A stretch of 64,000 bases of DNA, taken from positions 3,811,501 to 3,875,500 of the forward strand of contig NZ_CP025263.1 in NCBI RefSeq assembly GCF_002843605.1. Direction: 5' to 3'. Positions within the stretch are counted from its first letter, which is position 1. The number at the start of each line of letters is the position of its first letter. The stretch is from Pseudomonas sp. S09G 359. Lineage in GTDB: Bacteria > Pseudomonadota > Gammaproteobacteria > Pseudomonadales > Pseudomonadaceae. Under the pieces are notes generated by a model. The model searched no databases, was not told where the DNA came from, and saw only the letters and a list, made by a program, of their open reading frames with translations. Both the position numbers and the translations under genes were made by a program. Below are positions 1 through 64,000 of the stretch, in pieces.

Positions 1-108
1 GAGCACCACGACAACATCGAGCAGAAAATCGAAGACATCGACGCCGAGATTGCCGAGCTGGAAGCCAAGCGCCAGAATCTGGTGCAGCAGCATCCACGGA
101 TTAATTAA
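1..108 (+). CDS. 3' end of a coiled-coil protein (partial)
   Basis: The window opens inside an open frame that runs for 35 codons to a TAA at 106-108. The visible tail is highly charged and heptad-like (alternating Ile/Leu with Glu/Lys/Asp/Arg), so it is probably the C-terminal helix of a small coiled-coil protein. The N-terminus lies outside the window and I do not recognise the family. The next gene starts about 50 bp downstream on the same strand. Confidence 0.5.
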   Translation, partial: EHHDNIEQKIEDIDAEIAELEAKRQNLVQQHPRIN

Positions 109-161
109 CAGACCTGACCCTGCGTGGCGGCGCAAACCGCCACGCCTTTGGAGTGCGCAGC

Positions 162-668
162 ATGGTTCCAAGTGTCACCGCCGCACAATCGTTGCTCAAC
201 GCCGACGAACGCGCAGCCATCGCCGAAATTGAAGCCACCACTAGCATCCTGCAATTGGTCACCCGCCTGACCGGCATGCGCTTCGCCGGCATCGCCAAGT
301 TCACCGAAGTGGACTGGATTGTCTGCTCCGTCCACGACACCGCCGACATGGGCATTCATGTCGATGATGTGCTCGACCTCGAAACCACCCTGTGCAGCGA
401 GTTCTGCATCAACCCGCAAACCTTGTTCATTCCGCAAATCAGCGCCAATGGCCGCTTTGCCGTTCGCCCGGTGGTCAAGCAATTTGCCATCGAGAGCTAC
501 GCCGGTGCGCCGATCTTCCTGCCCGACGGCCGCCTGTTCGGTGCGCTGTGCGCACTGGATTCCCGGGCGATGCTGTTCGACGACCCCAACCTGCCGGAAA
601 CCCTCAGCCTGTTTGCGCGGCTGATCGGCTGCATCTTCTACGCTAACTTGACGACGACCGATCAGTGA
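162..668 (+). CDS. GAF domain-containing protein
   Basis: A 168-residue protein that is almost entirely one GAF-type sensory fold: an N-terminal helix, then a beta-rich core with the usual 'APIFLPDGRLFGALCALD' strand-turn-strand near residue 125. It has no attached output domain (no GGDEF, kinase or HTH), so it probably acts as a stand-alone ligand or redox sensor. Two cysteines (Cys-Ser-Glu-Phe-Cys region around residues 80-84) lie where some GAF proteins bind ligands. I chose ATG 162 rather than GTG 153 because GGAG at 150-153 has ideal spacing to 162. Its 3' end overlaps the convergent AraC gene by 26 bp. Confidence 0.75.
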   Translation: MVPSVTAAQSLLNADERAAIAEIEATTSILQLVTRLTGMRFAGIAKFTEVDWIVCSVHDTADMGIHVDDVLDLETTLCSEFCINPQTLFIPQISANGRFAVRPVVKQFAIESYAGAPIFLPDGRLFGALCALDSRAMLFDDPNLPETLSLFARLIGCIFYANLTTTDQ

Positions 669-1557
669 TCGTCGGCTGGCCGCGCAACGCAGCGATATCG
701 CGCTTGGGTGGCACACCAAACAAGCGGCTGTACTCACGGCTGAACTGCGACGGGCTTTCATAACCCACTTTGAATGCAGCGCTGGACACGTCCTGATGCT
801 CGTTCAACATCAAGCGCCGCGCCTCGTTGAGGCGCAGCCACTTCTGATATTGCAATGGGCTCATCGCCGTCAGTTGGCGAAAGTGATGGTGAAACGTCGC
901 CGCACTCATTTGTACCCGTGCGGCCAACTCATCCACGCGCAGCGCCGCGTCGTAGTTGAGTTTCAGCCAGTCGATCGCCCGGGCAATCCTATACCCCTGC
1001 CCGTCCACCGCACAGATCTGGCGCAATCGGCCAGCTTGATCGCTTTGCAATAGCCGGTAATGAATCTCGCGCTGGATCAACGGCGCGAGCACCGGTATGG
1101 CTTCGGGCTCATCGAGCAATGCTACCAGGCGTGCGAATGACGCCAGCATGCCCTCGGTCACCACGCCAATCCCCACGCCCTTCATTACCGCCCGCTCGCG
1201 CTTGGGCGGCAGCTCACTCTGGGCGATCAGCTCGGCGAGGATGCGCAAGTCCAGCTTGAAGGTCAGCCCCAGGCATGGCCGATTCGGGGTAGCAACCAGC
1301 ACTTCGGAATTGGCCGGGATGTCCAGCGAGGTCACCAGGAATCGCGACGTGTCATACGGGTAGCCCTCACCGCCGACCCACAACTGCTTTTCACCTTGGG
1401 CCACCAGCACGATGCTTGGCGGGACCATGCACACCACCGGCCTGCAAGGCTGCTCACGCCGGTAAAAACTCAGGCCTGGAACCGCCGTGGGCTCGTCGCC
1501 GGGGGTAAAGATTCGCGCACCGATGGCGTGAGCCAGCGCGTGCAGATTGTTGTTCAT
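643..1557 (-). CDS. AraC family transcriptional regulator (YqhC-like)
   Basis: A 304-residue regulator. Residues about 25-170 resemble the AraC_N cupin-like sensing domain (PF06719 type). Residues about 195-295 carry the two helix-turn-helix units, including the second-HTH 'VGYESPSQFSREYSRLFG' signature. In proteobacteria this subfamily often controls an adjacent reductase or hydrolase. Here it is divergent from a secreted alpha/beta hydrolase and an MFS pump, which are its likely targets. The longer frame starts at 1605, but Met at 1557 has an AAGGG-like ribosome site and matches the family start. The inducer is unknown. Confidence 0.85.
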   Translation of the reverse strand: MNNNLHALAHAIGARIFTPGDEPTAVPGLSFYRREQPCRPVVCMVPPSIVLVAQGEKQLWVGGEGYPYDTSRFLVTSLDIPANSEVLVATPNRPCLGLTFKLDLRILAELIAQSELPPKRERAVMKGVGIGVVTEGMLASFARLVALLDEPEAIPVLAPLIQREIHYRLLQSDQAGRLRQICAVDGQGYRIARAIDWLKLNYDAALRVDELAARVQMSAATFHHHFRQLTAMSPLQYQKWLRLNEARRLMLNEHQDVSSAAFKVGYESPSQFSREYSRLFGVPPKRDIAALRGQPTITDRSSSS

Positions 1558-1723
1558 AACCAGCCCTTTTCGTTCGTCAGCGAACTTTACCCCCGCACCA
1601 CCCAAGACGTCGCCGGCAACCGGCGAGACTCAGAGGATCAGGCAAGTAATCCAGCGGAACGCACTACAGAACCCAGGTACATGCCGGGAAAATGTGCGAA
1701 CCAACCGCCTCAAGGATTACCCC

Positions 1724-2743
1724 ATGAAACGCCTTTTACTTGCCATGGCTTTGCTGGTGACGTCCTTTTCTTCACTGGGAGCCGATATGTCCAACGGTGC
1801 TGACAACTTCTATACCAGCGACAAGGTGACCGTCGAAAAGGTCACCTTCAACAACCAATACGGCCTGCGGGTTGCAGGCAACCTGTTCGTACCCAAGCAC
1901 CTTGCCGCTGGCGCAAAAAGCCCGGCGATTATCGTCGGCCATCCGATGGGCGCCGTCAAAGAGCAAAGCGCGAACCTGTACGCCACCAAAATGGCCGAAC
2001 AGGGCTTCGTCACCCTGTCCATGGACCTGTCGTTCTGGGGCGAAAGCGCAGGCACCCCACGCAACGCGGTGTTGCCCGACCTTTACGTCGAAGACTTCAG
2101 CGCGGCCGTGGATTACCTTGGCACCCGCTCTATCGTGGACCGTGAACGTATCGGTGTGATTGGCATCTGCGGCAGCGCCAGCTTCGCCATCGCGGCGGCG
2201 AAGATCGACCCACGCCTGAAGGCCATCGCCACCGTCAGCATGTACGACATGGGCGCCGCCAACCGCAGTGGCCTCAAACAGGGCATGACACTGGAGCAGC
2301 GTCGCCAGGTGCTGTTGCAGGCGGCCAACCAGCGCTATGTGGAATTCCAGGGTGGAGAAACCCTCTATACCAGCGGCACGCCACTCAAGCTGACGGGCAA
2401 CCCGATTGGCGATGAGTTCTTCGATTTCTACCGCACCCCACGCGGCCAGGTCACGCCAGCCGGTGCGTCGGCGCAAACCACCACCATGCCGACGCTGACC
2501 AGCAATGTGAAGTTCATGAACTTCTACCCGTTCAACGACATCGAGACGATCTCGCCGCGCCCGCTGTTGCTGATCACCGGCGCCAATGCGCACTCCCGTG
2601 AGTTCAGTGAGGACGCCTTCCAGCGTGCGGCCGAGCCCAAGGAGCTGCTGGTCATCCCCAATGCCGGCCACGTGGACCTCTACGACCGGGTCAACCTGAT
2701 CCCGTTCGCCAAGCTCACGACCTTCTTCAAAAGCCACCTGTGA
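1724..2743 (+). CDS. Secreted alpha/beta hydrolase with Cys nucleophile elbow
   Basis: A 339-residue protein with a Sec signal peptide (MKRLL then a hydrophobic stretch ending about residue 20). The hydrolase core has an oxyanion region near GHPMG (residues 72-76), a nucleophile elbow Gly-Ile-Cys149-Gly-Ser in place of the usual Gly-x-Ser-x-Gly, and a late 'NAGHVDLYD' segment supplying the His. A cysteine nucleophile is typical of dienelactone-hydrolase-like and YcjY-like enzymes. ATG 1724 follows AAGGA at 1712-1716. The stop codon overlaps the start of the MFS gene (TGATG), so the two are translationally coupled. The substrate is unknown. Confidence 0.8.
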   Translation: MKRLLLAMALLVTSFSSLGADMSNGADNFYTSDKVTVEKVTFNNQYGLRVAGNLFVPKHLAAGAKSPAIIVGHPMGAVKEQSANLYATKMAEQGFVTLSMDLSFWGESAGTPRNAVLPDLYVEDFSAAVDYLGTRSIVDRERIGVIGICGSASFAIAAAKIDPRLKAIATVSMYDMGAANRSGLKQGMTLEQRRQVLLQAANQRYVEFQGGETLYTSGTPLKLTGNPIGDEFFDFYRTPRGQVTPAGASAQTTTMPTLTSNVKFMNFYPFNDIETISPRPLLLITGANAHSREFSEDAFQRAAEPKELLVIPNAGHVDLYDRVNLIPFAKLTTFFKSHL

Positions 2744-3930
2744 TGACTGAATACACTCCTGTCCGGCATTGGGGCGCGGTGCTGGCGATGTCGCTGGCAG
2801 CGTTTGCCCTGGTGGCCTCCGAATTCATGCCCGTGAGCCTGCTGACACCTTTGGCGGCCGACTTGCACATCAGTCAGGGCCAGGCTGGCCAGGGCATTTC
2901 GGTATCCGGGCTGTTCGCCTTGCTCACCAGCCTGGTGATCGCGGCAGTCGCGGCACGCGTGGATCGCAAGCGCCTACTGGTGGCCTTGATCCTGCTGATG
3001 ATCGTTTCCGGCATCGTAGTGGCGTTCGCACCGAACTACCTGATCTTCATGCTCGGCCGCGCCCTGATCGGCGTGGCCATCGGCGGGTTTTGGTCATTGT
3101 CGGCAGCCACCGCCATGCGCCTGGTACCCGAGGCGCAAGTGCCACGGGCGCTGGCCCTGGTCAATGGCGGCAACGCACTGGCCATGGTCGTTGCCGCACC
3201 GCTGGGCAGCTATGTCGGCGGGATGATCGGCTGGCGCGGTGCATTTTTCTGCGTGGTGCCGGTGGCTGTGATTGCGCTGATATGGCTGTTGCTCAGCCTA
3301 CCTTCGATCAAAACCGTCGGTGAGGGAAAAACCAGTAACGTGCTGCGCCTGCTAAAGCTGGCGCCGGTGGCGTTGGGCATGCTCGCCGTCAGCGTGTTTT
3401 TCATGGGCCAATTCATGCTCTTCACCTACCTGAGGCCGTTCCTGGAGGACGTTACCCACGTCAGCGTGCCCACGCTCTCGCTGATGTTGCTGGTGCTCGG
3501 CCTGGCTGGCCTGGCGGGAACGTTGCTGATCGAACGGTTCCTGAAAAACAGCCTGCATCCCACGCTGATCGCCATCCCGCTGTTGATGGCAATGGTTGCC
3601 GTGGCGCTGGTTGCAGTCGGCAGTACGCCGATTCTCGCGGCAGTGTTGCTGGGGTGCTGGGGGTTGTTGGCCACCGCCGCGCCGGTAGGCTGGTGGACCT
3701 GGCTCGCCAAAACCCTGCCCGATGATGCCGAGGCAGGGGGTGGCTTGATGGTAGCCATCATTCAACTGGCAATTGCCGCTGGGGCCACGGTCGGTGGCGT
3801 GGCGTTCGATCTCAGCGGCTACCAGATGACGTTTGAATTGAGCGCCGGCTTGCTGGTGATTGCTGCCGTGCTGGCCGGTGCGGCGTCCCGCAGCTCATCG
3901 GCGAAGCTCGAAGCCAGCCGCGCTACCTGA
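2743..3930 (+). CDS. MFS transporter, DHA1-type drug/sugar efflux
   Basis: A 395-residue polytopic protein with about 12 predicted hydrophobic helices. The loop after helix 2 has 'ARVDRKRLLVALIL', a variant of the MFS motif A, and the family pattern fits the AraJ/NepI-like efflux group. It starts within the stop codon of the preceding secreted hydrolase, so the two form one operon opposite the AraC regulator at 643-1557. The likely role is export of a small molecule handled by the same regulator. Its 3' end overlaps the convergent second AraC gene by 8 bp. Confidence 0.85.
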   Translation: MTEYTPVRHWGAVLAMSLAAFALVASEFMPVSLLTPLAADLHISQGQAGQGISVSGLFALLTSLVIAAVAARVDRKRLLVALILLMIVSGIVVAFAPNYLIFMLGRALIGVAIGGFWSLSAATAMRLVPEAQVPRALALVNGGNALAMVVAAPLGSYVGGMIGWRGAFFCVVPVAVIALIWLLLSLPSIKTVGEGKTSNVLRLLKLAPVALGMLAVSVFFMGQFMLFTYLRPFLEDVTHVSVPTLSLMLLVLGLAGLAGTLLIERFLKNSLHPTLIAIPLLMAMVAVALVAVGSTPILAAVLLGCWGLLATAAPVGWWTWLAKTLPDDAEAGGGLMVAIIQLAIAAGATVGGVAFDLSGYQMTFELSAGLLVIAAVLAGAASRSSSAKLEASRAT

Positions 3931-4696
3931 AAAAATGACTCGGCGTCTTGCCAAACTGTTTCTTGAACATGCTGGTAAACGCGCTGGGGCTGTCGTAGCC
4001 CAGTTCCAGGGCCACATCGATGATCTTGTCCCCCACCGCAATGCGTTCCAGCGCCAGCAGCAGCCGCGCCTGCTGGCGCCATTGGCCGAAGGTCATGCCG
4101 GTTTCCTTGCGGAACAGGCGCTGGATGGTTTTCTGGTCCAGGGCCAGGCGCTCGCTCCAATCGGCGACGGTGGAGGCATCGCCCGGGTCATCCTGCAGCG
4201 CCAGGCAGATCTGCTGGATACGTGGGTCGCCAGGCTGCGGCAACGACAACGGCAGGGCCGGCAACAAGGCGAGTTCGTCGAGGATCAGGTGCATGATGCG
4301 CGCATCGCGTGAGTCTTCGGCGTAGGGTGGCTTCAAGCTCACCGAAGCCTTGATCAGCTCGCTCAGCAGCGGCGAAATGCTCACCGCCTTGGTCTCGCTG
4401 GGCAGGTTGGGGAAGCTGTCCGGGCGTACAAACACGCTGCGCATTTTCAGCGCGCCCACGCAGCGCAGGGAATGCACGTGCCCGCAGGGTATCCAGAAAC
4501 CGCGATTGGGCGGCACCGTCCACTGCCTTTGCGCCGAGTGCACCACCATCACCCCTTCGGTGGCGTACAGCAGTTGATGCTTTTCGTGGCTGTGCTCGGG
4601 GATCACCCAGTTTTCCGGGTAGTCGGTGGCTGAGCTGATGACTGCCCACGCGCCTGCATCGATCTCCTGCAAAAATTTATCCAGTGATTTGAGCAT
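3923..4696 (-). CDS. AraC family transcriptional regulator (cupin sensor)
   Basis: A 257-residue protein with an N-terminal cupin fold ('HSHEKHQLLYATEG', 'FWIPCGHVHSLR') and a C-terminal AraC HTH pair (residues about 165-255) including 'ALELGYDSPSAFTSMFKKQFGKTP'. It is divergent from the Fsr-type efflux pump at 4842. This arrangement is common for AraC regulators that control a neighbouring efflux gene, so the pump is the likely target. An inverted repeat lies between the two genes (4727-4757). Confidence 0.85.
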   Translation of the reverse strand: MLKSLDKFLQEIDAGAWAVISSATDYPENWVIPEHSHEKHQLLYATEGVMVVHSAQRQWTVPPNRGFWIPCGHVHSLRCVGALKMRSVFVRPDSFPNLPSETKAVSISPLLSELIKASVSLKPPYAEDSRDARIMHLILDELALLPALPLSLPQPGDPRIQQICLALQDDPGDASTVADWSERLALDQKTIQRLFRKETGMTFGQWRQQARLLLALERIAVGDKIIDVALELGYDSPSAFTSMFKKQFGKTPSHFFR

Positions 4697-4726
4697 TTTT
4701 GCCCTTTTTGCGATGGTTGAATCCCG

Positions 4727-4757
4727 AATTACGCGAGACAGGCATTTGTCGCGAATT
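4727..4757. promoter_or_regulatory. Candidate AraC operator (imperfect inverted repeat)
   Basis: Two arms, AATTaCGCGA at 4727-4736 and TCGCGAATT at 4749-4757, form an inverted repeat with one bulged base in the 145-bp divergent region between the AraC regulator and the efflux pump. Its position fits an operator. No footprint data can be inferred from sequence. Confidence 0.35.
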
Positions 4758-4841
4758 TAGCATAACCTTCGAAACAATTTGAAATGGGCAGCCAGCCAAG
4801 TACTCGCTGCCCGTGTTTGTTGCCTTGAATGGAATGCCTGC

Positions 4842-6053
4842 ATGTCGACCCTGACCGCATCACCCGCCGCAACGTCAAGCCCTCCCCAAGTAAGCCCATT
4901 GGTCATGCGTATCCTCGGCGCCTGCGCCCTGGCACACCTGATCAATGACTTGATCCAGGCGGTGCTGCCGTCGATTTACCCGATGCTCAAGGCCAACTAC
5001 GGGCTGACCTTCACCCAGGTCGGCCTGATCACCCTGACCTTCCAGTTGACGGCCTCGCTGCTGCAACCGTGGATCGGCTACCACACCGACCGCCACCCCA
5101 AGCCGTGGCTGCTGCCGGCGGGCATGGTGTGCACCCTGGTGGGCATCCTGATGCTGGCGTTTGTCGGCAGCTTCCCAATGATTTTGCTCGCGGCCGGCCT
5201 GGTGGGCGTGGGCTCGTCGACCTTCCACCCGGAAACCTCGCGCGTTGCACGCCTGGCCTCCGGCGGGCGTTACGGCCTGGCGCAATCGACCTTCCAGGTC
5301 GGCGGCAACACCGGCAGCGCCTTGGGCCCGTTGCTCGCGGCGGCCATCATCATCCCCTATGGCCAGGGCCATATCGCCTGGTTCGGGCTGTTTGCGGTGT
5401 TCGCGATCCTGGTGCTGTACGGCTTGAGCCGCTGGTACCGCAACCACCTCAACCTGTTCAAGCTCAAGCAAGGCGGCAAAGCCACCCATGGTCTGTCCAA
5501 AGGCCGTGTGACGTTTGCCCTGGTGGTACTGGCCCTGCTGGTATTTTCCAAATACTTCTACATGACCAGCCTGACCAGCTACTTCACCTTCTACCTGATC
5601 GAGAAATTCCAGCTGTCGGTGTCAAGTTCGCAGATGTACCTGTTCCTGTTCCTCGGCGCAGTGGCCGTGGGCACCTTTGCGGGCGGCCCGATCGGCGACA
5701 AGATCGGGCGTAAGAAAGTCATCTGGTTCTCGATCCTCGGCGCCGCCCCGTTCACCCTGGCCCTGCCCTACGTCGACCTGTTCTGGACGGCCGTGCTCAG
5801 CGTGGTGATCGGCTTTATCCTGGCCTCGGCCTTCTCCGCCATCGTGGTGTTCGCCCAGGAATTGGTACCGGGCAATGTGGGCATGATCGCCGGTGTGTTC
5901 TTCGGCCTGATGTTCGGCTTCAGCGGGATCGGCGCGGCCTTGCTCGGTTTGCTCGCCGACAGCCATGGCATCGCGTATGTCTACAAGCTGTGCTCGTTCC
6001 TGCCGCTGGTGGGGATCCTGACGATACTGCTGCCCTCGACCAAAGGCGTCTAG
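4842..6053 (+). CDS. MFS transporter, fosmidomycin resistance (Fsr) family
   Basis: A 403-residue inner-membrane transporter with about 12 helices. The N-terminal 'HLINDLIQAVLPSIYPMLK' and the long motif 'FHPETSRVARLASGGRYGLAQSTFQVGGNTGSALGPLL' are typical of Fsr-family pumps that export fosmidomycin and perhaps other small acids. ATG 4842 was preferred over the 21-codon longer frame because the conserved family N-terminus begins there. It stands alone, divergent from the AraC regulator. The specific substrate here is inferred from family only. Confidence 0.85.
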   Translation: MSTLTASPAATSSPPQVSPLVMRILGACALAHLINDLIQAVLPSIYPMLKANYGLTFTQVGLITLTFQLTASLLQPWIGYHTDRHPKPWLLPAGMVCTLVGILMLAFVGSFPMILLAAGLVGVGSSTFHPETSRVARLASGGRYGLAQSTFQVGGNTGSALGPLLAAAIIIPYGQGHIAWFGLFAVFAILVLYGLSRWYRNHLNLFKLKQGGKATHGLSKGRVTFALVVLALLVFSKYFYMTSLTSYFTFYLIEKFQLSVSSSQMYLFLFLGAVAVGTFAGGPIGDKIGRKKVIWFSILGAAPFTLALPYVDLFWTAVLSVVIGFILASAFSAIVVFAQELVPGNVGMIAGVFFGLMFGFSGIGAALLGLLADSHGIAYVYKLCSFLPLVGILTILLPSTKGV

Positions 6054-6162
6054 ACCGCCGATCATCGGCTGGCTGTATGCCAGCACGATGAACGCTCTGA
6101 AAAACCTGCGTGTGCGCTTACAATCCCGGTTTTCAACGCACACCAGGCAGACCCGGCAAGAC

Positions 6163-7323
6163 ATGGCGCTCGACCCTCCTACGATTCTGGCACTTACGGT
6201 TGCCCTGGCAGCCGCTGCCGCTCTTTACCTGGCCGTTGAATGGCGGAGCGTGCGCGAGCCGTCGCTGCTGTTCTGGAGCGCCGGTTTCGCCACCATCACC
6301 CTGGGTTCTACCCTCGCCCTGCTGCGCAGCAACGGCTATCTGGTCATCGGGATCTGGTTCGCCAATGGCTTGCTGGTGAGCGCGCATTTTCTGTTTTTAC
6401 TCGGTGTCGCGCGGTTTACCCAGGTTCGCCTTTCCCGGCGGTGGTGGCTGATGCTGGTGATCTGGCTCGGCATGCTGATGCTGCCGGCCGACCTGCCCTG
6501 GTCCAAAGCCATGCTGGGGGTGCAGTCGCTGCTGGTGGCCGTGCCGACCCTGCGCGCGAGTTTCCTGCTGCGGCCCCATGGCAAATCCCTGAGCATCGGC
6601 GCGGTGCAGTTGCGCTATGTGCTGCTGATCCATGGGATTTTCTACCTGATCAAGGCTGCGTCGGTGCTGGTCCCGGGCACCTTGATCGACCTGGCCGCGT
6701 TCAAGGGCGAGATCATCCAGGTCTCCCTGGTGGAAGGCGCCATGGCGATCATGCTGATCGCGTTGTCGATGACCGGCTCCGAACGCTATCGCCGCGAACA
6801 GCAGATCGCCCGCCTCGCCGCCCGCGACCCGCTGACCGCTCTGTACAACCGGCGCGCCCTGGATTTGCGCGCACCACGCCTGCTCGCCCAGGTTTCAGCG
6901 GCGCAACCGGGTGCGCTGCTGCTGATCGATATCGACAACTTCAAAGGCGTCAACGACCTCTACGGCCATACCGCCGGTGACCGTTTGCTGATTGCCTTGA
7001 GCGAGATGATCCGCAGCGTGGTGCCTCAGGGTGCGCTGGCCGCACGCCTGGGCGGGGATGAGTTTGTGATCCTGCTGTACCCGGCCTCGACCGCGCAGAT
7101 CGTCGAACTGGGCAGCAGCCTGCGCGAGCAGTTCCAGCAACTCGCCGCGCAGACGTTCGCCACGCCGCAACCGGTGACGCTGAGCATCGGCGCCAACCTG
7201 TTCGACCAGCCGCCGGCCAGCCTGGCCGCGTTGATCGAACAGGGCGATACCACACTGTATGAATCCAAGCGTGGCGGCCGCGACAGCATTCGCTTGGTGG
7301 ATCGGACTGGGGCTTACCGCTAG
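6163..7323 (+). CDS. Membrane diguanylate cyclase (GGDEF)
   Basis: A 386-residue protein. Residues 1-205 hold six or seven hydrophobic helices (a membrane sensor of unknown ligand), and residues about 225-380 form a GGDEF domain that makes cyclic di-GMP from two GTP. The active-site motif GGDEF is intact at residues 297-301, and 'DPLTALYNRRAL' marks the domain start. The RxxD inhibitory site normally five residues before GGDEF is absent (the positions read PQGA), so product inhibition through that site is not expected. Met 6163 is preferred over 6088 because it precedes the first membrane helix directly. The stop codon lies 3 bp from the left repeat of the mini-island. Confidence 0.9.
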   Translation: MALDPPTILALTVALAAAAALYLAVEWRSVREPSLLFWSAGFATITLGSTLALLRSNGYLVIGIWFANGLLVSAHFLFLLGVARFTQVRLSRRWWLMLVIWLGMLMLPADLPWSKAMLGVQSLLVAVPTLRASFLLRPHGKSLSIGAVQLRYVLLIHGIFYLIKAASVLVPGTLIDLAAFKGEIIQVSLVEGAMAIMLIALSMTGSERYRREQQIARLAARDPLTALYNRRALDLRAPRLLAQVSAAQPGALLLIDIDNFKGVNDLYGHTAGDRLLIALSEMIRSVVPQGALAARLGGDEFVILLYPASTAQIVELGSSLREQFQQLAAQTFATPQPVTLSIGANLFDQPPASLAALIEQGDTTLYESKRGGRDSIRLVDRTGAYR

Positions 7324-7326
7324 AGG

Positions 7327-7361
7327 TCGTAACTGACCGCCACACTGCGCCCGGTCTGCAC
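7327..7361. repeat. Left 35-bp direct repeat (attL-like) of mini-island
   Basis: These 35 bases are identical to 9651-9685. The right copy is the last codons of the iolG-like gene. Read on the minus strand, the left copy also encodes that gene's C-terminal peptide (VQTGRSVAVSYD) and is followed by CTC TAG, so it preserves a former gene end. This is the layout left by site-specific integration into a gene's 3' end. Confidence 0.85.
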
Positions 7362-7743
7362 AGTACACACGCATCAGAATAGTTATTATGTTCAGACATT
7401 TCGATAGCTTCCCAAGCTTAGCTGCTTGTTGCGAAGCGAGTGATGGGATAGCACTCCTTAATCTGGCAAGCAGTTAACAAAAGAGTGACCTTTGTATCAC
7501 AGTCATAATATCAACTGAAATGCACGCCTCAAGCAAACTTCAGATGCGCTTGAAAGCACGAAAATACAAGATACCAATATATCGCCGACGTGAGGTATGA
7601 TCAGCACCGCCCATTAAAATTGACCGATACCATGCCAGCGAAAATACAGAACTTGATAGTTGATCACGCAATAGCGATTATGGGTTCACGTTGAAAACCC
7701 ACTCTCTTATGTGAACAACGACTCCCCACGCAAAAATCACGCA
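7362..7743. other. Non-coding left arm of the mini-island
   Basis: This 380-bp AT-rich stretch separates the left repeat from the first island gene. I find no convincing gene, and no recombinase remnant is visible. It probably holds the promoter for the DUF6414-like gene; several AT-rich hexamers are possible -10 elements, but none is paired with an obvious -35. Composition changes abruptly at about 7370 compared with the flanking GC-rich DNA. Confidence 0.5.
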
Positions 7744-8661
7744 ATGGATATGCCAATGAACTCCTATATCGAACCCATATACTTAAACGAAAAAATGGTT
7801 TTAAACTGCGCCGCATACTTATTCAAAGGCGTAGCTATGGAATCAGAGTCACAGAAAGGCACATCACTGAGCGGAAAAGGCAACATAAGTCTTGGATTCA
7901 AATTTTTGAGTGATTTGATTTCTCCAATTTCAGGTAATGGAGAGTTCACTAAGGACTCCACATCGACCACTAAAACCGCTCGTAGATACACAATGGGTGG
8001 TTTGCACATGACCCTAATTGATGAATTAAACAGTAGAGAATTGATAGACCACAAATTTAATGTAATGAAAATTTCAAATAATTCAAGCTTCGTGGAGCTT
8101 GATGTGATCCTTAAGCCTGTCGACTTCTATTCAATACTTGAAGCATTGAAAATCTCCGCACCACTGATATGCCAGGTACTTCAAAATTTCGGCGACAAAA
8201 TAAACCAAAAAGTTTTCTCAAACAAAAAGCTAAAAGATGACATAAAAAGATATGAAGAGCTCATATCACAAATTCTTTCGGAACTCGAAAGCGATTACCT
8301 TAAGTCCGGGCAACTTGAGATGATAATGTTCTGCCCGAACTCCAATCGTCAGATAGGGATATTGGACGTTGACGTTGGTGATGCAGATGCGCCTTCTGTT
8401 AAAGCCAAGTTAACAGATGGTAGATTCCGAGTAATTGGTAGAGTTTCTAGACATATTGAAGAAGGCGAGTCGATTAGCCTTATGCAGAGAACAGTATTAT
8501 CTTCAATACTCGGTATAGTTGAAAAAGTGGTGGGTATCACCGATAGCATTCAAGATTATAGAAGTGGCATGCTGGTCGCAACCACAATGGCGCAAAAAGT
8601 ATGCCAGCTCAATCTACCAGGACCAGCGGTTAGAGTCATGGCAATGTCAGTATGTATTTGA
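7744..8661 (+). CDS. DUF6414-like protein (putative conflict-system component)
   Basis: A protein of about 305 residues with AT-rich codon use unlike its neighbours. The N-terminal 'YIEPIYLNEKMVLN', a central 'FVELDVILKPVDFYSILEAL' and the late 'GRFRVIGRVSRHIEEGESISLMQRTVL' match the pattern I recall for DUF6414, a family of unknown function. There are no membrane helices or signal peptide, so it is likely cytosolic. The start is uncertain: ATGs at 7744, 7750 and 7756 and GTG at 7711 are all possible, and none has a strong ribosome site. It is followed 116 bp later by the DUF6602-like gene inside the same island. The function is unknown. Confidence 0.6.
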   Translation: MDMPMNSYIEPIYLNEKMVLNCAAYLFKGVAMESESQKGTSLSGKGNISLGFKFLSDLISPISGNGEFTKDSTSTTKTARRYTMGGLHMTLIDELNSRELIDHKFNVMKISNNSSFVELDVILKPVDFYSILEALKISAPLICQVLQNFGDKINQKVFSNKKLKDDIKRYEELISQILSELESDYLKSGQLEMIMFCPNSNRQIGILDVDVGDADAPSVKAKLTDGRFRVIGRVSRHIEEGESISLMQRTVLSSILGIVEKVVGITDSIQDYRSGMLVATTMAQKVCQLNLPGPAVRVMAMSVCI

Positions 8662-8677
8662 CATCAACTCTAAAATC

Positions 8678-8700
8678 GGTATAGGTATAGGTATAGGATA
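8678..8700 (+). repeat. Short tandem repeat GGTATA x3
   Basis: Three exact GGTATA units (8678-8695) followed by GGATA lie just after the stop codon of the DUF6414-like gene. Such a tract could vary in copy number by slippage. It lies 80 bp before the downstream start and could alter spacing in a leader, but nothing ties it to regulation. Confidence 0.7.
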
Positions 8701-8777
8701 ATTGTTATTTTAAGGCGCCATCCGAGTCTTTCAGCCATAAGTAGCAATAAGCATAATCATTAAAAGGAATTAAGAAG

Positions 8778-9481
8778 ATGAAAGCACTAATTGAGTATTG
8801 CGATGGTGCCGTAAAAGCTTTGAACCCGCAGTATGTTATGTCCAAAGTATTGGGGCATTCGGCCACTTCCGGATCTGTACGGGAACGTCTGATACAAGAT
8901 TTCCTGATCACCCACCTCCCCGAGATGACAAATATAGTAAGCGGCGTAATTATTGATTCGGAGGGAAGTAGATCCAAACAACAAGACATCTTGCTAATGT
9001 TAAAATCCATGCCAAGACCTCCTTTTGCTAGCGGTCAAGATCTTATATTCCAAGAGGGCACAGTGGCAACCTTTGAGATTAAAACAGGAGTAACACCAGC
9101 AACCCTCGGCAATATTGCAAAAACATCGAAAGCGTTAAATATATAAAGTCCAGTTCCTTAGGAGGAGCCCGCATCGGTCACCAGAGATGGCCGCACACAC
9201 GGATACTAACAATAATATTGACTTATAAAGGGTCGCCATTGAGCAGTATTGAGCAAGCTTTAAGCAACTTACCGAGCATCGATCAACCCGACATCTATTT
9301 AGACCTTTCGAAAGGGATTTTAATTAAAAATGAAGGTCTACTTTATGATTTAGAGGGGACCAAACCTTATCTTCAGTTCGATACCCCAGCTATTGGATTG
9401 GCTCGACTACTCATCTCGCTTTCAACAATCACCGGCAACTTAATACTGCGAGATATCAAGTGGGAGCAATACCTTGATTGA
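8778..9481 (+). pseudogene. DUF6602-like PD-(D/E)xK nuclease-fold protein, frameshifted
   Basis: The first frame encodes 122 residues, then stops at 9144-9146. The sequence continues without stops in another frame through 9481, and the join is in register near 9126-9133, where one base appears to be missing from a short A run. The joined product would be about 234 residues. Part one has 'DSEGSRSKQQDI' (Asp70) and 'FEIKT' (Glu100-x-Lys102), matching the catalytic pattern of PD-(D/E)xK folds and my recollection of DUF6602. Part two has 'SLGGARIGHQRW', 'PDIYLDLSKGILI' and 'KWEQYL'. AGGA at 8765-8768 precedes the ATG at 8778. It may be a real mutation, a sequencing error, or less likely recoding. 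Confidence 0.65.
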
Positions 9482-9536
9482 GAAATTTCCTGTAAAAGTA
9501 GATCCCACCTAGACTTTACTGCATATAGCGTTATGA

Positions 9537-9581
9537 AACGCCGCACCATGAAGGGCGGTTATTTTTTGTAAATATCCGCCC
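9537..9581 (+). terminator. Candidate terminator hairpin at island 3' end
   Basis: Downstream of the frameshifted gene, GGGCGG at 9553-9558 and CCGCCC at 9576-9581 form an inverted repeat with an inner ATTT/AAAT pairing. A weaker overlapping CGCC/GGCG hairpin just upstream is followed by a run of T. Either could end transcription of the island operon. Confidence 0.5.
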
Positions 9582-9643
9582 ACAAAATTGGACTCTTACG
9601 ACTAGGTCTCCAGCTAGATCCTGAGGATCCCAGTCAGATTAGT

Positions 9644-10648
9644 CTAAAAATCGTAACTGACCGCCACACTGCGCCCGGTCTGCACCGACTCCAACGCACA
9701 ATCTGCCAGGTGCAACGCGTACAACCCGTCACGCATGCCTGTGGGCAAGGCCTGGCCGTTGTTCAGTGCATCGATGAACTGGGTCAGTTCATTGCGATAG
9801 GCATCGGCATACCGCTCCAGGAAAAAATGCTGCAACGGCTCCAATGCTTCGGTGTGCTCGGCGCTCCAGTGGCGCAAGGTGCTCGGGCGGTGGTTGTCGG
9901 TGAGCAGCACGCCATGGGCGCCGGACACCTCGACGCGCTGGTCGTAACCGTACACGGCCTGTCGGCAGCAGTTGATATGGCATTGTTTGCCGGAGGCGGT
10001 GCGCAGCAGCACCATCACGCTGTCGTAATCGTCGATCTGTTCCAGGCTCGGGTCCACCAGGCGGCTGGCGATGGCACTGACTTCCACCGGTTCTTCGCCA
10101 AGCAGGTGGCGGGCGGTGTCGAAGTCGTGAATGGTCATGTCGCGCAGGATGCCGCCGGAGTGCTCCAGGTAGTCACGCGGGGCCAGGCCTGGGTCGCGGC
10201 TGGTGATGATCACTTGGCGCACCGCGCCGATCTGGCCGGCGTCGAGGGCCTGGCGCAGGCGCAGCATGTCGGGGTCAAAACGGCGGTTGAAGCCGAGCAT
10301 GGCCTTGCCGCCCTGGCGCTCCACAGCCTGGGCGGCGCTACGCGCCTTGGCGATATCCAGGTCGATGGGCTTTTCGCAGAGCACCGCCTTGCCTTCGGCG
10401 ACTGCCGCCAGCAATAAATCGATATGGGTGTCGGTGGGGGTGCCGATCACCACGGCGTCGATGTCTTGGCGGCTGAGCACGGCGGCGCAATCGTAGGCCG
10501 CCTCACAGCCCAGTTGCGTGCTCAGTGCATCAACGCCTTCGCGCCATGGGTCAGCCACCAGCACCAGCGTGGCATTGGGGTGGGCGGCGACGTTGGCGGC
10601 GTGGATCTTGGCGATGCGCCCGGCACCTAGAACGGCGATACGTAGCAT
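9644..10648 (-). CDS. iolG: Inositol 2-dehydrogenase-like Gfo/Idh/MocA oxidoreductase
   Basis: A 334-residue NAD(P)-dependent dehydrogenase. The N-terminal Rossmann motif is GAGRIA (residues 8-13), the Glu-Lys-Pro motif is at 92-94 with Lys93 expected in catalysis, and 'RDMTIHDFD' (His174) is typical of IolG, which oxidises myo-inositol to scyllo-inosose. AGGAG lies 7 bp before the ATG. The last residue is now Phe; the displaced copy at 7327 would have ended in Leu, so the mini-island insertion changed the C-terminus by one residue. It neighbours a LacI regulator and a catabolic cluster. The exact cyclitol or sugar substrate is inferred. Confidence 0.8.
   Translation of the reverse strand: MLRIAVLGAGRIAKIHAANVAAHPNATLVLVADPWREGVDALSTQLGCEAAYDCAAVLSRQDIDAVVIGTPTDTHIDLLLAAVAEGKAVLCEKPIDLDIAKARSAAQAVERQGGKAMLGFNRRFDPDMLRLRQALDAGQIGAVRQVIITSRDPGLAPRDYLEHSGGILRDMTIHDFDTARHLLGEEPVEVSAIASRLVDPSLEQIDDYDSVMVLLRTASGKQCHINCCRQAVYGYDQRVEVSGAHGVLLTDNHRPSTLRHWSAEHTEALEPLQHFFLERYADAYRNELTQFIDALNNGQALPTGMRDGLYALHLADCALESVQTGRSVAVSYDF
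9651..9685. repeat. Right 35-bp direct repeat (attR-like) of mini-island
   Basis: A perfect copy of 7327-7361, lying inside the 3' coding end of the iolG-like gene and so keeping that gene intact. Gene-end overlap with one repeat and an orphan copy at the far side is the usual outcome of integrase-mediated insertion. Confidence 0.85.
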
Positions 10649-10691
10649 GGGTGAACTCCTGGATCGTTATTGGATTTGTGGAATCAGAGCT

Positions 10692-11717
10692 TCAGTCCGG
10701 CAGGTTGAACGGCGTAACGATCTGCACCTGTGACGGCGCAATCGGCCCGGCCTTCCACAAGCGGTGGTAGTGCAGGATGTGCAGGAACACGTGGCGCGCA
10801 TCGATCTGCAGGTTGTGGTCGATGATCGCGGCGATTTTTTCGTCGATCAGCAGCTGGCGGTTTTCTTCATCGAGGTCGTGGCCGATAAACACCTCCAGCG
10901 GGCGGCCCTGGGCGGCGAAGGCGTCGACAATCGCGCGGTTGCCGCCGCCGACGCTGTACACCGCCTTGAGGTCGGGGTTCTGCTTCAAGGCCTGGGTGAC
11001 GCGCTCGAAAGTGTGGGCATACACGCCATAACCACCGCTGATATCGAGCACGCGCAAGTGCGCCGCACGTCCGCGCAGCCAGGCGCGAAAACCCATCTCG
11101 CGCTCTTCTTCGCCACGGAACAGCTGGCTGCCGATCACCACCGCCACGTCCTGGGGCTGCGCCGGCAACCAACGCGACATCAGGTAGGCGGCGGTCTGGC
11201 CGGCGGTGCGGTTGTCCATGCCCACATAGCCGATGCGCTCGCTTTGCGGCAGGTCGGTGACCAACGTCACCACCGGAATACCCGCCGCGATAAGTGCTTT
11301 GACCGCCTGGTTCACCGCCGGCTCGTCAGCGGCCTTGAGCACCACGCCCTGGCTGCCGGTGTCCAGGCAGCGCAGCAACTGGTCGTGCATGGCCTGGGGC
11401 TCGATTTCTTCAAACAGGTGAAAACGCGGGGCGATCCGAAACGGCGCCAGGCTGGCCAGTTGCGCGATGATCGCCGCCTGCACCGCCGCGCTGAAGCGTT
11501 GCGGCGTGTGCATGATCACGTCGACGTGAAAGGTACGCCCCACCGCCAGGCCGTTTTTCTCCTGGGACTCCAACTCCTCCAACGCCTGCTCGATGCGCCG
11601 CCGGGTCTGCGCATGCACGCTGCCGCGCTGGTGCAACACGCGGTCGACCGTGGCTTTGCTCACACCCGCCTGGGTGGCGAGTTGCTTGATGGAGAAATGT
11701 TTGGCGCGTTCGAGCAC
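10692..11717 (-). CDS. LacI family transcriptional regulator (start disturbed)
   Basis: A regulator of about 341 residues. 'FSIKQLATQAGVSKATVDRVLHQRG' is the LacI helix-turn-helix and hinge start, followed by a periplasmic-binding-protein-like effector domain ('DVAVVIGSQLFRGEEEREMGFRAWL', 'VFIGHDL'). This effector type often binds sugars or cyclitols. In frame, the only good start near the HTH is GTG at 11717. A better ATG at 11757 is out of frame by one base, and deleting one A from the six-A run just after it (T6 at 11746-11751 on the plus strand) would give MPKKTSKTPQ in frame. It lies between iolG and the divergent SDR operon, both likely targets. Confidence 0.8.
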   Translation of the reverse strand: MLERAKHFSIKQLATQAGVSKATVDRVLHQRGSVHAQTRRRIEQALEELESQEKNGLAVGRTFHVDVIMHTPQRFSAAVQAAIIAQLASLAPFRIAPRFHLFEEIEPQAMHDQLLRCLDTGSQGVVLKAADEPAVNQAVKALIAAGIPVVTLVTDLPQSERIGYVGMDNRTAGQTAAYLMSRWLPAQPQDVAVVIGSQLFRGEEEREMGFRAWLRGRAAHLRVLDISGGYGVYAHTFERVTQALKQNPDLKAVYSVGGGNRAIVDAFAAQGRPLEVFIGHDLDEENRQLLIDEKIAAIIDHNLQIDARHVFLHILHYHRLWKAGPIAPSQVQIVTPFNLPD

Positions 11718-11840
11718 GGGTTTCGCCTGAGGTGTTTTTGAGGTCTTTTTTGGGCATAACTGAGGTTTTGCAATGCTAGTCTCAGTCTTGCCCGGCGTCG
11801 AGCCTGGCGATGAACAACAACAAAAATCCAGGAGACCCCC

Positions 11841-12686
11841 ATGCCACACACCGATCTCGCCAGCACCTTCAGCGGCCAATACTTTGTCGTCACCGGCAGC
11901 ACTCAAGGCCTGGGCGCCGCCGTGGCCCACACGCTGGCGCAACGTGGTGCCGCCGGGCTGATCATCTGCGGGCGCCGGCGTGCCCAGGGCAAGGAACAGG
12001 TGCGGCAGTTGGCGCAGCTGGATTGCCAGGCGTTTTTTGTCGAAGCCGACCTGGAAAACGTCGAGGACTGCCGCGCCATCATCAACGCTGCGCGCACTCA
12101 CTTCGGCACCCTCCACGGGCTGGTGAACTGCGCCGGGATGTCCGACCGCGGCACCATTCTCGACACCTCGCCGGAGCTGTTTGATCGGTTGATGGCGGTG
12201 AATGTGCGCGCGCCGTTCTTCCTGATGCAGGAGGCGTTGAAACTGATGATCAGCAACGGCGTGGAAGGCGCCGTGGTGAATATCCAGAGCGTCACCGGGC
12301 ATGGCGGGCAGTCATTCTTAAGTGCCTATGCGGCGTCCAAGGGCGCGTTGGCGATCCTTACCAAGAACGTCGCGTTCAGTGCGCTGCGCAACCGCATCCG
12401 CATCAACGGCTTGAATATCGGTTGGATGGACACACCCCACGAGGACGACATCCAGCGCCAGTACCACGGCGCCGAGGACGGTTGGCTGGCCAAGGCGGAA
12501 AGCGCGCAGCCGTTCGGGCGCCTGCTCAAACCCGCCGAAGTGGCGCAAAGCGTGGCGTTTTTGCTGTCCCGTGAATCGGGGATGATGACCGGTGCAATCA
12601 TCGATCTGGAGCAAGGCGTAATCGGCTGCAGTGACAGCGGCAGCCCGCAACCGCATCAGGCCTTGAGCCTGTCGGGCGGTGTGTGA
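11841..12686 (+). CDS. SDR family oxidoreductase
   Basis: A 281-residue classical short-chain dehydrogenase: TGSTQGLG cofactor motif at residues 18-25, NCAG at 96-99, catalytic Ser150, Tyr163 and Lys167 (YAASK). The family oxidises or reduces alcohol or keto groups with NAD(P). AGGAG precedes the ATG at ideal spacing. It is the first gene of a plus-strand operon; its TGA overlaps the ATG of the dioxygenase-like gene. Context suggests a step in degradation of a cyclitol or a decorated sugar. Confidence 0.85.
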
Positions 12687-13810
12687 TGTCGGCGTTCGTC
12701 ACGGCCGACGCCGTGCACATCGAAGATTTCCAGCGCATTTGCGCACAGCGGGCGCGTGTCGAGGACTATCCGCTGGCCGCTGAAGTGGTGAGCAACGTGC
12801 CGATCTACCAGGCCCAGACTTTGCGCCACAGCGACCGCCTCGCGGTGATGAATGAACTGCACCGCGTGTTCAGCGAGGGGCCGGGGGTGATGGTGGTGCG
12901 CCGCGCCTATGAGGACCTGGAAGTAGTGGACCGCCACAGCCAGGTTTTCGAAGCGATTTTCGCCAATGAGGCCAAACACGGCGCGGGGGCCGACCATTTT
13001 GCCCAGGCGGGCACCAACGGGCGCATCTGGAATTCGTTGCAGAAGGCGGCGTTGCAGTCGCCGGAATCCTTTGTCGAGTACTACGCCAACCCGCTGCTGG
13101 GGCTGATCGCCGAGGCGTGGCTGGGGCCGAGTTTTCAGGTGACGGCGCAAGTCAATGTGGTGCACCCCGGCGGCCAGGCCCAGCAACCGCATCGTGACTA
13201 TCACCTGGGTTTCCAGACCGCAGATGTGGTGGAGCGTTTCCCGCTGCCGCTGCACCAGCTGTCCCAGTACCTGACGTTGCAGGGTGCGGTGGCCCATTCG
13301 GACATGCCGCTGGAGACCGGCCCTACCCAGTTGCTGCCGTTTTCCCAGCAATACGCCTTGGGCTACCTGGCCTGGCGGCGCACGGAGTTTATCCAGCACT
13401 TCCAGCAGCACGCCGTGCAATTGCCGTTGAACAAGGGCGACCTGCTGTTCTTCAACCCAGCGTTGTTCCATGCCGCCGGCACCAACCGCACGCCGGACCG
13501 CCAGCGCATGGCCAACCTGCTGCAAATCTCTTCGGCCTTCGGCAAACCCATGGAAGCCCTCGACCGCGAGCGCATGATGCTGGCGATTTACCCGGCGCTG
13601 CTCGCCAACCCGGCCCTGGACGCCAGCGCTGTGGTCGCCTGTACCGCCGATGGCTATTCGTTCCCAACCAACCTCGACACCGACCCGCCGTTAAAGGGCC
13701 TGGCCCCACAAACCGGGCAGGAACTGATGCTGCAAGCCCTCGACGAGCGCTGGCCCACTGCCAAGTTCGCTGCAGCCGTGGCGCAGCAGCGGGCCAAGCG
13801 TCAGGCATGA
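12686..13810 (+). CDS. Phytanoyl-CoA dioxygenase (PhyH)-like Fe(II)/2-oxoglutarate oxygenase
   Basis: A 374-residue protein with the facial-triad pattern of this family: His169-x-Asp171 (PHRDYH) and a distal His262 followed by an Arg-rich 2-oxoglutarate-binding stretch (NRTPDRQR). Such enzymes hydroxylate or demethylate small substrates. It starts within the stop codon of the SDR (TGATG), so the two are coupled. Residues beyond 300 are less conserved. An oxygenase beside an inositol dehydrogenase and SDR suggests removal of an O- or N-methyl group or hydroxylation of a cyclitol; this is an inference. Confidence 0.75.
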   Translation: MSAFVTADAVHIEDFQRICAQRARVEDYPLAAEVVSNVPIYQAQTLRHSDRLAVMNELHRVFSEGPGVMVVRRAYEDLEVVDRHSQVFEAIFANEAKHGAGADHFAQAGTNGRIWNSLQKAALQSPESFVEYYANPLLGLIAEAWLGPSFQVTAQVNVVHPGGQAQQPHRDYHLGFQTADVVERFPLPLHQLSQYLTLQGAVAHSDMPLETGPTQLLPFSQQYALGYLAWRRTEFIQHFQQHAVQLPLNKGDLLFFNPALFHAAGTNRTPDRQRMANLLQISSAFGKPMEALDRERMMLAIYPALLANPALDASAVVACTADGYSFPTNLDTDPPLKGLAPQTGQELMLQALDERWPTAKFAAAVAQQRAKRQA

Positions 13811-13847
13811 ATCGCTTTAACAACAACAAAAACAGCGGAGCTCCATG

Positions 13848-14771
13848 ATGAAGAAGCAACTCCTTGCGGCACTGTTTACCCTCGCCATCAGCCCCTGGGC
13901 CCTGGCTGATATACGCATCGGCGTGAGCATCGCCCAGGTCGATGATGTGTTCCTCGCGCAAATGCGTGACTACATGGCCGCTCACGCCAAGGAACTGCCC
14001 GGCGTGACCCTGCAGTTCGAAGACGCCCAGGGCGATGTGGTACGCCAACTCAACCAGGTGCAGAACTTCACCGCCCAGGGCATGGACGCGATTATCGTCA
14101 ATGCGGTGGACACCGCCGCCACCCAGAAAATGACGGTTAACGCCCAGCAGGCGAAGATCCCGCTGGTGTACGTCAACCGTCGCCCCGAGTTCAAGGAGGT
14201 GCCGCCGGGCGTGGGGTATGTAGGTTCGGATGAGATCAAGGCCGGCGAGATCCAGATGCGCTACCTGGCCGAGAAAATGGGCGGTAAGGGCAACCTGGCG
14301 ATCATGCTGGGCTTGCTCTCCAACAACGCCACGCATAACCGCACGCAGGGGGTGAAAAACGTACTCAAGGACTACCCCGACATCAAGATCGTCGAGGAGC
14401 AGAGCGCCGAATGGCAGCGCAGCAAGGCGATTGATCTGATGAACAACTGGATCGTGTCGGGCCGCAAAATCGATGCCGTGGCCGCGAACGCCGATGAAAT
14501 GGCCATCGGCGCAGCCATGGCGATCAGCCAGGCAGGCATGCAGCCGGGCAAGGACATCCTCGTGGCCGGCAGCGATGGCGGCGCGGCTGGGTTGGATGCG
14601 GTGAAGAAAGGTCTGTTGCTGGTCACCGCGTACCAGGACAACAAGGGCCAGGCCGTGGGCTCGATTGACCTGGCGGTGAAGATGGTGAAGAAACAACCAT
14701 ATGAGGCTGAGCTGACCATTCCTTACCAGCAGATCACCAAGGACAACTACCAGGCGTTTCTTAATCCTTGA
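13848..14771 (+). CDS. Sugar/cyclitol ABC transporter substrate-binding protein
   Basis: A 307-residue periplasmic binding protein of the RbsB type (Peripla_BP_4). It has a Sec signal peptide (MKKQLLAALFTLAISPWALA, cleaved near residue 20), then 'IRIGVSIAQVDDVFLAQM' and 'DAIIVNAVDTAATQKM' as in ribose and inositol binders. ATG 13848 is better spaced from GGAG than ATG 13845. It ends the SDR-PhyH operon. No permease or ATPase gene follows, so it must share a transporter encoded elsewhere or act in sensing. Confidence 0.85.
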   Translation: MKKQLLAALFTLAISPWALADIRIGVSIAQVDDVFLAQMRDYMAAHAKELPGVTLQFEDAQGDVVRQLNQVQNFTAQGMDAIIVNAVDTAATQKMTVNAQQAKIPLVYVNRRPEFKEVPPGVGYVGSDEIKAGEIQMRYLAEKMGGKGNLAIMLGLLSNNATHNRTQGVKNVLKDYPDIKIVEEQSAEWQRSKAIDLMNNWIVSGRKIDAVAANADEMAIGAAMAISQAGMQPGKDILVAGSDGGAAGLDAVKKGLLLVTAYQDNKGQAVGSIDLAVKMVKKQPYEAELTIPYQQITKDNYQAFLNP

Positions 14772-14792
14772 TCTGTGGCGGAGGGACTTGCT

Positions 14793-14870
14793 GTGGCTAA
14801 AGAAACCTCTATGGCTAAAGGGCTCTATGTGGCCATTGGGCTATAAGTGGCTAAAGAGCTCTATGTGGTG
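14793..14870 (+). repeat. Degenerate short repeats of the type TGGCTAAAG
   Basis: Three imperfect copies of a GTGGCTAAAG...CTCTATGTGG unit (near 14793, 14811 and 14847) follow the binding-protein gene. They look like decayed REP-associated sequence, as they run directly into the hairpin at 14865-14892. Confidence 0.55.
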
Positions 14871-14892
14871 AGCGAGCTTGCTCGCTCGCCAC
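14865..14892. repeat. Single REP-like hairpin
   Basis: GTGGTGAGCGAG and CTCGCTCGCCAC pair around a CTTG loop with one wobble. The core GAGCTTGCTC resembles Pseudomonas REP elements. It lies between the convergent binding-protein and MAPEG genes and may slow transcription from either side; A8 follows on the plus strand. Confidence 0.6.
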
Positions 14893-14935
14893 AAAAAAAA
14901 GCTCATTCGTCCAGCAAATCGGGGACCGCGCTTCT

Positions 14936-15358
14936 TCATGCCAACCTGCAAGCCACCATCCCTCCCAGCCCGAACAGGCATACTATCCCCACTCCATATG
15001 CCAGCGTGCGCCAAGGTTGCCACCTGCCTAGATACGTCACCGTGTGCGTAATCCGAGCCAGGGTAAAACCGCCAAACAACCAGACGGTGGCCATGGCGGA
15101 CGTCTCCAGCACCACGCACAGCCCGCCCAACACAAAAAACAGCGGAATATTCTCCAGGTCATTGCTCCATGCCTTGGCTGCTCGCTCCACCTGTGGCAAC
15201 TCGACTGCGCGTGCTGTGCTATTCAACCAAGCCGCGTCTTCAGGATTGACGAACGCCCGCCCGCAGATACGGAAGCATCCTTGATAGCAGGAAACACCCA
15301 ACATCTTCACGCACAGCACCAGCACGCAGAGCGCGTAGACCTGCAATAAATCACTCAT
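14936..15358 (-). CDS. MAPEG family membrane protein
   Basis: A 140-residue inner-membrane protein with four hydrophobic helices. The motif around 'FVNPEDAAWLNSTARAVELPQVERAAKAWSNDLENIPLFF' is characteristic of bacterial MAPEG proteins, relatives of microsomal glutathione S-transferase. Start Met at 15358 was chosen because it overlaps the stop of the preceding DUF2834 gene by 8 bp, indicating coupled translation. The physiological substrate is unknown. Confidence 0.8.
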   Translation of the reverse strand: MSDLLQVYALCVLVLCVKMLGVSCYQGCFRICGRAFVNPEDAAWLNSTARAVELPQVERAAKAWSNDLENIPLFFVLGGLCVVLETSAMATVWLFGGFTLARITHTVTYLGRWQPWRTLAYGVGIVCLFGLGGMVACRLA

Positions 15359-15656
15359 CCCGCCACCCATTCACAACGATGTACAACAACGGCCCCACCG
15401 ATACGAACACTGCCGTCAGCAGAAAATACGGCAGCACCGCCACCACCGTGCGCCCACGCCGCTGTGTATCGCGGTACATCCACACGCACGCCAATGCGGC
15501 CAGCAAATACAGGTCAATCACCACCTGCGCCGTATCCGGGCGCGACATCAATTCCCGCCCAAAGGCCAACAGCGACTGCTCGGCCGTGAGCATGGTGAAC
15601 AGGGTGTAAAACGAAAAGCCCAACAGCGCGGCCAGGGCCAGAAAGGGTTTGTGCAT
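15351..15656 (-). CDS. DUF2834 family membrane protein
   Basis: A 101-residue protein with three or four hydrophobic segments, matching the DUF2834 pattern (small proteobacterial membrane proteins of unknown function). It is first in a two-gene operon with the MAPEG gene and is divergent from the XRE regulator at 15740, which is its probable regulator. Confidence 0.7.
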   Translation of the reverse strand: MHKPFLALAALLGFSFYTLFTMLTAEQSLLAFGRELMSRPDTAQVVIDLYLLAALACVWMYRDTQRRGRTVVAVLPYFLLTAVFVSVGPLLYIVVNGWRDE

Positions 15657-15713
15657 GGTGTCATCCTTGAAGTGATTGAGGCTCAGCCTAGTGATAAGGT
15701 TGCCTCCCTCGCA

Positions 15714-15730
15714 ATGACCTCGGAGGTCAT
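15714..15730. promoter_or_regulatory. Perfect 17-bp palindrome, likely XRE operator
   Basis: ATGACCTC-G-GAGGTCAT is an exact 8+1+8 palindrome in the short divergent region between the DUF2834/MAPEG operon and the XRE regulator. Its right arm contains GGAGGT, the apparent ribosome site of the regulator, so binding would also block the regulator's own expression. Confidence 0.6.
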
Positions 15731-15739
15731 GAATACGTC

Positions 15740-16528
15740 ATGGAAAACCCTGCTACCGCCGGCGCACTCCTGCGCCAATTGCGCCGCCAGGCCAAGCTCA
15801 GCCAGCTCGACCTGGCCCTGATCACGGGGGTTTCCCAGCGCCACCTCAGTTGCCTGGAAACCGGCCGCGCCATGCCAAGCCCTGGCACCCTGCATAATCT
15901 GCTGACGGCGCTGGAAGTGCCGCTGGACCAATGCAACCAGGTGTTCCTCGCCGCCGGCTTTGCGCCCCGCTACACCGCCACCCCGCTCGCCTCGCCGGTG
16001 ATGGCCGCAATTCGCGAGGCGGTCAGCCATGTGCTGCACGCCAACAACCCGGCCCCGGCGATCCTGCTGGACAGCCAATGGCAAGTGCTGGCTGCGAATG
16101 CCAGCACCGGTGTGTTGTTTGCGCTGGTGGGCATCCACCCGGATGCCGCCCAAGGCGTGAACCTGCTGACCACCCTGCTGCAGCCCGGCGGCCTGGGCGA
16201 CCACCTGATCAATGCCGACGAAATCCGCAGCCTGGCCTGGCAGCGCGCCACCCGCGAGGCGCTCGGCAACCCGGGGTTGGCGACCTTACTCGCAGGCCTG
16301 CCAGCACCCAGCAACAGCGAAATGCCGGAACAGCTGCCGCCCCTGGTGTTGACCCGCATCCGCTCTACCCAGGGCGAGCTGAACTTTCTGTCGACCTTCA
16401 CCACCTTCGGCATGCCTCAGGACATCACCCTGGCCTCGCTGCGTATCGAACATCTGATTCCCGCCGACGACGCCACCTGGCAGGTAATGCGCGGCGCCTA
16501 TGCCGACCATGCCGCACTGGTTTTGTGA
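15740..16528 (+). CDS. XRE family regulator with MmyB-like ligand domain
   Basis: A 262-residue protein. Residues about 8-68 form an XRE helix-turn-helix ('LSQLDLALITGVSQRHLSCLETGRAMPS'), and residues about 95-260 match the MmyB-like C-terminal domain that binds small ligands such as fatty acids in related actinobacterial regulators. It probably controls the divergent membrane-protein pair and itself through the palindrome at 15714-15730. Confidence 0.85.
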   Translation: MENPATAGALLRQLRRQAKLSQLDLALITGVSQRHLSCLETGRAMPSPGTLHNLLTALEVPLDQCNQVFLAAGFAPRYTATPLASPVMAAIREAVSHVLHANNPAPAILLDSQWQVLAANASTGVLFALVGIHPDAAQGVNLLTTLLQPGGLGDHLINADEIRSLAWQRATREALGNPGLATLLAGLPAPSNSEMPEQLPPLVLTRIRSTQGELNFLSTFTTFGMPQDITLASLRIEHLIPADDATWQVMRGAYADHAALVL

Positions 16529-16585
16529 AATATCTGTACGTAGACTGCCGCCATACCCCCATCTGAAGGCGGCGAAAAAAACCTG

Positions 16586-18277
16586 ATGCTAGTTACCGAA
16601 GTCTCCATTGCCCAATTGCGCGCGGCGCTTGAAACCGGCCAGACCACGGCCGTTGAACTGGTTCAGGCATACCTGGCGCGGATCGATGCGTACAACGGCG
16701 CACTCAACGCCGTGGTAGTGCGCAACCCCGAAGCCCTTCAAGAAGCCGCGGCGTCTGATGCGCGCCGGGCCAAGGGCGAAACCTTGGGGCCATTGGATGG
16801 CATCCCCTATACCGCCAAAGACAGTTACCTGGTCAAAGGCCTGACCGCCGCCTCCGGCAGTCCCGCCTTCGCCGATCTGGTTGCCCATCGCGACGCCTTT
16901 ACCATCGAACGCCTGCGCGCCGGTGGTGCCATCTGTCTGGGCAAGACCAATATGCCGCCGATGGCCAATGGCGGCATGCAGCGCGGCGTGTATGGCCGTG
17001 CCGAAAGCCCGTATAACGCCGACTACCTGACCGCGCCGTTCGCCTCCGGCTCGTCCAACGGTGCCGGCACAGCCACCGCTGCCAGCTTTGCGGCATTCGG
17101 TCTGGCCGAAGAAACCTGGTCCAGCGGGCGCGGCCCCGCATCCAACAACGGGCTGTGCGCCTACACCCCATCCCGTGGGGTGATTTCGGTGCGTGGCAAC
17201 TGGCCGCTGACCCCGACCATGGACGTGGTGGTGCCTTACGCACGCACCATGGCCGACCTGCTCGAAGTGCTCGACGTGGTGGTGGCCGAAGACCCGGACA
17301 CCCGTGGCGACCTGTGGCGCCTGCAGCCTTGGGTGCCGATCCCCCGCGTCGCCGACGTGCGCCCTGCGTCCTACGCAGAACTCGCCGCAACGCCTGAATC
17401 CCTCGTAGGTAAACGCTTCGGTGTACCGCGCATGTACATCAATGCCGACCCCGAGGCCGGCACCAGCGAAAAACCCGGCATCGGCGGGCCGACCGGGCAG
17501 AAGATCAACACCCGCGCCAGCGTCATCGACCTGTGGCAAGACGCACGCCAGGCGCTGGAAGCCGCCGGAGCCGAAGTGATCGAAGTGGATTTCCCGCTGG
17601 TGTCCAATTGCGAAGGCGACCGCCCTGGCGCGCCCACCGTGTTTACCCGTGGCCTGGTGTCCAAGGCATTTCTCCACGATGAGCTGTGGGAGCTGTCCGC
17701 CTGGGCGTTCGATGACTTCCTGCGCGCCAACAACGACCCGAACCTGAACCGCCTGGCGGATGTGGACGGGCCGAAGATCTTCCCCCACGACCCCGGCACC
17801 CTGCCCAACCGTGAAGACGACCTGGCCGCCGGCATGGACGAGTACGTGCGCATGGCCGAACGCGGCATCACGCCGTGGAACGAGATCAGCACAGTACCCG
17901 ACGGCCTGCGCGGCCTGGAACAGACCCGCCGGGTCGACCTGGAAGACTGGATGGATAAGCTTGGGCTCGACGCGGTGCTGTTCCCGACCGTGGCCGACGT
18001 AGGCCCCGCGGATGCCGACGTGAACGAAGCCAGCGCCGATATCGCCTGGAGCAACGGCATCTGGGTGGCCAACGGCAACCTCGCGATACGCCACCTGGGC
18101 GTGCCCACCGTCACCGTGCCGATGGGCGTAATGGCGGATATCGGCATGCCGATCGGCCTGACGTTTGCCGGCCGCGCCTATGACGACTCGGCGCTGCTGC
18201 GGTTTGCGGCAGCGTATGAGGCGACGGGCAGCAAACGCGTGGTTCCGCCGCGCACGCCGGCGCTACCGTCTGAATAG
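16586..18277 (+). CDS. Amidase (amidase-signature family)
   Basis: A 563-residue amidase. The Ser-cisSer-Lys triad is visible as Lys78 (PYTAKDS), the cis-Ser around 156-157 (ASGSSNGAG) and nucleophile Ser180 (ETWSSGRGPAS). Lys and Ser spacing fits the family. It hydrolyses an amide to an acid and ammonia; no signal peptide is present, so it is cytosolic. The length is above the usual 450-500 because of an insert around residues 230-340. It stands 57 bp after the XRE gene and may be co-transcribed. The substrate is unknown. Confidence 0.9.
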   Translation: MLVTEVSIAQLRAALETGQTTAVELVQAYLARIDAYNGALNAVVVRNPEALQEAAASDARRAKGETLGPLDGIPYTAKDSYLVKGLTAASGSPAFADLVAHRDAFTIERLRAGGAICLGKTNMPPMANGGMQRGVYGRAESPYNADYLTAPFASGSSNGAGTATAASFAAFGLAEETWSSGRGPASNNGLCAYTPSRGVISVRGNWPLTPTMDVVVPYARTMADLLEVLDVVVAEDPDTRGDLWRLQPWVPIPRVADVRPASYAELAATPESLVGKRFGVPRMYINADPEAGTSEKPGIGGPTGQKINTRASVIDLWQDARQALEAAGAEVIEVDFPLVSNCEGDRPGAPTVFTRGLVSKAFLHDELWELSAWAFDDFLRANNDPNLNRLADVDGPKIFPHDPGTLPNREDDLAAGMDEYVRMAERGITPWNEISTVPDGLRGLEQTRRVDLEDWMDKLGLDAVLFPTVADVGPADADVNEASADIAWSNGIWVANGNLAIRHLGVPTVTVPMGVMADIGMPIGLTFAGRAYDDSALLRFAAAYEATGSKRVVPPRTPALPSE

Positions 18278-18288
18278 CTGCGGTTAAA

Positions 18289-18331
18289 ATGTGGGATGGG
18301 GAAAGTCGAATCGTCCCCCCCCCTCCCACAT
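18289..18331. terminator. Hairpin between convergent genes (REP-like)
   Basis: ATGTGGGA at 18289-18296 pairs with TCCCACAT at 18324-18331; the inner arms add G-rich/C-rich pairing. The arms equal the outer ends of the REP doublets elsewhere in the window, so this may be a decayed element now acting as a bidirectional stop between the amidase and CPBP genes. Confidence 0.5.
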
Positions 18332-18348
18332 CTGGACCGTATTTCAAT

Positions 18349-19086
18349 TCAAGCCATGTAAGGCACCGCAATCAACAAGATCGCCGTGCCATGGGCCAGC
18401 GTCGCCGCCAGCACCCCGAAACGCATGCGCACCAGCGCGCAGGCCAGCCCTTCGATCAGGGTAAACAGCAACACCGGCCAGCCCAATTGGGTAACACTCA
18501 AAGCCAGGAAGGCATGGCAGGCCGCAAACGCCACGCCACTGAGTAATGCTGCGCGCAACGGCGTTACCTGTTGTTCCAGGTAGCCCTGCAAAAAACCGCG
18601 AAACAGCACTTCTTCCAGTGCATTGCCACCATAGGCCAGCACTGCCATGCCCGGCAGCCACGCCCAATAGCCGGGGATCGCATGCGCCTCAATGCCCTGG
18701 TAAAACCGCAACGGCACACCGATCAGACAGCCCATGGCCAGCCCCGCCGCAAGCCCTGCCAGCGGCTGGCCTTTGACCCACACCACCAGTCGCCATAACT
18801 CCGGCGCCAGCCGCGAAAGCACGGCAATCATTAACAGCGACAGGCCACCCAAAGCCGCCAGTACAAAGGTATTGGCGGTAAAGGTGATACTCACCGCGTC
18901 GCTGAGCGCCCACATGCCGAGTGGCGTCATCGCGTCGCGCATCAGCACGAACGCGGCCAGCAGAATCAGAATGCGCAGGGCGGTCAGCGCCTTGGGCGTG
19001 AGCGCAAACCATAGGGCAAACAGCGCCAGGCCCGGCGCGAGGTAAGTGCCGTAGTGGGTCAGAACCAGCATGCCTTGGGTAATCAT
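18349..19086 (-). CDS. CPBP family intramembrane metalloprotease
   Basis: A 245-residue polytopic membrane protein. The signature EEVLFRG (Glu158-Glu159, Arg163) and later histidines in 'CHAFLAL' and 'HGTAIL' are the metal-binding and catalytic motifs of the CAAX-protease/bacteriocin-processing (CPBP) family. The start at 19086 is 7 bp past the RidA stop, so it is likely the third gene of a DUF6434-ridA-CPBP operon. The natural substrate is unknown. Confidence 0.85.
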   Translation of the reverse strand: MITQGMLVLTHYGTYLAPGLALFALWFALTPKALTALRILILLAAFVLMRDAMTPLGMWALSDAVSITFTANTFVLAALGGLSLLMIAVLSRLAPELWRLVVWVKGQPLAGLAAGLAMGCLIGVPLRFYQGIEAHAIPGYWAWLPGMAVLAYGGNALEEVLFRGFLQGYLEQQVTPLRAALLSGVAFAACHAFLALSVTQLGWPVLLFTLIEGLACALVRMRFGVLAATLAHGTAILLIAVPYMA

Positions 19087-19093
19087 TGCGTGT

Positions 19094-19564
19094 TCAGTCG
19101 TGGGCCACCGCAATCATATCGATCTCCACCGCCGCCGATTTCGGCAGTTGCATCACCCCCACCGACGTGCGCGTGTGCACCCCGGCGCTGCCGAGGATCT
19201 CGTGGAGCAAGTCGGAGGCGCCGTTGGCTACTTCACTTTGCTGATCAAAGTCTTCGGCACTGCGCACATACACGGTGATCCGCGGGATAGCCTTGATCCG
19301 GTCCAGAGACCCCAGCGCCTGCTTGAGCAAACCCAGGCAACGCAAGGCACTGACACCGGCAGCGATTTGCGCCTGGGCCAAGGTGAGACTGTCACCGACC
19401 TTGCCCGGCAGCACGATAGCATCGCCTACCCGGGGGATCTGGCCACTGATGTATAGGTGATTGCCGTCGCGCACCAGCGGCGTGTAGTTGCCGCCAACTT
19501 TGAATTCATCCAATTGATAGCCGAGGCGTTGCTGGGCGGCCTGGTATTTTTGATCGAGCGTCAT
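19094..19564 (-). CDS. RidA family protein
   Basis: A 156-residue member of the YjgF/YER057c/UK114 family. Archetypal RidA hydrolyses reactive enamine/imine intermediates from PLP enzymes. 'LYISGQIPR', 'ITVYVRSAEDF' and 'RTSVGVMQLPKSAAVEIDMIAVA' match the family core; the conserved Arg is present in 'HTRTSVG'. The start at 19564 overlaps the upstream stop by 4 bp (ATGA). It belongs to a longer Rid subgroup than archetypal RidA (about 130 residues), so imine deaminase activity is less certain. Confidence 0.85.
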   Translation of the reverse strand: MTLDQKYQAAQQRLGYQLDEFKVGGNYTPLVRDGNHLYISGQIPRVGDAIVLPGKVGDSLTLAQAQIAAGVSALRCLGLLKQALGSLDRIKAIPRITVYVRSAEDFDQQSEVANGASDLLHEILGSAGVHTRTSVGVMQLPKSAAVEIDMIAVAHD

Positions 19565-19779
19565 GGGCGTGTGTCCTGGTTGCGACGTTGCCATTCATCC
19601 ACCAGATCACCGAGGGTCTTGGGCTGGTCGTTACGAATCCAGGCCATGAACGGCCGGTCGAATTTAAACCCTGGACCGCAGTGCTCGAGCATGAAACGGC
19701 GTACGTTCTGGGTGTTTTTATAGCGCGGCGTCACGGGCGTGGCGCGGGTGATGGGGTCGCTGTGCCAGTCAAAATCCAT
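19561..19779 (-). CDS. DUF6434 small protein
   Basis: A 72-residue protein whose 'FDWHSDPITR', 'YKNTQNVRRFM' and 'FKFDRPFMAWIRN' match the DUF6434 pattern, a small domain often found beside SAP-type DNA-binding domains. No such domain is fused here. It overlaps ridA by 4 bp and leads the operon. Its function is unknown. Confidence 0.7.
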   Translation of the reverse strand: MDFDWHSDPITRATPVTPRYKNTQNVRRFMLEHCGPGFKFDRPFMAWIRNDQPKTLGDLVDEWQRRNQDTRP

Positions 19780-19878
19780 TGGCTTGCATCTCTGTACTCA
19801 CAGGAGCACGCAGCATAACGAAAAAATGCCACGTTCAGCGCCGACCTACCGACACTGAACGTGAATTTTTTCAGCGCT

Positions 19879-20976
19879 TCATGCCGCGAAACCGGCGTCG
19901 CGGGTATTCACGAACAGCGCATAGATCGAATGGCTGCCGGCCATGAACAGGCGGTTGCCTTCCTTGCCACCAAAACACAGGTTGGGGCAACGTTCCGGCA
20001 GCGAGATATGCCCGATGGCCTTGCCCTGGGGATTGAACACCCGTACGCCGTCGAGTTTTTCCAGGTCCGCCTTGGGGTCGCCATTGCCGCCCCAGCCACA
20101 CCAGAGGTTGCCGCTTTCGTCACACTTGATGCCGTCCAACGCGGCGTATTCCAGGCCTTCGATATGCTTGCGGCGTGCGCCGAGGGTGCCGTCGTCATTG
20201 ACGTCGATGGCCCATATCAGTCGGTTGGGTTTGGCCCGGCCTTCTACCACATACAAGGTCTTTTCATCCGGCGAGAAGCACAGGCCGTTGGGCCCGTTGA
20301 GGTCGTCGATCACCCGCGTGACCTTGCCGCTGTCCGCGTCGATTCGATAGACACCGTGGGGCTGGGTGGGAGTGATCTTGTGCCCTTCGTAGTTGTTGCC
20401 GGTCTGGAATGGCGGGTCGCTGAACCACACCGAACCGTCGCGCTTGCACACGATGTCGTTGGGCGAGTTGAAGGGCTTGCCGTCGAAACTGTCCGCCAGC
20501 ACCGTGATGCTGCCGTTGTGTTCGGTGCGGGTGATGCGCCGCCCCTCCTTGAAGGTGGTTGAGCCTTCACACACCAGCAGGCGACCCTGGCGGTCGCGGC
20601 ACATGCCGTTGGAGAAATTCGACTGTTCGCGGTACACCGACAGGCTGTCGGTCACCTCGTCCCAGCGCACGATACGGTTATTGGGGATATCGCTGAGCAG
20701 CAGGTAGCGACCATCGCCGACCCACACCGGCCCTTCGGCCCAACGCAGGCCGGTGGCGAGCCGTTCGACGCTGGCATTGAACAACCGCAACTCGAGGAAA
20801 CTGTCATCGAGCACCTTGACCAGTGGGTCCGGGTAACGCTGGCTCAACGGCTCTGCTGCGTCGGCTAACTGCGGCAGGTTGCCCAGCACCGCCACCGACG
20901 CGGAAACCGCCAGGGAGCGTTTGAGAAAGACGCGGCGGCTGTGATCCGTTCGGGCAGGCAAAGGGGAAAGATCCAT
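19879..20976 (-). CDS. Tat-exported SMP-30/gluconolactonase family protein
   Basis: A 365-residue protein with a twin-arginine signal (SRRVFLKRS, then a hydrophobic segment, cleavage after ADA near residue 40). The rest is a six-bladed beta-propeller of the SMP-30/LRE type: 'WAEGPVW', 'SNGMCRD', 'NSPNDIVCKRDGSVWFSD' and 'GPNGLCFSPDEKTLYVVE' supply the metal-binding Glu, Asn and Asp positions. It likely hydrolyses sugar lactones in the periplasm. ATG 20976 is 7 bp after GGAG and is favoured over 20979. It has its own promoter region and faces away from the NTF2-like gene. Confidence 0.85.
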   Translation of the reverse strand: MDLSPLPARTDHSRRVFLKRSLAVSASVAVLGNLPQLADAAEPLSQRYPDPLVKVLDDSFLELRLFNASVERLATGLRWAEGPVWVGDGRYLLLSDIPNNRIVRWDEVTDSLSVYREQSNFSNGMCRDRQGRLLVCEGSTTFKEGRRITRTEHNGSITVLADSFDGKPFNSPNDIVCKRDGSVWFSDPPFQTGNNYEGHKITPTQPHGVYRIDADSGKVTRVIDDLNGPNGLCFSPDEKTLYVVEGRAKPNRLIWAIDVNDDGTLGARRKHIEGLEYAALDGIKCDESGNLWCGWGGNGDPKADLEKLDGVRVFNPQGKAIGHISLPERCPNLCFGGKEGNRLFMAGSHSIYALFVNTRDAGFAA

Positions 20977-21130
20977 CATGTGTCTCCGTTATTTTATTGT
21001 TAGACGGGAGGCCATTTTTAACGCGTGATGAGACATCGTACAAGATAGATTGAAAGATACCGCTTAACAAACCCGAGCAATCACGCAAATACTCCAAATT
21101 TCACTTTCCAAATCACCCCAAACTATTGCA

Positions 21131-21145
21131 TGTTGTACGACAACA
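21131..21145. promoter_or_regulatory. Candidate GntR-type operator
   Basis: TGTTGT-ACG-ACAACA is a perfect inverted repeat of the TTGT/ACAA form recognised by many FCD-GntR proteins. A related half (CATCGTACAAG) lies near 21034-21044. Both are in the divergent region between the lactonase and the NTF2-like gene. The cognate regulator is not adjacent. Confidence 0.4.
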
Positions 21146-21196
21146 CATTCAGTAACGTGTTGCCCGAACGCCCCCAACAACAATAAGGAAACACCC

Positions 21197-21628
21197 ATGC
21201 AAAAAGTCAAAGTGCTGATCGGTTTTCTGTGCCTGTTCAGCGGTTTTGTCGCCGCCGCGCCTGCCCCCGCCGAAAAGGAAGTGGCCCAAGCGGTCGATCA
21301 ACTGACCCAAGCCATGCTGCACCTGGACCTCAAGCAACTGCACGCATTGACCAGCGATAAACTCACCTACGGCCACTCCAGCGGCAAGGTGCAGAACAAG
21401 GCGCAATTCATCGCTGACCTGGAAACCCACACCAGCGCGTTCAAGACCCTCGAAATGCAGAACCAGACCGTCACCCTGCAAGGCGACACCGCCCTGGTGC
21501 GCAACCACTTCCACGCGCTGGCCGTGAACAGTGGCGTTGAAGTGCCGACCGATATCGACAACTTCCAGGTCTGGCAGAAACAGAAAGGCAAGTGGCTGCT
21601 GATCGGCCGTCAGGCTTACAAATACTGA
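21197..21628 (+). CDS. Secreted NTF2-like (DUF4440-type) protein
   Basis: A 143-residue protein with a Sec signal peptide (cleaved after VAAA, about residue 21). The mature part is a SnoaL/NTF2-like cone fold: an N-terminal helix pair with 'DLKQLHALTSDKLTYGHSSGKVQNKAQFI' and a final 'QVWQKQKGKWLLIGRQAY' strand typical of DUF4440. No catalytic motif can be assigned. It is divergent from the lactonase gene and may share its regulation. Confidence 0.75.
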   Translation: MQKVKVLIGFLCLFSGFVAAAPAPAEKEVAQAVDQLTQAMLHLDLKQLHALTSDKLTYGHSSGKVQNKAQFIADLETHTSAFKTLEMQNQTVTLQGDTALVRNHFHALAVNSGVEVPTDIDNFQVWQKQKGKWLLIGRQAYKY

Positions 21629-21635
21629 TACCGAC

Positions 21636-22961
21636 TCACCACTGCACCGCCCTGCGCACCTTCACCAAGGCTTCGCGCAGGGCGCCCATCTCCACCGACC
21701 CCAGGGCCAGGCGCAACGCGTGAGGCACCTGGGCCGAGACGGCAAACGGCTCGGCGGTGGAGACGGAAACGCCCTCGCGCTGCAAGCTCATGGCAACCTG
21801 GTCGGCGCGGGAATCTTCGGCCAGCGGCAGCCATAGAAAGTACGACGAGGGATGGCTGATGTACGCCAGCCCTTGCAGTGCCTGCGCCGCCACAGCCTGC
21901 CGGGCCTGGGCATCCTGGCGCTTTTGCGCTTCCAGTTGTGCGACCGTACCGTCCTCGATCCATGCCATCGCAATGGCGCTCATCACCCCCGGCACATTCC
22001 AGGTAGTGGCCATGATGCTGCGCTCCAGCGCCTTCACCCACGCCAAGGGCGCGGCGATAAAGCCCACGCGCAAACCGGTGGCGACACTCTTGGAAAGCCC
22101 ACCCACATACACCGTGCGCTCCGGCGCCAAATTGGCCACGGGCGGCGGCGCGTCCTCGGCCAGAAACGCGTAGGCCGCGTCCTCGATGATCATCAGGTTG
22201 TGCTGCCGGGCGATGGCCACCAGTTTCTCGCGCTGCGCCATGCTCATCACCCAACCGAGGGGGTTGTGCAGGGTCGGCATGCAGTAGACCGCGCGCACCG
22301 GGCGCTTGCGGCACAGGCCGTGCAGCGCATCCAGATCGGGGCCGTGGGCGGTGGCTGGTATCGCGAGCATTTCCAGATGCAGGGTTTCGGCCAAGACCTT
22401 GAACCCCGAATAGGTCAGTGCGTCTACGGCGATCACGTCCCCAGGCTTGAGCAGCGTCATCAGCGTCACCGCCAACCCGTGCTGGGCACCGTTGACCACC
22501 AGCACCTGGTCGGCCTCCACCGTCAACCCGCGGCTGAGCAAATGCCGCGCCACGGTAGCCCGCTCATGGGCGCGGCCGGCGTGGGGTTGATAACGCAGCA
22601 AAGCTTCCAGATCGCCGGACAGCGCCAATTGGCGTAGGGCTGTGCGCAGCAGGTCGGCCTGGCCGGGCAGTGATGGGTAGTTGAAATTCAGGTCGAGCAC
22701 GCCCGCCGCGAGGTTCATCTGCCCACTGCCCTGCCCCGGCGGCAGCGAGATTTCACGCACGAAGGTGCCCCGGCCGGTTTCCCCGCTGACCAGGCCCATG
22801 GCCTCAAGCTCGGTGTACACCCGGCTGGCGGTGGCCAGCGCCAGGCCGTGCTCGGCGGCCAGTTGCCGGTGCGTCGGCAGCCGCGTGCCGGGCGGTAGAC
22901 GACCCGCACGGATGGCTTCGGCGAAGGTGTCGACCAATGACTTGTAGCGGGCGCGCGGCAT
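21636..22961 (-). CDS. MocR-type regulator (GntR HTH plus aminotransferase-like domain)
   Basis: A 441-residue protein with an N-terminal winged helix (residues about 3-70, 'RLPTHRQLAAEHGLALATASRVYTELEAMGLV') fused to a fold-type-I aminotransferase domain. The PLP-binding lysine is Lys291 (GGLSKSVATG), and 'YCMPTLHNPLGWVMS' and 'IEDAAYAF' mark the cofactor pocket. MocR proteins use PLP or its aldimine as effector and usually regulate a divergent gene, here the EamA exporter. Confidence 0.9.
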   Translation of the reverse strand: MPRARYKSLVDTFAEAIRAGRLPPGTRLPTHRQLAAEHGLALATASRVYTELEAMGLVSGETGRGTFVREISLPPGQGSGQMNLAAGVLDLNFNYPSLPGQADLLRTALRQLALSGDLEALLRYQPHAGRAHERATVARHLLSRGLTVEADQVLVVNGAQHGLAVTLMTLLKPGDVIAVDALTYSGFKVLAETLHLEMLAIPATAHGPDLDALHGLCRKRPVRAVYCMPTLHNPLGWVMSMAQREKLVAIARQHNLMIIEDAAYAFLAEDAPPPVANLAPERTVYVGGLSKSVATGLRVGFIAAPLAWVKALERSIMATTWNVPGVMSAIAMAWIEDGTVAQLEAQKRQDAQARQAVAAQALQGLAYISHPSSYFLWLPLAEDSRADQVAMSLQREGVSVSTAEPFAVSAQVPHALRLALGSVEMGALREALVKVRRAVQW

Positions 22962-22976
22962 ACGGATGTATCCATG

Positions 22977-22992
22977 ACAATTTTTTGATTGT
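22977..22992. promoter_or_regulatory. Candidate MocR operator
   Basis: ACAAT-N6-ATTGT is an inverted repeat in the 88-bp divergent region between the MocR gene and the EamA exporter. It lies 15 bp from the MocR start codon, suited to autoregulation. Confidence 0.4.
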
Positions 22993-23049
22993 ATTAATCC
23001 TCGCTCCTAGGATGGCGCCTACGCAACCCCTCTTTTCGAGCACACCGCC

Positions 23050-23943
23050 ATGCAACGTACTCTCAACACTCTGCACACCGCAGACACCAGCAAACAAGGC
23101 TGGATCAATGGTTTTATCGGCGTGGTGATCTTCAGCGGCTCGTTACCGGCCACACGCCTGGCGGTGATGGAGTTCGACCCGGTGTTCCTCACCATGATCC
23201 GCGCCGCTATCGCCGCCGTGTTGGGATTGCTGGTGCTTTGGCTATTCAAGGAAAAACGCCCCGCACGCCACCAGTGGGTGCCCTTGGTGATTGTCTCGCT
23301 GGGGGTGGTGATCGGCTTTCCGCTGCTCACGGCCCTGGCGCTGCAATACGTGACCTCCGCGCACTCCATCGTGTTTATCGGCCTGCTGCCGTTGGCCACC
23401 GCCGTGTTTGGCGTACTGCGCGGCGGTGAACGCCCGCGCCCGGTGTTCTGGCTGTTTTCGCTGCTCGGCAGCCTATTGGTGATGAGCTATGCCTTCGCCC
23501 AGGGCTTGAGCGCCGCGCCGCTGGGGGATCTATTGATGCTGCTGGCAGTGCTGGTGTGCGGCCTGGGCTATGCCGAAGGCGCCAAACTATCGCGCAGCCT
23601 CGGCGGTTGGCAGGTGATCTGCTGGGCGCTGGTGGTGGCATTGCCGGTGGTGCTGCCGTTGAGCCTGATCCTCGCGCCACCGAGCCTCACCGGCATCAGC
23701 CTGCCGGCCTGGTTAAGCCTGGGCTATGTGGCGCTGTTCAGCATGTTGATCGGCTTTGTGTTCTGGTACCGCGGGCTGGCCCAAGGTGGCATCGCCGCGG
23801 TCGGCCAGTTGCAGTTGCTGCAACCGTTCTTCGGCCTGGCGCTGGCGGCGGGCTTGCTACATGAACAGGTCAGCCTGGGCATGGTGCTGGTGACGGTCGC
23901 AGTGATCGGCTGCGTGGCCGGCGCGAAGAAGTTCGCGCGCTAG
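23050..23943 (+). CDS. EamA/DMT family exporter
   Basis: A 297-residue inner-membrane protein with ten predicted helices in two homologous halves, the EamA duplication. 'FSGSLPATRLAV' in helix 1 and 'SMLIGFVFWYRGLAQGG' in the second half are typical. Such proteins export amino acids or metabolites. Divergent pairing with a MocR regulator fits amino-acid or vitamin B6-linked export. It overlaps the convergent YceI gene by 4 bp. Confidence 0.85.
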   Translation: MQRTLNTLHTADTSKQGWINGFIGVVIFSGSLPATRLAVMEFDPVFLTMIRAAIAAVLGLLVLWLFKEKRPARHQWVPLVIVSLGVVIGFPLLTALALQYVTSAHSIVFIGLLPLATAVFGVLRGGERPRPVFWLFSLLGSLLVMSYAFAQGLSAAPLGDLLMLLAVLVCGLGYAEGAKLSRSLGGWQVICWALVVALPVVLPLSLILAPPSLTGISLPAWLSLGYVALFSMLIGFVFWYRGLAQGGIAAVGQLQLLQPFFGLALAAGLLHEQVSLGMVLVTVAVIGCVAGAKKFAR

Positions 23944-24494
23944 CGCTGTGGCGCGACCATCTTGAACTTGATGTTGATGTCGTTGGACACCACGCTGTTA
24001 CCCGCCCACTCGCCCTCGCCGATCTTGAAGTCGCCGCGCTTGAGGATGAACTCGCCGTCGAACACGCCGATGCCGCTTTGCTCCTTGAGCACCACGTCGA
24101 CATCCACCGGGCGCGTGGTGCCCTTGATCGTCAGGTTGCCGCTGATCCGGTAGCGGTTATCCCCCAGGGCGGTGACACCGGTGGATTCGTACACGCCCAC
24201 CGGGTAGGTCGCGGTGTCGAACCAGGACGCTCGCTGCAGCTCGTCGTTGGCGTCGGGGCTGCCGGCGTCGATGCTCGCCAGTTGGATCTTGAGCAGTGCA
24301 TGGCCGGTCTCGGGCTTTTGCGTATCGAAGCTCAGCGTGCCCTCGAAATCACTGAAGGTGCCATACACCCGCTGCCCCAACTGCTTGTAGGTAAAGCTGA
24401 TCTGGCTGGCAGTGCGGTTGACGTCGGTGTATTCCACCGCCTGGGCAGTGGCGCAAAAACCCAGGAGAACAGCCAGGTAAATGAGAGGCTTCAT
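23940..24494 (-). CDS. YceI family periplasmic protein
   Basis: A 184-residue protein with a Sec signal peptide (MKPLIYLAVLLGFCATAQA). The mature part is a YceI lipocalin-like barrel: 'VYGTFSDFEGTLSFD', 'DAGSPDANDELQRASWFDTATYP' and 'LTIKGTTRPVDVDVVL'. YceI proteins bind polyisoprenoids or other lipophilic molecules in the periplasm. The start at 24494 follows GGAG at good spacing, while the longer frame from 24521 would mask the signal peptide. Confidence 0.9.
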   Translation of the reverse strand: MKPLIYLAVLLGFCATAQAVEYTDVNRTASQISFTYKQLGQRVYGTFSDFEGTLSFDTQKPETGHALLKIQLASIDAGSPDANDELQRASWFDTATYPVGVYESTGVTALGDNRYRISGNLTIKGTTRPVDVDVVLKEQSGIGVFDGEFILKRGDFKIGEGEWAGNSVVSNDINIKFKMVAPQR

Positions 24495-24615
24495 GCAACG
24501 CTCCACAAAAGGACATGACACAGATACTCAGCTAACACCCCAACCCACGGATTTATTCCCATCCGCGCCATGCTCTGCTAAACAGGATAGCCGCCCAGAA
24601 TAATAAGGACGTTCC

Positions 24616-25110
24616 ATGCAACCCCCTTCACTCCAGGACATCACCGCCCCCGAAGGCATCTGCTACGGCTGCGGTGGCAGCAACCCCCACGGCCTGCACA
24701 TCAAGAGTCGCTGGGACACAGACGGCGTGCACGTGGTGGCCGAGCACCTGCCCGACGCCCAATACAGCGGCTGGCCCGACCTGGTCTACGGCGGCCTGAT
24801 CGCGATGCTGGTGGACTGTCACTCCAACTGGACCGCCATGGCCTACCACTACCGCGCCGAGCAGCGCGAGCCCGGCAGCCTGCCGCGCATCGACTGCGTC
24901 ACTGGCACACTTGGTATCAAATTTATCAAGCCCACGCCGATGGGCGTCATCCTCACCCTGCGCGCACGGGTCGAGGGCGATGTGGGCCGTAAAAGCCGCG
25001 TGGTCTGCGAGGTGTACGCAGGCGACGTGCTCACGGCCATCGGCGATTCGGTATTCGTGCGTGTGGACACCGGCCAACTGGCCGCCGCCGCCCATGGCCG
25101 CGAGGGTTGA
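24616..25110 (+). CDS. PaaI-type hotdog thioesterase family protein
   Basis: A 164-residue single hotdog-fold protein. 'CYGCGGSNPHGLHIKS' is the N-terminal CxxCG stretch common in this PaaI/HGG-like subgroup, and 'LVYGGLIAMLVDCHSNWTA' is the central helix containing the acidic catalytic region. It probably hydrolyses an acyl-CoA. It precedes the dienelactone-hydrolase-like gene by 44 bp and could share its transcript. Confidence 0.8.
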   Translation: MQPPSLQDITAPEGICYGCGGSNPHGLHIKSRWDTDGVHVVAEHLPDAQYSGWPDLVYGGLIAMLVDCHSNWTAMAYHYRAEQREPGSLPRIDCVTGTLGIKFIKPTPMGVILTLRARVEGDVGRKSRVVCEVYAGDVLTAIGDSVFVRVDTGQLAAAAHGREG

Positions 25111-25154
25111 TCCTGGTCTACATTGTTTGCCACTGCTAATCGAGGATTGCACCG

Positions 25155-26042
25155 ATGACTCGTCTGACCGCGAAAGACTTTGCTCCCGAACTGCTGGAAC
25201 TCTACGACGGCTATGCACACGGCAAGATCAACCGCCGCGAATTTCTCGACCGCGCCGCGCTGTTCACCTTTGGCGGCCTTACCGCCTCAGCCTTGCTCGC
25301 GGCCTTGAGCCCCAATTATGCCCTGGCTGAACAGGTGAAATTCACCGACCCGGATATCGTCGCCGACTACATCACCTACCCCTCACCCAAGGGCAACGGC
25401 ACGGTACGTGGCTACCTGGTGCGCCCGGCCAAGGCCGCAGGCAAGTTGCCAGCGGTGGTGGTGGTGCACGAAAACCGTGGCCTCAACCCGTATATCGAAG
25501 ACGTCGCCCGGCGCCTGGCCAAGGCCGGGTTTATCGCCCTGGCGCCGGATGGCCTTACGTCGGTCGGTGGTTATCCCGGCAACGATGAAAAAGGCGTCGC
25601 GCTGCAACAGACCGTCGACCCAACCAAGCTGATGAATGACTTCTTCGCCGCCATCGAATGGCTGATGCACCACGACAGCAGCACCGGCAAGGTCGGCATC
25701 ACCGGCTTCTGCTACGGCGGCGGCGTGACCAATGCGGCGGCGGTGGCTTACCCGGAACTGGGTGCAGCAGTGTCGTTTTATGGGCGCCAACCCGAGGCCA
25801 AGGATGTGCCACGCATCAAGGCACCGATCATGCTGCATTACGGCGAGCTGGATACGCGAATCAACGAAGGTTGGCCGGCCTATGAGAAAGCCCTGAAGGC
25901 GGCCGGCACGAACTATGAAGCGTTTATCTACAAGGGCGCCAACCACGGCTTCCACAATGACTCGACGCCGCGTTACGACGAGGCGGCGGCGAATCTGGCG
26001 TGGGAGCGCACCCTGGGTTGGTTCCACAAATACCTGGCTTGA
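25155..26042 (+). CDS. Exported dienelactone hydrolase family protein
   Basis: A 295-residue alpha/beta hydrolase with triad Cys186 (GFCYGGG), Asp233 (GELDTR) and His264 (NHGFHND), the DLH arrangement. An RR motif ([13 protein letters not shown], residue about 27) precedes a hydrophobic segment ending at ALA, consistent with a Tat signal with a long leader, as in YghX-type proteins. It likely hydrolyses a lactone or ester. The downstream region is the duplicated REP site. Confidence 0.85.
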
Positions 26043-26052
26043 TCGTGCTCTA

Positions 26053-26146
26053 AATGTGGGAGGGGGCTTGCCCTCGATAGCGGTGGGTCATGCAACTGAT
26101 TAATTGGCCGACCCACCCTCATCGGGGGCAAGCCCACTCCCACATT
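26053..26146. repeat. REP doublet (REPIN-like), G-rich type
   Basis: Two inverted REP hairpins with the core GGGGGCTTGCC(C/T) flank a short spacer; outer ends are AATGTGGG and CCCACATT. Elements of this kind are mobilised by RAYT transposases, none of which is in the window. Confidence 0.85.
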
Positions 26147-26167
26147 GGAAAGTCGCCATTTTCCAGG

Positions 26168-26242
26168 TCAGTGTTCCATGGCATACCGGCGGCAGTTGCA
26201 CCACACTGGTCCACAACCACGACGGCGCGTCCAGCTGCCGCG
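26168..26242 (-). pseudogene. Fossil copy of the DUF2252 gene 3' end
   Basis: About 75 bp match the last codons of the DUF2252 gene (26365 onward) including its stop codon, with a 35-bp internal deletion and a few substitutions. It cannot be expressed as a gene. Confidence 0.8.
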
Positions 26243-26249
26243 TGCTCCA

Positions 26250-26343
26250 AATGTGGGAGGGGGCTTGCCCCCGATAGCGCTGTGTCATGCAACTGATTAA
26301 TTGGCTGACCCACCCTCATCGGGGGCAAGCCCCCTCCTACATT
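26250..26343. repeat. REP doublet (REPIN-like), second copy
   Basis: Copy of the 26053 element with a few substitutions; outer arms AATGTGGG and CTACATT. It lies directly after the stop of the DUF2252 gene. Confidence 0.85.
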
Positions 26344-26364
26344 GGAAGGTCGCCATTGTTCAGG

Positions 26365-27549
26365 TCAGTGTTCCAGGGCATAGCGGCGGCAATGGTTGAG
26401 GTAGCCCTGCTCATGGCTGCCTACCAGTTGCACCACGCTGGTCCACAACCACGACGGCGCGTCCAGGTGCCGCGAGCGGTTTTCCTGCAGCACCGCCATC
26501 CAGTCCTTACGGGTGGCCCGGTCCATCTGCCGGGCATGGGCGATCCCCACCACCCGCGCCAGGTAACCGGCAGCGTGCATGGCGTCGGTCTCGCTCAACT
26601 CATCGAGTTCCAGCTTCATGTCCTGGGGCAGCAGTTCGCGGATGAAAAAACCATGGTCCAGAAACCGCGTCGCCACCATGCGTTCCCCCAGGCCCGGTGA
26701 CAGCTGGCGCGCGCCTTCCACAACGCGACGGCCGTTATCCCGGGGCATCTTCGCCCGTGCCGCACGGGGTGCGGCAGCGCCGACGGCTTCCTTGATATCG
26801 ATCAGGCAATATTCCTGGTCGTCCTTGTCACCCACGCCCAGCAACGCCGCGTATCGCAACAAGCCCAGGGAGCTGCAGCCCTTGACCCAATAGGCCGAAT
26901 CCAGCAGTTCGACCTTGGCGTCCTTGGGCCGGCCCTTGAGCGAGGTGACCAACTGATGGATTTCATCCGAGGCGCAGAGGTTTTCCAGCGCGGCTTTTTC
27001 AGCCCGTGACAAAGACCAGAAATGCTTGCCCAAAGGAATCGTCGGCCGAACGTTGTCGATGCGTTCACGGGCGAGGTTTTTCCAGGTGCGCTCCACGGCG
27101 CTGCGCATCCCGGCCTTGACCTGTGAGGGACGCGGTGGCACTTCGTCGGGCTTGTCTTTGAACGCTTGCGCGTAGCCAACCATCATTTCCTCAAGCATGC
27201 GCGCAGAGGTGACCCCCGGCAGGTCCGAGCCGCGCGCAGCAGTGGCCAGGGACAGGGCCAGGCGCACCAGATCGTGAGCCGGGTTGCCGATGACTGCCTG
27301 GTCGAGGTCGCGGATATGCATATCGATGCGGCCCTTGGTGTCACCCGTGGGGCCGAGGTTGCCTGCGTGGCAGTCGCCGCAGATCCAGATGGCCGGGCCT
27401 TGAGGCAGGCGCCTGCCCATCTGGCTATGCAGCCACTCGTAGAATTGCACGGTGCTGCCGCGCACATAGGCGTGGGCCGAGCGCGCCATTTTCAGGTTTC
27501 GCAGTTGGGTCAGGTGAGGCATGCGGGCGGAAGGGCGCGGTGTTTTCAT
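26365..27549 (-). CDS. DUF2252 domain-containing protein
   Basis: A 394-residue protein of the DUF2252 family, which looks like a distant kinase/phosphotransferase fold: 'WICGDCHAGNLGP' and 'HIRDLDQAVIGNPAHDLVRLALSLA' resemble the catalytic HGD/N and Mg-binding D motifs of aminoglycoside-phosphotransferase-like proteins. No substrate is known. It is divergent from ampC, and its 3' end has been duplicated (26168-26242). Confidence 0.8.
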   Translation of the reverse strand: MKTPRPSARMPHLTQLRNLKMARSAHAYVRGSTVQFYEWLHSQMGRRLPQGPAIWICGDCHAGNLGPTGDTKGRIDMHIRDLDQAVIGNPAHDLVRLALSLATAARGSDLPGVTSARMLEEMMVGYAQAFKDKPDEVPPRPSQVKAGMRSAVERTWKNLARERIDNVRPTIPLGKHFWSLSRAEKAALENLCASDEIHQLVTSLKGRPKDAKVELLDSAYWVKGCSSLGLLRYAALLGVGDKDDQEYCLIDIKEAVGAAAPRAARAKMPRDNGRRVVEGARQLSPGLGERMVATRFLDHGFFIRELLPQDMKLELDELSETDAMHAAGYLARVVGIAHARQMDRATRKDWMAVLQENRSRHLDAPSWLWTSVVQLVGSHEQGYLNHCRRYALEH

Positions 27550-27591
27550 GGAAGAACTCAGTGCAGGTGTAGCGATAGAGCCTTGGCCATC

Positions 27592-27630
27592 GGCAAATGT
27601 TTCATAATATTTCTGAAATGTTTTTTTGCC
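27592..27630. promoter_or_regulatory. Nested inverted repeat in the DUF2252/ampC divergent region
   Basis: Outer arms GGCAAA (27592-27597) and TTTGCC (27625-27630) and inner arms TTTCA (27600-27604) and TGAAA (27614-27618) are nearly symmetric. The site is a candidate operator for one or both divergent genes. No ampR gene is adjacent. Confidence 0.4.
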
Positions 27631-27710
27631 TTGGGCCCTTGAACTGCCTACATTTGCCCTCGCCCGCGCAGGCGCTTTGTTCGATCGATCATTCTCATGG
27701 AAGCGTAAAC

Positions 27711-28865
27711 ATGTCCCAACATTTGCTGACTGGCGTGCGTCATTTCACGGCAATCGCAGCCCTTCTCGCCGCCGGCAACTGCCTGGCCGCCACCGATTTA
27801 CAGGCCGTGGTAGATGCCAGTGTCAAACCACTGATGCAGCAGCAGGCCATTCCCGGCCTGGCCGTCGCGGTGATCCAGGACGGTAAGGTGGACTACTTCA
27901 ACTACGGCGTCGCTGACCAGGCTACGCGCCAGCCGGTGAGTGAAAACACGCTGTTTGAAATCGGCTCGGTGAGCAAAACCTTCACCGCGACCCTGGCCGG
28001 TTATGCCGTAGCCACCGATAAACTCAAGCTCTCGGCGCCAGCCAGCCAGTACCTGCCAGCCCTGGCGGGTGGCAAGTTCGACCATATCAGCGTGCTCAAC
28101 CTCGGCACCTACACCGCCGGCGGCCTGCCCCTGCAATTCCCCCGTGAAGCAGACAATAGCGAGCGCATGATCGGCTATTTCCAACAGTGGAAACCCGACT
28201 TCGCCCCCGGCACCCAACGCCTGTATTCCAACCCCAGCCTGGGCCTGTTCGGCTACTTGGCGGCGCAGAGCCTCAACCGGCCGTTCGATAAGGCGATGGA
28301 AAAAATCCTGCTGCCTCGATTGCAGCTCAAGCACACCTTCCTCAAGGTGCCCGCGAGCCAGCAGCACCTCTACGCCCAAGGCTATGGCAAGGACGGCAAA
28401 CCGGTACGCGTCGGCCCCGGTGCACTGGACAGCGAAGCCTATGGCATCAAGACCAGCGCCAAGGACCTGCTTGGCTACGTGGCCGTCAATATGAACCCGG
28501 CAGGCCGAGGTAAAGACATAGAACGCGCGATCGCCGTCACCCACACCGGCTACTACCGCGTCGACGGCATGCGCCAAGGCCTGGGCTGGGAAATGTACCC
28601 CTACCCCATCCAGCTCAAGGCGTTGATTGACGGCAACTCCACGCCCATGGCCATGGAGCCGCACAAGGTCGAATGGCTGACCCCGCCCCAAGCGCCCTAC
28701 GCCGCTAGCCTGGTGAACAAGACCGGCTCCACCAACGGCTTTGGCGCGTATGTGGCGTATGTGCCGGGCAAGCGCATGGGTGTGGTGATCCTGGCGAACA
28801 AGAACTACCCGAATGCCGAACGGGTGAAAGTCGCCCATGCGATCTTGAGCGCGATGGATAACTAA
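27711..28865 (+). CDS. ampC: Class C beta-lactamase
   Basis: A 384-residue serine beta-lactamase or close relative. It has a Sec signal peptide (cleaved after LAA near residue 25), Ser86-x-x-Lys89 (SVSK), Tyr172-Ser-Asn174 and Lys337-Thr-Gly339, the three class C motifs at normal spacing. It hydrolyses beta-lactams, mainly cephalosporins, in the periplasm. The start at 27711 is preferred over 27597 because it begins the signal peptide. The usual divergent ampR is not here; the divergent gene is DUF2252, so regulation may differ from the classic AmpR model or act from a distance. Confidence 0.9.
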   Translation: MSQHLLTGVRHFTAIAALLAAGNCLAATDLQAVVDASVKPLMQQQAIPGLAVAVIQDGKVDYFNYGVADQATRQPVSENTLFEIGSVSKTFTATLAGYAVATDKLKLSAPASQYLPALAGGKFDHISVLNLGTYTAGGLPLQFPREADNSERMIGYFQQWKPDFAPGTQRLYSNPSLGLFGYLAAQSLNRPFDKAMEKILLPRLQLKHTFLKVPASQQHLYAQGYGKDGKPVRVGPGALDSEAYGIKTSAKDLLGYVAVNMNPAGRGKDIERAIAVTHTGYYRVDGMRQGLGWEMYPYPIQLKALIDGNSTPMAMEPHKVEWLTPPQAPYAASLVNKTGSTNGFGAYVAYVPGKRMGVVILANKNYPNAERVKVAHAILSAMDN

Positions 28866-28880
28866 GCTCAACAACGATCA

Positions 28881-28974
28881 AATGTGGGAGCGGGCTTGCT
28901 CGCGAAGGCGGTGTGTCAATCAACTTGTCTCGCGCCTGACACACCGCTTTCGCGAGCAAGCCCGCTCCCACATT
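28881..28974. repeat. REP doublet (REPIN-like), GCGGG type
   Basis: Inverted AATGTGGGAGCGGGCTTGCT-type REP hairpins with a 30-bp spacer, just downstream of ampC. Confidence 0.85.
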
Positions 28975-29011
28975 TAGAGCGTTGTAGTGATGAGTTTCGA
29001 GGCGATTTGCC

Positions 29012-29077
29012 GGATGCTGAGGCCAGCAGCGCAGCATCCTGGTGCACGAACCGGCACCGATCGTGCGTTGGTGCCGG
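29012..29077. terminator. Two tandem perfect hairpins between convergent genes
   Basis: GGATGCTG/CAGCATCC (29012-29039, 12-nt loop) and CCGGCACC/GGTGCCGG (29051-29077, 11-nt loop) stand side by side before the end of the bpX6-like gene. They lack T tracts but probably stabilise the 3' ends of the convergent ampC and bpX transcripts. Confidence 0.5.
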
Positions 29078-29083
29078 ACACGC

Positions 29084-31978
29084 TCAGTGCAAGCTGATGT
29101 TGCGCTGGCTGGCGCCGTCAATCGTGATGTGGCTCAAGCGCCCCTGATCGTCGAATAGCAGCCAGCCCTCGCCGGTGCTACGGATGTTCACCTCCGGCCA
29201 CGGCCACTGCACCACCGCGCACAGGCGGTCACTGCTGCGGTGGATGAAGTGCCAACAGGTGTCGAATTCACCCGCCATGTAACCAATAACCAACCATTGC
29301 GCGTCCAGTTCAATGCGCACGGGCACACCATCCGTGAAGCCGTCGTCATAGCCGGGCATGCGGTAGCCCTTGCGCGTGCCGTTGACCATGATCACCAGGA
29401 TGGGCGCTTCGCCTTCGTGATGCTTGACCAGAAACTCGAAGGTCTGGGCGAGTGCGCAAAACAGCGGGCTCCCCTGCTCCGTCTGCGGCAGCGGCTCACG
29501 CCCCGCCAGGCGGCGCTCGGGCAACCGATAGTGCCAGCGCTCGCCGCCGTGTTGCGGGTCATGGAGCCACAGGAACTCATTGTGCTCATCGCTTTTGAAC
29601 ACGCGGACAGTTCCGGGCAAGTCGCTGACATGCCAGAGGATTTCAAAGCCGCGGTCCACATCCACCACGCGCAGTTGCCGGCCTTGGCCGATGGTCCAGG
29701 TGCTGCCGTCAAAGACGTTGGCGAACACATCCAATAGCAACATCCCGAGGTCAGTCGCCGTGCGGTTGACCAGGTCCAGCTTGCTGATCCGCCACCCTGT
29801 GTCGCGGCGGGTCAGTACCAGTGCCATCTGCTGGCTATGGGCTAGGACGATACGTTGCGCCGGCACGGCGAAGTGAAACAGCGCCTTGCCGGTTGCATCC
29901 GTCACCACCGCGCCGGCCTCGCCCAGCGCCACCAGGTAGCGCCCGTCTGCCAGCAACACCGCATCCTGTAACGGGCGGCTGCCCATTGCCGGGGCGGGCC
30001 ATTCAAGCGGGCTGCCCACGCGGTCGAGGGAGCGCACCGGAGGACGCTTGAGCGCCTGCCCCGGCAGGTCTGCCAGCAGGTACTTGTCGCGGCTCATTTT
30101 GACCAGTAGTTGCAGTTGGTTGAAGTTCAGCCCGCCACGACCACTGAGCTGGTCCGCCAGCACGGCGTGCACGGTCGAGCCGGCGAGCCAGGCCAGAGCG
30201 GCGCTTTCGGACTTGTGCGCCAACATGGCATGCGCCAGGGCATCGCGCTCGAGGTAACGCTCAGGATCGTCGCGTAGCTGTTCGAGCCAGGCACCGTAAG
30301 CCTGCAGGGTCTCGGGCAGCAAAATCGCGCGCTTGACCAACGCCCCCATCGCCAGGCGCCCGCCCGCCGCCTCGGCATTGAGCAGCCATTGCGCGGCGCG
30401 CGGGCGTTCGGCAGGCAGGCTCCAAACCACCTCGACGGCTTGCAGCCACTGGCCCTTGGCGATCAGCGATTCAGCCCATTCCAGACGCAAGCGGTCGGCC
30501 GTTTCCGGCTGCTTGGTCTGAAGCATCACCACCGCTTCGGCAAACGCATTATCACGACGCGCCACCAGCAAGGCGCGCTGCCAGTTCTCGGCCAGGCACA
30601 GCAGACGCACGATCACCGCCGCCGGCATATCCCAGGCCAGGGCCAGGTCGGCAGCTTGCTGATGGCGTGCGTGTTTCTCCAGGTAGTCGAGGGCTTCCTG
30701 ACGTTCCTTGAGCAGCTCGGCGAGGACAAACACCGCCTCTTCGATGCGGCCCTCACGGGCCAGGCGCTCGTAGGTCTGGCGATAGACCCGGCGCAGGTGC
30801 TCGGTCAGCCCTTCCTCGAACAGGTAGGAACGGCCGTGGCCATTCTGCTGGCTAAGGGTCAAGTCCTCCCTACGCTGGGGCGTGCCGAAGCTCTGTTCCA
30901 CCGAGGATTGCTCACCGCCCAACGGGATCGCGTGGCGCAAGGCCTCGGAGAAATCGCCGTTTTCGAACATCTCCAGCATGCGCTGCATGTAGGCAGCTTG
31001 GCGCTTGCCATACAGCCTGGAGAGTTTTGAATTCAGGGTCAGGCGGGTCAGCCAACGCCGCCACATGACCGGTTTACGCTGACCCGCCTGAGCCCGTTGG
31101 CTGATGCTTGGCGCAGCCGGGGCACGCGGCGGCGCATGGATGACCGGCGTGCCGCGCTGCAGGAATTTGTTCAACCCGAGCAATAACAGGGTGAAGACCA
31201 CGGCGCTGATGAGCATCCCCAGAATAACGCTGCCGACGTGCTCGTTGGTCGGGGCGTGAACCGCTGACTGCGGCGCTGATTGGCCCTGCACGGCCATCCA
31301 GATCAGCCCCGCCACCAAGGCCAGGGTCGCGCCGAGTTTCAATGCCGGGTATTGCGCCGGCGTCGTCGTGTCCCATTGGTTTTGCGCGCGTGTGGGCGAC
31401 GGTGTCGGGGCTGGTGTGGGCGCCGGCGCCTGGCGCTGGCGCTCCAACAGCGCCTGCATGACCCCTGCCTGTTCCGGACTGACCGGTTGCAGAGCCCCGC
31501 CGAGAATCTCGCGCACATCGGTTACCACCGCCTCGGGCAGAGGCTGTGCAATGGGCGCGTGGCAATCATAGGTGTCGAGCAAGGTGTAGGCACTGATGTC
31601 GAGCCACTGCCCTGGCTCCAACGCCAGGGCATCACGCAGGTGCAGCGCATGTACATGGCTGCCGCGCACCAGCCACAGGTCGGCGGGCGGCAAGGCACGC
31701 AGCTCCTCGGCGGCCAGCCGGGCTGAACACAGGCCACGGCCCTGGCGCACCAGCGGCCACCCGGCGAGGGCTTCGCAGTGCACCGAGACGGGCGCGGCGA
31801 ACCGCAGCATATCGCCCTCGGCAAAGCGCGATGCCGCAGCGCCCGTGTGCCAATGCGCGAGGATCAGGCGCGCACGTTCTTGTAGCGTGTAGCGCTCGGC
31901 GGGCAGCCAAAGGCCGTCAATCTGCTGGTGGCCGGTCAACAGCGGCCGGCGGATTACGAGGGGGTCCTGCTCAAGCAT
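29084..31978 (-). CDS. bpX6-like beta-propeller protein of MoxR-vWA system
   Basis: A 964-residue protein, last gene of the four-gene operon. The N-terminal 170 residues form an unannotated domain matching my recollection of the bpX6 component. Two hydrophobic segments lie near 215-285, residues 310-620 are helical with TPR-like spacing, and residues 650-960 contain WD/propeller-like beta repeats ('GRYLVALGEAGAVVTDATGKALFHF' and similar). It should be membrane-anchored. ATG 31978 follows a strong AAGGAGG site, and the upstream stop overlaps it by 8 bp. The function is inferred as effector or scaffold of the ternary system. Confidence 0.65.
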   Translation of the reverse strand: MLEQDPLVIRRPLLTGHQQIDGLWLPAERYTLQERARLILAHWHTGAAASRFAEGDMLRFAAPVSVHCEALAGWPLVRQGRGLCSARLAAEELRALPPADLWLVRGSHVHALHLRDALALEPGQWLDISAYTLLDTYDCHAPIAQPLPEAVVTDVREILGGALQPVSPEQAGVMQALLERQRQAPAPTPAPTPSPTRAQNQWDTTTPAQYPALKLGATLALVAGLIWMAVQGQSAPQSAVHAPTNEHVGSVILGMLISAVVFTLLLLGLNKFLQRGTPVIHAPPRAPAAPSISQRAQAGQRKPVMWRRWLTRLTLNSKLSRLYGKRQAAYMQRMLEMFENGDFSEALRHAIPLGGEQSSVEQSFGTPQRREDLTLSQQNGHGRSYLFEEGLTEHLRRVYRQTYERLAREGRIEEAVFVLAELLKERQEALDYLEKHARHQQAADLALAWDMPAAVIVRLLCLAENWQRALLVARRDNAFAEAVVMLQTKQPETADRLRLEWAESLIAKGQWLQAVEVVWSLPAERPRAAQWLLNAEAAGGRLAMGALVKRAILLPETLQAYGAWLEQLRDDPERYLERDALAHAMLAHKSESAALAWLAGSTVHAVLADQLSGRGGLNFNQLQLLVKMSRDKYLLADLPGQALKRPPVRSLDRVGSPLEWPAPAMGSRPLQDAVLLADGRYLVALGEAGAVVTDATGKALFHFAVPAQRIVLAHSQQMALVLTRRDTGWRISKLDLVNRTATDLGMLLLDVFANVFDGSTWTIGQGRQLRVVDVDRGFEILWHVSDLPGTVRVFKSDEHNEFLWLHDPQHGGERWHYRLPERRLAGREPLPQTEQGSPLFCALAQTFEFLVKHHEGEAPILVIMVNGTRKGYRMPGYDDGFTDGVPVRIELDAQWLVIGYMAGEFDTCWHFIHRSSDRLCAVVQWPWPEVNIRSTGEGWLLFDDQGRLSHITIDGASQRNISLH

Positions 31979-33779
31979 TGGAGCCTCCTTGCTTAAGGTC
32001 ACACATCACTTGCAAACGCATGGCGCGCTCGGCAAGGGCGTACACCAATAATTCACGCGTGTTGGTCAGCACCGCCACCAGGCCGCTCATGGGGCAGAAG
32101 CTCGCCCGGGCAATCGGCGCCGAGGTGGTGAACAGAACCCGCGCCTGCCCTTGGACGTACAGGCCGACGGTGTGCTGGTTCGGCCCCAGCAGTACCAACG
32201 AGTAGCACTCTTGCGCGCCATCTTCGTGGTGCAGGCCGATGGCCTTCCAGCCAGGCGGCAGGTCGATCTGGGCTTTTTTCGTGGGGAAGCTGTCATGGGT
32301 GACCAGGCGCCAACTCTGATGGCTGCCATGCTGGGTGAGCAATGCGCAGCCACCAAAGTCGTATGCCCAGCGCGCTGCGCTGGCAAACAGCACCTGGCTC
32401 ACGCCGGCAGCGGCACCGACCGCGTAGCCCGAGGCCCTGGGGCCCGCAACGGTGGCCGGGTAGATGACCACCTGCGCACCTTCGCTACGGGCGTAAACCA
32501 GGCGCATGGTGTCTACCTGCGCCAGCCCCAGTACGTCGCTCGTCACCCCGCAGCCTGCATCCTCCGGTAAACGCCGACCGCGTTGCTGCCAGTAGGCGAG
32601 CTGGCCTTTGCTATCCAGCACGTACAGGCGCTCGGACTGCTGGCCGCGCAGCCACACCGCCGGCAGAAAGGTTGCCGTTCCCGGTGGCAGGTGCATTTCT
32701 TCGCGTGACGGCTTGGGCGTGGAAACGATGGTGGGGATGTTCCAGAAATCCAGGGTGTTCTCATCCCCCAGCAATGCGCCGAGGCTGCGATGGTGAAAGG
32801 TCGCGGCGAGCACATGCTGGTGTTTGCCCCACAGGCGCCGTCGCACCTCGATGGCTTTTTTCTGGTTTTTGTGGGGCAGCTTGATCACCACCATCCCAGG
32901 CTCGTCCAACATCCGCAGGGCCACATAGTGGCCTGAGCCGGAGATCACCGGCGGCAGGGTCAAGGCCACCCGAGGCACCTTGCCGGCAGCGGTGGGCCCT
33001 GGCGTGTGCACCTCGTTTTCGAAGTGGCCCTTGAGCAATCGCACGCTCTGTTGCTCATCCGGGATCGGCAACGCCACACGCTGCGTCTGCCCAGCCTGCA
33101 AGGCGAACGACAGGCTGCGCCCATCCAGGCTGCGCTGAATCTGCACCCGGTGCGTGCACACCTTGGGATCGGTTGCAGGCAAGCGCTGCCCGACCACCCA
33201 GCATTCGCCGGTGGCCTGGTCGGCCAGGCAGTCGCGCCATGCCAGCCAATGGCTGTCGCTCACCGTTTCATAGGTACGCGCGTTGAGCAGGCGTTTGAGC
33301 TGCGCCGCTGAGTCCAACTCATGCAGCACCGGCGCGCCTTGCAGAATGCCCCAGCGCAGTTGCGCCCCGGCATCGCTGGCACGCCGCGCCAGCAACATCA
33401 ACAGCGCCAGGTGAACCAGCCGCGCAGCCCCCAGTTGCAAAGGGCCCGCGTCGAACAACACGACAATCAGGCGGTTCGCCTCACGGGCACGATACTGGGG
33501 GGCGAGGAACATATGCTCGCCGCCCACCGCCCGGCGCAGGAATTCGTCGGGCACTTCCTCGGCCAGTAACCATTCGCTGGAGAGCAGCCGCTCGTAGGGA
33601 CCACGGCGCTGCAGATCGCCCAGGCCATCAGGCTCCGGCACGCCGCCCTGGTGCCGGCCACGCAGCGGCCCGAGCACCGGGTTGATGCGGCCCAGCAAGT
33701 CGGCGAACAGTGGCAGGTGCTGCGGGGCAAACCATTCCAGCCATTGTCGCCAGGGTTGCAGCGCTTCAGGCAGTTGCAT
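31971..33779 (-). CDS. Degenerate vWA plus beta-propeller (bpX) protein
   Basis: A 602-residue protein. Residues about 90-200 look like a von Willebrand A fold whose MIDAS DxSxS motif is degraded to DAGPL ('LIVVLFDAGPLQLGAARLVHLALLMLLARRA'), so metal-dependent binding may be lost. Residues 250-590 are beta-rich with repeated propeller-like segments ('LYVLDSKGQLAYWQQRG', 'TVGLYVQGQARVLF'). No membrane helix is visible. It overlaps the bpX5-like gene upstream by 14 bp and bpX6 downstream by 8 bp. It is the likely adaptor between the MoxR ATPase and targets. Confidence 0.65.
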   Translation of the reverse strand: MQLPEALQPWRQWLEWFAPQHLPLFADLLGRINPVLGPLRGRHQGGVPEPDGLGDLQRRGPYERLLSSEWLLAEEVPDEFLRRAVGGEHMFLAPQYRAREANRLIVVLFDAGPLQLGAARLVHLALLMLLARRASDAGAQLRWGILQGAPVLHELDSAAQLKRLLNARTYETVSDSHWLAWRDCLADQATGECWVVGQRLPATDPKVCTHRVQIQRSLDGRSLSFALQAGQTQRVALPIPDEQQSVRLLKGHFENEVHTPGPTAAGKVPRVALTLPPVISGSGHYVALRMLDEPGMVVIKLPHKNQKKAIEVRRRLWGKHQHVLAATFHHRSLGALLGDENTLDFWNIPTIVSTPKPSREEMHLPPGTATFLPAVWLRGQQSERLYVLDSKGQLAYWQQRGRRLPEDAGCGVTSDVLGLAQVDTMRLVYARSEGAQVVIYPATVAGPRASGYAVGAAAGVSQVLFASAARWAYDFGGCALLTQHGSHQSWRLVTHDSFPTKKAQIDLPPGWKAIGLHHEDGAQECYSLVLLGPNQHTVGLYVQGQARVLFTTSAPIARASFCPMSGLVAVLTNTRELLVYALAERAMRLQVMCDLKQGGSNA

Positions 33780-34212
33780 GGCGTGCCCCCCAATAGGTTG
33801 CGATTCGCTGCAGAACTTCAGGCGACACGGTCTGCAGGCGGTCCAGCGGGATCACCACCTGGGGCTCGCGCCACACCAGCAAGGGCAAACGCTTGAAGCG
33901 CGCCGACAAGGCCTGACCGAGCAAATCCTCCGGCACATCCGGCGCCCAACGGGTAGGCAACCAGAGCCCTGGCGCGCAGGCGCTGGGCGCGGCGTAGGCC
34001 ACCGCGTCGACCCAGGGCAAATCCGCAGTCATACCGGTCACCACCAGCACATCGCCGTTGGCAGTGGCTTGCAGGCGTGCGGCCTGTTCGCCGGGGAGCA
34101 ACGCCAGGCGTCGGTGCAAGCGCCTTGCCGCGTCGCCCCAGGCCACGGCGGCCTGGGGCTCGGCCGGCACCTGCCGCGAACGCCAGGCCCAGGGCTGCGC
34201 TAGCGCACTCAT
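33766..34212 (-). CDS. Small bpX5-like component of MoxR-vWA system
   Basis: A 148-residue protein with no recognised catalytic motif. Its size and position between moxR and the vWA-propeller gene match the component that I recall as bpX5 in these operons. Tryptophans and short beta segments are consistent with a small beta-rich adaptor. The start overlaps the moxR stop (ATGA), so it is translationally coupled to the ATPase. Confidence 0.55.
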   Translation of the reverse strand: MSALAQPWAWRSRQVPAEPQAAVAWGDAARRLHRRLALLPGEQAARLQATANGDVLVVTGMTADLPWVDAVAYAAPSACAPGLWLPTRWAPDVPEDLLGQALSARFKRLPLLVWREPQVVIPLDRLQTVSPEVLQRIATYWGARHATA

Positions 34213-35330
34213 TCGGCAGGGGTCAGCAAGCGAGTGAGTTGCCCCCGCGCCTGCTGCAATGGCTCGGGCAGGGTCTGGCTATCGAAGTTGGCATCGATCT
34301 CGCGCAGCAAGCCTTCCAGCACGGCACTGGCCGGCGGCTCGCTGCGGGCGAGGTAGTCTTCGGCCGTTTCCAGCAGGCGGTTGAACCGCGACATCGGCTG
34401 CAAGGTGGCCTCTTCTACTGCACTGAACAGATGGCTATTGCTCGACGCGGCAAACAGGTCGCGCAACACCTCACGAGCATGTTGCTGGGTTTCCTGGGTC
34501 GGCAGCACGTACAGCAGCGGCCACAGGTCGGCATCACTGGCCTCCAGGCGGCCACCCAGCAGTGCGGCGGCGGCGATCAGTCGCTGGGATTTGACGATGC
34601 GCCGGTCGGACAACTGAATGCCGGCTTCGCGCAGGCGGCGAATGGCCTGGGCCAGGGCTGGACGAACGTTGCCGAGGTCGACGCTTTTCATCGCTTGGCT
34701 GAGGGTGTCCAGTTGCGTAAGCCCCAGCAACTGCTGGACTGGCCGCTGTTCCGACTGCCAGCCGCCCGCCAACATGGCTTCCAACTGATTGTCCGGTACC
34801 GATTCAACAAACAGGTGCAGCAGGAACCGGTCACCGAAGGCCGCCAACGCTTCGTCATCCGGCAGGCCGTTGGCCGCGCCGACGCACACCCGCAACGGGC
34901 ATTGGACCTGGGTATGGCCACGGCGAAAACGGCGCTCGTTGAGCACGCCCAGCAGGGTATTGAGGATGGCAGTGGAACCGAGAAAGACCTCGTCGAGAAA
35001 CACGATATCGGCTTCCGGCAGCATGCCGCTGACATCGGTTTCCACCGTGCCTTCGCGCAGTTTTTTCAGGTCCACCGCGCCGAACAGTTCGGAAGGCTCG
35101 GTAAAGCGCCCGAGCAGGTACTCAAAATAGCGCCCGCCCATGGACTGCGCCACGCGCCGCACCACGGCACTTTTGGCAGTGCCGGGCGGCCCGATGACCA
35201 GGATGTGCTCCTGGGCCACGGCAGCCAGCACGATCAGCTCGGCCAGTTGTTCACGCCCGACCAGGCCTTCGGTGGCCGCACGCACGGCTTGGCGAATTTG
35301 CGCGGCAGCGCTGTGCAACTGAGCAATCAT
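34209..35330 (-). CDS. MoxR family AAA+ ATPase (ternary system)
   Basis: A 373-residue MoxR ATPase with Walker A GPPGTAKS (about residues 47-54), Walker B 'DIVFLDEVF', sensor regions in 'GAANGLPDDEAL', and a C-terminal lid. This RavA-like/MoxR branch acts as a chaperone with vWA partners. ATG 35330 follows AGGGA at good spacing and is preferred to 35351. It leads the four-gene operon and is divergent from the GFA gene. It differs clearly from the MoxR at 61632. Confidence 0.85.
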   Translation of the reverse strand: MIAQLHSAAAQIRQAVRAATEGLVGREQLAELIVLAAVAQEHILVIGPPGTAKSAVVRRVAQSMGGRYFEYLLGRFTEPSELFGAVDLKKLREGTVETDVSGMLPEADIVFLDEVFLGSTAILNTLLGVLNERRFRRGHTQVQCPLRVCVGAANGLPDDEALAAFGDRFLLHLFVESVPDNQLEAMLAGGWQSEQRPVQQLLGLTQLDTLSQAMKSVDLGNVRPALAQAIRRLREAGIQLSDRRIVKSQRLIAAAALLGGRLEASDADLWPLLYVLPTQETQQHAREVLRDLFAASSNSHLFSAVEEATLQPMSRFNRLLETAEDYLARSEPPASAVLEGLLREIDANFDSQTLPEPLQQARGQLTRLLTPAE

Positions 35331-35422
35331 GGGTGTCTTCCCTGAAACCAAAGCGGGGAATCTTGCCTGAGGCTAAGGTATTAGCAAAGTGTTGTTACAC
35401 AGTCTTGATCAGGAGTCAGCCC

Positions 35423-35911
35423 ATGCAGCTTGAAGGTTCCTGCCATTGCGGCGCCGTGACGTTCAGCCTCACCAGTACCCACCCCTACCCTTACCAGCGC
35501 TGTTACTGCTCGATCTGCCGCAAGACCCAAGGCGGCGGCGGTTATGCGATCAACCTGTCTGGCGACAGCAAGAGTTTGAAGGTGCGCGGGCGCAAACAGA
35601 TTTCGATCTACCATGCCAAGCTCAAGCCGGCGGGCGCCAGCCGCGCTCACACCAGTACCGCCGAGCGCCACTTTTGCTCGCAATGCGGCTCTGCGCTGTG
35701 GCTGTTCAGCCCGGAATGGCCGGAGCTGATCCATCCGTTTGCCAGCGCCATCGACACGCCGTTGCCAGTGCCGCCGGAGCATACGCACCTGATGCTGGGG
35801 TCAAAGGCGCCGTGGGTCGAGGTCAGCCTGCGCAAGGGTGATTTGCAGTTCGATGAATACCCCGAAGAGTCGATTGCCCAGTGGCATGAGCGGTTGGGGC
35901 TGAGGCTTTAA
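35423..35911 (+). CDS. GFA (glutathione-dependent formaldehyde-activating) family protein
   Basis: A 162-residue zinc-binding protein. The Cys motifs 'GSCHCGAVTF', 'CYCSICRKTQGG' and 'HFCSQCGSALW' are the CENP-V/GFA zinc ligands. The founding member speeds formation of S-hydroxymethylglutathione; most homologues are uncharacterised. AGGAG at 35411 fixes ATG 35423. It lies alone, divergent from the MoxR operon. Confidence 0.85.
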   Translation: MQLEGSCHCGAVTFSLTSTHPYPYQRCYCSICRKTQGGGGYAINLSGDSKSLKVRGRKQISIYHAKLKPAGASRAHTSTAERHFCSQCGSALWLFSPEWPELIHPFASAIDTPLPVPPEHTHLMLGSKAPWVEVSLRKGDLQFDEYPEESIAQWHERLGLRL

Positions 35912-35950
35912 TGTAGCCTGCAATCTTTAACGCCTTTACTAGGGAGTGGT

Positions 35951-37150
35951 ATGCGCAAGGATTACCTGGCGTTCTTCGTCTCGCTGTTTCTGTCACGCTT
36001 GGCGGACCAGATTCTGCTGTTTCTGGTGCCATTGATCGTGTTCCAAACCACCCAGAGCGTGGCCTGGGCGGGGCTGGCGTTCTTTGTCGAGTCACTGCCG
36101 CGCTTTCTTGCGTTCCCGGTGTGCGGGGCGTTGTGCGACAAGTTTTCGCCGGTGCGCATCCTGCATATCAGCCAGGTGTACCGGGCGCTGGCCTGTGCGG
36201 TGGCAGTTGCGCTGTACGCAGTGTTCGGGGGTATCTATTGGCTGGTAGGCCTGTCGGCACTCTGCGGGGTGTTGACCACCCAAGGCGTCATGGCCCGCGA
36301 AGTGTTGATGCCGCATATCTTCCCGCAGTACAGCTATGCCAAGACGCTGTCGTACTCGCAGATCGCCGATCAATCCGGCCTGGTGCTGGGGCCGCTGGTT
36401 GCCGCACTGATGCTCGAGGTGTGGGCCTGGCATTGGGTGGTACTGGGGGTTGCCGTTCTGTTCGGGCTGGCGGACCTGGCAATGCGCGCCTGGCAACGCA
36501 ACACCACGGTGGCGTGGGAAAGCCACGCACAGCACCGGGATATCTGGGTGCAACCGTTGCGCATCGCATTCGGGCATATCCGCAACCTGGCAGGGCTCAA
36601 ACGCCTGATTACGCTGACGGTGGGCGTGAACCTGATCATCGGCGTCACCCTGGCCACCTCCGCCGCCATGGTCACCGGCCAATTTGCCGCCGGCAAGGAT
36701 GCCTACGCACTGTTGCAAGCCGCGGGCGCGCTGGTGACTATCGCGATTCTGTTTTACCTGGCGCGCGCGACATTGCCGCTGAAGATCCTCGGCACCGTAT
36801 CCTACGGGCTGATCGCCGTCGGCGCGTTGATCACAGCGCTGAGCCCCAACCTGTGGGCGTATTCAGTCGGTTTCCTGCTGGTGATCGGCTTCGACAAGAT
36901 GTACAGCGTGTATATGCGCAGCGTCCGGCAAAAGGTCATCCCGGTGCAGGACTTCGGCAAGACGGTGGGCGTGATCACGTTGCTCAACAACCTGCCTCAA
37001 CCCTTGGCAGGCCTGGCGGTTGCGCTATGGGCTGGGCCCTTGGGCACGCAAACGGTGATCCTGGTACTGGCCGGGATCACCACATTGCTCGGGGTGGCGG
37101 TGGCCTCAGGCTGGCACGCCACTGTGAAAGCGGAACTCGATGTCGGGTGA
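35951..37150 (+). CDS. MFS transporter (EntS/MFS_3-like)
   Basis: A 399-residue polytopic protein with about 12 helices. 'RKDYLAFFVSLFLSRLADQILLFLVPLIVFQTTQSVAWAGLAFFVESLPRFLAFPVCGALCDKFSPVRIL' is a typical MFS_3 N-terminus, where EntS-like exporters belong. No siderophore genes are near, so the substrate is unknown. Its last 45 bp overlap the convergent miaE gene. Confidence 0.8.
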   Translation: MRKDYLAFFVSLFLSRLADQILLFLVPLIVFQTTQSVAWAGLAFFVESLPRFLAFPVCGALCDKFSPVRILHISQVYRALACAVAVALYAVFGGIYWLVGLSALCGVLTTQGVMAREVLMPHIFPQYSYAKTLSYSQIADQSGLVLGPLVAALMLEVWAWHWVVLGVAVLFGLADLAMRAWQRNTTVAWESHAQHRDIWVQPLRIAFGHIRNLAGLKRLITLTVGVNLIIGVTLATSAAMVTGQFAAGKDAYALLQAAGALVTIAILFYLARATLPLKILGTVSYGLIAVGALITALSPNLWAYSVGFLLVIGFDKMYSVYMRSVRQKVIPVQDFGKTVGVITLLNNLPQPLAGLAVALWAGPLGTQTVILVLAGITTLLGVAVASGWHATVKAELDVG

Positions 37151-37708
37151 TTCGATCAGTTCCTGCTCGGCCGCCCGCACCCGCTCGATCACCTGGGCGA
37201 TGTCCTTGGCGTCGCCGTACTGGTAGGCCAGCTTCAAATAACCCTGAAAGTGCCGCGCCTCGCTTTTCAGCAAGCCGAAGTAGAACTTGCCGAGTTCTTC
37301 GTCCAAATGCGGCACCAGCGCTTCGAAACGTTCGCAACTGCGCGCTTCGATAAATGCGCCGACCACCAGGGTGTCCACCAGCTTGACCGGTTCATGGCTG
37401 CGCACCACCTTGCGCAGACCCGAGGCGTAGCGCCCGGCGTGCAACTGCCGCAACTCGACCTTGCGCTTTTTAATCAGGCGCATCACCTGTTCGTGGTGCA
37501 CGAGTTCTTCGCGGGCCAGGCGCGACATCATATTGATCAGGTCAACATGCGCATGGTACTTGGCGATCAGGCTCAGAGCGGTGCTGGCGGCCTTGAATTC
37601 GCAGTTCTTGTGGTCGATCAGCAGGGTGTCCTGATCGGCCAGCGCAGCCTGGACCCAGGCGTCGGGGGTACGGCAGCCGAGGAATTCGTGGATTTCGGGC
37701 AGGTTCAT
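37106..37708 (-). CDS. miaE: tRNA 2-methylthio-N6-isopentenyladenosine hydroxylase MiaE
   Basis: A 200-residue ferritin-like di-iron protein. The helical segments 'DHKNCEFKAASTALSLIAKY', 'LAREELVHHEQVMRLI' and 'GAFIEARSCERFEAL' carry the Glu and Glu-x-x-His ligands expected for MiaE, which hydroxylates ms2i6A37 in tRNA to ms2io6A. The family start MNLPEIHEF at 37708 is used. The 3' end overlaps the MFS gene by 45 bp on the opposite strand. Confidence 0.9.
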   Translation of the reverse strand: MNLPEIHEFLGCRTPDAWVQAALADQDTLLIDHKNCEFKAASTALSLIAKYHAHVDLINMMSRLAREELVHHEQVMRLIKKRKVELRQLHAGRYASGLRKVVRSHEPVKLVDTLVVGAFIEARSCERFEALVPHLDEELGKFYFGLLKSEARHFQGYLKLAYQYGDAKDIAQVIERVRAAEQELIESPDIEFRFHSGVPA

Positions 37709-37858
37709 CGGGCTCACGGGCAAAAGGATCACAAAAGGCCGGCGATTATACCGACCGCGCCGCAGACCACCAGCCACTGGCCTTGATGTGTATCAACATG
37801 ACGGCTGCGTGGCAGCAACTATAGTTATTCCACGCCCACCCTTTTGGAGATCCCGCTC

Positions 37859-38722
37859 ATGCAAGCCATCCGCAGCATCCTCGTGGTGATCGAACCCGAA
37901 CATTCGGAAAGCCTGGCGCTCAAGCGCGCCAAACTGATCGCCGGGGTCACCGGCGCGCACTTGCATTTGCTGGTCTGCGACAAGAAACATGAGCATTCGG
38001 CGCTGTTGACCCTGCTCAAGTCAGGCCTGCAGGAGGATGGCTACAGCGTGACCACCGAACAGGCGTGGAATGCCAGCCTGCATGAAACCATCATCGACGT
38101 GCAGCAGGCCGAAGGGTGTGGCCTGGTGATCAAGCAGCATTTCCCCGACAGCCCGCTGAAAAAAGCCCTGCTGACCCCGGCGGACTGGAAACTGCTGCGC
38201 TATTGCCCCACCGCCGTGCTGCTGGTCAAGACCGCTACCCCGTGGTCTGGCGGGGTCATTCTGGCGGCCATCGACGTGGGCAATACCGACGGTGAGCATC
38301 GGGCCTTGCACAATTCAATCATCGACCACGGCTTCGACATCGCCAGCCTGGCCAAGGCGCAGTTGCATGTGATCAGCGCCCACCCGTCGCCCATGCTGTC
38401 GGCCGCCGACCCGACCTTCCAGCTCAAGGAAACCATCGCGGCGCGTTATCGCGAACAGTGCCAGGCGTTCCAGGCGGAATTCGACGTGGATGACAAGCAC
38501 CTGCATATCGAGGAAGGTCCGGCGGACGTGTTGATCCCGCATCTGGTGCACACACTGCAGGCGGCGGTGACGATTATCGGCACCGTCGGGCGCACCGGAG
38601 TGTCCGGCGCGTTGATCGGCAATACCGCGGAAGTGATATTGGATGCGGTGGAAAGCGATGTGCTGGTGCTCAAGCCTGAGACGCTGATGGATCATCTGGA
38701 AGAGCTGGCGACCAAGGCCTGA
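37859..38722 (+). CDS. Universal stress protein (tandem Usp domains)
   Basis: A 287-residue protein built of two Usp domains, about residues 3-140 and 145-285, as in UspE. The second domain has the nucleotide-binding 'GTVGRTGVSGALIGNTAEVILDAVESDVLVLKP', close to the G-2x-G-9x-G(S/T) ATP motif. GGAG at 37846 sets the start. UspE-like proteins act in stress survival and, in Pseudomonas, anaerobic energy stress; regulation by Anr-type factors is possible but no clear site was found. Confidence 0.85.
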   Translation: MQAIRSILVVIEPEHSESLALKRAKLIAGVTGAHLHLLVCDKKHEHSALLTLLKSGLQEDGYSVTTEQAWNASLHETIIDVQQAEGCGLVIKQHFPDSPLKKALLTPADWKLLRYCPTAVLLVKTATPWSGGVILAAIDVGNTDGEHRALHNSIIDHGFDIASLAKAQLHVISAHPSPMLSAADPTFQLKETIAARYREQCQAFQAEFDVDDKHLHIEEGPADVLIPHLVHTLQAAVTIIGTVGRTGVSGALIGNTAEVILDAVESDVLVLKPETLMDHLEELATKA

Positions 38723-38750
38723 CGCAGCCCTTTTCAGCCAACGCCGATCA

Positions 38751-38859
38751 AATGTGGGAGGGGCGGTGCGACGATTCGACTTGCCCCCGATGGCAGTGGA
38801 TCAGCAAACTAATTCATCGACTGATACACCGCTATCGGGGGCAAGCCCCCTCCCACATT
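38751..38859. repeat. REP doublet with altered 5' hairpin
   Basis: The right hairpin is a standard GGGGGCTTGCCCCC REP, but the left one carries an extra segment of about 16 bp (CGGTGCGACGATTCGA) between the GGGAGGGG arm and CTTGCCCC. The same GCGGTG start appears in the half element at 48814. Confidence 0.8.
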
Positions 38860-38872
38860 TAAATGATTAGTG

Positions 38873-39343
38873 TCAGGTAGATAGCGCATCTTTCAAGAAT
38901 CCAGGTGCGATATACCGCTGGTAATGCGCCTCGGACAGGATAAAAAACTCGCGATCAATCGCATCACGCAAATCCGGCAGGTTCCAGTCACGAAATTCCG
39001 GCAGCAGCACCATGCCATAGGCCTCCAGATTGGAAATCACCCGCGCACCCCGGGCGATCAACTGGTAGGCCCAGCAATACTCGGACTGGTGCGGCACGAA
39101 GCGGATCTTGCGCTGCTCCAGCTGGCCGCGCAGGGTCTTGGGGTCGAAGATTTCCAGTTTGCCGGCCATCACCTGCACCAACAGTTGCTCCAAACGCAGC
39201 CATACCGCACGTTTTTCTTCTTCGTTATAGCCGTTCCACAGGATCACTTCGTGGTGGAAACGCTTGCAGCCACGGCACACCAGATCGCCGTAAACCGTGG
39301 AACACAGGCCGACGCAGGGGGTCTTGATGGTTTGGTTGGACAT
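38873..39343 (-). CDS. DUF1289 domain-containing protein
   Basis: A 156-residue protein whose N-terminus 'TPCVGLCSTVYGDLVCRGCKRFHHEV' is the DUF1289 Cys motif, probably a metal-binding knuckle. The C-terminal 100 residues are not recognised but appear conserved in Pseudomonas. It stands alone downstream of acnB's divergent region. Function unknown. Confidence 0.8.
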   Translation of the reverse strand: MSNQTIKTPCVGLCSTVYGDLVCRGCKRFHHEVILWNGYNEEEKRAVWLRLEQLLVQVMAGKLEIFDPKTLRGQLEQRKIRFVPHQSEYCWAYQLIARGARVISNLEAYGMVLLPEFRDWNLPDLRDAIDREFFILSEAHYQRYIAPGFLKDALST

Positions 39344-39429
39344 GGGTAGCAACACGCAAATTAGCGAAACAGTGCGCCATGTTAGCCCTTTGTCTAAGCT
39401 GGATCACCCAGCAAACTTGGTTAGGCAAC

Positions 39430-39458
39430 TTACCTTTAGAATTTTTTTGCCGTAGAAT
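39430..39458 (+). promoter_or_regulatory. Candidate sigma70 promoter for acnB
   Basis: TTACCT (39430-39435) and TAGAAT (39453-39458) are separated by 17 bp, upstream of a leader of about 275 nt that ends at the acnB start. Confidence 0.45.
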
Positions 39459-39491
39459 CATCCGGCCTTGTAAGGCGCCAATAATCCGCTG

Positions 39492-39629
39492 GAAGCTGTT
39501 TTCAAAGCGTCACGAGCACAGTCGTTCCTTCAGAACGGTGTTGGCGATGGTTATTACCCGGTAGGTCAATAGCCAGCGCCAACCCTCATCAGCCCCGTTC
39601 TGCAGGCGTAAAACTTTGAAAGCAGCTTC
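39492..39629 (+). other. Long-range inverted repeat in the acnB 5' leader
   Basis: GAAGCTGTTTTCAAAG (39492-39507) can pair with CTTTGAAAGCAGCTTC (39614-39629): 16 positions, one G-U wobble, enclosing 106 nt. In RNA this would make a stable closing helix around a structured domain in front of acnB. No known riboswitch motif was recognised. The remainder of 39344-39740 shows no gene. Confidence 0.5.
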
Positions 39630-39740
39630 TGTGAGGAATGCCGGCAGCGCTGGCTTTGCGGCCCAAAAAGCCCCCGAGCGCATGCGTGCCGTTCATTTCT
39701 GGATGAGCGTCCCGTGGGACCACTGATGAGGGTAATAACT

Positions 39741-42350
39741 GTGCTTGAAGCCTACCGCAAACATATCGAAGAGCGTGCAGCCCTGGGTATTGTTCCCCAG
39801 CCGCTTAATGCCGAACAAACCGCAGGCCTGGTCGAGCTGCTGAAAAATCCTCCGGCTGGCGAAGAAGAATTCCTCGTTGACCTGATCACCAACCGCATTC
39901 CACCAGGTGTTGACGAAGCTGCCTACGTCAAGGCCGGTTTCCTGTCTGCCCTGGCCAAGGGCGAAGCCACTTCCCCCCTGATCAGCAAGAAACGCGCTGT
40001 TGAACTGCTTGGCACCATGCAAGGCGGCTACAACATCGTGACGTTGGTCGAGCTGCTGGACGACGCCGAGCTGGCGCCTGTCGCCGCCGCCCAACTCAAG
40101 CACACCCTGCTGATGTTCGACGCGTTCCACGACGTGGCCGAAAAAGCCAAGAACGGCAACGAGCACGCCAAAGGCGTGATCCAGTCCTGGGCTGACGGCG
40201 AATGGTTCCGTAACCGCCCAACCCTGGCCGACAAGATCAGCCTGCGCGTGTTCAAGGTTACCGGCGAAACCAACACCGACGACCTGTCCCCTGCCCCGGA
40301 CGCCTGGTCCCGCCCTGACATCCCGCTGCACGCCCTGGCCATGCTGAAAATGGCTCGTGAAGGCATCGTGCCGGACGAGCAAGGCAAGACCGGCCCGATG
40401 AAGCAGATCGAAGAGATGCGCGGCCAAGGCTTCCCGATCGCCTACGTCGGTGACGTGGTCGGTACGGGTTCGTCGCGTAAATCGGCAACCAACTCGGTAC
40501 TGTGGTTCTTCGGCGACGACGTCCCTTACGTGCCGAACAAGCGCGCTGGCGGCTTCTGCTTCGGCAGCAAGATCGCTCCAATCTTCTACAACACCATGGA
40601 AGATGCTGGCGCACTGCCAATCGAATTCGACGTCACCAACATGAACATGGGCGACGTGATCGACCTGTACCCGCATGCTGGCAAAGTCTGCAAACACGGC
40701 ACCGATGAAGTCCTGACCACCTTCGAAATGAAGACCCCGGTGCTGTTGGACGAAGTCCGCGCCGGCGGCCGTATCCCGCTGATCATCGGTCGCGGCCTGA
40801 CCGACAAGGCCCGTGCCGAACTGGGCCTGGGCCCTACCGACCTGTTCAAGCTGCCTGAAGCACCTGTCGACACCGGCAAAGGCTTCACCCTGGCACAGAA
40901 AATGGTTGGCCGTGCATGTGGCCTGGCAGAAGGCAAAGGCGTTCGTCCTGGCACCTACTGCGAACCGAAGATGACCACCGTGGGCTCCCAGGACACCACC
41001 GGTCCGATGACCCGTGACGAACTGAAAGACCTGGCGTGCCTGGGCTTCTCGACCGATCTGGTCATGCAGTCCTTCTGCCACACCGCGGCGTACCCTAAGC
41101 CGATCGACGTGACCACCCACCACACCCTGCCTGACTTCATCATGACCCGTGGCGGTGTATCGCTGCGTCCTGGCGACGGCATCATCCACAGCTGGCTGAA
41201 CCGCATGCTGCTGCCGGATACCGTGGGTACCGGTGGTGACTCCCACACCCGTTTCCCGATGGGCATCTCGTTCCCGGCCGGTTCCGGCCTGGTGGCGTTC
41301 GCCGCAGCCACTGGCGTAATGCCACTGGACATGCCGGAATCGATCCTGGTGCGCTTCAAAGGCAAAATGAAACCTGGCATCACCCTGCGTGACCTGGTTC
41401 ATGCCATTCCTTACTACGCGATCCAGGCTGGCCTGCTGACCGTAGAGAAGAAAGGCAAGAAAAACGCCTTCTCCGGCCGCATCCTGGAAATCGAAGGCCT
41501 GAACGACCTGACGCTGGAACAGGCTTTCGAGCTGTCCGACGCCTCGGCTGAACGTTCGGCTGCCGGTTGCACCATCAAGCTGTCGAAAGATTCCGTAACC
41601 GAGTACCTGAACTCCAACATCACCCTGCTGCGCTGGATGATCGGCGAAGGCTACGGCGATGCACGTACCCTGGAACGTCGTGCCCAAGCGATGGAAGCCT
41701 GGGTAGCCAACCCGGAACTGATGGAAGCCGATGCCGACGCCGAATACGCCGAAATCATCGAAATCGATCTGTCGGAAATCAACGAGCCGATCCTCTGCGC
41801 CCCTAACGACCCGGACGATGCCCGTCTGTTGTCCAGCGTTGCCGGTGAGAAGATCGACGAAGTGTTCATCGGTTCGTGCATGACCAACATCGGTCACTTC
41901 CGCGCTGCCGGTAAGCTGCTCGAGCAGGTCAAGGGCCAGCTGCCAACCCGTCTGTGGCTGTCGCCGCCGACCAAGATGGACGCTCACCAACTGACCGAAG
42001 AAGGCTACTACGGCATCTACGGCAAGGCTGGCGCGCGCATGGAAATGCCGGGCTGCTCGCTGTGCATGGGTAACCAGGCACGTGTTGAGCCGAATTCGAC
42101 CGTTGTGTCGACCTCGACCCGTAACTTCCCGAACCGTCTGGGTGATGGCGCGAACGTCTACCTGGCCTCGGCCGAGTTGGCGGCAGTAGCTTCCACCCTG
42201 GGTCGCCTGCCGACCGTCGAAGAGTACATGGGCTACGCAGCGAAACTGGACACCATGGCCAGTGACGTCTACCGCTACCTGAACTTCGACCAGATCGCCG
42301 AGTTCCGCAAGATCGCAGCAAGCGCCAACATTCCGGTGATTCAAGCCTAA
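39741..42350 (+). CDS. acnB: Aconitate hydratase B
   Basis: An 869-residue enzyme of the citrate cycle that interconverts citrate and isocitrate; AcnB can also bind mRNA when its iron-sulfur cluster is lost. The [4Fe-4S] ligands are Cys713 (GSCMTN), Cys772 and Cys775 (GCSLCMGN), matching the E. coli positions within three residues. GTG 39741 gives [13 protein letters not shown], the family N-terminus, with GAGG 13 bp upstream; frames from 39714 or ATG 39726 add non-conserved residues. The terminator at 42366-42402 follows directly. Confidence 0.95.
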
Positions 42351-42365
42351 TATGTTGTGACGTAA

Positions 42366-42402
42366 AAAACGCCGCGTATCGCAAGATACGCGGCGTTTTT
42401 TT
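42366..42402 (+). terminator. Rho-independent terminator of acnB
   Basis: AACGCCGCGTATC and GATACGCGGCGTT pair around a GCAA tetraloop and are followed by seven T. A second copy of the hairpin lies at about 42718-42750, inside the tandem duplication. Confidence 0.9.
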
Positions 42403-42438
42403 ATGCCTGGAATACAGTAGTAACAACAACACAAAACA

Positions 42439-42531
42439 AATGTGGGAGCGGGCTTGCTCGCGAATGCGCTGGGTCAGTCACTGATGATTTGACTGATAGA
42501 CCGCATTCGCGAGCAAGACCGCTCCCACATT
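42439..42531. repeat. REP doublet (REPIN-like), GCGGG type
   Basis: First copy in the duplication. It differs from 42786-42878 by a C-to-A change in the right hairpin (GCAAGACCGC against GCAAGCCCGC). Confidence 0.85.
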
Positions 42532-42566
42532 TTTAGATTTTCACAACTTCACAGCAGCGCTACGAC

Positions 42567-42693
42567 TCAAGCAATAAACGAATACACCAACGCCGTAATC
42601 GCCACCAGGCCTACCGCCGTGACAAACACGTTAGACGCCTGCCCACGGTACTTGGCCATGGCCGGTACTTTGCGAATGGCATACATCGGCATC
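42567..42693 (-). pseudogene. Fossil copy of the amino-acid transporter 3' end
   Basis: On the minus strand this encodes the same final residues ([20 protein letters not shown]... to the stop) as the intact transporter at 42914. The homology ends abruptly at 42693, where an acnB-derived bridge begins. An accidental 70-codon frame continues through the terminator hairpin but is unlikely to be expressed. Confidence 0.85.
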
Positions 42694-42785
42694 CGCCACC
42701 TGAACTTCGACCAGATCGCCGCGTATCGCAAGATACGCGGCGTTTTTTTATGCCTGGAATACAGTAGTAACAACAACACAAAACA

Positions 42786-42878
42786 AATGTGGGAGCGGGC
42801 TTGCTCGCGAATGCGCTGGGTCAGTCACTGATGATTTGACTGATAGACCGCATTCGCGAGCAAGCCCGCTCCCACATT
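42786..42878. repeat. REP doublet (REPIN-like), second copy
   Basis: Copy of the 42439 element at a 347-bp offset, lying between the duplicated terminator and the intact transporter stop. Confidence 0.85.
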
Positions 42879-42913
42879 TTTAGATTTTCACAACTTCACA
42901 GCAGCGCTACGAC

Positions 42914-44191
42914 TCAAGCAATAAACGAATACACCAACGCCGTAATCGCCACCAGGCCTACCGCCGTGACAAACACGTTAGACGCCTGCCCACGGTACTT
43001 GGCCATGGCCGGTACTTTGCGAATGGCATACATCGGCATCAGGAACAGGATCGACGCAATGATCGGCCCGCCCAGGGTTTCGATCATGCCAAGGATGCTT
43101 GGGTTGAGTGTGGCAACCACCCAGCACACCACCAGCATGAACGCGGCGGTCATGCGGTCCAGGGACTTGGCTGCCGGGCGACGACCGGTTTTCAGCACCA
43201 GGCCCTTGAGGCCTTCACTGGCACCGATGTAGTGGCCCAGGAACGACTTGGCAATCGCCACGAATGCAATCAACGGTGCGGCGAAGGCGATGGTCGGGTT
43301 GTCGAAGTGGTTGGCCAGGTACGACAGGATCGACAGGTTCTGCGCTTTCGCCTCGGCCAGCTGCGCTGGCGACAGGGTCAGCACGCAGCTGAACACGAAG
43401 AACAGCACCATCACCACCATCAACAGGTGCGCACGGGACAGGATCTGCGAGCTGCGCTGATCGGCGTTCGCGCCGTACTGGCGCTTCTGGTCCACCGCAA
43501 ACGCCGAGATGATCGGCGAGTGGTTGAACGAGAACACCATCACCGGAATCGCCAGCCACAGGGTGTTGAGCAATGCAGAAGGCGCCGGCACTTCACTGGC
43601 CGTGGTGAGAATACCGCCGGTCCAATGTGGGATCAGGTACACCGCCAGGAATAGCAAGGCGACGATAAACGGATACACCATCAGGCTCATGGCCTTGACG
43701 ATCACTTGCTCACCGCAGCGCACCACCGCCAGCAGGCCCAGGATCAGCACCAGCGACAGAATCGCGCGTGGCGGCGGCATGATGTGCAACTGGTGCTCCA
43801 TGAAGCTGCCGACGGTGTTGGTCAACGCCACGCTGTAGATCAGCAGGATCGGGAAAATCGCAAAGAAGTACAGCAAGGTGATCAGTGCACCAGCCTTGAT
43901 GCCGAAGTGCTCTTCCACCACGTCAGTAATGTCGGAGCCTTCCCGGCCGGACAGTACGAAACGGGTCAGGCCACGGTGGGCGAAGAACGTCATCGGGAAG
44001 GCCAGCGCGGCCAGGATCACCAGGGGCCAGAAGCCGCCCAGGCCGGCGTTGATGGGCAGAAACAAAGTGCCGGCGCCAATGGCGGTGCCGAACAGGCCGA
44101 GCATCCAGGTGGTGTCCTGGCGGCTCCAGCTTGCGAGGGTTGCAGGTGTCGTTGCATAGCGTTCGTCGACGCTATTGGCCTGATCATTCAT
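42914..44191 (-). CDS. sdaC: Serine/threonine-type transporter of the HAAAP family (SdaC-like)
   Basis: A 425-residue inner-membrane permease with 11 predicted helices. 'DTTWMLGLFGTAIGAGTLFLPINAGLGG' is the signature N-terminus of the hydroxy/aromatic amino-acid permease family, closest to SdaC, a proton-coupled serine transporter. The start at 44191 is set by GGAG 10 bp upstream; the longer frame begins at 44209. It is divergent from the TetR gene at 44475, which may regulate it. The substrate specificity is inferred from family. Confidence 0.85.
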   Translation of the reverse strand: MNDQANSVDERYATTPATLASWSRQDTTWMLGLFGTAIGAGTLFLPINAGLGGFWPLVILAALAFPMTFFAHRGLTRFVLSGREGSDITDVVEEHFGIKAGALITLLYFFAIFPILLIYSVALTNTVGSFMEHQLHIMPPPRAILSLVLILGLLAVVRCGEQVIVKAMSLMVYPFIVALLFLAVYLIPHWTGGILTTASEVPAPSALLNTLWLAIPVMVFSFNHSPIISAFAVDQKRQYGANADQRSSQILSRAHLLMVVMVLFFVFSCVLTLSPAQLAEAKAQNLSILSYLANHFDNPTIAFAAPLIAFVAIAKSFLGHYIGASEGLKGLVLKTGRRPAAKSLDRMTAAFMLVVCWVVATLNPSILGMIETLGGPIIASILFLMPMYAIRKVPAMAKYRGQASNVFVTAVGLVAITALVYSFIA

Positions 44192-44349
44192 CCGGTCGGA
44201 TCTCCGCATTTACATAGCCGGGACGAGTCAGAAAAACCTGACAGGCAGCGCCCCGACCATAGAAGGGGCCGGATTGTCCGGGATTCTTGTGAATAAGCAA
44301 AGACTTAGCTGAGGAACGGTTAGCCGGTGCAGACCCTCAAAGGGCGCCA

Positions 44350-44367
44350 CACGCATGGGTTTGCGTG
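44350..44367. promoter_or_regulatory. Candidate TetR operator
   Basis: CACGCA-N6-TGCGTG is a perfect inverted repeat in the 283-bp divergent region between the SdaC-like transporter and the TetR gene. Confidence 0.35.
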
Positions 44368-44474
44368 GGCTTTGGCACGGTGCAGATAATACATTCCCAT
44401 ACAAATCTATTTTAGAATCCCGTGGGTTCCTGTAGCTTTTACCCATGCACCGCCTTTTTCCTGTGAGCCCCGCC

Positions 44475-45068
44475 ATGCCACGCGTTTCCCGCAAACAAGC
44501 CGAACTCAACCGCGAAATCATCGTCGAGGCCGCCACGCACCTGTTTCGTGAGCGCGGGCTGCACGGTATCAGCCTGTCGGACGTGATGGCCGCCGCCGGC
44601 CTGACCCATGGCGGCTTCTACGGGCACTTCGCGTCCAAGGAAGCGCTGGCGACAGAAGCCTGCCAACAGGCGTTCAAGCAGGCGAACCTGGGCTGGCAAG
44701 ACAAGATCCACCGCAGTGAAGACCTGCCAGCGGCCCGGCAGGCAGTAATGGCCCCGTACCTGTCGGCGACCCATCGTGATAACCCCGGGGACGGCTGCCC
44801 GATCTCGGCATTTTCCCCGGACATGTGCCGCGAACCCGCCGACACAGCCTTACAGCACGCCTTCATCGCGGGCGTCGAGCAGTCGTTGGAGATCTTCGCG
44901 CAGCTTGAAGGCGGTGACCGCCAGAGCATGCTGGCCAAGTACGCCATGATGATCGGCGCCATTACCCTCGCTCGTGCGACACGAGGCACTGAACTGTCAG
45001 ATGAGTTCCTGGATGCCGCACGAAACACCCTGCTTCCGGTTGACAGCCCTGCGCCTGCCGCAGCATGA
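44475..45068 (+). CDS. TetR/AcrR family transcriptional regulator
   Basis: A 197-residue regulator. The N-terminal HTH is 'EIIVEAATHLFRERGLHGISLSDVMAAAGLTHGGFYGHFASKEAL' (residues about 12-58), and the C-terminal domain has the 'DGCPISAFSPDMCRE' stretch found in a large Pseudomonas TetR subgroup. Met 44475 is preferred to 44445 because it precedes the conserved MPRVSRKQ. The small leader frame starts 8 bp after its stop. Confidence 0.85.
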   Translation: MPRVSRKQAELNREIIVEAATHLFRERGLHGISLSDVMAAAGLTHGGFYGHFASKEALATEACQQAFKQANLGWQDKIHRSEDLPAARQAVMAPYLSATHRDNPGDGCPISAFSPDMCREPADTALQHAFIAGVEQSLEIFAQLEGGDRQSMLAKYAMMIGAITLARATRGTELSDEFLDAARNTLLPVDSPAPAAA

Positions 45069-45075
45069 TCGGGCC

Positions 45076-45156
45076 ATGAACCTGACTCAGCTGAACCTCA
45101 CCCGCACCACCACCACGACCGCTTACGGCGGGTCGCGCGGTGGCTGTGAGGGTTAG
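45076..45156 (+). CDS. Candidate Thr-rich leader peptide
   Basis: A 26-codon frame, MNLTQLNLTRTTTTTAYGGS..., containing seven Thr codons, five of them consecutive (45106-45120), followed 24 nt later by a rho-independent terminator. The layout (short peptide, run of one amino acid, GGCGGG segment at 45127-45132 that can pair with the terminator arm CCCGCC at 45186-45191) resembles amino-acid attenuators such as thrL. The start has only a weak ribosome site. The next gene is an isochorismatase-family hydrolase, not a threonine-biosynthesis gene, so the logic is unclear. Confidence 0.5.
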   Translation: MNLTQLNLTRTTTTTAYGGSRGGCEG

Positions 45157-45180
45157 CCAAACACTTCACAGATTCAACCC

Positions 45181-45214
45181 AAGGCCCCGCCAGCAATGGA
45201 CGGGGCCTTTTTAT
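45181..45214 (+). terminator. Rho-independent terminator/attenuator
   Basis: AAGGCCCCG (45181-45189) pairs with CGGGGCCTT (45201-45209), followed by a T-rich run. It may simply end the TetR transcript, or act as an attenuator with the leader peptide frame just upstream. Confidence 0.85.
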
Positions 45215-45249
45215 TGCTCCGCCATCTGGCACTCACAAGGAGCACCACC

Positions 45250-45774
45250 ATGGCTGACGCCCTGTTGATTATCGATATGCAAACCGGCTTGTACGATGGC
45301 CCGGACAAACCCTTCGAACGCGAGCGTGTACTGGGCACTATCAACCAGCTGATCCAGCGCGCCCGCGAGGCCGACGCGCCGATTTTCGTTGCCCGCCACA
45401 CCGGCCCGGCGGGCTCGCCGATCGAGGCAGGCAGCCCGCTGTGGCAGCTGTGGCATGCACTGCATGTCGATGAAGCCCGCGATCATTGCTTCAACAAAAC
45501 CCGCCCCAGTTGCTTCCTGGGCACCGACCTGGCGCAGCAACTCAAGGCCGCCAACGTGACGGAACTGGTGATCGTCGGCATGAAAACCCAGTTCTGCATC
45601 GACACTACGTGCCGGGTGGCGGTTGAGTTGGGGCTGTCGGTGGTATTGCCTGAAGACGGCCACACCTGCATGGACACCCCGGCGCTGAAGGCCGAGGCGA
45701 TTATCGAGCATCACAATGCGACGCTGGCGGGCGCATTTGTACGGCGCGTGCGCGCCGCTGATCTCAACTTCTGA
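45250..45774 (+). CDS. Isochorismatase family cysteine hydrolase
   Basis: A 174-residue single-domain hydrolase. The catalytic triad is Asp9 (LLIIDMQ), a Lys in 'CFNKTRPSCF' near residue 82, and Cys116 (GMKTQFCID). Members include nicotinamidases and amide or enol-ether hydrolases; the exact substrate cannot be read here. AAGGAG at 45236-45241 precedes the ATG. It lies 36 bp after the terminator of the Thr-rich leader. Confidence 0.85.
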   Translation: MADALLIIDMQTGLYDGPDKPFERERVLGTINQLIQRAREADAPIFVARHTGPAGSPIEAGSPLWQLWHALHVDEARDHCFNKTRPSCFLGTDLAQQLKAANVTELVIVGMKTQFCIDTTCRVAVELGLSVVLPEDGHTCMDTPALKAEAIIEHHNATLAGAFVRRVRAADLNF

Positions 45775-45868
45775 CCACACAAACACGCCAGGTGCGAGCA
45801 CGCTCGCGCCTGCCGTAGACTTTTTCGCGCATACTCATCCCCTCAAACCCTTCAGGAAGAGCGTTCCG

Positions 45869-46822
45869 ATGACCACCACTGTTCTGGTTCTGGTTGAAAC
45901 CATCAACGAATACCTGCAAATCATCGAGAGCAATGATTTTCACCTGATCCTGGCGCCGACGCCGGCGGAACGCGCCCAGGCCATCAAGGCCCATGGCGGC
46001 CAGATCAACGCCGTACTCACCCGTGGCCCGCTGGGGCTGTATGCCGAGGAAATCGCCGCCCTGCCGCTGCTGGAGATCATCTGTGTGATCGGCGCCGGCT
46101 ACGAGCACGTCGACCTGCAGGCCGCCAGCAACCGTGGGATCGTGGTCACCAACGGCGCCGGCGTGAACGCGCCGTCGGTGGCCGACCACGCCATGGCGCT
46201 GCTGCTGTCGCTGGTGCGCGGCATACCGCAGACCGACGCCGCCGTGCGCCGCAACGAGTGGCCCAAGGTGATGCGCCCGTCCCTGGGCGGCAAGCAGCTG
46301 GGCATTCTCGGGCTGGGCGCGGTGGGGTTGGAGATCGCCAAGCGCGCCGCCCTGGGGTTCGGCATGGAAGTGAGCTACCACAACCGCCAGCCGCGTGACG
46401 ATGTGGACTACACCTACTGCGCCACCGCCGTCGAACTGGCGCGCACCTCGGACTTCCTGATCCTGGCCACACCCGGCGGCGCCAGCACCCGCCACCTGAT
46501 CGATCGCCACGCACTCGACGCCCTCGGCCCCAACGGTTACCTGGTGAATATCGGCCGCGGCAGCGTGGTGGTCACCGCCGACCTGGTGGCCGCCCTCGAA
46601 CAGCGGCGTATCGGCGGTGCCGCGCTGGACGTGTTCGACGACGAACCCAAGGTGCCGGACGCCCTCAAGCGCTTGGGCAATACCGTGCTCACCTCCCACG
46701 TTGCCGGCCTGTCGCCCGAAGCCGCCCACGACACCGTGCAGCGTGTAGCCGACAACCTGGTGGAATACTTTGCCGGCCGCCCGGTGCTCACGCCGGTCGC
46801 CTTGCCCGCGCCCGAAAAATGA
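45869..46822 (+). CDS. D-2-hydroxyacid dehydrogenase family protein
   Basis: A 317-residue NAD(P)-dependent dehydrogenase. The NAD-binding motif is GLGAVG (about residues 148-153), with catalytic Arg in 'NIGRGSVV', Glu in 'FDDEPKVP' and His in 'TSHVAGLS'. This matches glyoxylate/hydroxypyruvate reductase-like or other D-2-hydroxyacid dehydrogenases. AGGAAG at 45854 sets the start. It appears monocistronic. Confidence 0.85.
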   Translation: MTTTVLVLVETINEYLQIIESNDFHLILAPTPAERAQAIKAHGGQINAVLTRGPLGLYAEEIAALPLLEIICVIGAGYEHVDLQAASNRGIVVTNGAGVNAPSVADHAMALLLSLVRGIPQTDAAVRRNEWPKVMRPSLGGKQLGILGLGAVGLEIAKRAALGFGMEVSYHNRQPRDDVDYTYCATAVELARTSDFLILATPGGASTRHLIDRHALDALGPNGYLVNIGRGSVVVTADLVAALEQRRIGGAALDVFDDEPKVPDALKRLGNTVLTSHVAGLSPEAAHDTVQRVADNLVEYFAGRPVLTPVALPAPEK

Positions 46823-46951
46823 CCGATCAGGCACGCTGATTATCATCCAACACGCTAACCTATTAAGCCGCCTCGACCTTGTCGCTGGGCGGTCGTGCGC
46901 ATTAGATTAGGAAATAGTCCGAGGCCTTTAGAATAAGCAGAAGGGATAAGC

Positions 46952-48019
46952 ATGGCGCTGAACGACCAATCGACCCAGATTCGCCCAGGCGAAGAACTTG
47001 ATGCCAGCCTGATCGATCCCTACCTCAAGGCCCATATCCCGGGCCTGAGCGGCACCCCCACAATCAGCCAGTTCCCCGGTGGCGCGTCCAACCTGACCTA
47101 CCTGCTGGAATACCCCGGCCAGGAATTCGTGCTGCGCCGCCCGCCCTTTGGCCACAAGGCCAAGTCCGCCCACGACATGGGTCGCGAATACCGCATTCTC
47201 AACCAGCTTAAAGACGGTTTCCCGTATTGCCCCAAGGCCTACGTGCATTGCACCGACGAGTCGGTGATCGGCGCCGAGTTCTACGTGATGGAGCGCGTCA
47301 ACGGCATCATCCTGCGCTCCGACCTGCCCGCCGAGCTGGGCCTGGACGCGGCCAAGACCGAAGCCCTGTGCAAAAGCTTCATCGATAAATTCGTCGAGCT
47401 GCACCAGGTCGACTACAGCGCCTGCGGCCTGGCCGACCTGGGCAAACCCGAAGGCTACGTGGCCCGGCAGATTCGTGGCTGGAGCGACCGCTATGAGAAA
47501 GCCCTGACCCCCGACGCGCCCAAATGGGAAGCCGTGCGCGCCTGGCTCAACGACAAGATGCCGGCCGACCACCCCACCTCCAGCATCGTGCACAACGACT
47601 ACCGCTTCGACAACGTGATCCTCGACCCGCATAACCCGATGCAGATCATCGGGGTACTGGACTGGGAGCTGACCACCCTCGGCGACCCGCTGATGGACCT
47701 CGGCAATACCCTCGCCTACTGGATCGAAGCCGGCGACCCTGCACCCGTGCAACTGATGCGCCGCCAGCCGAGCAACGCCCCCGGCATGCTCAGCCGACGC
47801 GAGTTCGTCGACTACTACGCCGAACGCTCAGGCATCCAGATCGACAATTTCGATTTCTACTACACCTACGGCCTGTTCCGCCTGGCCGGCATCGTGCAGC
47901 AGATCTACTACCGCTTCTTCCATGGCCAGACCCAGGACAAACGCTTTGCGCAGTTCATCCACATGAACAAGCTGCTGGAGCAGATGAGCCTGAATGTCAT
48001 CGGCAAATCCGCGCTCTGA
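46952..48019 (+). CDS. Phosphotransferase family protein (APH/ACAD10-like)
   Basis: A 355-residue kinase-fold protein. 'SNLTYLLEYPGQEFVLRRPP' is the nucleotide-binding region, 'IVHNDYRFDNVILDP' the catalytic loop (HxDxxxxN) and 'GVLDWELTTLGDPLMDLGN' the Mg-binding DWE motif. This is the APH subgroup found with acyl-CoA dehydrogenases, thought to phosphorylate hydroxyacyl-CoA or other hydroxylated substrates. It forms an operon with the SDR that starts 22 bp later. Confidence 0.9.
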   Translation: MALNDQSTQIRPGEELDASLIDPYLKAHIPGLSGTPTISQFPGGASNLTYLLEYPGQEFVLRRPPFGHKAKSAHDMGREYRILNQLKDGFPYCPKAYVHCTDESVIGAEFYVMERVNGIILRSDLPAELGLDAAKTEALCKSFIDKFVELHQVDYSACGLADLGKPEGYVARQIRGWSDRYEKALTPDAPKWEAVRAWLNDKMPADHPTSSIVHNDYRFDNVILDPHNPMQIIGVLDWELTTLGDPLMDLGNTLAYWIEAGDPAPVQLMRRQPSNAPGMLSRREFVDYYAERSGIQIDNFDFYYTYGLFRLAGIVQQIYYRFFHGQTQDKRFAQFIHMNKLLEQMSLNVIGKSAL

Positions 48020-48041
48020 TCGACTACAACAAGGAACTCCC

Positions 48042-48809
48042 ATGTCCAAGACCAACCTGTTCGACCTCGACGGCAAAATCGCTTTCGTTTCCGGCGCCAG
48101 CCGTGGCATCGGCGAGGCCATCGCCAAGTTGCTGGCCCAGCAAGGCGCCCACGTGATCGTCTCCAGCCGCAAACTGGAAGGCTGCCAACACGTCGCCGAC
48201 GCGATCATCGCCGACGGCGGCAAGGCCACGGCCATTGCCTGCCATATCGGTGAAATGGAGCAGATCACCCAGGTGTTCGCCGGCATTCGTGAACAGTTCG
48301 GGCGCCTGGATATCCTGGTCAATAACGCCGCGACCAACCCGCAGTTCTGCAACGTGCTGGACACCGACTTGGGCGCGTTCCAGAAGACCGTCGACGTCAA
48401 CATCCGCGGCTACTTCTTCATGTCGGTGGAAGCCGGCAAGCTGATGCGCGAAAACGGCGGTGGCAGCATCATCAACGTCGCGTCGATCAACGGCATTTCC
48501 CCGGGCGTGTTCCAGGGCATCTACTCGGTGACCAAGGCCGCCGTGATCAACATGACGAAGGTCTTTGCCAAGGAATGCGCGGCGTTTGGCATCCGTTGCA
48601 ACGCCCTGCTGCCAGGCCTGACCGACACCAAGTTCGCCTCGGCGCTGGTAAAGAACGACGCGATCCTGAAAACGGCCCTGGCGCAGATCCCGCTCAAGCG
48701 CGTGGCCGACCCGAGCGAGATGGCCGGTGCGGTGCTGTACCTGGCCAGCGATGCCTCGAGCTACACCACCGGCGTGTCGCTGAACGTGGATGGCGGCTTC
48801 CTGTCCTGA
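48042..48809 (+). CDS. SDR family oxidoreductase (fatty-acid/hydroxyacyl related)
   Basis: A 255-residue short-chain dehydrogenase: SGASRGIG at residues 17-24, NNAA, Ser in 'NVASINGISPG', Tyr-x-x-x-Lys in 'IYSVTKAAV'. C-terminal 'YTTGVSLNVDGG' fits the cyclic SDR group. AAGGAA sets ATG 48042. It is the second gene of the APH-SDR operon, which suggests joint action on a hydroxylated or acyl substrate. Confidence 0.9.
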   Translation: MSKTNLFDLDGKIAFVSGASRGIGEAIAKLLAQQGAHVIVSSRKLEGCQHVADAIIADGGKATAIACHIGEMEQITQVFAGIREQFGRLDILVNNAATNPQFCNVLDTDLGAFQKTVDVNIRGYFFMSVEAGKLMRENGGGSIINVASINGISPGVFQGIYSVTKAAVINMTKVFAKECAAFGIRCNALLPGLTDTKFASALVKNDAILKTALAQIPLKRVADPSEMAGAVLYLASDASSYTTGVSLNVDGGFLS

Positions 48810-48813
48810 TAGC

Positions 48814-48832
48814 AATGTGGGAGCGGCGGTGT
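48814..48832 (+). repeat. Half REP element
   Basis: AATGTGGGAGCGGCGGTG matches the outer left arm of a REP doublet, but no right partner follows. It lies between the convergent SDR and carboxymuconolactone-decarboxylase genes. Confidence 0.6.
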
Positions 48833-48834
48833 AC

Positions 48835-49278
48835 TCAGGCGTTGGGCGGTTGCTGGCGAAAGCTTACCGCCAGGCGGTTCCAGCCACTGATGCTGGACAC
48901 CGCCATGGTCAGGTCCACCAGCTCCTGCTCGCTGAACTCCACGCGTACCGCCGCGAACAGCTCATCTGAAACGGTGGAGGTCGGCAGCGTCGCCACCGAC
49001 TCGCTCCAGGCCAAGGCCGCCCTCTCCCGCGCCGTGAAAAGCGGCGAATCACGCCATACGCACAGCGCGAACAAGCGCCGTTCCGACTCCCCGCGCTGCA
49101 GCGCCGCCATCGAGTGCATATCGGTGCAGAACCCGCAGTGGTTGAGTTGCGAGACGCGGATCTTGATCAGCTCCAGCAGCGGCTTCTCGATGGACAGGCC
49201 AAAGGTGTTCGCCTCCAGCATCAACATGCCCTTGAGCGCTTGCGGCGAGGCGGTGTAGTAATCCAGACGGGGTTCCAT
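48835..49278 (-). CDS. Carboxymuconolactone decarboxylase/AhpD family protein
   Basis: A 147-residue all-helical protein with the CxxC redox motif in 'LNHCGFCTDMHSMAA'. In AhpD-like proteins the Cys pair with the nearby Glu and His reduces peroxiredoxins or peroxides; other members lack decarboxylase activity. The start at 49278 is preferred to 49305 by family alignment. It is divergent from the MocR regulator at 49425, its likely controller. Confidence 0.85.
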   Translation of the reverse strand: MEPRLDYYTASPQALKGMLMLEANTFGLSIEKPLLELIKIRVSQLNHCGFCTDMHSMAALQRGESERRLFALCVWRDSPLFTARERAALAWSESVATLPTSTVSDELFAAVRVEFSEQELVDLTMAVSSISGWNRLAVSFRQQPPNA

Positions 49279-49424
49279 GGGGCGGTTCTCGCAAAGTGAG
49301 AACACAGCCTAGAGCCCAGCGGAAATAAGCCCTATAGCCAATCCTACGGTTTACAAATAGACCATTTTGAGCGCGCCCCACGAGCGAGTAACCTTGGCGC
49401 AGACTTGGTGCCTTTGGATGAACT

Positions 49425-50858
49425 ATGGAACTGCACGTGGTGATCAACGGCCGCAAGGACTTGGCCGAACAGTTGTACCAGCAGTTGCGCGAAGCCATTG
49501 GCTCCGGGCGCCTGGCTGCCGGCGCGCAACTGCCACCCAGCCGCTTGCTCGCCGAACAACTGGGCGTGTCGCGCAAGACCGTGTCCGACACCTACGCCAC
49601 CCTCACCTACGAAGGCCTGCTGGTGGGCAAGACCGGCCGTGGCACCTTCGTCAACGCCCACACACCGCAGGCTGAACGCCTGCAAACCGCCACCGACCTG
49701 GCCTGCGCCGCCAACCTGGCGAAATGGCAAGCGCTGCCCTCGCCCATGCGCCACCCGACCCGCGACAGCACGTTGCGCTACGAGTTTATCGGCGGTGCCA
49801 CCAGCCGCCATCAGTTCCCCCAGGATGAATGGCGGCGCTGCACCCAGGACGCGCTGCGGCGTATCGCGCAGAACAGCGGGTTCTACAGCCAGCCCGAAGG
49901 TTTGCCGGCGCTGCGCAGTGCGATCGCCGGGCATATTGCGTTTTCCCGTGGGGTCAAATGCCGTGACAGCGACATCGTGGTCACCAATGGCGCGCAGCAG
50001 GCCCTGGACCTGATCGCCCGTGTGGTGCTGGAGCCGGGCTGCATCGTCGCCATGGAAGACCCCGGCTACAGCCCCGCGCGCCAGCTGTTCCAGGCCATGG
50101 GGGCCAGCGTCGCCAGTGTGCCGGTGGACGCACAGGGCATCCAGGTTGAGCAGATTCCCCTCGGCACGCGGCTGATCTATGTCACGCCGTCGCACCAATT
50201 CCCCCTCGGCATGTCTATGAGCCTGCCACGCCGTGAAGCCCTGCTGGCACGTGCGTTCGAGCTGGGCGCAATCATCATCGAGGACGACTACGACAGCGAG
50301 TTCCGCTACGAAGGGCGCCCCACCGATTCCCTGCAAAGCATGGACACCCGAGGTGTGGTGACCTACGTAGGGACGTTCTCGAAAACCCTGCTGCCGGAGT
50401 TGCGCCTGGGCTATGCGGTGCTGCCGCCGGCAATCCACGGCGCGGTGCTCAAGGCCAAGCAACTGACCGACCAGCATAGCTCCACGCTGCCGCAATGGGC
50501 GCTGGCCAAGTTTATCGACGAGGGCTACCTGCTCAAGCATATCCGTCGCTGCCACAGCGTGTATGCCGGGCGCCGTGAGCGCATCCTGCAACGCCTGGCG
50601 GGGGATCTGTCGCCCTGGTTTGAAGCGGTGCCGACGGTGGCCGGCTTCCATATGGCCGCCTTGTGCAAGGTACCGGTGAATATCCCGCTGCTGATTCAGT
50701 TGGCGCGCCAGGTCGAGGTGGGGCTGTATCCACTGGACGTGTTCTTCCACGACGCGCCCGTGCGCCCGGGGCTGATCATCGGTTTTGGCGCCATCGAAAC
50801 CCTCGACATCGACCCGGCGCTGGACAAGGTGCGCGATATCCTGCAGCAGATTGGCTAG
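49425..50858 (+). CDS. MocR-type regulator (PdxR-like)
   Basis: A 477-residue protein with a GntR winged helix (residues about 12-80, 'LPPSRLLAEQLGVSRKTVSDTYATLTYEGLL') and an aminotransferase-like domain. PLP lysine Lys320 lies in 'GTFSKTLLPELRLGY'; 'YVTPSHQFPLGMSMS' and 'IEDDYDSEFRY' complete the cofactor site. It is divergent from the AhpD-like gene and followed by the secreted cupin gene. Confidence 0.9.
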   Translation: MELHVVINGRKDLAEQLYQQLREAIGSGRLAAGAQLPPSRLLAEQLGVSRKTVSDTYATLTYEGLLVGKTGRGTFVNAHTPQAERLQTATDLACAANLAKWQALPSPMRHPTRDSTLRYEFIGGATSRHQFPQDEWRRCTQDALRRIAQNSGFYSQPEGLPALRSAIAGHIAFSRGVKCRDSDIVVTNGAQQALDLIARVVLEPGCIVAMEDPGYSPARQLFQAMGASVASVPVDAQGIQVEQIPLGTRLIYVTPSHQFPLGMSMSLPRREALLARAFELGAIIIEDDYDSEFRYEGRPTDSLQSMDTRGVVTYVGTFSKTLLPELRLGYAVLPPAIHGAVLKAKQLTDQHSSTLPQWALAKFIDEGYLLKHIRRCHSVYAGRRERILQRLAGDLSPWFEAVPTVAGFHMAALCKVPVNIPLLIQLARQVEVGLYPLDVFFHDAPVRPGLIIGFGAIETLDIDPALDKVRDILQQIG

Positions 50859-50942
50859 GGGATTTTCCGCAGGATTGGTCATTGGTCAGCCCGTGCGCGC
50901 GGCGTAGGGTGAACAGGTCTCGAACCACTTGGAAACCTCGCC

Positions 50943-51347
50943 ATGAAACGCCTGCTCGCAACCAGCCTCATGCTCGCCTCCCTCAGCGCCTTTGCCCACG
51001 AACCCGTGTACAACCAGGAATCGATCAAGGTGCTGCAAGAACACGCGCTGACCAATGTACCCGGCAAAAAAACCATCATGCTCACCGTGGACTACGCCCC
51101 AGGCCAGGCCACCGTGCCGCATAGCCATACCGGCACGGCGGTGGCCTACGTGCTGGAAGGCGCGATCACCTCGCGGGTGAATGATGAGCAGGCAAAAACC
51201 TACAAGGTGGGCGAATCTTTCTACGAGCCGGCCGGCTCGCGGCACTTTGAATCGAGCAATGCCAGCCAGACACAGCCGGCCAAGCTGCTGGTGGTGATGG
51301 TGCTGGATGACAAGGCTGAAGTGCTCACCCCGCTGCCACACAAATAA
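50943..51347 (+). CDS. Secreted cupin domain protein
   Basis: A 134-residue protein with a Sec signal (MKRLLATSLMLASLSAFA) and one cupin barrel. The two cupin motifs are visible as 'PHSHTGTAVAYVLEGAI' and 'YEPAGSRHFESSN', giving a His-based metal site. The function is unknown; related small periplasmic cupins occur near redox regulators. Confidence 0.8.
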   Translation: MKRLLATSLMLASLSAFAHEPVYNQESIKVLQEHALTNVPGKKTIMLTVDYAPGQATVPHSHTGTAVAYVLEGAITSRVNDEQAKTYKVGESFYEPAGSRHFESSNASQTQPAKLLVVMVLDDKAEVLTPLPHK

Positions 51348-51363
51348 TCTGCGCCAGCGAACA

Positions 51364-51457
51364 AATGTGGGAGCGGGCTTGCTCGCGAATGCGGTATGTC
51401 AGTCACCAGCTGCGTAGGCTGAACCACCGCATTCGCGAGCAAGCCCGCTCCCACATT
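51364..51457. repeat. REP doublet (REPIN-like), GCGGG type
   Basis: Standard inverted pair of AATGTGGGAGCGGGCTTGCT hairpins between the cupin gene and the convergent tag gene. Confidence 0.85.
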
Positions 51458-51480
51458 TTGCTCTTCGTTTGCCAGGGAGT

Positions 51481-52110
51481 TCACGGCCGTTTGAACTGGC
51501 GGCGCAGTTGCTCGATCCTTGGTCGGCAGGCGCAACCGTCGAGATGGTCATTGACCATGCCCATCGCTTGCATCAGCGCATACATCGTGGTCGGGCCGAC
51601 AAAGGTCCAGCCGCGTTTCTTCAAGGCTTTGGATAAACGCACCGAGGCCGGGGACGTCGGGTTAGCCGTCCAGTAAGCCAGGTCCACCACGGCCGGGCGC
51701 TCTTCAGGGGCCGGTTCAAATGCCCATAACCAACGCGCCAGCGACCCGGTTTCCTCCACCAGCGCACACGCCCTGCGCGCATTGTTGATAGCCGAGACGA
51801 TCTTCGCCCGATTGCGCACGATGCCCGGGTCCTGCATCAGCCGCTCAATGTCCGTCTCGCCGTACTGCGCCACGCGGCGAAAATCAAACCCGTCGAACGC
51901 CGCGCGAAACTGCTCGCGCTTGCGCAGGATGGTGATCCACGCCATGCCGGCCTGAAAGCCCTCCAGGCAGATCTTCTCGTACAGCTGGATATCATCCGCC
52001 ACCGGCACGCCCCACTCGTGATCGTGGTAATGCGGGTATTGCGGCGCGGCCGTGCGCCAGCTGCAGTGGGTCTGCCCGGTGTCGTCTGTGGTCAGTCCAG
52101 GTGTATCCAT
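51481..52110 (-). CDS. tag: DNA-3-methyladenine glycosylase I
   Basis: A 209-residue base-excision repair enzyme that removes 3-methyladenine from DNA. 'YHDHEWGVP' supplies the adenine-binding Glu, 'EGFQAGMAWITILRKREQFRAAFDGFDF' is the helix-hairpin-helix region, and the zinc ligands are Cys16, the His of 'YHDHEWG', and a late His-x3-Cys in 'NDHLDGCAC'. It stands alone and is divergent from the symporter gene. Confidence 0.9.
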   Translation of the reverse strand: MDTPGLTTDDTGQTHCSWRTAAPQYPHYHDHEWGVPVADDIQLYEKICLEGFQAGMAWITILRKREQFRAAFDGFDFRRVAQYGETDIERLMQDPGIVRNRAKIVSAINNARRACALVEETGSLARWLWAFEPAPEERPAVVDLAYWTANPTSPASVRLSKALKKRGWTFVGPTTMYALMQAMGMVNDHLDGCACRPRIEQLRRQFKRP

Positions 52111-52277
52111 CCGTCACCTCTTATGCCGAGCAACGGATGATAAGCGAAAAAATTTCCAGCCCGGCAACCGCTCAAGCATCGCCCTCACCGACTCACTGGT
52201 CAGACCGGGACCCGCCCACCGCAGAATTTTTACTTGTAGATTCAAAAAAACCCAGCGTAGACTGGCCCCGCACTGGA

Positions 52278-52289
52278 CTTACCGGTAAG
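52278..52289. promoter_or_regulatory. 12-bp palindrome upstream of the symporter
   Basis: CTTACCGGTAAG is a perfect palindrome 54 bp upstream of the symporter start. A second short palindrome GGTCAGACC (52198-52206), of the GntR type, lies 80 bp further upstream. Either may bind one of the two FCD-GntR regulators that follow the symporter. Confidence 0.4.
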
Positions 52290-52342
52290 ACCACAACAAT
52301 TAAGCCCTGGAACCACCAGGGCACCGAATAGAGATCCCTCCC

Positions 52343-53653
52343 ATGCTCAGATGGTGCTCGCGTTCGATTTTCCTGCAAGTCGTGATCGGTTTGATGCTCG
52401 GCATCATTTGCGGCTTGGCCCTTCCCGAATTCTCCTCGCAACTCAAACCGCTGGGTGACGGCTTTATCAAGCTGATCAAGATGCTGATCGGCCTGATCGT
52501 GTTCTGCGTGGTGGTCAGCGGCATTTCCGGCGCCGGCGACTTGAAGAAAGTCGGGCGCATCGGCCTCAAGTCGGTGATCTACTTTGAAGTGCTGACCACC
52601 ATCGCCCTGGTGATCGGCCTGATCATGGCCTTCAGCACCGGTATCGGCCAAGGCGCCAATATCCACCTGGAACAGCTCTCCTCCGCCGGTTTGAATGAAC
52701 TGGCCGACAAGGGCCAGCACATCAAGGGCACCAGCCAGTTCCTGATGGACCTGATCCCCAACTCGGTGATCGGCGCCTTCGCCGATAACAATGTGCTGCA
52801 AGTGCTGCTGTTTTCAGTGCTGTTCGGCAGCGCGTTGAACCTGGTGGGCGAAGCCGCCTCGGGCATCTCGCGCTTGATCAACGAACTGAGCCACGTCATT
52901 TTCCGCATCATGGGCATGATCGTGCGCCTGGCGCCGATCGGCGTGTTCGGCGCTATCGCCTTTACCACCAGCACCTATGGCCTGGACTCGTTGCAACACC
53001 TGGGCAGCCTGGTCGGTTTGTTCTACCTGACCTGCTTTGCCTTCGTCGCGCTGATCCTCGGCCTGGTGATGCGCCTGTCGGGCCTGCGCATGCTGCCGCT
53101 GCTCAAGTACCTGCGCGAAGAGCTGCTGATCGTGATGGGCACCGCCTCCTCCGACGCCGTGCTGCCACAGATCATGCGCAAGCTGGAGCACCTCGGCATT
53201 GGCAGCTCCACCGTCGGCTTGGTGATTCCAACCGGGTATTCGTTCAACCTCGACGGTTTCTCCATCTACCTGACCCTGGCCATCGTATTTATCGCCAACG
53301 CCACCGGCACGCCGCTGTCGATGACCGACCTGCTGACCATCCTGCTGGTGTCGCTGATCACCTCCAAGGGCGCCCACGGTATCCCCGGTTCGGCGCTGGT
53401 GATCCTGGCGGCAACGCTGACCGCGATCCCGGCGATTCCGGTGGTCGGGCTGGTGCTGGTGCTGGCTGTGGACTGGTTCATGGGCATCGGGCGCGCGTTG
53501 ACCAACCTGATCGGCAACTGCGTCGCCACCGTGGCCATCGCCCGCTGGGAAAAGGACATTGATATCCAGCGCGCCAACAAGGTCCTCGACGGCCAGCAAG
53601 GTTATGCCTTCCAGGCCAAGAAACCGGTGTTGCCGGCGCATCAGGAGTTCTAG
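52343..53653 (+). CDS. Dicarboxylate/amino-acid:cation symporter (DctA family)
   Basis: A 436-residue glutamate-transporter-fold protein with eight helices and two re-entrant loops. 'MGTASSDAVLPQIMRKLEHLG' is the serine-rich first hairpin; 'PTGYSFNLDGFSIYLTLAIVFIA' and 'SKGAHGIPGSALVILAATL' are the second hairpin and substrate/Na site. DctA members import succinate, malate and fumarate. Two GntR regulators follow, so it is probably inducible. Confidence 0.9.
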   Translation: MLRWCSRSIFLQVVIGLMLGIICGLALPEFSSQLKPLGDGFIKLIKMLIGLIVFCVVVSGISGAGDLKKVGRIGLKSVIYFEVLTTIALVIGLIMAFSTGIGQGANIHLEQLSSAGLNELADKGQHIKGTSQFLMDLIPNSVIGAFADNNVLQVLLFSVLFGSALNLVGEAASGISRLINELSHVIFRIMGMIVRLAPIGVFGAIAFTTSTYGLDSLQHLGSLVGLFYLTCFAFVALILGLVMRLSGLRMLPLLKYLREELLIVMGTASSDAVLPQIMRKLEHLGIGSSTVGLVIPTGYSFNLDGFSIYLTLAIVFIANATGTPLSMTDLLTILLVSLITSKGAHGIPGSALVILAATLTAIPAIPVVGLVLVLAVDWFMGIGRALTNLIGNCVATVAIARWEKDIDIQRANKVLDGQQGYAFQAKKPVLPAHQEF

Positions 53654-53667
53654 GGCCACACACCTCC

Positions 53668-53760
53668 AATGTGGGAGCGGGCTTGCTCGCGAATGCGGTC
53701 TTTCAATAACAGATGTGTTGACTGATACACAGCATTCGCGAGCAAGCCCGCTCCCACATT
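53668..53760. repeat. REP doublet (REPIN-like), GCGGG type
   Basis: Inverted AATGTGGGAGCGGGCTTGCT hairpins between the symporter and the first GntR gene; spacer about 30 bp. Confidence 0.85.
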
Positions 53761-53812
53761 TTGACCATCGCCCACTTGGCTACCGTATGTGCAACATCAA
53801 GGAGACGTAGAC

Positions 53813-54514
53813 GTGATCAGCACCTCAACCGTCGTTAATTCAGTCGTAGAAAAACTCCGCGCCGCCTTGGCGCGGGGCCAGTGGCGCCGGGGTGAAATGC
53901 TCCCCGGCCAGCGTGAACTGGCCGAACAGATGGGCATCAGCCGCCCCAGCCTGCGTGAAGCGGTGATCGTGCTGGAAACCCTCGGCCTGGTGCGCTCCAT
54001 GCCCGGCAAAGGCGTGGTGGTACTGGAAACCAGCGTCAGCGAGCCGCAATCCAGCGACGCCGTGGCCGACGCCAGTCTCGAAGACATCCTGCAACTGCGC
54101 TACACCCTCGAACCGTTCATTGTCGGTCTGGTAGCCCAGTCCATCAGCAGCAAGGAAGTCGGCCAATTGCGCCTGAACCTGATGGACATGCGCGAAGCCC
54201 TCGACGCCGGGGACGCCGAAGCCGGCATGAATGCCTACATCGACTTCCACGAAGAACTGTTCGCGCTCACCTCCAACCCGATTTTCCAGAATGTGGTGCA
54301 GCAAACCAGCAACGCGCTCAAGCAAAGCGCCCAGGTGCTGCGCAACTCACCCGAACACCTGGCAGAGCGCCTGCAGGAAAACGAAGCCGTGGTGCGCGCC
54401 ATCCGCAACAAGAACAGCGCCCTGGCCAGTGCCGAGATGCGTCGGCACATCCTCCAGGAAGGCCTGCGCATGGGCATTCGCTTGAACATCCCGGACGACC
54501 ACCTGGGTAGCTGA
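53813..54514 (+). CDS. FadR-subfamily GntR regulator (FCD)
   Basis: A 233-residue regulator with an N-terminal winged helix (residues about 8-75, 'LPGQRELAEQMGISRPSLREAVIVLETLGLV') and a C-terminal FCD effector domain whose metal-binding Asp/His positions are seen in 'YIDFHEELFALTSN'. GTG 53813 follows AGGAG at ideal spacing; upstream Met 53789 does not. It lies 17 bp before a second GntR gene. It probably controls a catabolic gene such as the symporter. Confidence 0.9.
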   Translation: MISTSTVVNSVVEKLRAALARGQWRRGEMLPGQRELAEQMGISRPSLREAVIVLETLGLVRSMPGKGVVVLETSVSEPQSSDAVADASLEDILQLRYTLEPFIVGLVAQSISSKEVGQLRLNLMDMREALDAGDAEAGMNAYIDFHEELFALTSNPIFQNVVQQTSNALKQSAQVLRNSPEHLAERLQENEAVVRAIRNKNSALASAEMRRHILQEGLRMGIRLNIPDDHLGS

Positions 54515-54531
54515 ATTTTAGGAGAACGGCC

Positions 54532-55218
54532 ATGACCGCCTACGCCTTGCAACGCGAACCCACCCTGCCCACCCTGCGCCTGGTGGCCGGCAAAAAGCCT
54601 TCGGTGGATGACATCTACCCACGGCTGTTCGACGCCATCCTCGAACAACGCATCGCCCCGGCCAGCCGTTTTACCGAAGAAGGCCTTGGCGAAACGTTTG
54701 GCGTCAGCCGCAGCGTGATTCGGCGGGTGCTGGCCAAGCTGTCCCATCAGCAAGTGATCATCCTGCGCCCCAACCAACGCGCCCAGGTCGCCGCGCCGGA
54801 TGCCCAGCAAACGCGGCAGATCCTCGAAGCGCGGCGCATGACCGAGATGACCGTGGTGCAACTGGCCTGCGCCCACGCCACCGCCGCGCAAGTACGCCAG
54901 TTGCGCGAGCTGATCAGCCGGGAGCGTGAGTGCATCGAGCGCGACCAGCGTGGGCCGGCGATCCGGCTTTCCGGGGAGTTTCATCTGCAACTGGCGGCGA
55001 TGGCGGGCAACGCGCCATTGGCGCAGTTTCTCAATAGCCTGGTGCCGTTGACCTCGTTGATCATTGCTCAATATGAATCGAAAGCCTGCACGTATTGCGC
55101 GTGGCAGGAGCATGTGGCGATTGTGGATGCCATTGAACAGCGGGATTCGGCTGCCGCTGCGGCACTGATGACCCAGCACCTGGATCACCTGGAATCCAAG
55201 TTGCTGAAACACCACTGA
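54532..55218 (+). CDS. FCD-type GntR regulator
   Basis: A 228-residue regulator: winged helix in residues about 25-90 ('FTEEGLGETFGVSRSVIRRVLAKLSHQQVIIL') and FCD domain with 'SGEFHLQLAAMAGN' and 'WQEHVAIVDAI' histidines. It follows the first GntR by 17 bp and is probably co-transcribed. Its 3' end has been copied into the duplicated REP region (55372-55417). Confidence 0.9.
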   Translation: MTAYALQREPTLPTLRLVAGKKPSVDDIYPRLFDAILEQRIAPASRFTEEGLGETFGVSRSVIRRVLAKLSHQQVIILRPNQRAQVAAPDAQQTRQILEARRMTEMTVVQLACAHATAAQVRQLRELISRERECIERDQRGPAIRLSGEFHLQLAAMAGNAPLAQFLNSLVPLTSLIIAQYESKACTYCAWQEHVAIVDAIEQRDSAAAAALMTQHLDHLESKLLKHH

Positions 55219-55239
55219 TCTCCAGATTAAATGGAGATC
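55217..55239 (+). terminator. Hairpin after the second GntR gene
   Basis: GATCTCCA (55217-55224) and TGGAGATC (55232-55239) form a perfect hairpin overlapping the stop codon. It has no T tract; its equivalent in the second unit is degraded. Confidence 0.45.
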
Positions 55240-55241
55240 TA

Positions 55242-55333
55242 AATGTGGGAGGGGGCTTGCCCCCGATGGCAGTGGGTCAGTCAACCTCTTAATGACTGGC
55301 TCACCGCTATCGGGGGCAAGCCCCCTCCCACAT
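55242..55333. repeat. REP doublet (REPIN-like), G-rich type
   Basis: AATGTGGGAGGGGGCTTGCCCCC and its inverted mate in the first unit of the duplication; the right outer arm ends in CACAT. Confidence 0.85.
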
Positions 55334-55371
55334 GAGCCCACTGGCACTTGATAAATAGTGTTCCAACAAAA

Positions 55372-55417
55372 AGCACCTGGATCACCTGGAATCCAAGTTG
55401 CTGAAACACCACTGATC
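55372..55417 (+). pseudogene. Fossil copy of the GntR gene 3' end
   Basis: The 46 bp are identical to the last codons and stop of the second GntR gene and have no upstream coding sequence. Confidence 0.85.
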
Positions 55418-55437
55418 CCAGGCAAATGGAGATTAAA

Positions 55438-55530
55438 ATTGTGGGAGCGGGCTTGCTCGCGAATGCGGTGTATCAGTCAATGATGCATTTACTGAACCAG
55501 CGCATTCGCGAGCAAGCCCGCTCCCACATT
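55438..55530. repeat. REP doublet (REPIN-like), GCGGG type
   Basis: Element of the second duplication unit; left outer arm is AATTGTGGG rather than AATGTGGG. Its hairpins differ from those of the sister unit at 55242. Confidence 0.8.
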
Positions 55531-55566
55531 TGCTCTTCATTGTTTAATAGATAGTGGTCCAACAAA

Positions 55567-55599
55567 AAAGCCCCTGCATCTCACAATGCAGGGGCTTTT
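55567..55599. terminator. Bidirectional terminator
   Basis: AAAAGCCCCTGCAT and ATGCAGGGGCTTTT form a perfect inverted repeat with A and T tracts on the two sides, suitable for ending both the GntR transcript and the convergent gdhB transcript. Confidence 0.85.
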
Positions 55600-55613
55600 G
55601 TTTTACCGCGTAA

Positions 55614-58600
55614 TCAAGCCGGTTGCAGCACCGACTGACCGCTCAACGCCAGGTCCAGCAGTTCACGGTTAGCCACCGCGTACATGGCGTAGTCCGTGCC
55701 GACCGCAGCACGAATTTCCACCATCATCGCGCGCCAGCGATCAGCCATGTCCTGGTGCTGCTCAAGCCACAGGGCCACGCGGGCTTCCATGTCTTGTGGC
55801 GCATCGGCCATTTGCAGTACCGAGATGGTGATCGCGCGTTGCTGCCAGTCCACGTCGTCGCGGAACGCTTCGCGGGCCTGGGCCTGCCAGTTGTTGGCCA
55901 CCGGCAGATCGCTGATCTGCTGCAGGTACCACGGCAAGTCCAGGGCGCTGCCCACGGCGAAATAGGCCTTGGCCACTTCGGCGGCGTCATGCCCGGTCAC
56001 GTCGGCAGCTTCGATGATCGGCAGCAAGGTGTACAGGTGAGTCGTACCGGCAACCATGCGCGCCAACAGCTCAGGCACACCGGCTTCGGTGTAGGCCTGG
56101 TAGCGGTTCTGCCAACCTTCGCGCGTCGGGCCTTCCAGCAGTTCGTCGAGCTTGAGGCCCAACGCCGCCAGGTGCGGACCGAAGTGCGCGGTGTCGCGGC
56201 CAGCGTCCTGCTCGTTGCGACGGCTGCGCAGGAACCAGCGCGTAGCGCGGCGGCCCAGGCGCATCAGTTCATCCATCAGCTCCAGTTGCACGTCGGCGGA
56301 GACCTGGTGGTCCAGGGCTTCGATCTGACGGAACCAGTGCGGGAGGTGGAAGATGTCGCGCACGATCACATAAGCGCCGGCCACGTTCGCCGGGCTCATG
56401 CCGGTCGACTCTTTGAGCCGTTGAACGAAGGTGATGCCCATGTGGTTGACCAGGTCGTTGGCGATCTGGGTGCTGACGATCTCACGCTTCAGACGGTGGC
56501 GACGCATGGCCTCGGAGAACTTGGCCACCAGGCTCGGTGGGAACGCGGTCTCCATGTCACGGGTCAGGTACTCGTCATCCGGTACCAGCGACTTGAGCAG
56601 CGCTTCCTTGAGGTCGATCTTGCTGTAGGAGATCAACACCGACAGCTCCGGACGCGTCAGGCCCTTGCCATTCGCGGCGCGCTCGCTGAGCTGCTCCTCG
56701 GTCGGCAGGTACTCGATGGCGCGGTCCAGCTTGCCACGGCCTTCCAGGTCGCTCATCAGGCGTTTGTACTCGGCGGCACGCTCGTAGGCACGGCGCGCAG
56801 CCAGGGACAGGGCCTGGGTCTGCTTGTAGTTGTTGCCCAACACCAGGTTGCCGACTTCGTCGGTCATGCTCGCCAGCAGCTGGTTACGCTGCTTGTCGGT
56901 CATGTCACCGGCCTGCACCACTTCGTTGAGCAGGATCTTGATGTTCACTTCATGGTCGGAGCAGTCCACACCACCGGCGTTGTCGATAAAGTCGGTGTTG
57001 GAACCACCGCCATTGAGGCCGAATTCAACCCGACCCAACTGGGTCATGCCGAGGTTACCGCCCTCGCCCACTACCTTGCAGCGCAGCTCGTTGCCGTTGA
57101 CGCGCAGCGCGTCGTTGGCCTTGTCGCCCACGTCGGCGTGGCTTTCGGTGCTGGCCTTGACGTAGGTGCCGATGCCGCCGTTCCACAACAGGTCCACCGG
57201 CGCCTTGAGCAAGGCGTTCAGCAGTTCGGTCGGGGTCAGCTTGTCGGCCGAAATGTCGAAGCGTTCCTTCATCTGTGGCGAGATGGCAATGCTCTTCGCG
57301 CTGCGCGAGAAGATACCGCCGCCTTCGGACATGATGCTGGTGTCGTAGTCGGTCCAGGCCGAACGCGGCAGCTCGAACATGCGCTGACGCTCAACGAAGC
57401 TGGTGGCCGGGTTCGGGTTTGGATCGATGAAAATATGCAGGTGGTTGAAGGCCGCGACCAGTTGCAGCTTGTCGGACATCAACAAGCCGTTACCGAACAC
57501 GTCACCGGCCATGTCGCCGACGCCGACTACCGTGATGCTGTCTTCCTGCACATTGATGCCGCGCTCACGGAAGTGACGCTGCACGCCGACCCATGCGCCC
57601 TTGGCGGTAATGCCCATTTTCTTGTGGTCGTAACCGGCGGAACCGCCGGAAGCGAACGCATCGCCCAGCCAGAAGCCGTAGTCGATGGCGATGCCGTTGG
57701 CGATGTCGGAGAAGGTCGCAGTGCCCTTGTCCGCAGCCACCACCAGGTACGGGTCATCGTCGTCATGGCGCACGACGTTGGCCGGTGGCACCAGGGCGCC
57801 GTCTTTCAGGTTGTCGGTAATGTCCAACAGGCCGGAAATGAAGATGCGATAGCAGGCAATGCCCTCGGCCGCGATTTCGTCGCGGGTGCCGCCCAATGGC
57901 AGGCGACGCGGCAGGAAGCCGCCCTTCGCGCCCACGGGCACGATGACCGAGTTCTTCACTTGCTGGGCTTTTACCAGGCCCAGCACTTCGGTACGGAAGT
58001 CTTCTTCACGGTCGGACCAGCGCAGGCCGCCACGGGCGACGTTGCCAAAGCGCAGGTGCACGCCTTCAACGCGTGGCGAGTACACGAAGATTTCAAACTT
58101 CGGCACCGGCTTCGGCAGCTCAGGAATGGCACGCGGGTCGAACTTGAAGCTGAAGTACGACTTGTTCTGGCCGTTGGCGTCGGTCTGGTAGAAGTTGGTA
58201 CGCAGGGTCGCCTTGATCAGGTCCAGGTAGCGCCGCAGGATACGGTCTTCGTTGAGCACCTGAACATCGTCCAGGGCACTGAGGATCGCTTGTTCCAGGC
58301 GGAGCTGCTTGTCTTCGAGATCGTCGGCGGTGAGCTTGCGCGCCAGGTAGAAGCGCGTCTTGAACAACCGGGTCAACTCGCGGGCGATGTCGGTGTGGTT
58401 GTTCAGGGTGCTGGCGATGTAACCGAGGTCGAAGCCCAGGCGGATCTGCTTCAGGTAGCGGGCGTAGGCACGCAGCAGCGCGACGTCGCGCCATGGCAGG
58501 CCGGCGGTGAGCACCAGGCGGTTGAACGCGTCGTTCTCGGCGTCACCATGCACGATGTGCACGAAGGCGTCCTGCAGGGTGTCGTTGAGCTGCTGGATAT

Positions 58601-60482
58601 CCAGGTTCACGCCTTCGGCAGCGATGAACGCGAAGTCATGGATCCAGAACTCACGGCCATTGGCGTGACGCAGGCGGTACGGGAATTCACCGAGCACGCG
58701 CAGGCCAAGGTTTTCCAGGATCGGCAGCACGTCGGAGAGTGCCAGCGGGGTATCGGCGTGGTAGAGCTTGCAATGCAGCTCGCGCTGGCCGGACACCTGG
58801 CCCAGCGGCTGATAGAAGCTCATCACCAGCGGATTGGCTTCGGTGAGGCTGTTGAGGTGCTGCATGTCGACCACGGCCGAATGCGCCGCGAAACGCTCGC
58901 GGTAGCCGGCCGGGAAGCCTTTCGGGAAGTCTGCCAGCACGTTGGTGCCTTGGGCTTCGCCGAAGCTTTCGACGACGAGGCTGGAGTAGTCGTCCTGCCA
59001 GCTGCGGCAGGCCTGCACCACTTCTTTTTCCAGCTGCAGCGGGTCGATGTCCAGGCGGTTCTTCGGGTCTACCCGCAGAATCAGTTGCACGCGAGCCAAC
59101 ACGGATTCGGAGAAGAACGTCCAGAACTCGCAGTCCGAAGCTTTCAGGCGATCCATCAGCACTTGCTGGATCTTCTGGCGCACTTCGGTGGAGTAGATGT
59201 CGCGCGGCACGTAGGCCAGGCAGTAGCAGAAACGACCGTACGGGTCTTTACGCAGGAACACGCGGATCTTGTTGCGTTCCTGGATCTGCACGATCGACAT
59301 CACGGTGCTGAACAGCTCGTCGACCGGGGTTTGGAACAGGTCGTCACGCGGCAGCACTTCAACGACCTGGGCAAGCTCCTTGCCCAGGTGCGCCTTGGGC
59401 TGGAAGCCCGAGCGGCGTTCGATCTCGGCGACTTTGCGACGGATATACGGGATCACGCGCACGCTTTCGCCATACACCGACGAGGTGTACAGGCCCATGA
59501 AACGGTGTTCCTTGATGACCTTGCCGTCGGCATCGATCTCACGGATCGACACGTAGTCCGGGTAAGCCGGGCGGTGCACGCGGCTTGGGTGCGCGGCCTT
59601 GGCGAACGACAGCACGGTCGGTTCACGCAGGTAGGCCACCGCATAGTCTTCGATGCGCAGGTCGTCGGCGGTGAGGCCGGCGCGCAGCAGCTTGGTCAGA
59701 CCGAGGAAGGAGCTGGCGTCATATTCGATATGCCCGCCGTCCGCCTCGTCACGTACCACGAATTCTTCATAGCCAAGGAAGGTGAAGTGGTTGCCCACCA
59801 GCCATTCGAGGAAGTTCTTGATTTCGGCTTTTTCTTCGCCGTCGATGCTGAACCGGCTGGCGTCGATACCGGCCAGCAGGTCCTGGACCTTGGCTTTCAT
59901 CGGTTCGAAATCGGCCACGGCCACGCGCACTTCGCCCAGCACCTGCTCCAGCTCTTTGCTCAGCACGTTCAGTTCGGCGGCGTTGGCGCAGCGGTCGATT
60001 TCCAGGTACATCAGCGATTCTTGCTGGATGTCTTCGCCCTGGGTGCCTTTTGGCAAAATCTCCAGCAACTCGCCCTTTTTGCCACGGCGCACGCTGAGTA
60101 CGGTGGTTTGCAGGGTGTGGATGCTGTAGCCACGGCGGTTCAGCTCGGTGCGTACCGAGTCCACCAGGAACGGCAGGTCATGGTGCAGCACTTCGACCGC
60201 AGTGTGGGTCGACTGCCAGCCATGACGTTCGTAATCGGGGTTGTAGACCCGCACTTGCGGTTGGGTGTGGTCAAAGCGCTCAAGCAGGCGCCAGGCAGAC
60301 AGGGTGCAACCGGCCAGGTCGGAAAGGCGACGCTGGGTCAGTTCGTCCAGGGAAATGATGCCGAAAAATTGTTCAGCGAACAGCGCCACTTGTGGCAGTG
60401 CCTGTTCACTGATGTGCTGCGCCAGTGCCGCTTGCAGTTGATGCTGGAAGTCGGCCTTGCTGGCTGCGGTGAAGAACGCCAT
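55614..60482 (-). CDS. gdhB: Large NAD-dependent glutamate dehydrogenase
   Basis: A 1,622-residue enzyme of the 180-kDa class that converts glutamate to 2-oxoglutarate with NAD+, used in glutamate and arginine catabolism. The N-terminal 700 residues hold ACT-like regulatory segments ('LPFLVDSVRTELNRRGYSIHTLQTTVL'), and the catalytic core with the substrate lysine and NAD fold lies about residues 800-1250 ('RWSDREEDFRTEVLGLVKAQQVKNSVIVPVGAKGGF', 'GVGDMAGDVFGNGLL', 'EGGNLGMTQLGRVEFGLNGGGSNTDFIDN'). Its length is normal for Pseudomonas. It is known in P. aeruginosa to be controlled by ArgR and activated by arginine; no ArgR site is claimed here. The opposite strand is open for its whole length, a composition artefact. 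Confidence 0.95.
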   Translation of the reverse strand: MAFFTAASKADFQHQLQAALAQHISEQALPQVALFAEQFFGIISLDELTQRRLSDLAGCTLSAWRLLERFDHTQPQVRVYNPDYERHGWQSTHTAVEVLHHDLPFLVDSVRTELNRRGYSIHTLQTTVLSVRRGKKGELLEILPKGTQGEDIQQESLMYLEIDRCANAAELNVLSKELEQVLGEVRVAVADFEPMKAKVQDLLAGIDASRFSIDGEEKAEIKNFLEWLVGNHFTFLGYEEFVVRDEADGGHIEYDASSFLGLTKLLRAGLTADDLRIEDYAVAYLREPTVLSFAKAAHPSRVHRPAYPDYVSIREIDADGKVIKEHRFMGLYTSSVYGESVRVIPYIRRKVAEIERRSGFQPKAHLGKELAQVVEVLPRDDLFQTPVDELFSTVMSIVQIQERNKIRVFLRKDPYGRFCYCLAYVPRDIYSTEVRQKIQQVLMDRLKASDCEFWTFFSESVLARVQLILRVDPKNRLDIDPLQLEKEVVQACRSWQDDYSSLVVESFGEAQGTNVLADFPKGFPAGYRERFAAHSAVVDMQHLNSLTEANPLVMSFYQPLGQVSGQRELHCKLYHADTPLALSDVLPILENLGLRVLGEFPYRLRHANGREFWIHDFAFIAAEGVNLDIQQLNDTLQDAFVHIVHGDAENDAFNRLVLTAGLPWRDVALLRAYARYLKQIRLGFDLGYIASTLNNHTDIARELTRLFKTRFYLARKLTADDLEDKQLRLEQAILSALDDVQVLNEDRILRRYLDLIKATLRTNFYQTDANGQNKSYFSFKFDPRAIPELPKPVPKFEIFVYSPRVEGVHLRFGNVARGGLRWSDREEDFRTEVLGLVKAQQVKNSVIVPVGAKGGFLPRRLPLGGTRDEIAAEGIACYRIFISGLLDITDNLKDGALVPPANVVRHDDDDPYLVVAADKGTATFSDIANGIAIDYGFWLGDAFASGGSAGYDHKKMGITAKGAWVGVQRHFRERGINVQEDSITVVGVGDMAGDVFGNGLLMSDKLQLVAAFNHLHIFIDPNPNPATSFVERQRMFELPRSAWTDYDTSIMSEGGGIFSRSAKSIAISPQMKERFDISADKLTPTELLNALLKAPVDLLWNGGIGTYVKASTESHADVGDKANDALRVNGNELRCKVVGEGGNLGMTQLGRVEFGLNGGGSNTDFIDNAGGVDCSDHEVNIKILLNEVVQAGDMTDKQRNQLLASMTDEVGNLVLGNNYKQTQALSLAARRAYERAAEYKRLMSDLEGRGKLDRAIEYLPTEEQLSERAANGKGLTRPELSVLISYSKIDLKEALLKSLVPDDEYLTRDMETAFPPSLVAKFSEAMRRHRLKREIVSTQIANDLVNHMGITFVQRLKESTGMSPANVAGAYVIVRDIFHLPHWFRQIEALDHQVSADVQLELMDELMRLGRRATRWFLRSRRNEQDAGRDTAHFGPHLAALGLKLDELLEGPTREGWQNRYQAYTEAGVPELLARMVAGTTHLYTLLPIIEAADVTGHDAAEVAKAYFAVGSALDLPWYLQQISDLPVANNWQAQAREAFRDDVDWQQRAITISVLQMADAPQDMEARVALWLEQHQDMADRWRAMMVEIRAAVGTDYAMYAVANRELLDLALSGQSVLQPA

Positions 60483-60986
60483 CTGTGGTACTCCGCTTGG
60501 GCTTGTTATTGATGGAAGCGTCGCGTGTTATCCCCTTGCGGGGAGACCGTCAGCGCTGTTCGTAAATAGCCGTGCGACTAACCATAAACGAAACAGGGTG
60601 ACAGGTGGGTGAAGCTGGACAAGACAATGAGGTCACATACAACTTCCATAAGATGCGCACCTTGCCGGGTGACGGTACGACGGGCAGGTCAGACGCCTGG
60701 CAGGCTTTGCAACGAGAGCGCATCCGTTGCGCAGCTTAACGAGAGTAGGAAGACAGCTGCTTGCGACGCTGCGACATATTCGGTCATCGGTAAGCAGGCT
60801 CCGGGTTGCAACTTGGGCAACCGAGAATTTCCGGCAGAAAAACCAGCTATTTCCTACGCCCTGAGTACCAGAAATGACTGATACAGCCCGTCAGGTCATG
60901 CACTGGGTGTGACACAGGGAGCAGCACAAAATTCGCCGCAATGGCACAATTGCCCGCGTAATGCCCTACCCCAGACAGGATTTCCC
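60483..60986. other. Intergenic region between gdhB and a hypothetical gene
   Basis: About 500 bp without a supportable gene. It must hold the gdhB promoter near 60500-60650 and that of the plus-strand gene near 60930-60980. One small hairpin, GGTTGC with GCAACC, is at about 60804-60821. No recognised ncRNA was found. Confidence 0.5.
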
Positions 60987-61340
60987 ATGCTGCAACTGAA
61001 AACCGACGCACTGATGGCCACCCCGTGCGACGAAGAAGAAGACAACATGGCCATGCTCTGCTGCCACGGCAAGAACGGCGAAATGTTCATGCTCAGCCGC
61101 TACCCGGACGAGGAAGAAGTCGAGCTGACCTGGGATTATGAGCCGTCGACCCTGGACGGTTTGAAGGTCACGCTGAGCGACACCACCCTGCTGGTGGAGC
61201 TGGCGGCGGGCGATGCCGATGCCTTGGGTGGCAAGGACCAGTTGCAGATCACCCACGCCACCGCCGCATCGGACATGGCCGAGCTGGAAGAAACCTTGCA
61301 GAACATCCTCAAGGGCACCGGTACCTTCACCCGAACTTAA
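60987..61340 (+). CDS. Conserved acidic hypothetical protein
   Basis: A 117-residue soluble protein, very acidic (runs such as CDEEEDN and PDEEEVELTWDYEPS). A Cys-Cys-His stretch 'MAMLCCHGKNGEMF' could bind metal. I do not recognise the family. AGGA at 60977-60980 before ATG 60987 supports this start over 60909. It stands alone between gdhB and the MoxR operon. Confidence 0.7.
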   Translation: MLQLKTDALMATPCDEEEDNMAMLCCHGKNGEMFMLSRYPDEEEVELTWDYEPSTLDGLKVTLSDTTLLVELAAGDADALGGKDQLQITHATAASDMAELEETLQNILKGTGTFTRT

Positions 61341-61355
61341 GAGTACAAATATTCA

Positions 61356-61448
61356 AATGTGGGAGGGGGCTTGCCCCCGATAGCAGTGGGTCAGCTATGT
61401 ATTAGCTGAATGACACTCCGCCATCGGGGGCAAGCCCCCTCCCACATT
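61356..61448. repeat. REP doublet (REPIN-like), G-rich type
   Basis: Inverted AATGTGGGAGGGGGCTTGCCCCC hairpins downstream of the acidic hypothetical gene. Confidence 0.85.
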
Positions 61449-61631
61449 GACAGGGCTCACAACAAGAAATGTGCTCAGCCCAACTGCGCACTCAGCACAA
61501 AATTCCTACAAGTTTTGCCAAAAATACCCGTCACGCCGTTAGTCGCCACCCCCCGCGATGCATTAAAGTAGACGCCCCAGGCCTTGGCAGTTTTCACACG
61601 CACAGGCTCATCTCTCCAGGAACCGTCATCG

Positions 61632-62591
<960 letters not shown>

Positions 62592-62596
62592 AGTCG

Positions 62597-63529
62597 ATGA
62601 ACGCCAGCGATGGAATCCGCGTCACACTCAGTGAACTGATTGAGATGCGCCACCGCGTGCGCGAAGTGCAGCTGTTCTCCACGCCGAGCCAGCGCAGCCC
62701 GCTGATCGGCCTGCACCATTCCAAGCTGCGCGGGCGCGGTGTCGACTTCGACCAGGTGCGCGTGTACCAGGCCGGCGACGACGTGCGCACCATCGACTGG
62801 CGCGTCACCGCGCGTACCCAGGAGCCGCACACCAAGCTGTTCCATGAAGAACGCGAACGGCCGATCTTCATCATGGTGGAGCAAAGCTGCCGGCTGTTTT
62901 TCGGCTCGGGGCAGATGTTCAAGTCGGTGCTGGCGGCACAGGCGGCCAGCCTGATCGGTTGGGCCGCGCTGGGGCATAACGACCGGGTCGGTGGGCTGGT
63001 GTTCGGCGATAACGAGCACTACGAAATCAAGCCTCGGCGCAGCAAGCAAAGCCTGCTGCAATTGCTCAACCGCTTGGTGCGGGTCAACCAGAGCCTGAAC
63101 ACCGAAAGCCGCCCGGAAGCCGACGCCCTCGGCATGGCCCTGCGCCGCGGCCGCGAAGTACTGCGCCCCGGCAGCCTGGTGATCGTGATCTGCGACGAGC
63201 GCGCCCTCACCGAAGGCGCCGAGCAACAGCTGAGCTTGTTGTCGCGCCATTGCGACCTGCTGCTGTTGCCGATCTCGGACCCGCTGGACCACGCCCTGCC
63301 TGCCGCAGGGCTGCTGCGTTTCGCCGAGCGCGGCGCGCAGTTGGAACTGGACACGCTGAATTTCGATTTACGCCAGGCCTACAAGGCCCAGGCCGAAGCG
63401 CGTATCGCCCGCTGGGAACTGCTGGCGCAAAAACTGCGCATTCTATTGATGCCGTTGAGCACCCAGAGCGAAATGGTCGAGCAACTGCGCGAATACCTCA
63501 ACCCGCAACGCCCGGTTAAAAAGCAATGA
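62597..63529 (+). CDS. DUF58 domain-containing protein
   Basis: A 310-residue protein with the DUF58 signature 'GRGVDFDQVRVYQAGDDVRTIDWRVTARTQEPHTKLFHEERERPIFIMVE', a vWA-like fold with a modified metal site. DUF58 proteins partner MoxR ATPases and help assemble or stress-protect periplasmic or envelope complexes. ATG 62597 is favoured over TTG 62588, which overlaps the moxR stop. The stop overlaps the DUF4381 start (ATGA). Confidence 0.9.
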   Translation: MNASDGIRVTLSELIEMRHRVREVQLFSTPSQRSPLIGLHHSKLRGRGVDFDQVRVYQAGDDVRTIDWRVTARTQEPHTKLFHEERERPIFIMVEQSCRLFFGSGQMFKSVLAAQAASLIGWAALGHNDRVGGLVFGDNEHYEIKPRRSKQSLLQLLNRLVRVNQSLNTESRPEADALGMALRRGREVLRPGSLVIVICDERALTEGAEQQLSLLSRHCDLLLLPISDPLDHALPAAGLLRFAERGAQLELDTLNFDLRQAYKAQAEARIARWELLAQKLRILLMPLSTQSEMVEQLREYLNPQRPVKKQ

Positions 63530-64000
63530 GCAGCCTCGACCAACTGCAACCGCTGATCGCCCCGCCGAGCATCGGCTTCTGGCCACCTGCCCCCGGCTGG
63601 TGGCTACTGTTGCTGGTGATTCCGTTGCTCGGCTGGGGGCTGTGGTGGTCGCGGCGTTTCCTGCCCACGCGCCGGCCCGTGGCGCGCGCCGAACAACCGC
63701 TGGACCCGTTGCGCATCGCCGCCCTGGCAGAATTGGCGCTGATGCCCAAACCCTACGACGGCGCGCCGGCCGGTGCCTGGCTGCAGCAGCTCAATGGCCT
63801 GCTCAAGCGCCTGTGCCGCAACGACTACCCCTACAGCCAGAGCCACACCCTTAACGGGCGCAAATGGCTGGCCTTCCTCGACAACCGCTGCCCGGCCGCC
63901 GGCCTCACGCGCTGGATGGTACTGGTGGAAGGCGCCTACAAACCCGAATGCAAACTCGACGACAAGGCCATCGCCGGCCTGACCCAGGCCGTCGACACCT
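63526..64000 (+). CDS. DUF4381 domain-containing membrane protein (partial)
   Basis: The first 158 codons of a protein with one membrane helix (residues about 24-42, 'GWWLLLLVIPLLGWGLWW') and a cytosolic DUF4381-like domain ('AELALMPKPYDGAPAGAWLQQLNGLLKRLCRNDYP'). It is the third gene of the MoxR-DUF58-DUF4381 operon, which normally continues with vWA (BatA/BatB) and BatD-like genes. It is cut by the window edge. Confidence 0.85.
   Translation, partial: MSSLDQLQPLIAPPSIGFWPPAPGWWLLLLVIPLLGWGLWWSRRFLPTRRPVARAEQPLDPLRIAALAELALMPKPYDGAPAGAWLQQLNGLLKRLCRNDYPYSQSHTLNGRKWLAFLDNRCPAAGLTRWMVLVEGAYKPECKLDDKAIAGLTQAVDT

What the first reader, a model, noticed from the sequence alone, without database searches (positions are those of the whole stretch)
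7327..9685. AT-rich mini-island with a DUF6414-like and a DUF6602-like gene, flanked by a perfect 35-bp repeat
The sequence shows a clear fall in GC between two identical 35-bp repeats, and the right repeat is the 3' coding end of an iolG-like gene. Only two cargo genes are present: one resembling DUF6414, one resembling DUF6602 with a PD-(D/E)xK-like Asp...Glu-x-Lys pattern. A compact two-gene cargo pairing an unknown protein with a nuclease fold, mobile and lacking its own recombinase, is the typical form of a defence or toxin cassette. I know of no described system with this pairing.
Basis: partly seen in the sequence, partly recalled or inferred. Interest (0 to 1): 0.75.

Follow-up and report, generated by a model that had tools for sequence, protein, structure and literature searches.

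The report
Mobile islet with broken NucC-like nuclease
A 2.3-kb stretch of AT-rich DNA in a likely Pseudomonas chromosome sits exactly in the end of the iolG gene, likely put there by a recombinase supplied from elsewhere, and carries one open gene of unknown function beside a frameshifted gene for a nuclease predicted to resemble the phage-defence enzyme NucC.

The parts
6088..7323 (+). diguanylate-cyclase-type gene (DGC; GGDEF motif in the translation); left neighbour of the insertion site
   Evidence: ORF; convergent with iolG and touching it in relatives. The name DGC is from the GGDEF motif read in the translation, not from a family search.
7320..7361 (.). left repeat (attL-like): the displaced original 3' end of iolG, stop codon CTA at 7320-7322 overlapping the DGC stop at 7321-7323; perfect 35-bp part 7327-7361
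7744..8661 (+). DUF6414 gene, open, 305 codons from ATG 7744
   Evidence: PF19952 E 6e-25; identical 305-aa protein P0001, source not shown
8778..9146 (+). DUF6602 gene, N-terminal part (NucC-like nuclease with D70, E100, K102), in frame to about family residue 114, then out-of-frame tail and stop
   Evidence: PF20247 E 5.4e-16, PADLOC NucC E 1.4e-8, 78% identity to the G030 protein over residues 1-114
9083..9481 (+). DUF6602 gene, C-terminal part in another frame; homologous from about 9122 (family residues 116-233)
   Evidence: 56% identity over 118 residues, E 2e-48
9644..9685 (.). right repeat (attR-like): current 3' end of iolG, inferred to have come with the islet (tail SYDF* in place of SYDL*); perfect 35-bp part 9651-9685
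9644..10648 (-). iolG, inositol 2-dehydrogenase; the gene whose 3' end is the insertion site
   Evidence: TIGR04380 394 bits against cut-off 355
7362..9650 (.). islet between the repeats, 2289 bp, 41.1% GC

Best explanation
This is a 2.3-kb AT-rich islet lodged precisely in the 3' end of iolG between 35-bp direct repeats, likely inserted by site-specific recombination with a recombinase supplied from elsewhere, and it carries an open DUF6414 gene next to a frameshifted gene for a nuclease that is predicted to have the NucC fold. Shown: the repeats, the empty site in related species, two different iolG ends on the two sides of the islet, the homology to NucC, and the broken frame. Inferred: a tyrosine-type integrase acting in trans (or since lost) joined a circular islet to the chromosome inside the 35 bp, so that iolG kept a full reading frame with a new last residue. 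Predicted: the intact relatives of the nuclease would cut double-stranded DNA when triggered and so abort phage infection, as NucC does. The copy here, without its second half in frame, most likely no longer does so. DUF6414 would travel and act on its own; its function is untested, and an accessory defence role is the most likely one from where its relatives sit.
Against: No recombinase was identified that uses this site: a 20-bp core is absent from IMG/VR, and ten of twelve frames of the islet's two non-coding ends give no Pfam match. Two relatives (L124, L125) end iolG in NYDF* without an islet in the 1.5-kb flank, so a YDF end alone is not a mark of the islet. The other two cargoes at the same DGC-iolG gap (G017, G338) show no direct repeats of 12 bp or more, so that gap can also gain DNA another way. 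A first look at 95 genomes showed no empty site. No phage test of any DUF6414 or DUF6602 protein was found (searches return no paper), so the defence role is inferred. Neither protein finds a match in 50,697 phage records (a distant DUF6414 finds one Vibrio phage). The own genome has no SMODS cyclase match, so a CBASS-like trigger is not seen.
Confidence: 0.62

Rival explanations
1. A true two-gene defence system: DUF6414 senses the phage and triggers the NucC-like DUF6602 nuclease; the copy here is a recently broken example.
For: The genes are adjacent and on the same strand; DUF6414 relatives also sit next to other effector-like genes: SLATT_4 in L083, AAA ATPases in L106 and L090, a small hydrophobic protein in four integrase-linked loci L078-L081 (integrase and hydrophobicity judged by eye). 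P0005 and P0182 both list a 35,090-base contig. Both families occur in 3 genomes where 0.6 would be expected, the window included.
Against: Adjacent in this window only: 1 of 398 Pseudomonas genomes and 0 of 28 other DUF6414 loci (the profile found 27 of 30 known DUF6602 control loci). The close DUF6602 in G030 stands without DUF6414 (G030 is not among the hits).
Confidence: 0.15
2. The islet is the shrunken remnant of a larger integrative element (prophage, ICE or IME) that lost its integrase and transfer genes by deletion, not a unit that was ever mobile at this size.
For: Cis-mobilisable elements of this kind are described as decayed ICEs or IMEs that keep attL and attR (PMC5704250, one passage read). 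One cargo gene is already broken.
Against: No trace of integrase, relaxase or phage genes in the frames of the non-coding ends that were scanned with Pfam, and these ends match none of the other fetched loci.
Confidence: 0.4
3. The repeats arose by something other than a site-specific recombinase, such as homologous recombination or repair-linked duplication of the iolG end.
For: Two other genomes carry different DNA in the same gap without repeats, and a YDF end occurs in two relatives without the islet.
Against: The old end lies on the left and a different end on the right, with identity falling off outside the shared block: a plain duplication would copy the same end, and integrase insertion predicts a donor end.
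Confidence: 0.15

Closest known systems
NucC (cA3-activated endonuclease of CBASS and type III CRISPR)
   Different: No cyclase beside it; NucC R53 and Y81 (cA3 contacts recalled by me from the NucC structure paper, which is not held) align with M50 and M78, nearly invariant in the family. About 20% identity.
CIME, cis-mobilisable element (PMC5704250, passage)
   Same: attL- and attR-like repeats kept, no integration or transfer genes found, 3' end of a gene as site.
   Different: Only 2.3 kb; descent from an ICE or IME not shown.
PADLOC PDLC01495 'PD_DExK', described there as CRISPR-associated
   Same: Best PADLOC match of the DUF6602 proteins (E 1.7e-20 for the window piece; 8.6e-25 for the G030 copy).
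   Different: No CRISPR locus looked for beyond the fetched neighbourhood; Cas10 not searched.
Integron gene cassettes carrying DUF6414 (L107, perhaps L105)
   Same: Same family as mobile cargo; 83-bp attC-like repeats around it in L107 and an 11-bp GCGGCGTTAGG pair tightly flanking the gene in L105, which is not longer than chance (attC label recalled).
   Different: The window islet has no such repeat; its site is 35 bp of iolG.

Membership tests
NucC family | NucC fold over the full length | tested here: met
   on the model of an intact relative (G030 protein), not on the broken window gene
NucC family | PD-(D/E)xK catalytic residues | tested here: met
   D70, E100, K102 in the window's N-terminal piece and invariant in A2
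NucC family | cA3-contact residues R53 and Y81 (recalled) | tested here: not met
   aligned with M50 and M78; T226, also recalled, not placed
NucC family | trimer to hexamer activation by cA3 | not testable with these tools
   needs biochemistry; described in PMC9704534 (passages)
CBASS / type III CRISPR effector | cyclase gene in the same operon | tested here: not met
   only DUF6414 beside it between the repeats; own genome 0 SMODS matches. Cas10 not tested
CIME | attL and attR kept | tested here: met
CIME | no integration or transfer genes | tested here: met
   on the cargo frames, on ten of twelve frames of the two ends; the 116-bp spacer 8662-8777 was not scanned
CIME | derived from an ICE or IME | not tested
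   no parent element found
Two-gene DUF6414-DUF6602 system | conserved adjacency across genomes | tested here: not met
   lead at the 35,090-base contig open
OB-fold nucleic-acid binder (DUF6414) | OB barrel by structure comparison | tested here: inconclusive

The most novel reading that the evidence does not exclude
DUF6414 is the interchangeable sensor of an undescribed family of defence modules: a nucleic-acid-binding (OB-like) protein that is combined with different killers - a NucC-like nuclease here, SLATT or small membrane proteins and AAA ATPases elsewhere - and spreads as small mobile cargo through islets, integron cassettes and prophage immunity regions.
Probability: 0.13. Interest if true: 0.72.

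Novelty: new variant of a known kind. Interest (0 to 1): 0.4.

Why it matters
It gives a clean, checkable case of a very small recombinase-less islet with the empty site, the new end and the displaced end all readable, and it ties DUF6602 to NucC: a nuclease with the NucC fold whose close relative stands without a cyclase, and whose family lacks two of the recalled cA3 contacts, would have another trigger. DUF6414 is a broad, mobile and apparently unstudied family (no paper in the held library names DUF6414 or DUF6602).

Tried and rejected

Rejected: a sequencing artefact of this assembly alone as cause of the frameshift (P0227), though a shared systematic error is not excluded; an integron cassette at this locus (no attC-like repeat).

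Full report
What is there. The window is base 3,811,501 to 3,875,500 of a single-contig 6.77-Mb genome, likely a Pseudomonas: relatives in the same genus include G176, whose contig of 172,090 bases has the same length and the same kind of DUF6414 gene as NZ_MAUE01000017.1, P. aylmerensis. Between two perfect 35-bp repeats lie 2289 bp at 41.1% GC in a window of median 61.7%. The repeat has only these two copies in the genome with up to three mismatches.

The insertion. One search found iolG in 39 of 338 genus genomes (own included) at the threshold used; 30 loci were fetched and all were read. Of the 29 relatives, 10 have the diguanylate-cyclase gene within the 1.5-kb flank, and in 8 of them iolG and that gene end with overlapping stops (-4 bp in six, -13 and -19 in one each). 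One has a 51-bp gap (G176) and one 1020 bp (G017). In an eleventh relative, G338, the two genes are 2 kb apart with other cargo. In the remaining 18 the cyclase gene is not within 1.5 kb, so they say nothing about the site. Joining the window's flanks at the repeat gives a 4-bp overlap and the iolG tail SYDL*, as in G245 and G357 (L114, L112). The present tail, SYDF*, lies on the right, with the islet. Two relatives without the cyclase neighbour, L124 and L125, end in NYDF* and have no islet in view, so a YDF end is natural variation in the genus and not by itself a mark of the islet. The simplest account is that the left copy is the displaced old gene end and the right copy came with the islet: insertion by recombination inside the shared block, restoring the gene. 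The block contains a 5-bp inverted pair, GACCG and CGGTC, which I note but do not rely on.

DUF6414. The gene is open and an identical protein is listed with contigs up to 33,395 bases, source not shown. Its model is of middling confidence (pLDDT 71.4); OB-fold proteins recur among weak matches, which I treat as inconclusive. The family is rare: 6 of 398 genomes of the genus, 3 of 369 of the class, 7 of 398 of the phylum, 6 of them over the cut-off; each count includes the own genome. In 15 of 15 loci the gene is poorer in GC than its locus, by 7 to 20 points. Its surroundings vary: with no evident partner between chromosomal genes in most of those 15 (by eye; five Acinetobacter have it behind a large gene that I read as valyl-tRNA synthetase), beside SLATT_4 in L083 and AAA ATPases in L090 and L106, beside an apparent integrase and a small hydrophobic protein (L078-L081; by eye; the two of these small proteins that were scanned, from L078 and L081, have no Pfam match), in an attC-like array (L107, and perhaps L105), beside repressor-like genes of apparent prophages (L108, L109; by eye), and about 1.4 kb from a GmrSD gene in L105. 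A distant member also lies in one Vibrio phage, and L108's matches PHROG 9699, of unknown function. These are places where defence genes are often found, but no test of function was found in what I could search.

Are they a pair? In 398 Pseudomonas genomes (two draws of the same size, taken to be the same set) DUF6414 is in 6, DUF6602 in 40, both in 3 (G000, G038, G271), where 0.6 would be expected from the two counts; only in the window are they adjacent, the other two have them on different contigs. In 28 other DUF6414 loci (26 distinct places, up to 10 kb on each side, several cut short) the DUF6602 profile finds nothing, while it finds 27 of 30 control loci. Against this stands the shared contig length of 35,090 for P0005 and P0182, which I could not open. 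The simplest reading is that two mobile single genes met in one islet.

Known or new. The islet works like a cis-mobilisable element (PMC5704250, passage). The nuclease is a member of the NucC superfamily by fold and catalytic residues, but not shown to be a cA3 effector. No paper in the held library names either family; one narrow search for iolG as an integration site found none.

Noticed in passing
L140 (G338) 12615-14407: The same DGC-iolG gap holds a PAAR-domain protein and a small downstream protein, a likely secreted effector with its immunity gene; no flanking repeats found.
   Followed up: partly
L037 (G017) 2694-3467: The same gap in G017 holds an astacin-family metalloprotease gene, so the iolG end is a small hotspot with three different cargoes.
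   Followed up: partly
L078, L079, L080, L081: In four Pseudomonas genomes a distant DUF6414 sits beside an apparent integrase and a small hydrophobic protein (two of the four scanned, no Pfam match); two of the loci (L079, L081) have a tRNA-Ser next to the integrase.
   Followed up: partly
L091, L092, L093, L094, L097: Five Acinetobacter genomes keep an AT-rich DUF6414 gene (29-30% GC) at the same place, behind a large gene read by eye as valS: apparent long-term retention.
   Followed up: no
L107 4790-10448; L105 3628-4738: DUF6414 inside an attC-like repeat array in L107, and between two short GCGGCGTTAGG copies in L105, so the family may also move as integron cassettes.
   Followed up: partly
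L106 5879-8479; L090 3477-5497: In two distant bacteria DUF6414 directly follows an AAA ATPase gene.
   Followed up: no
L039 (G030) 6338-7042: An intact, lone DUF6602 gene (47% GC in a 56% locus) between an apparent polysaccharide gene cluster and a tRNA-Ser(GGA), without flanking repeats beyond chance.
   Followed up: partly
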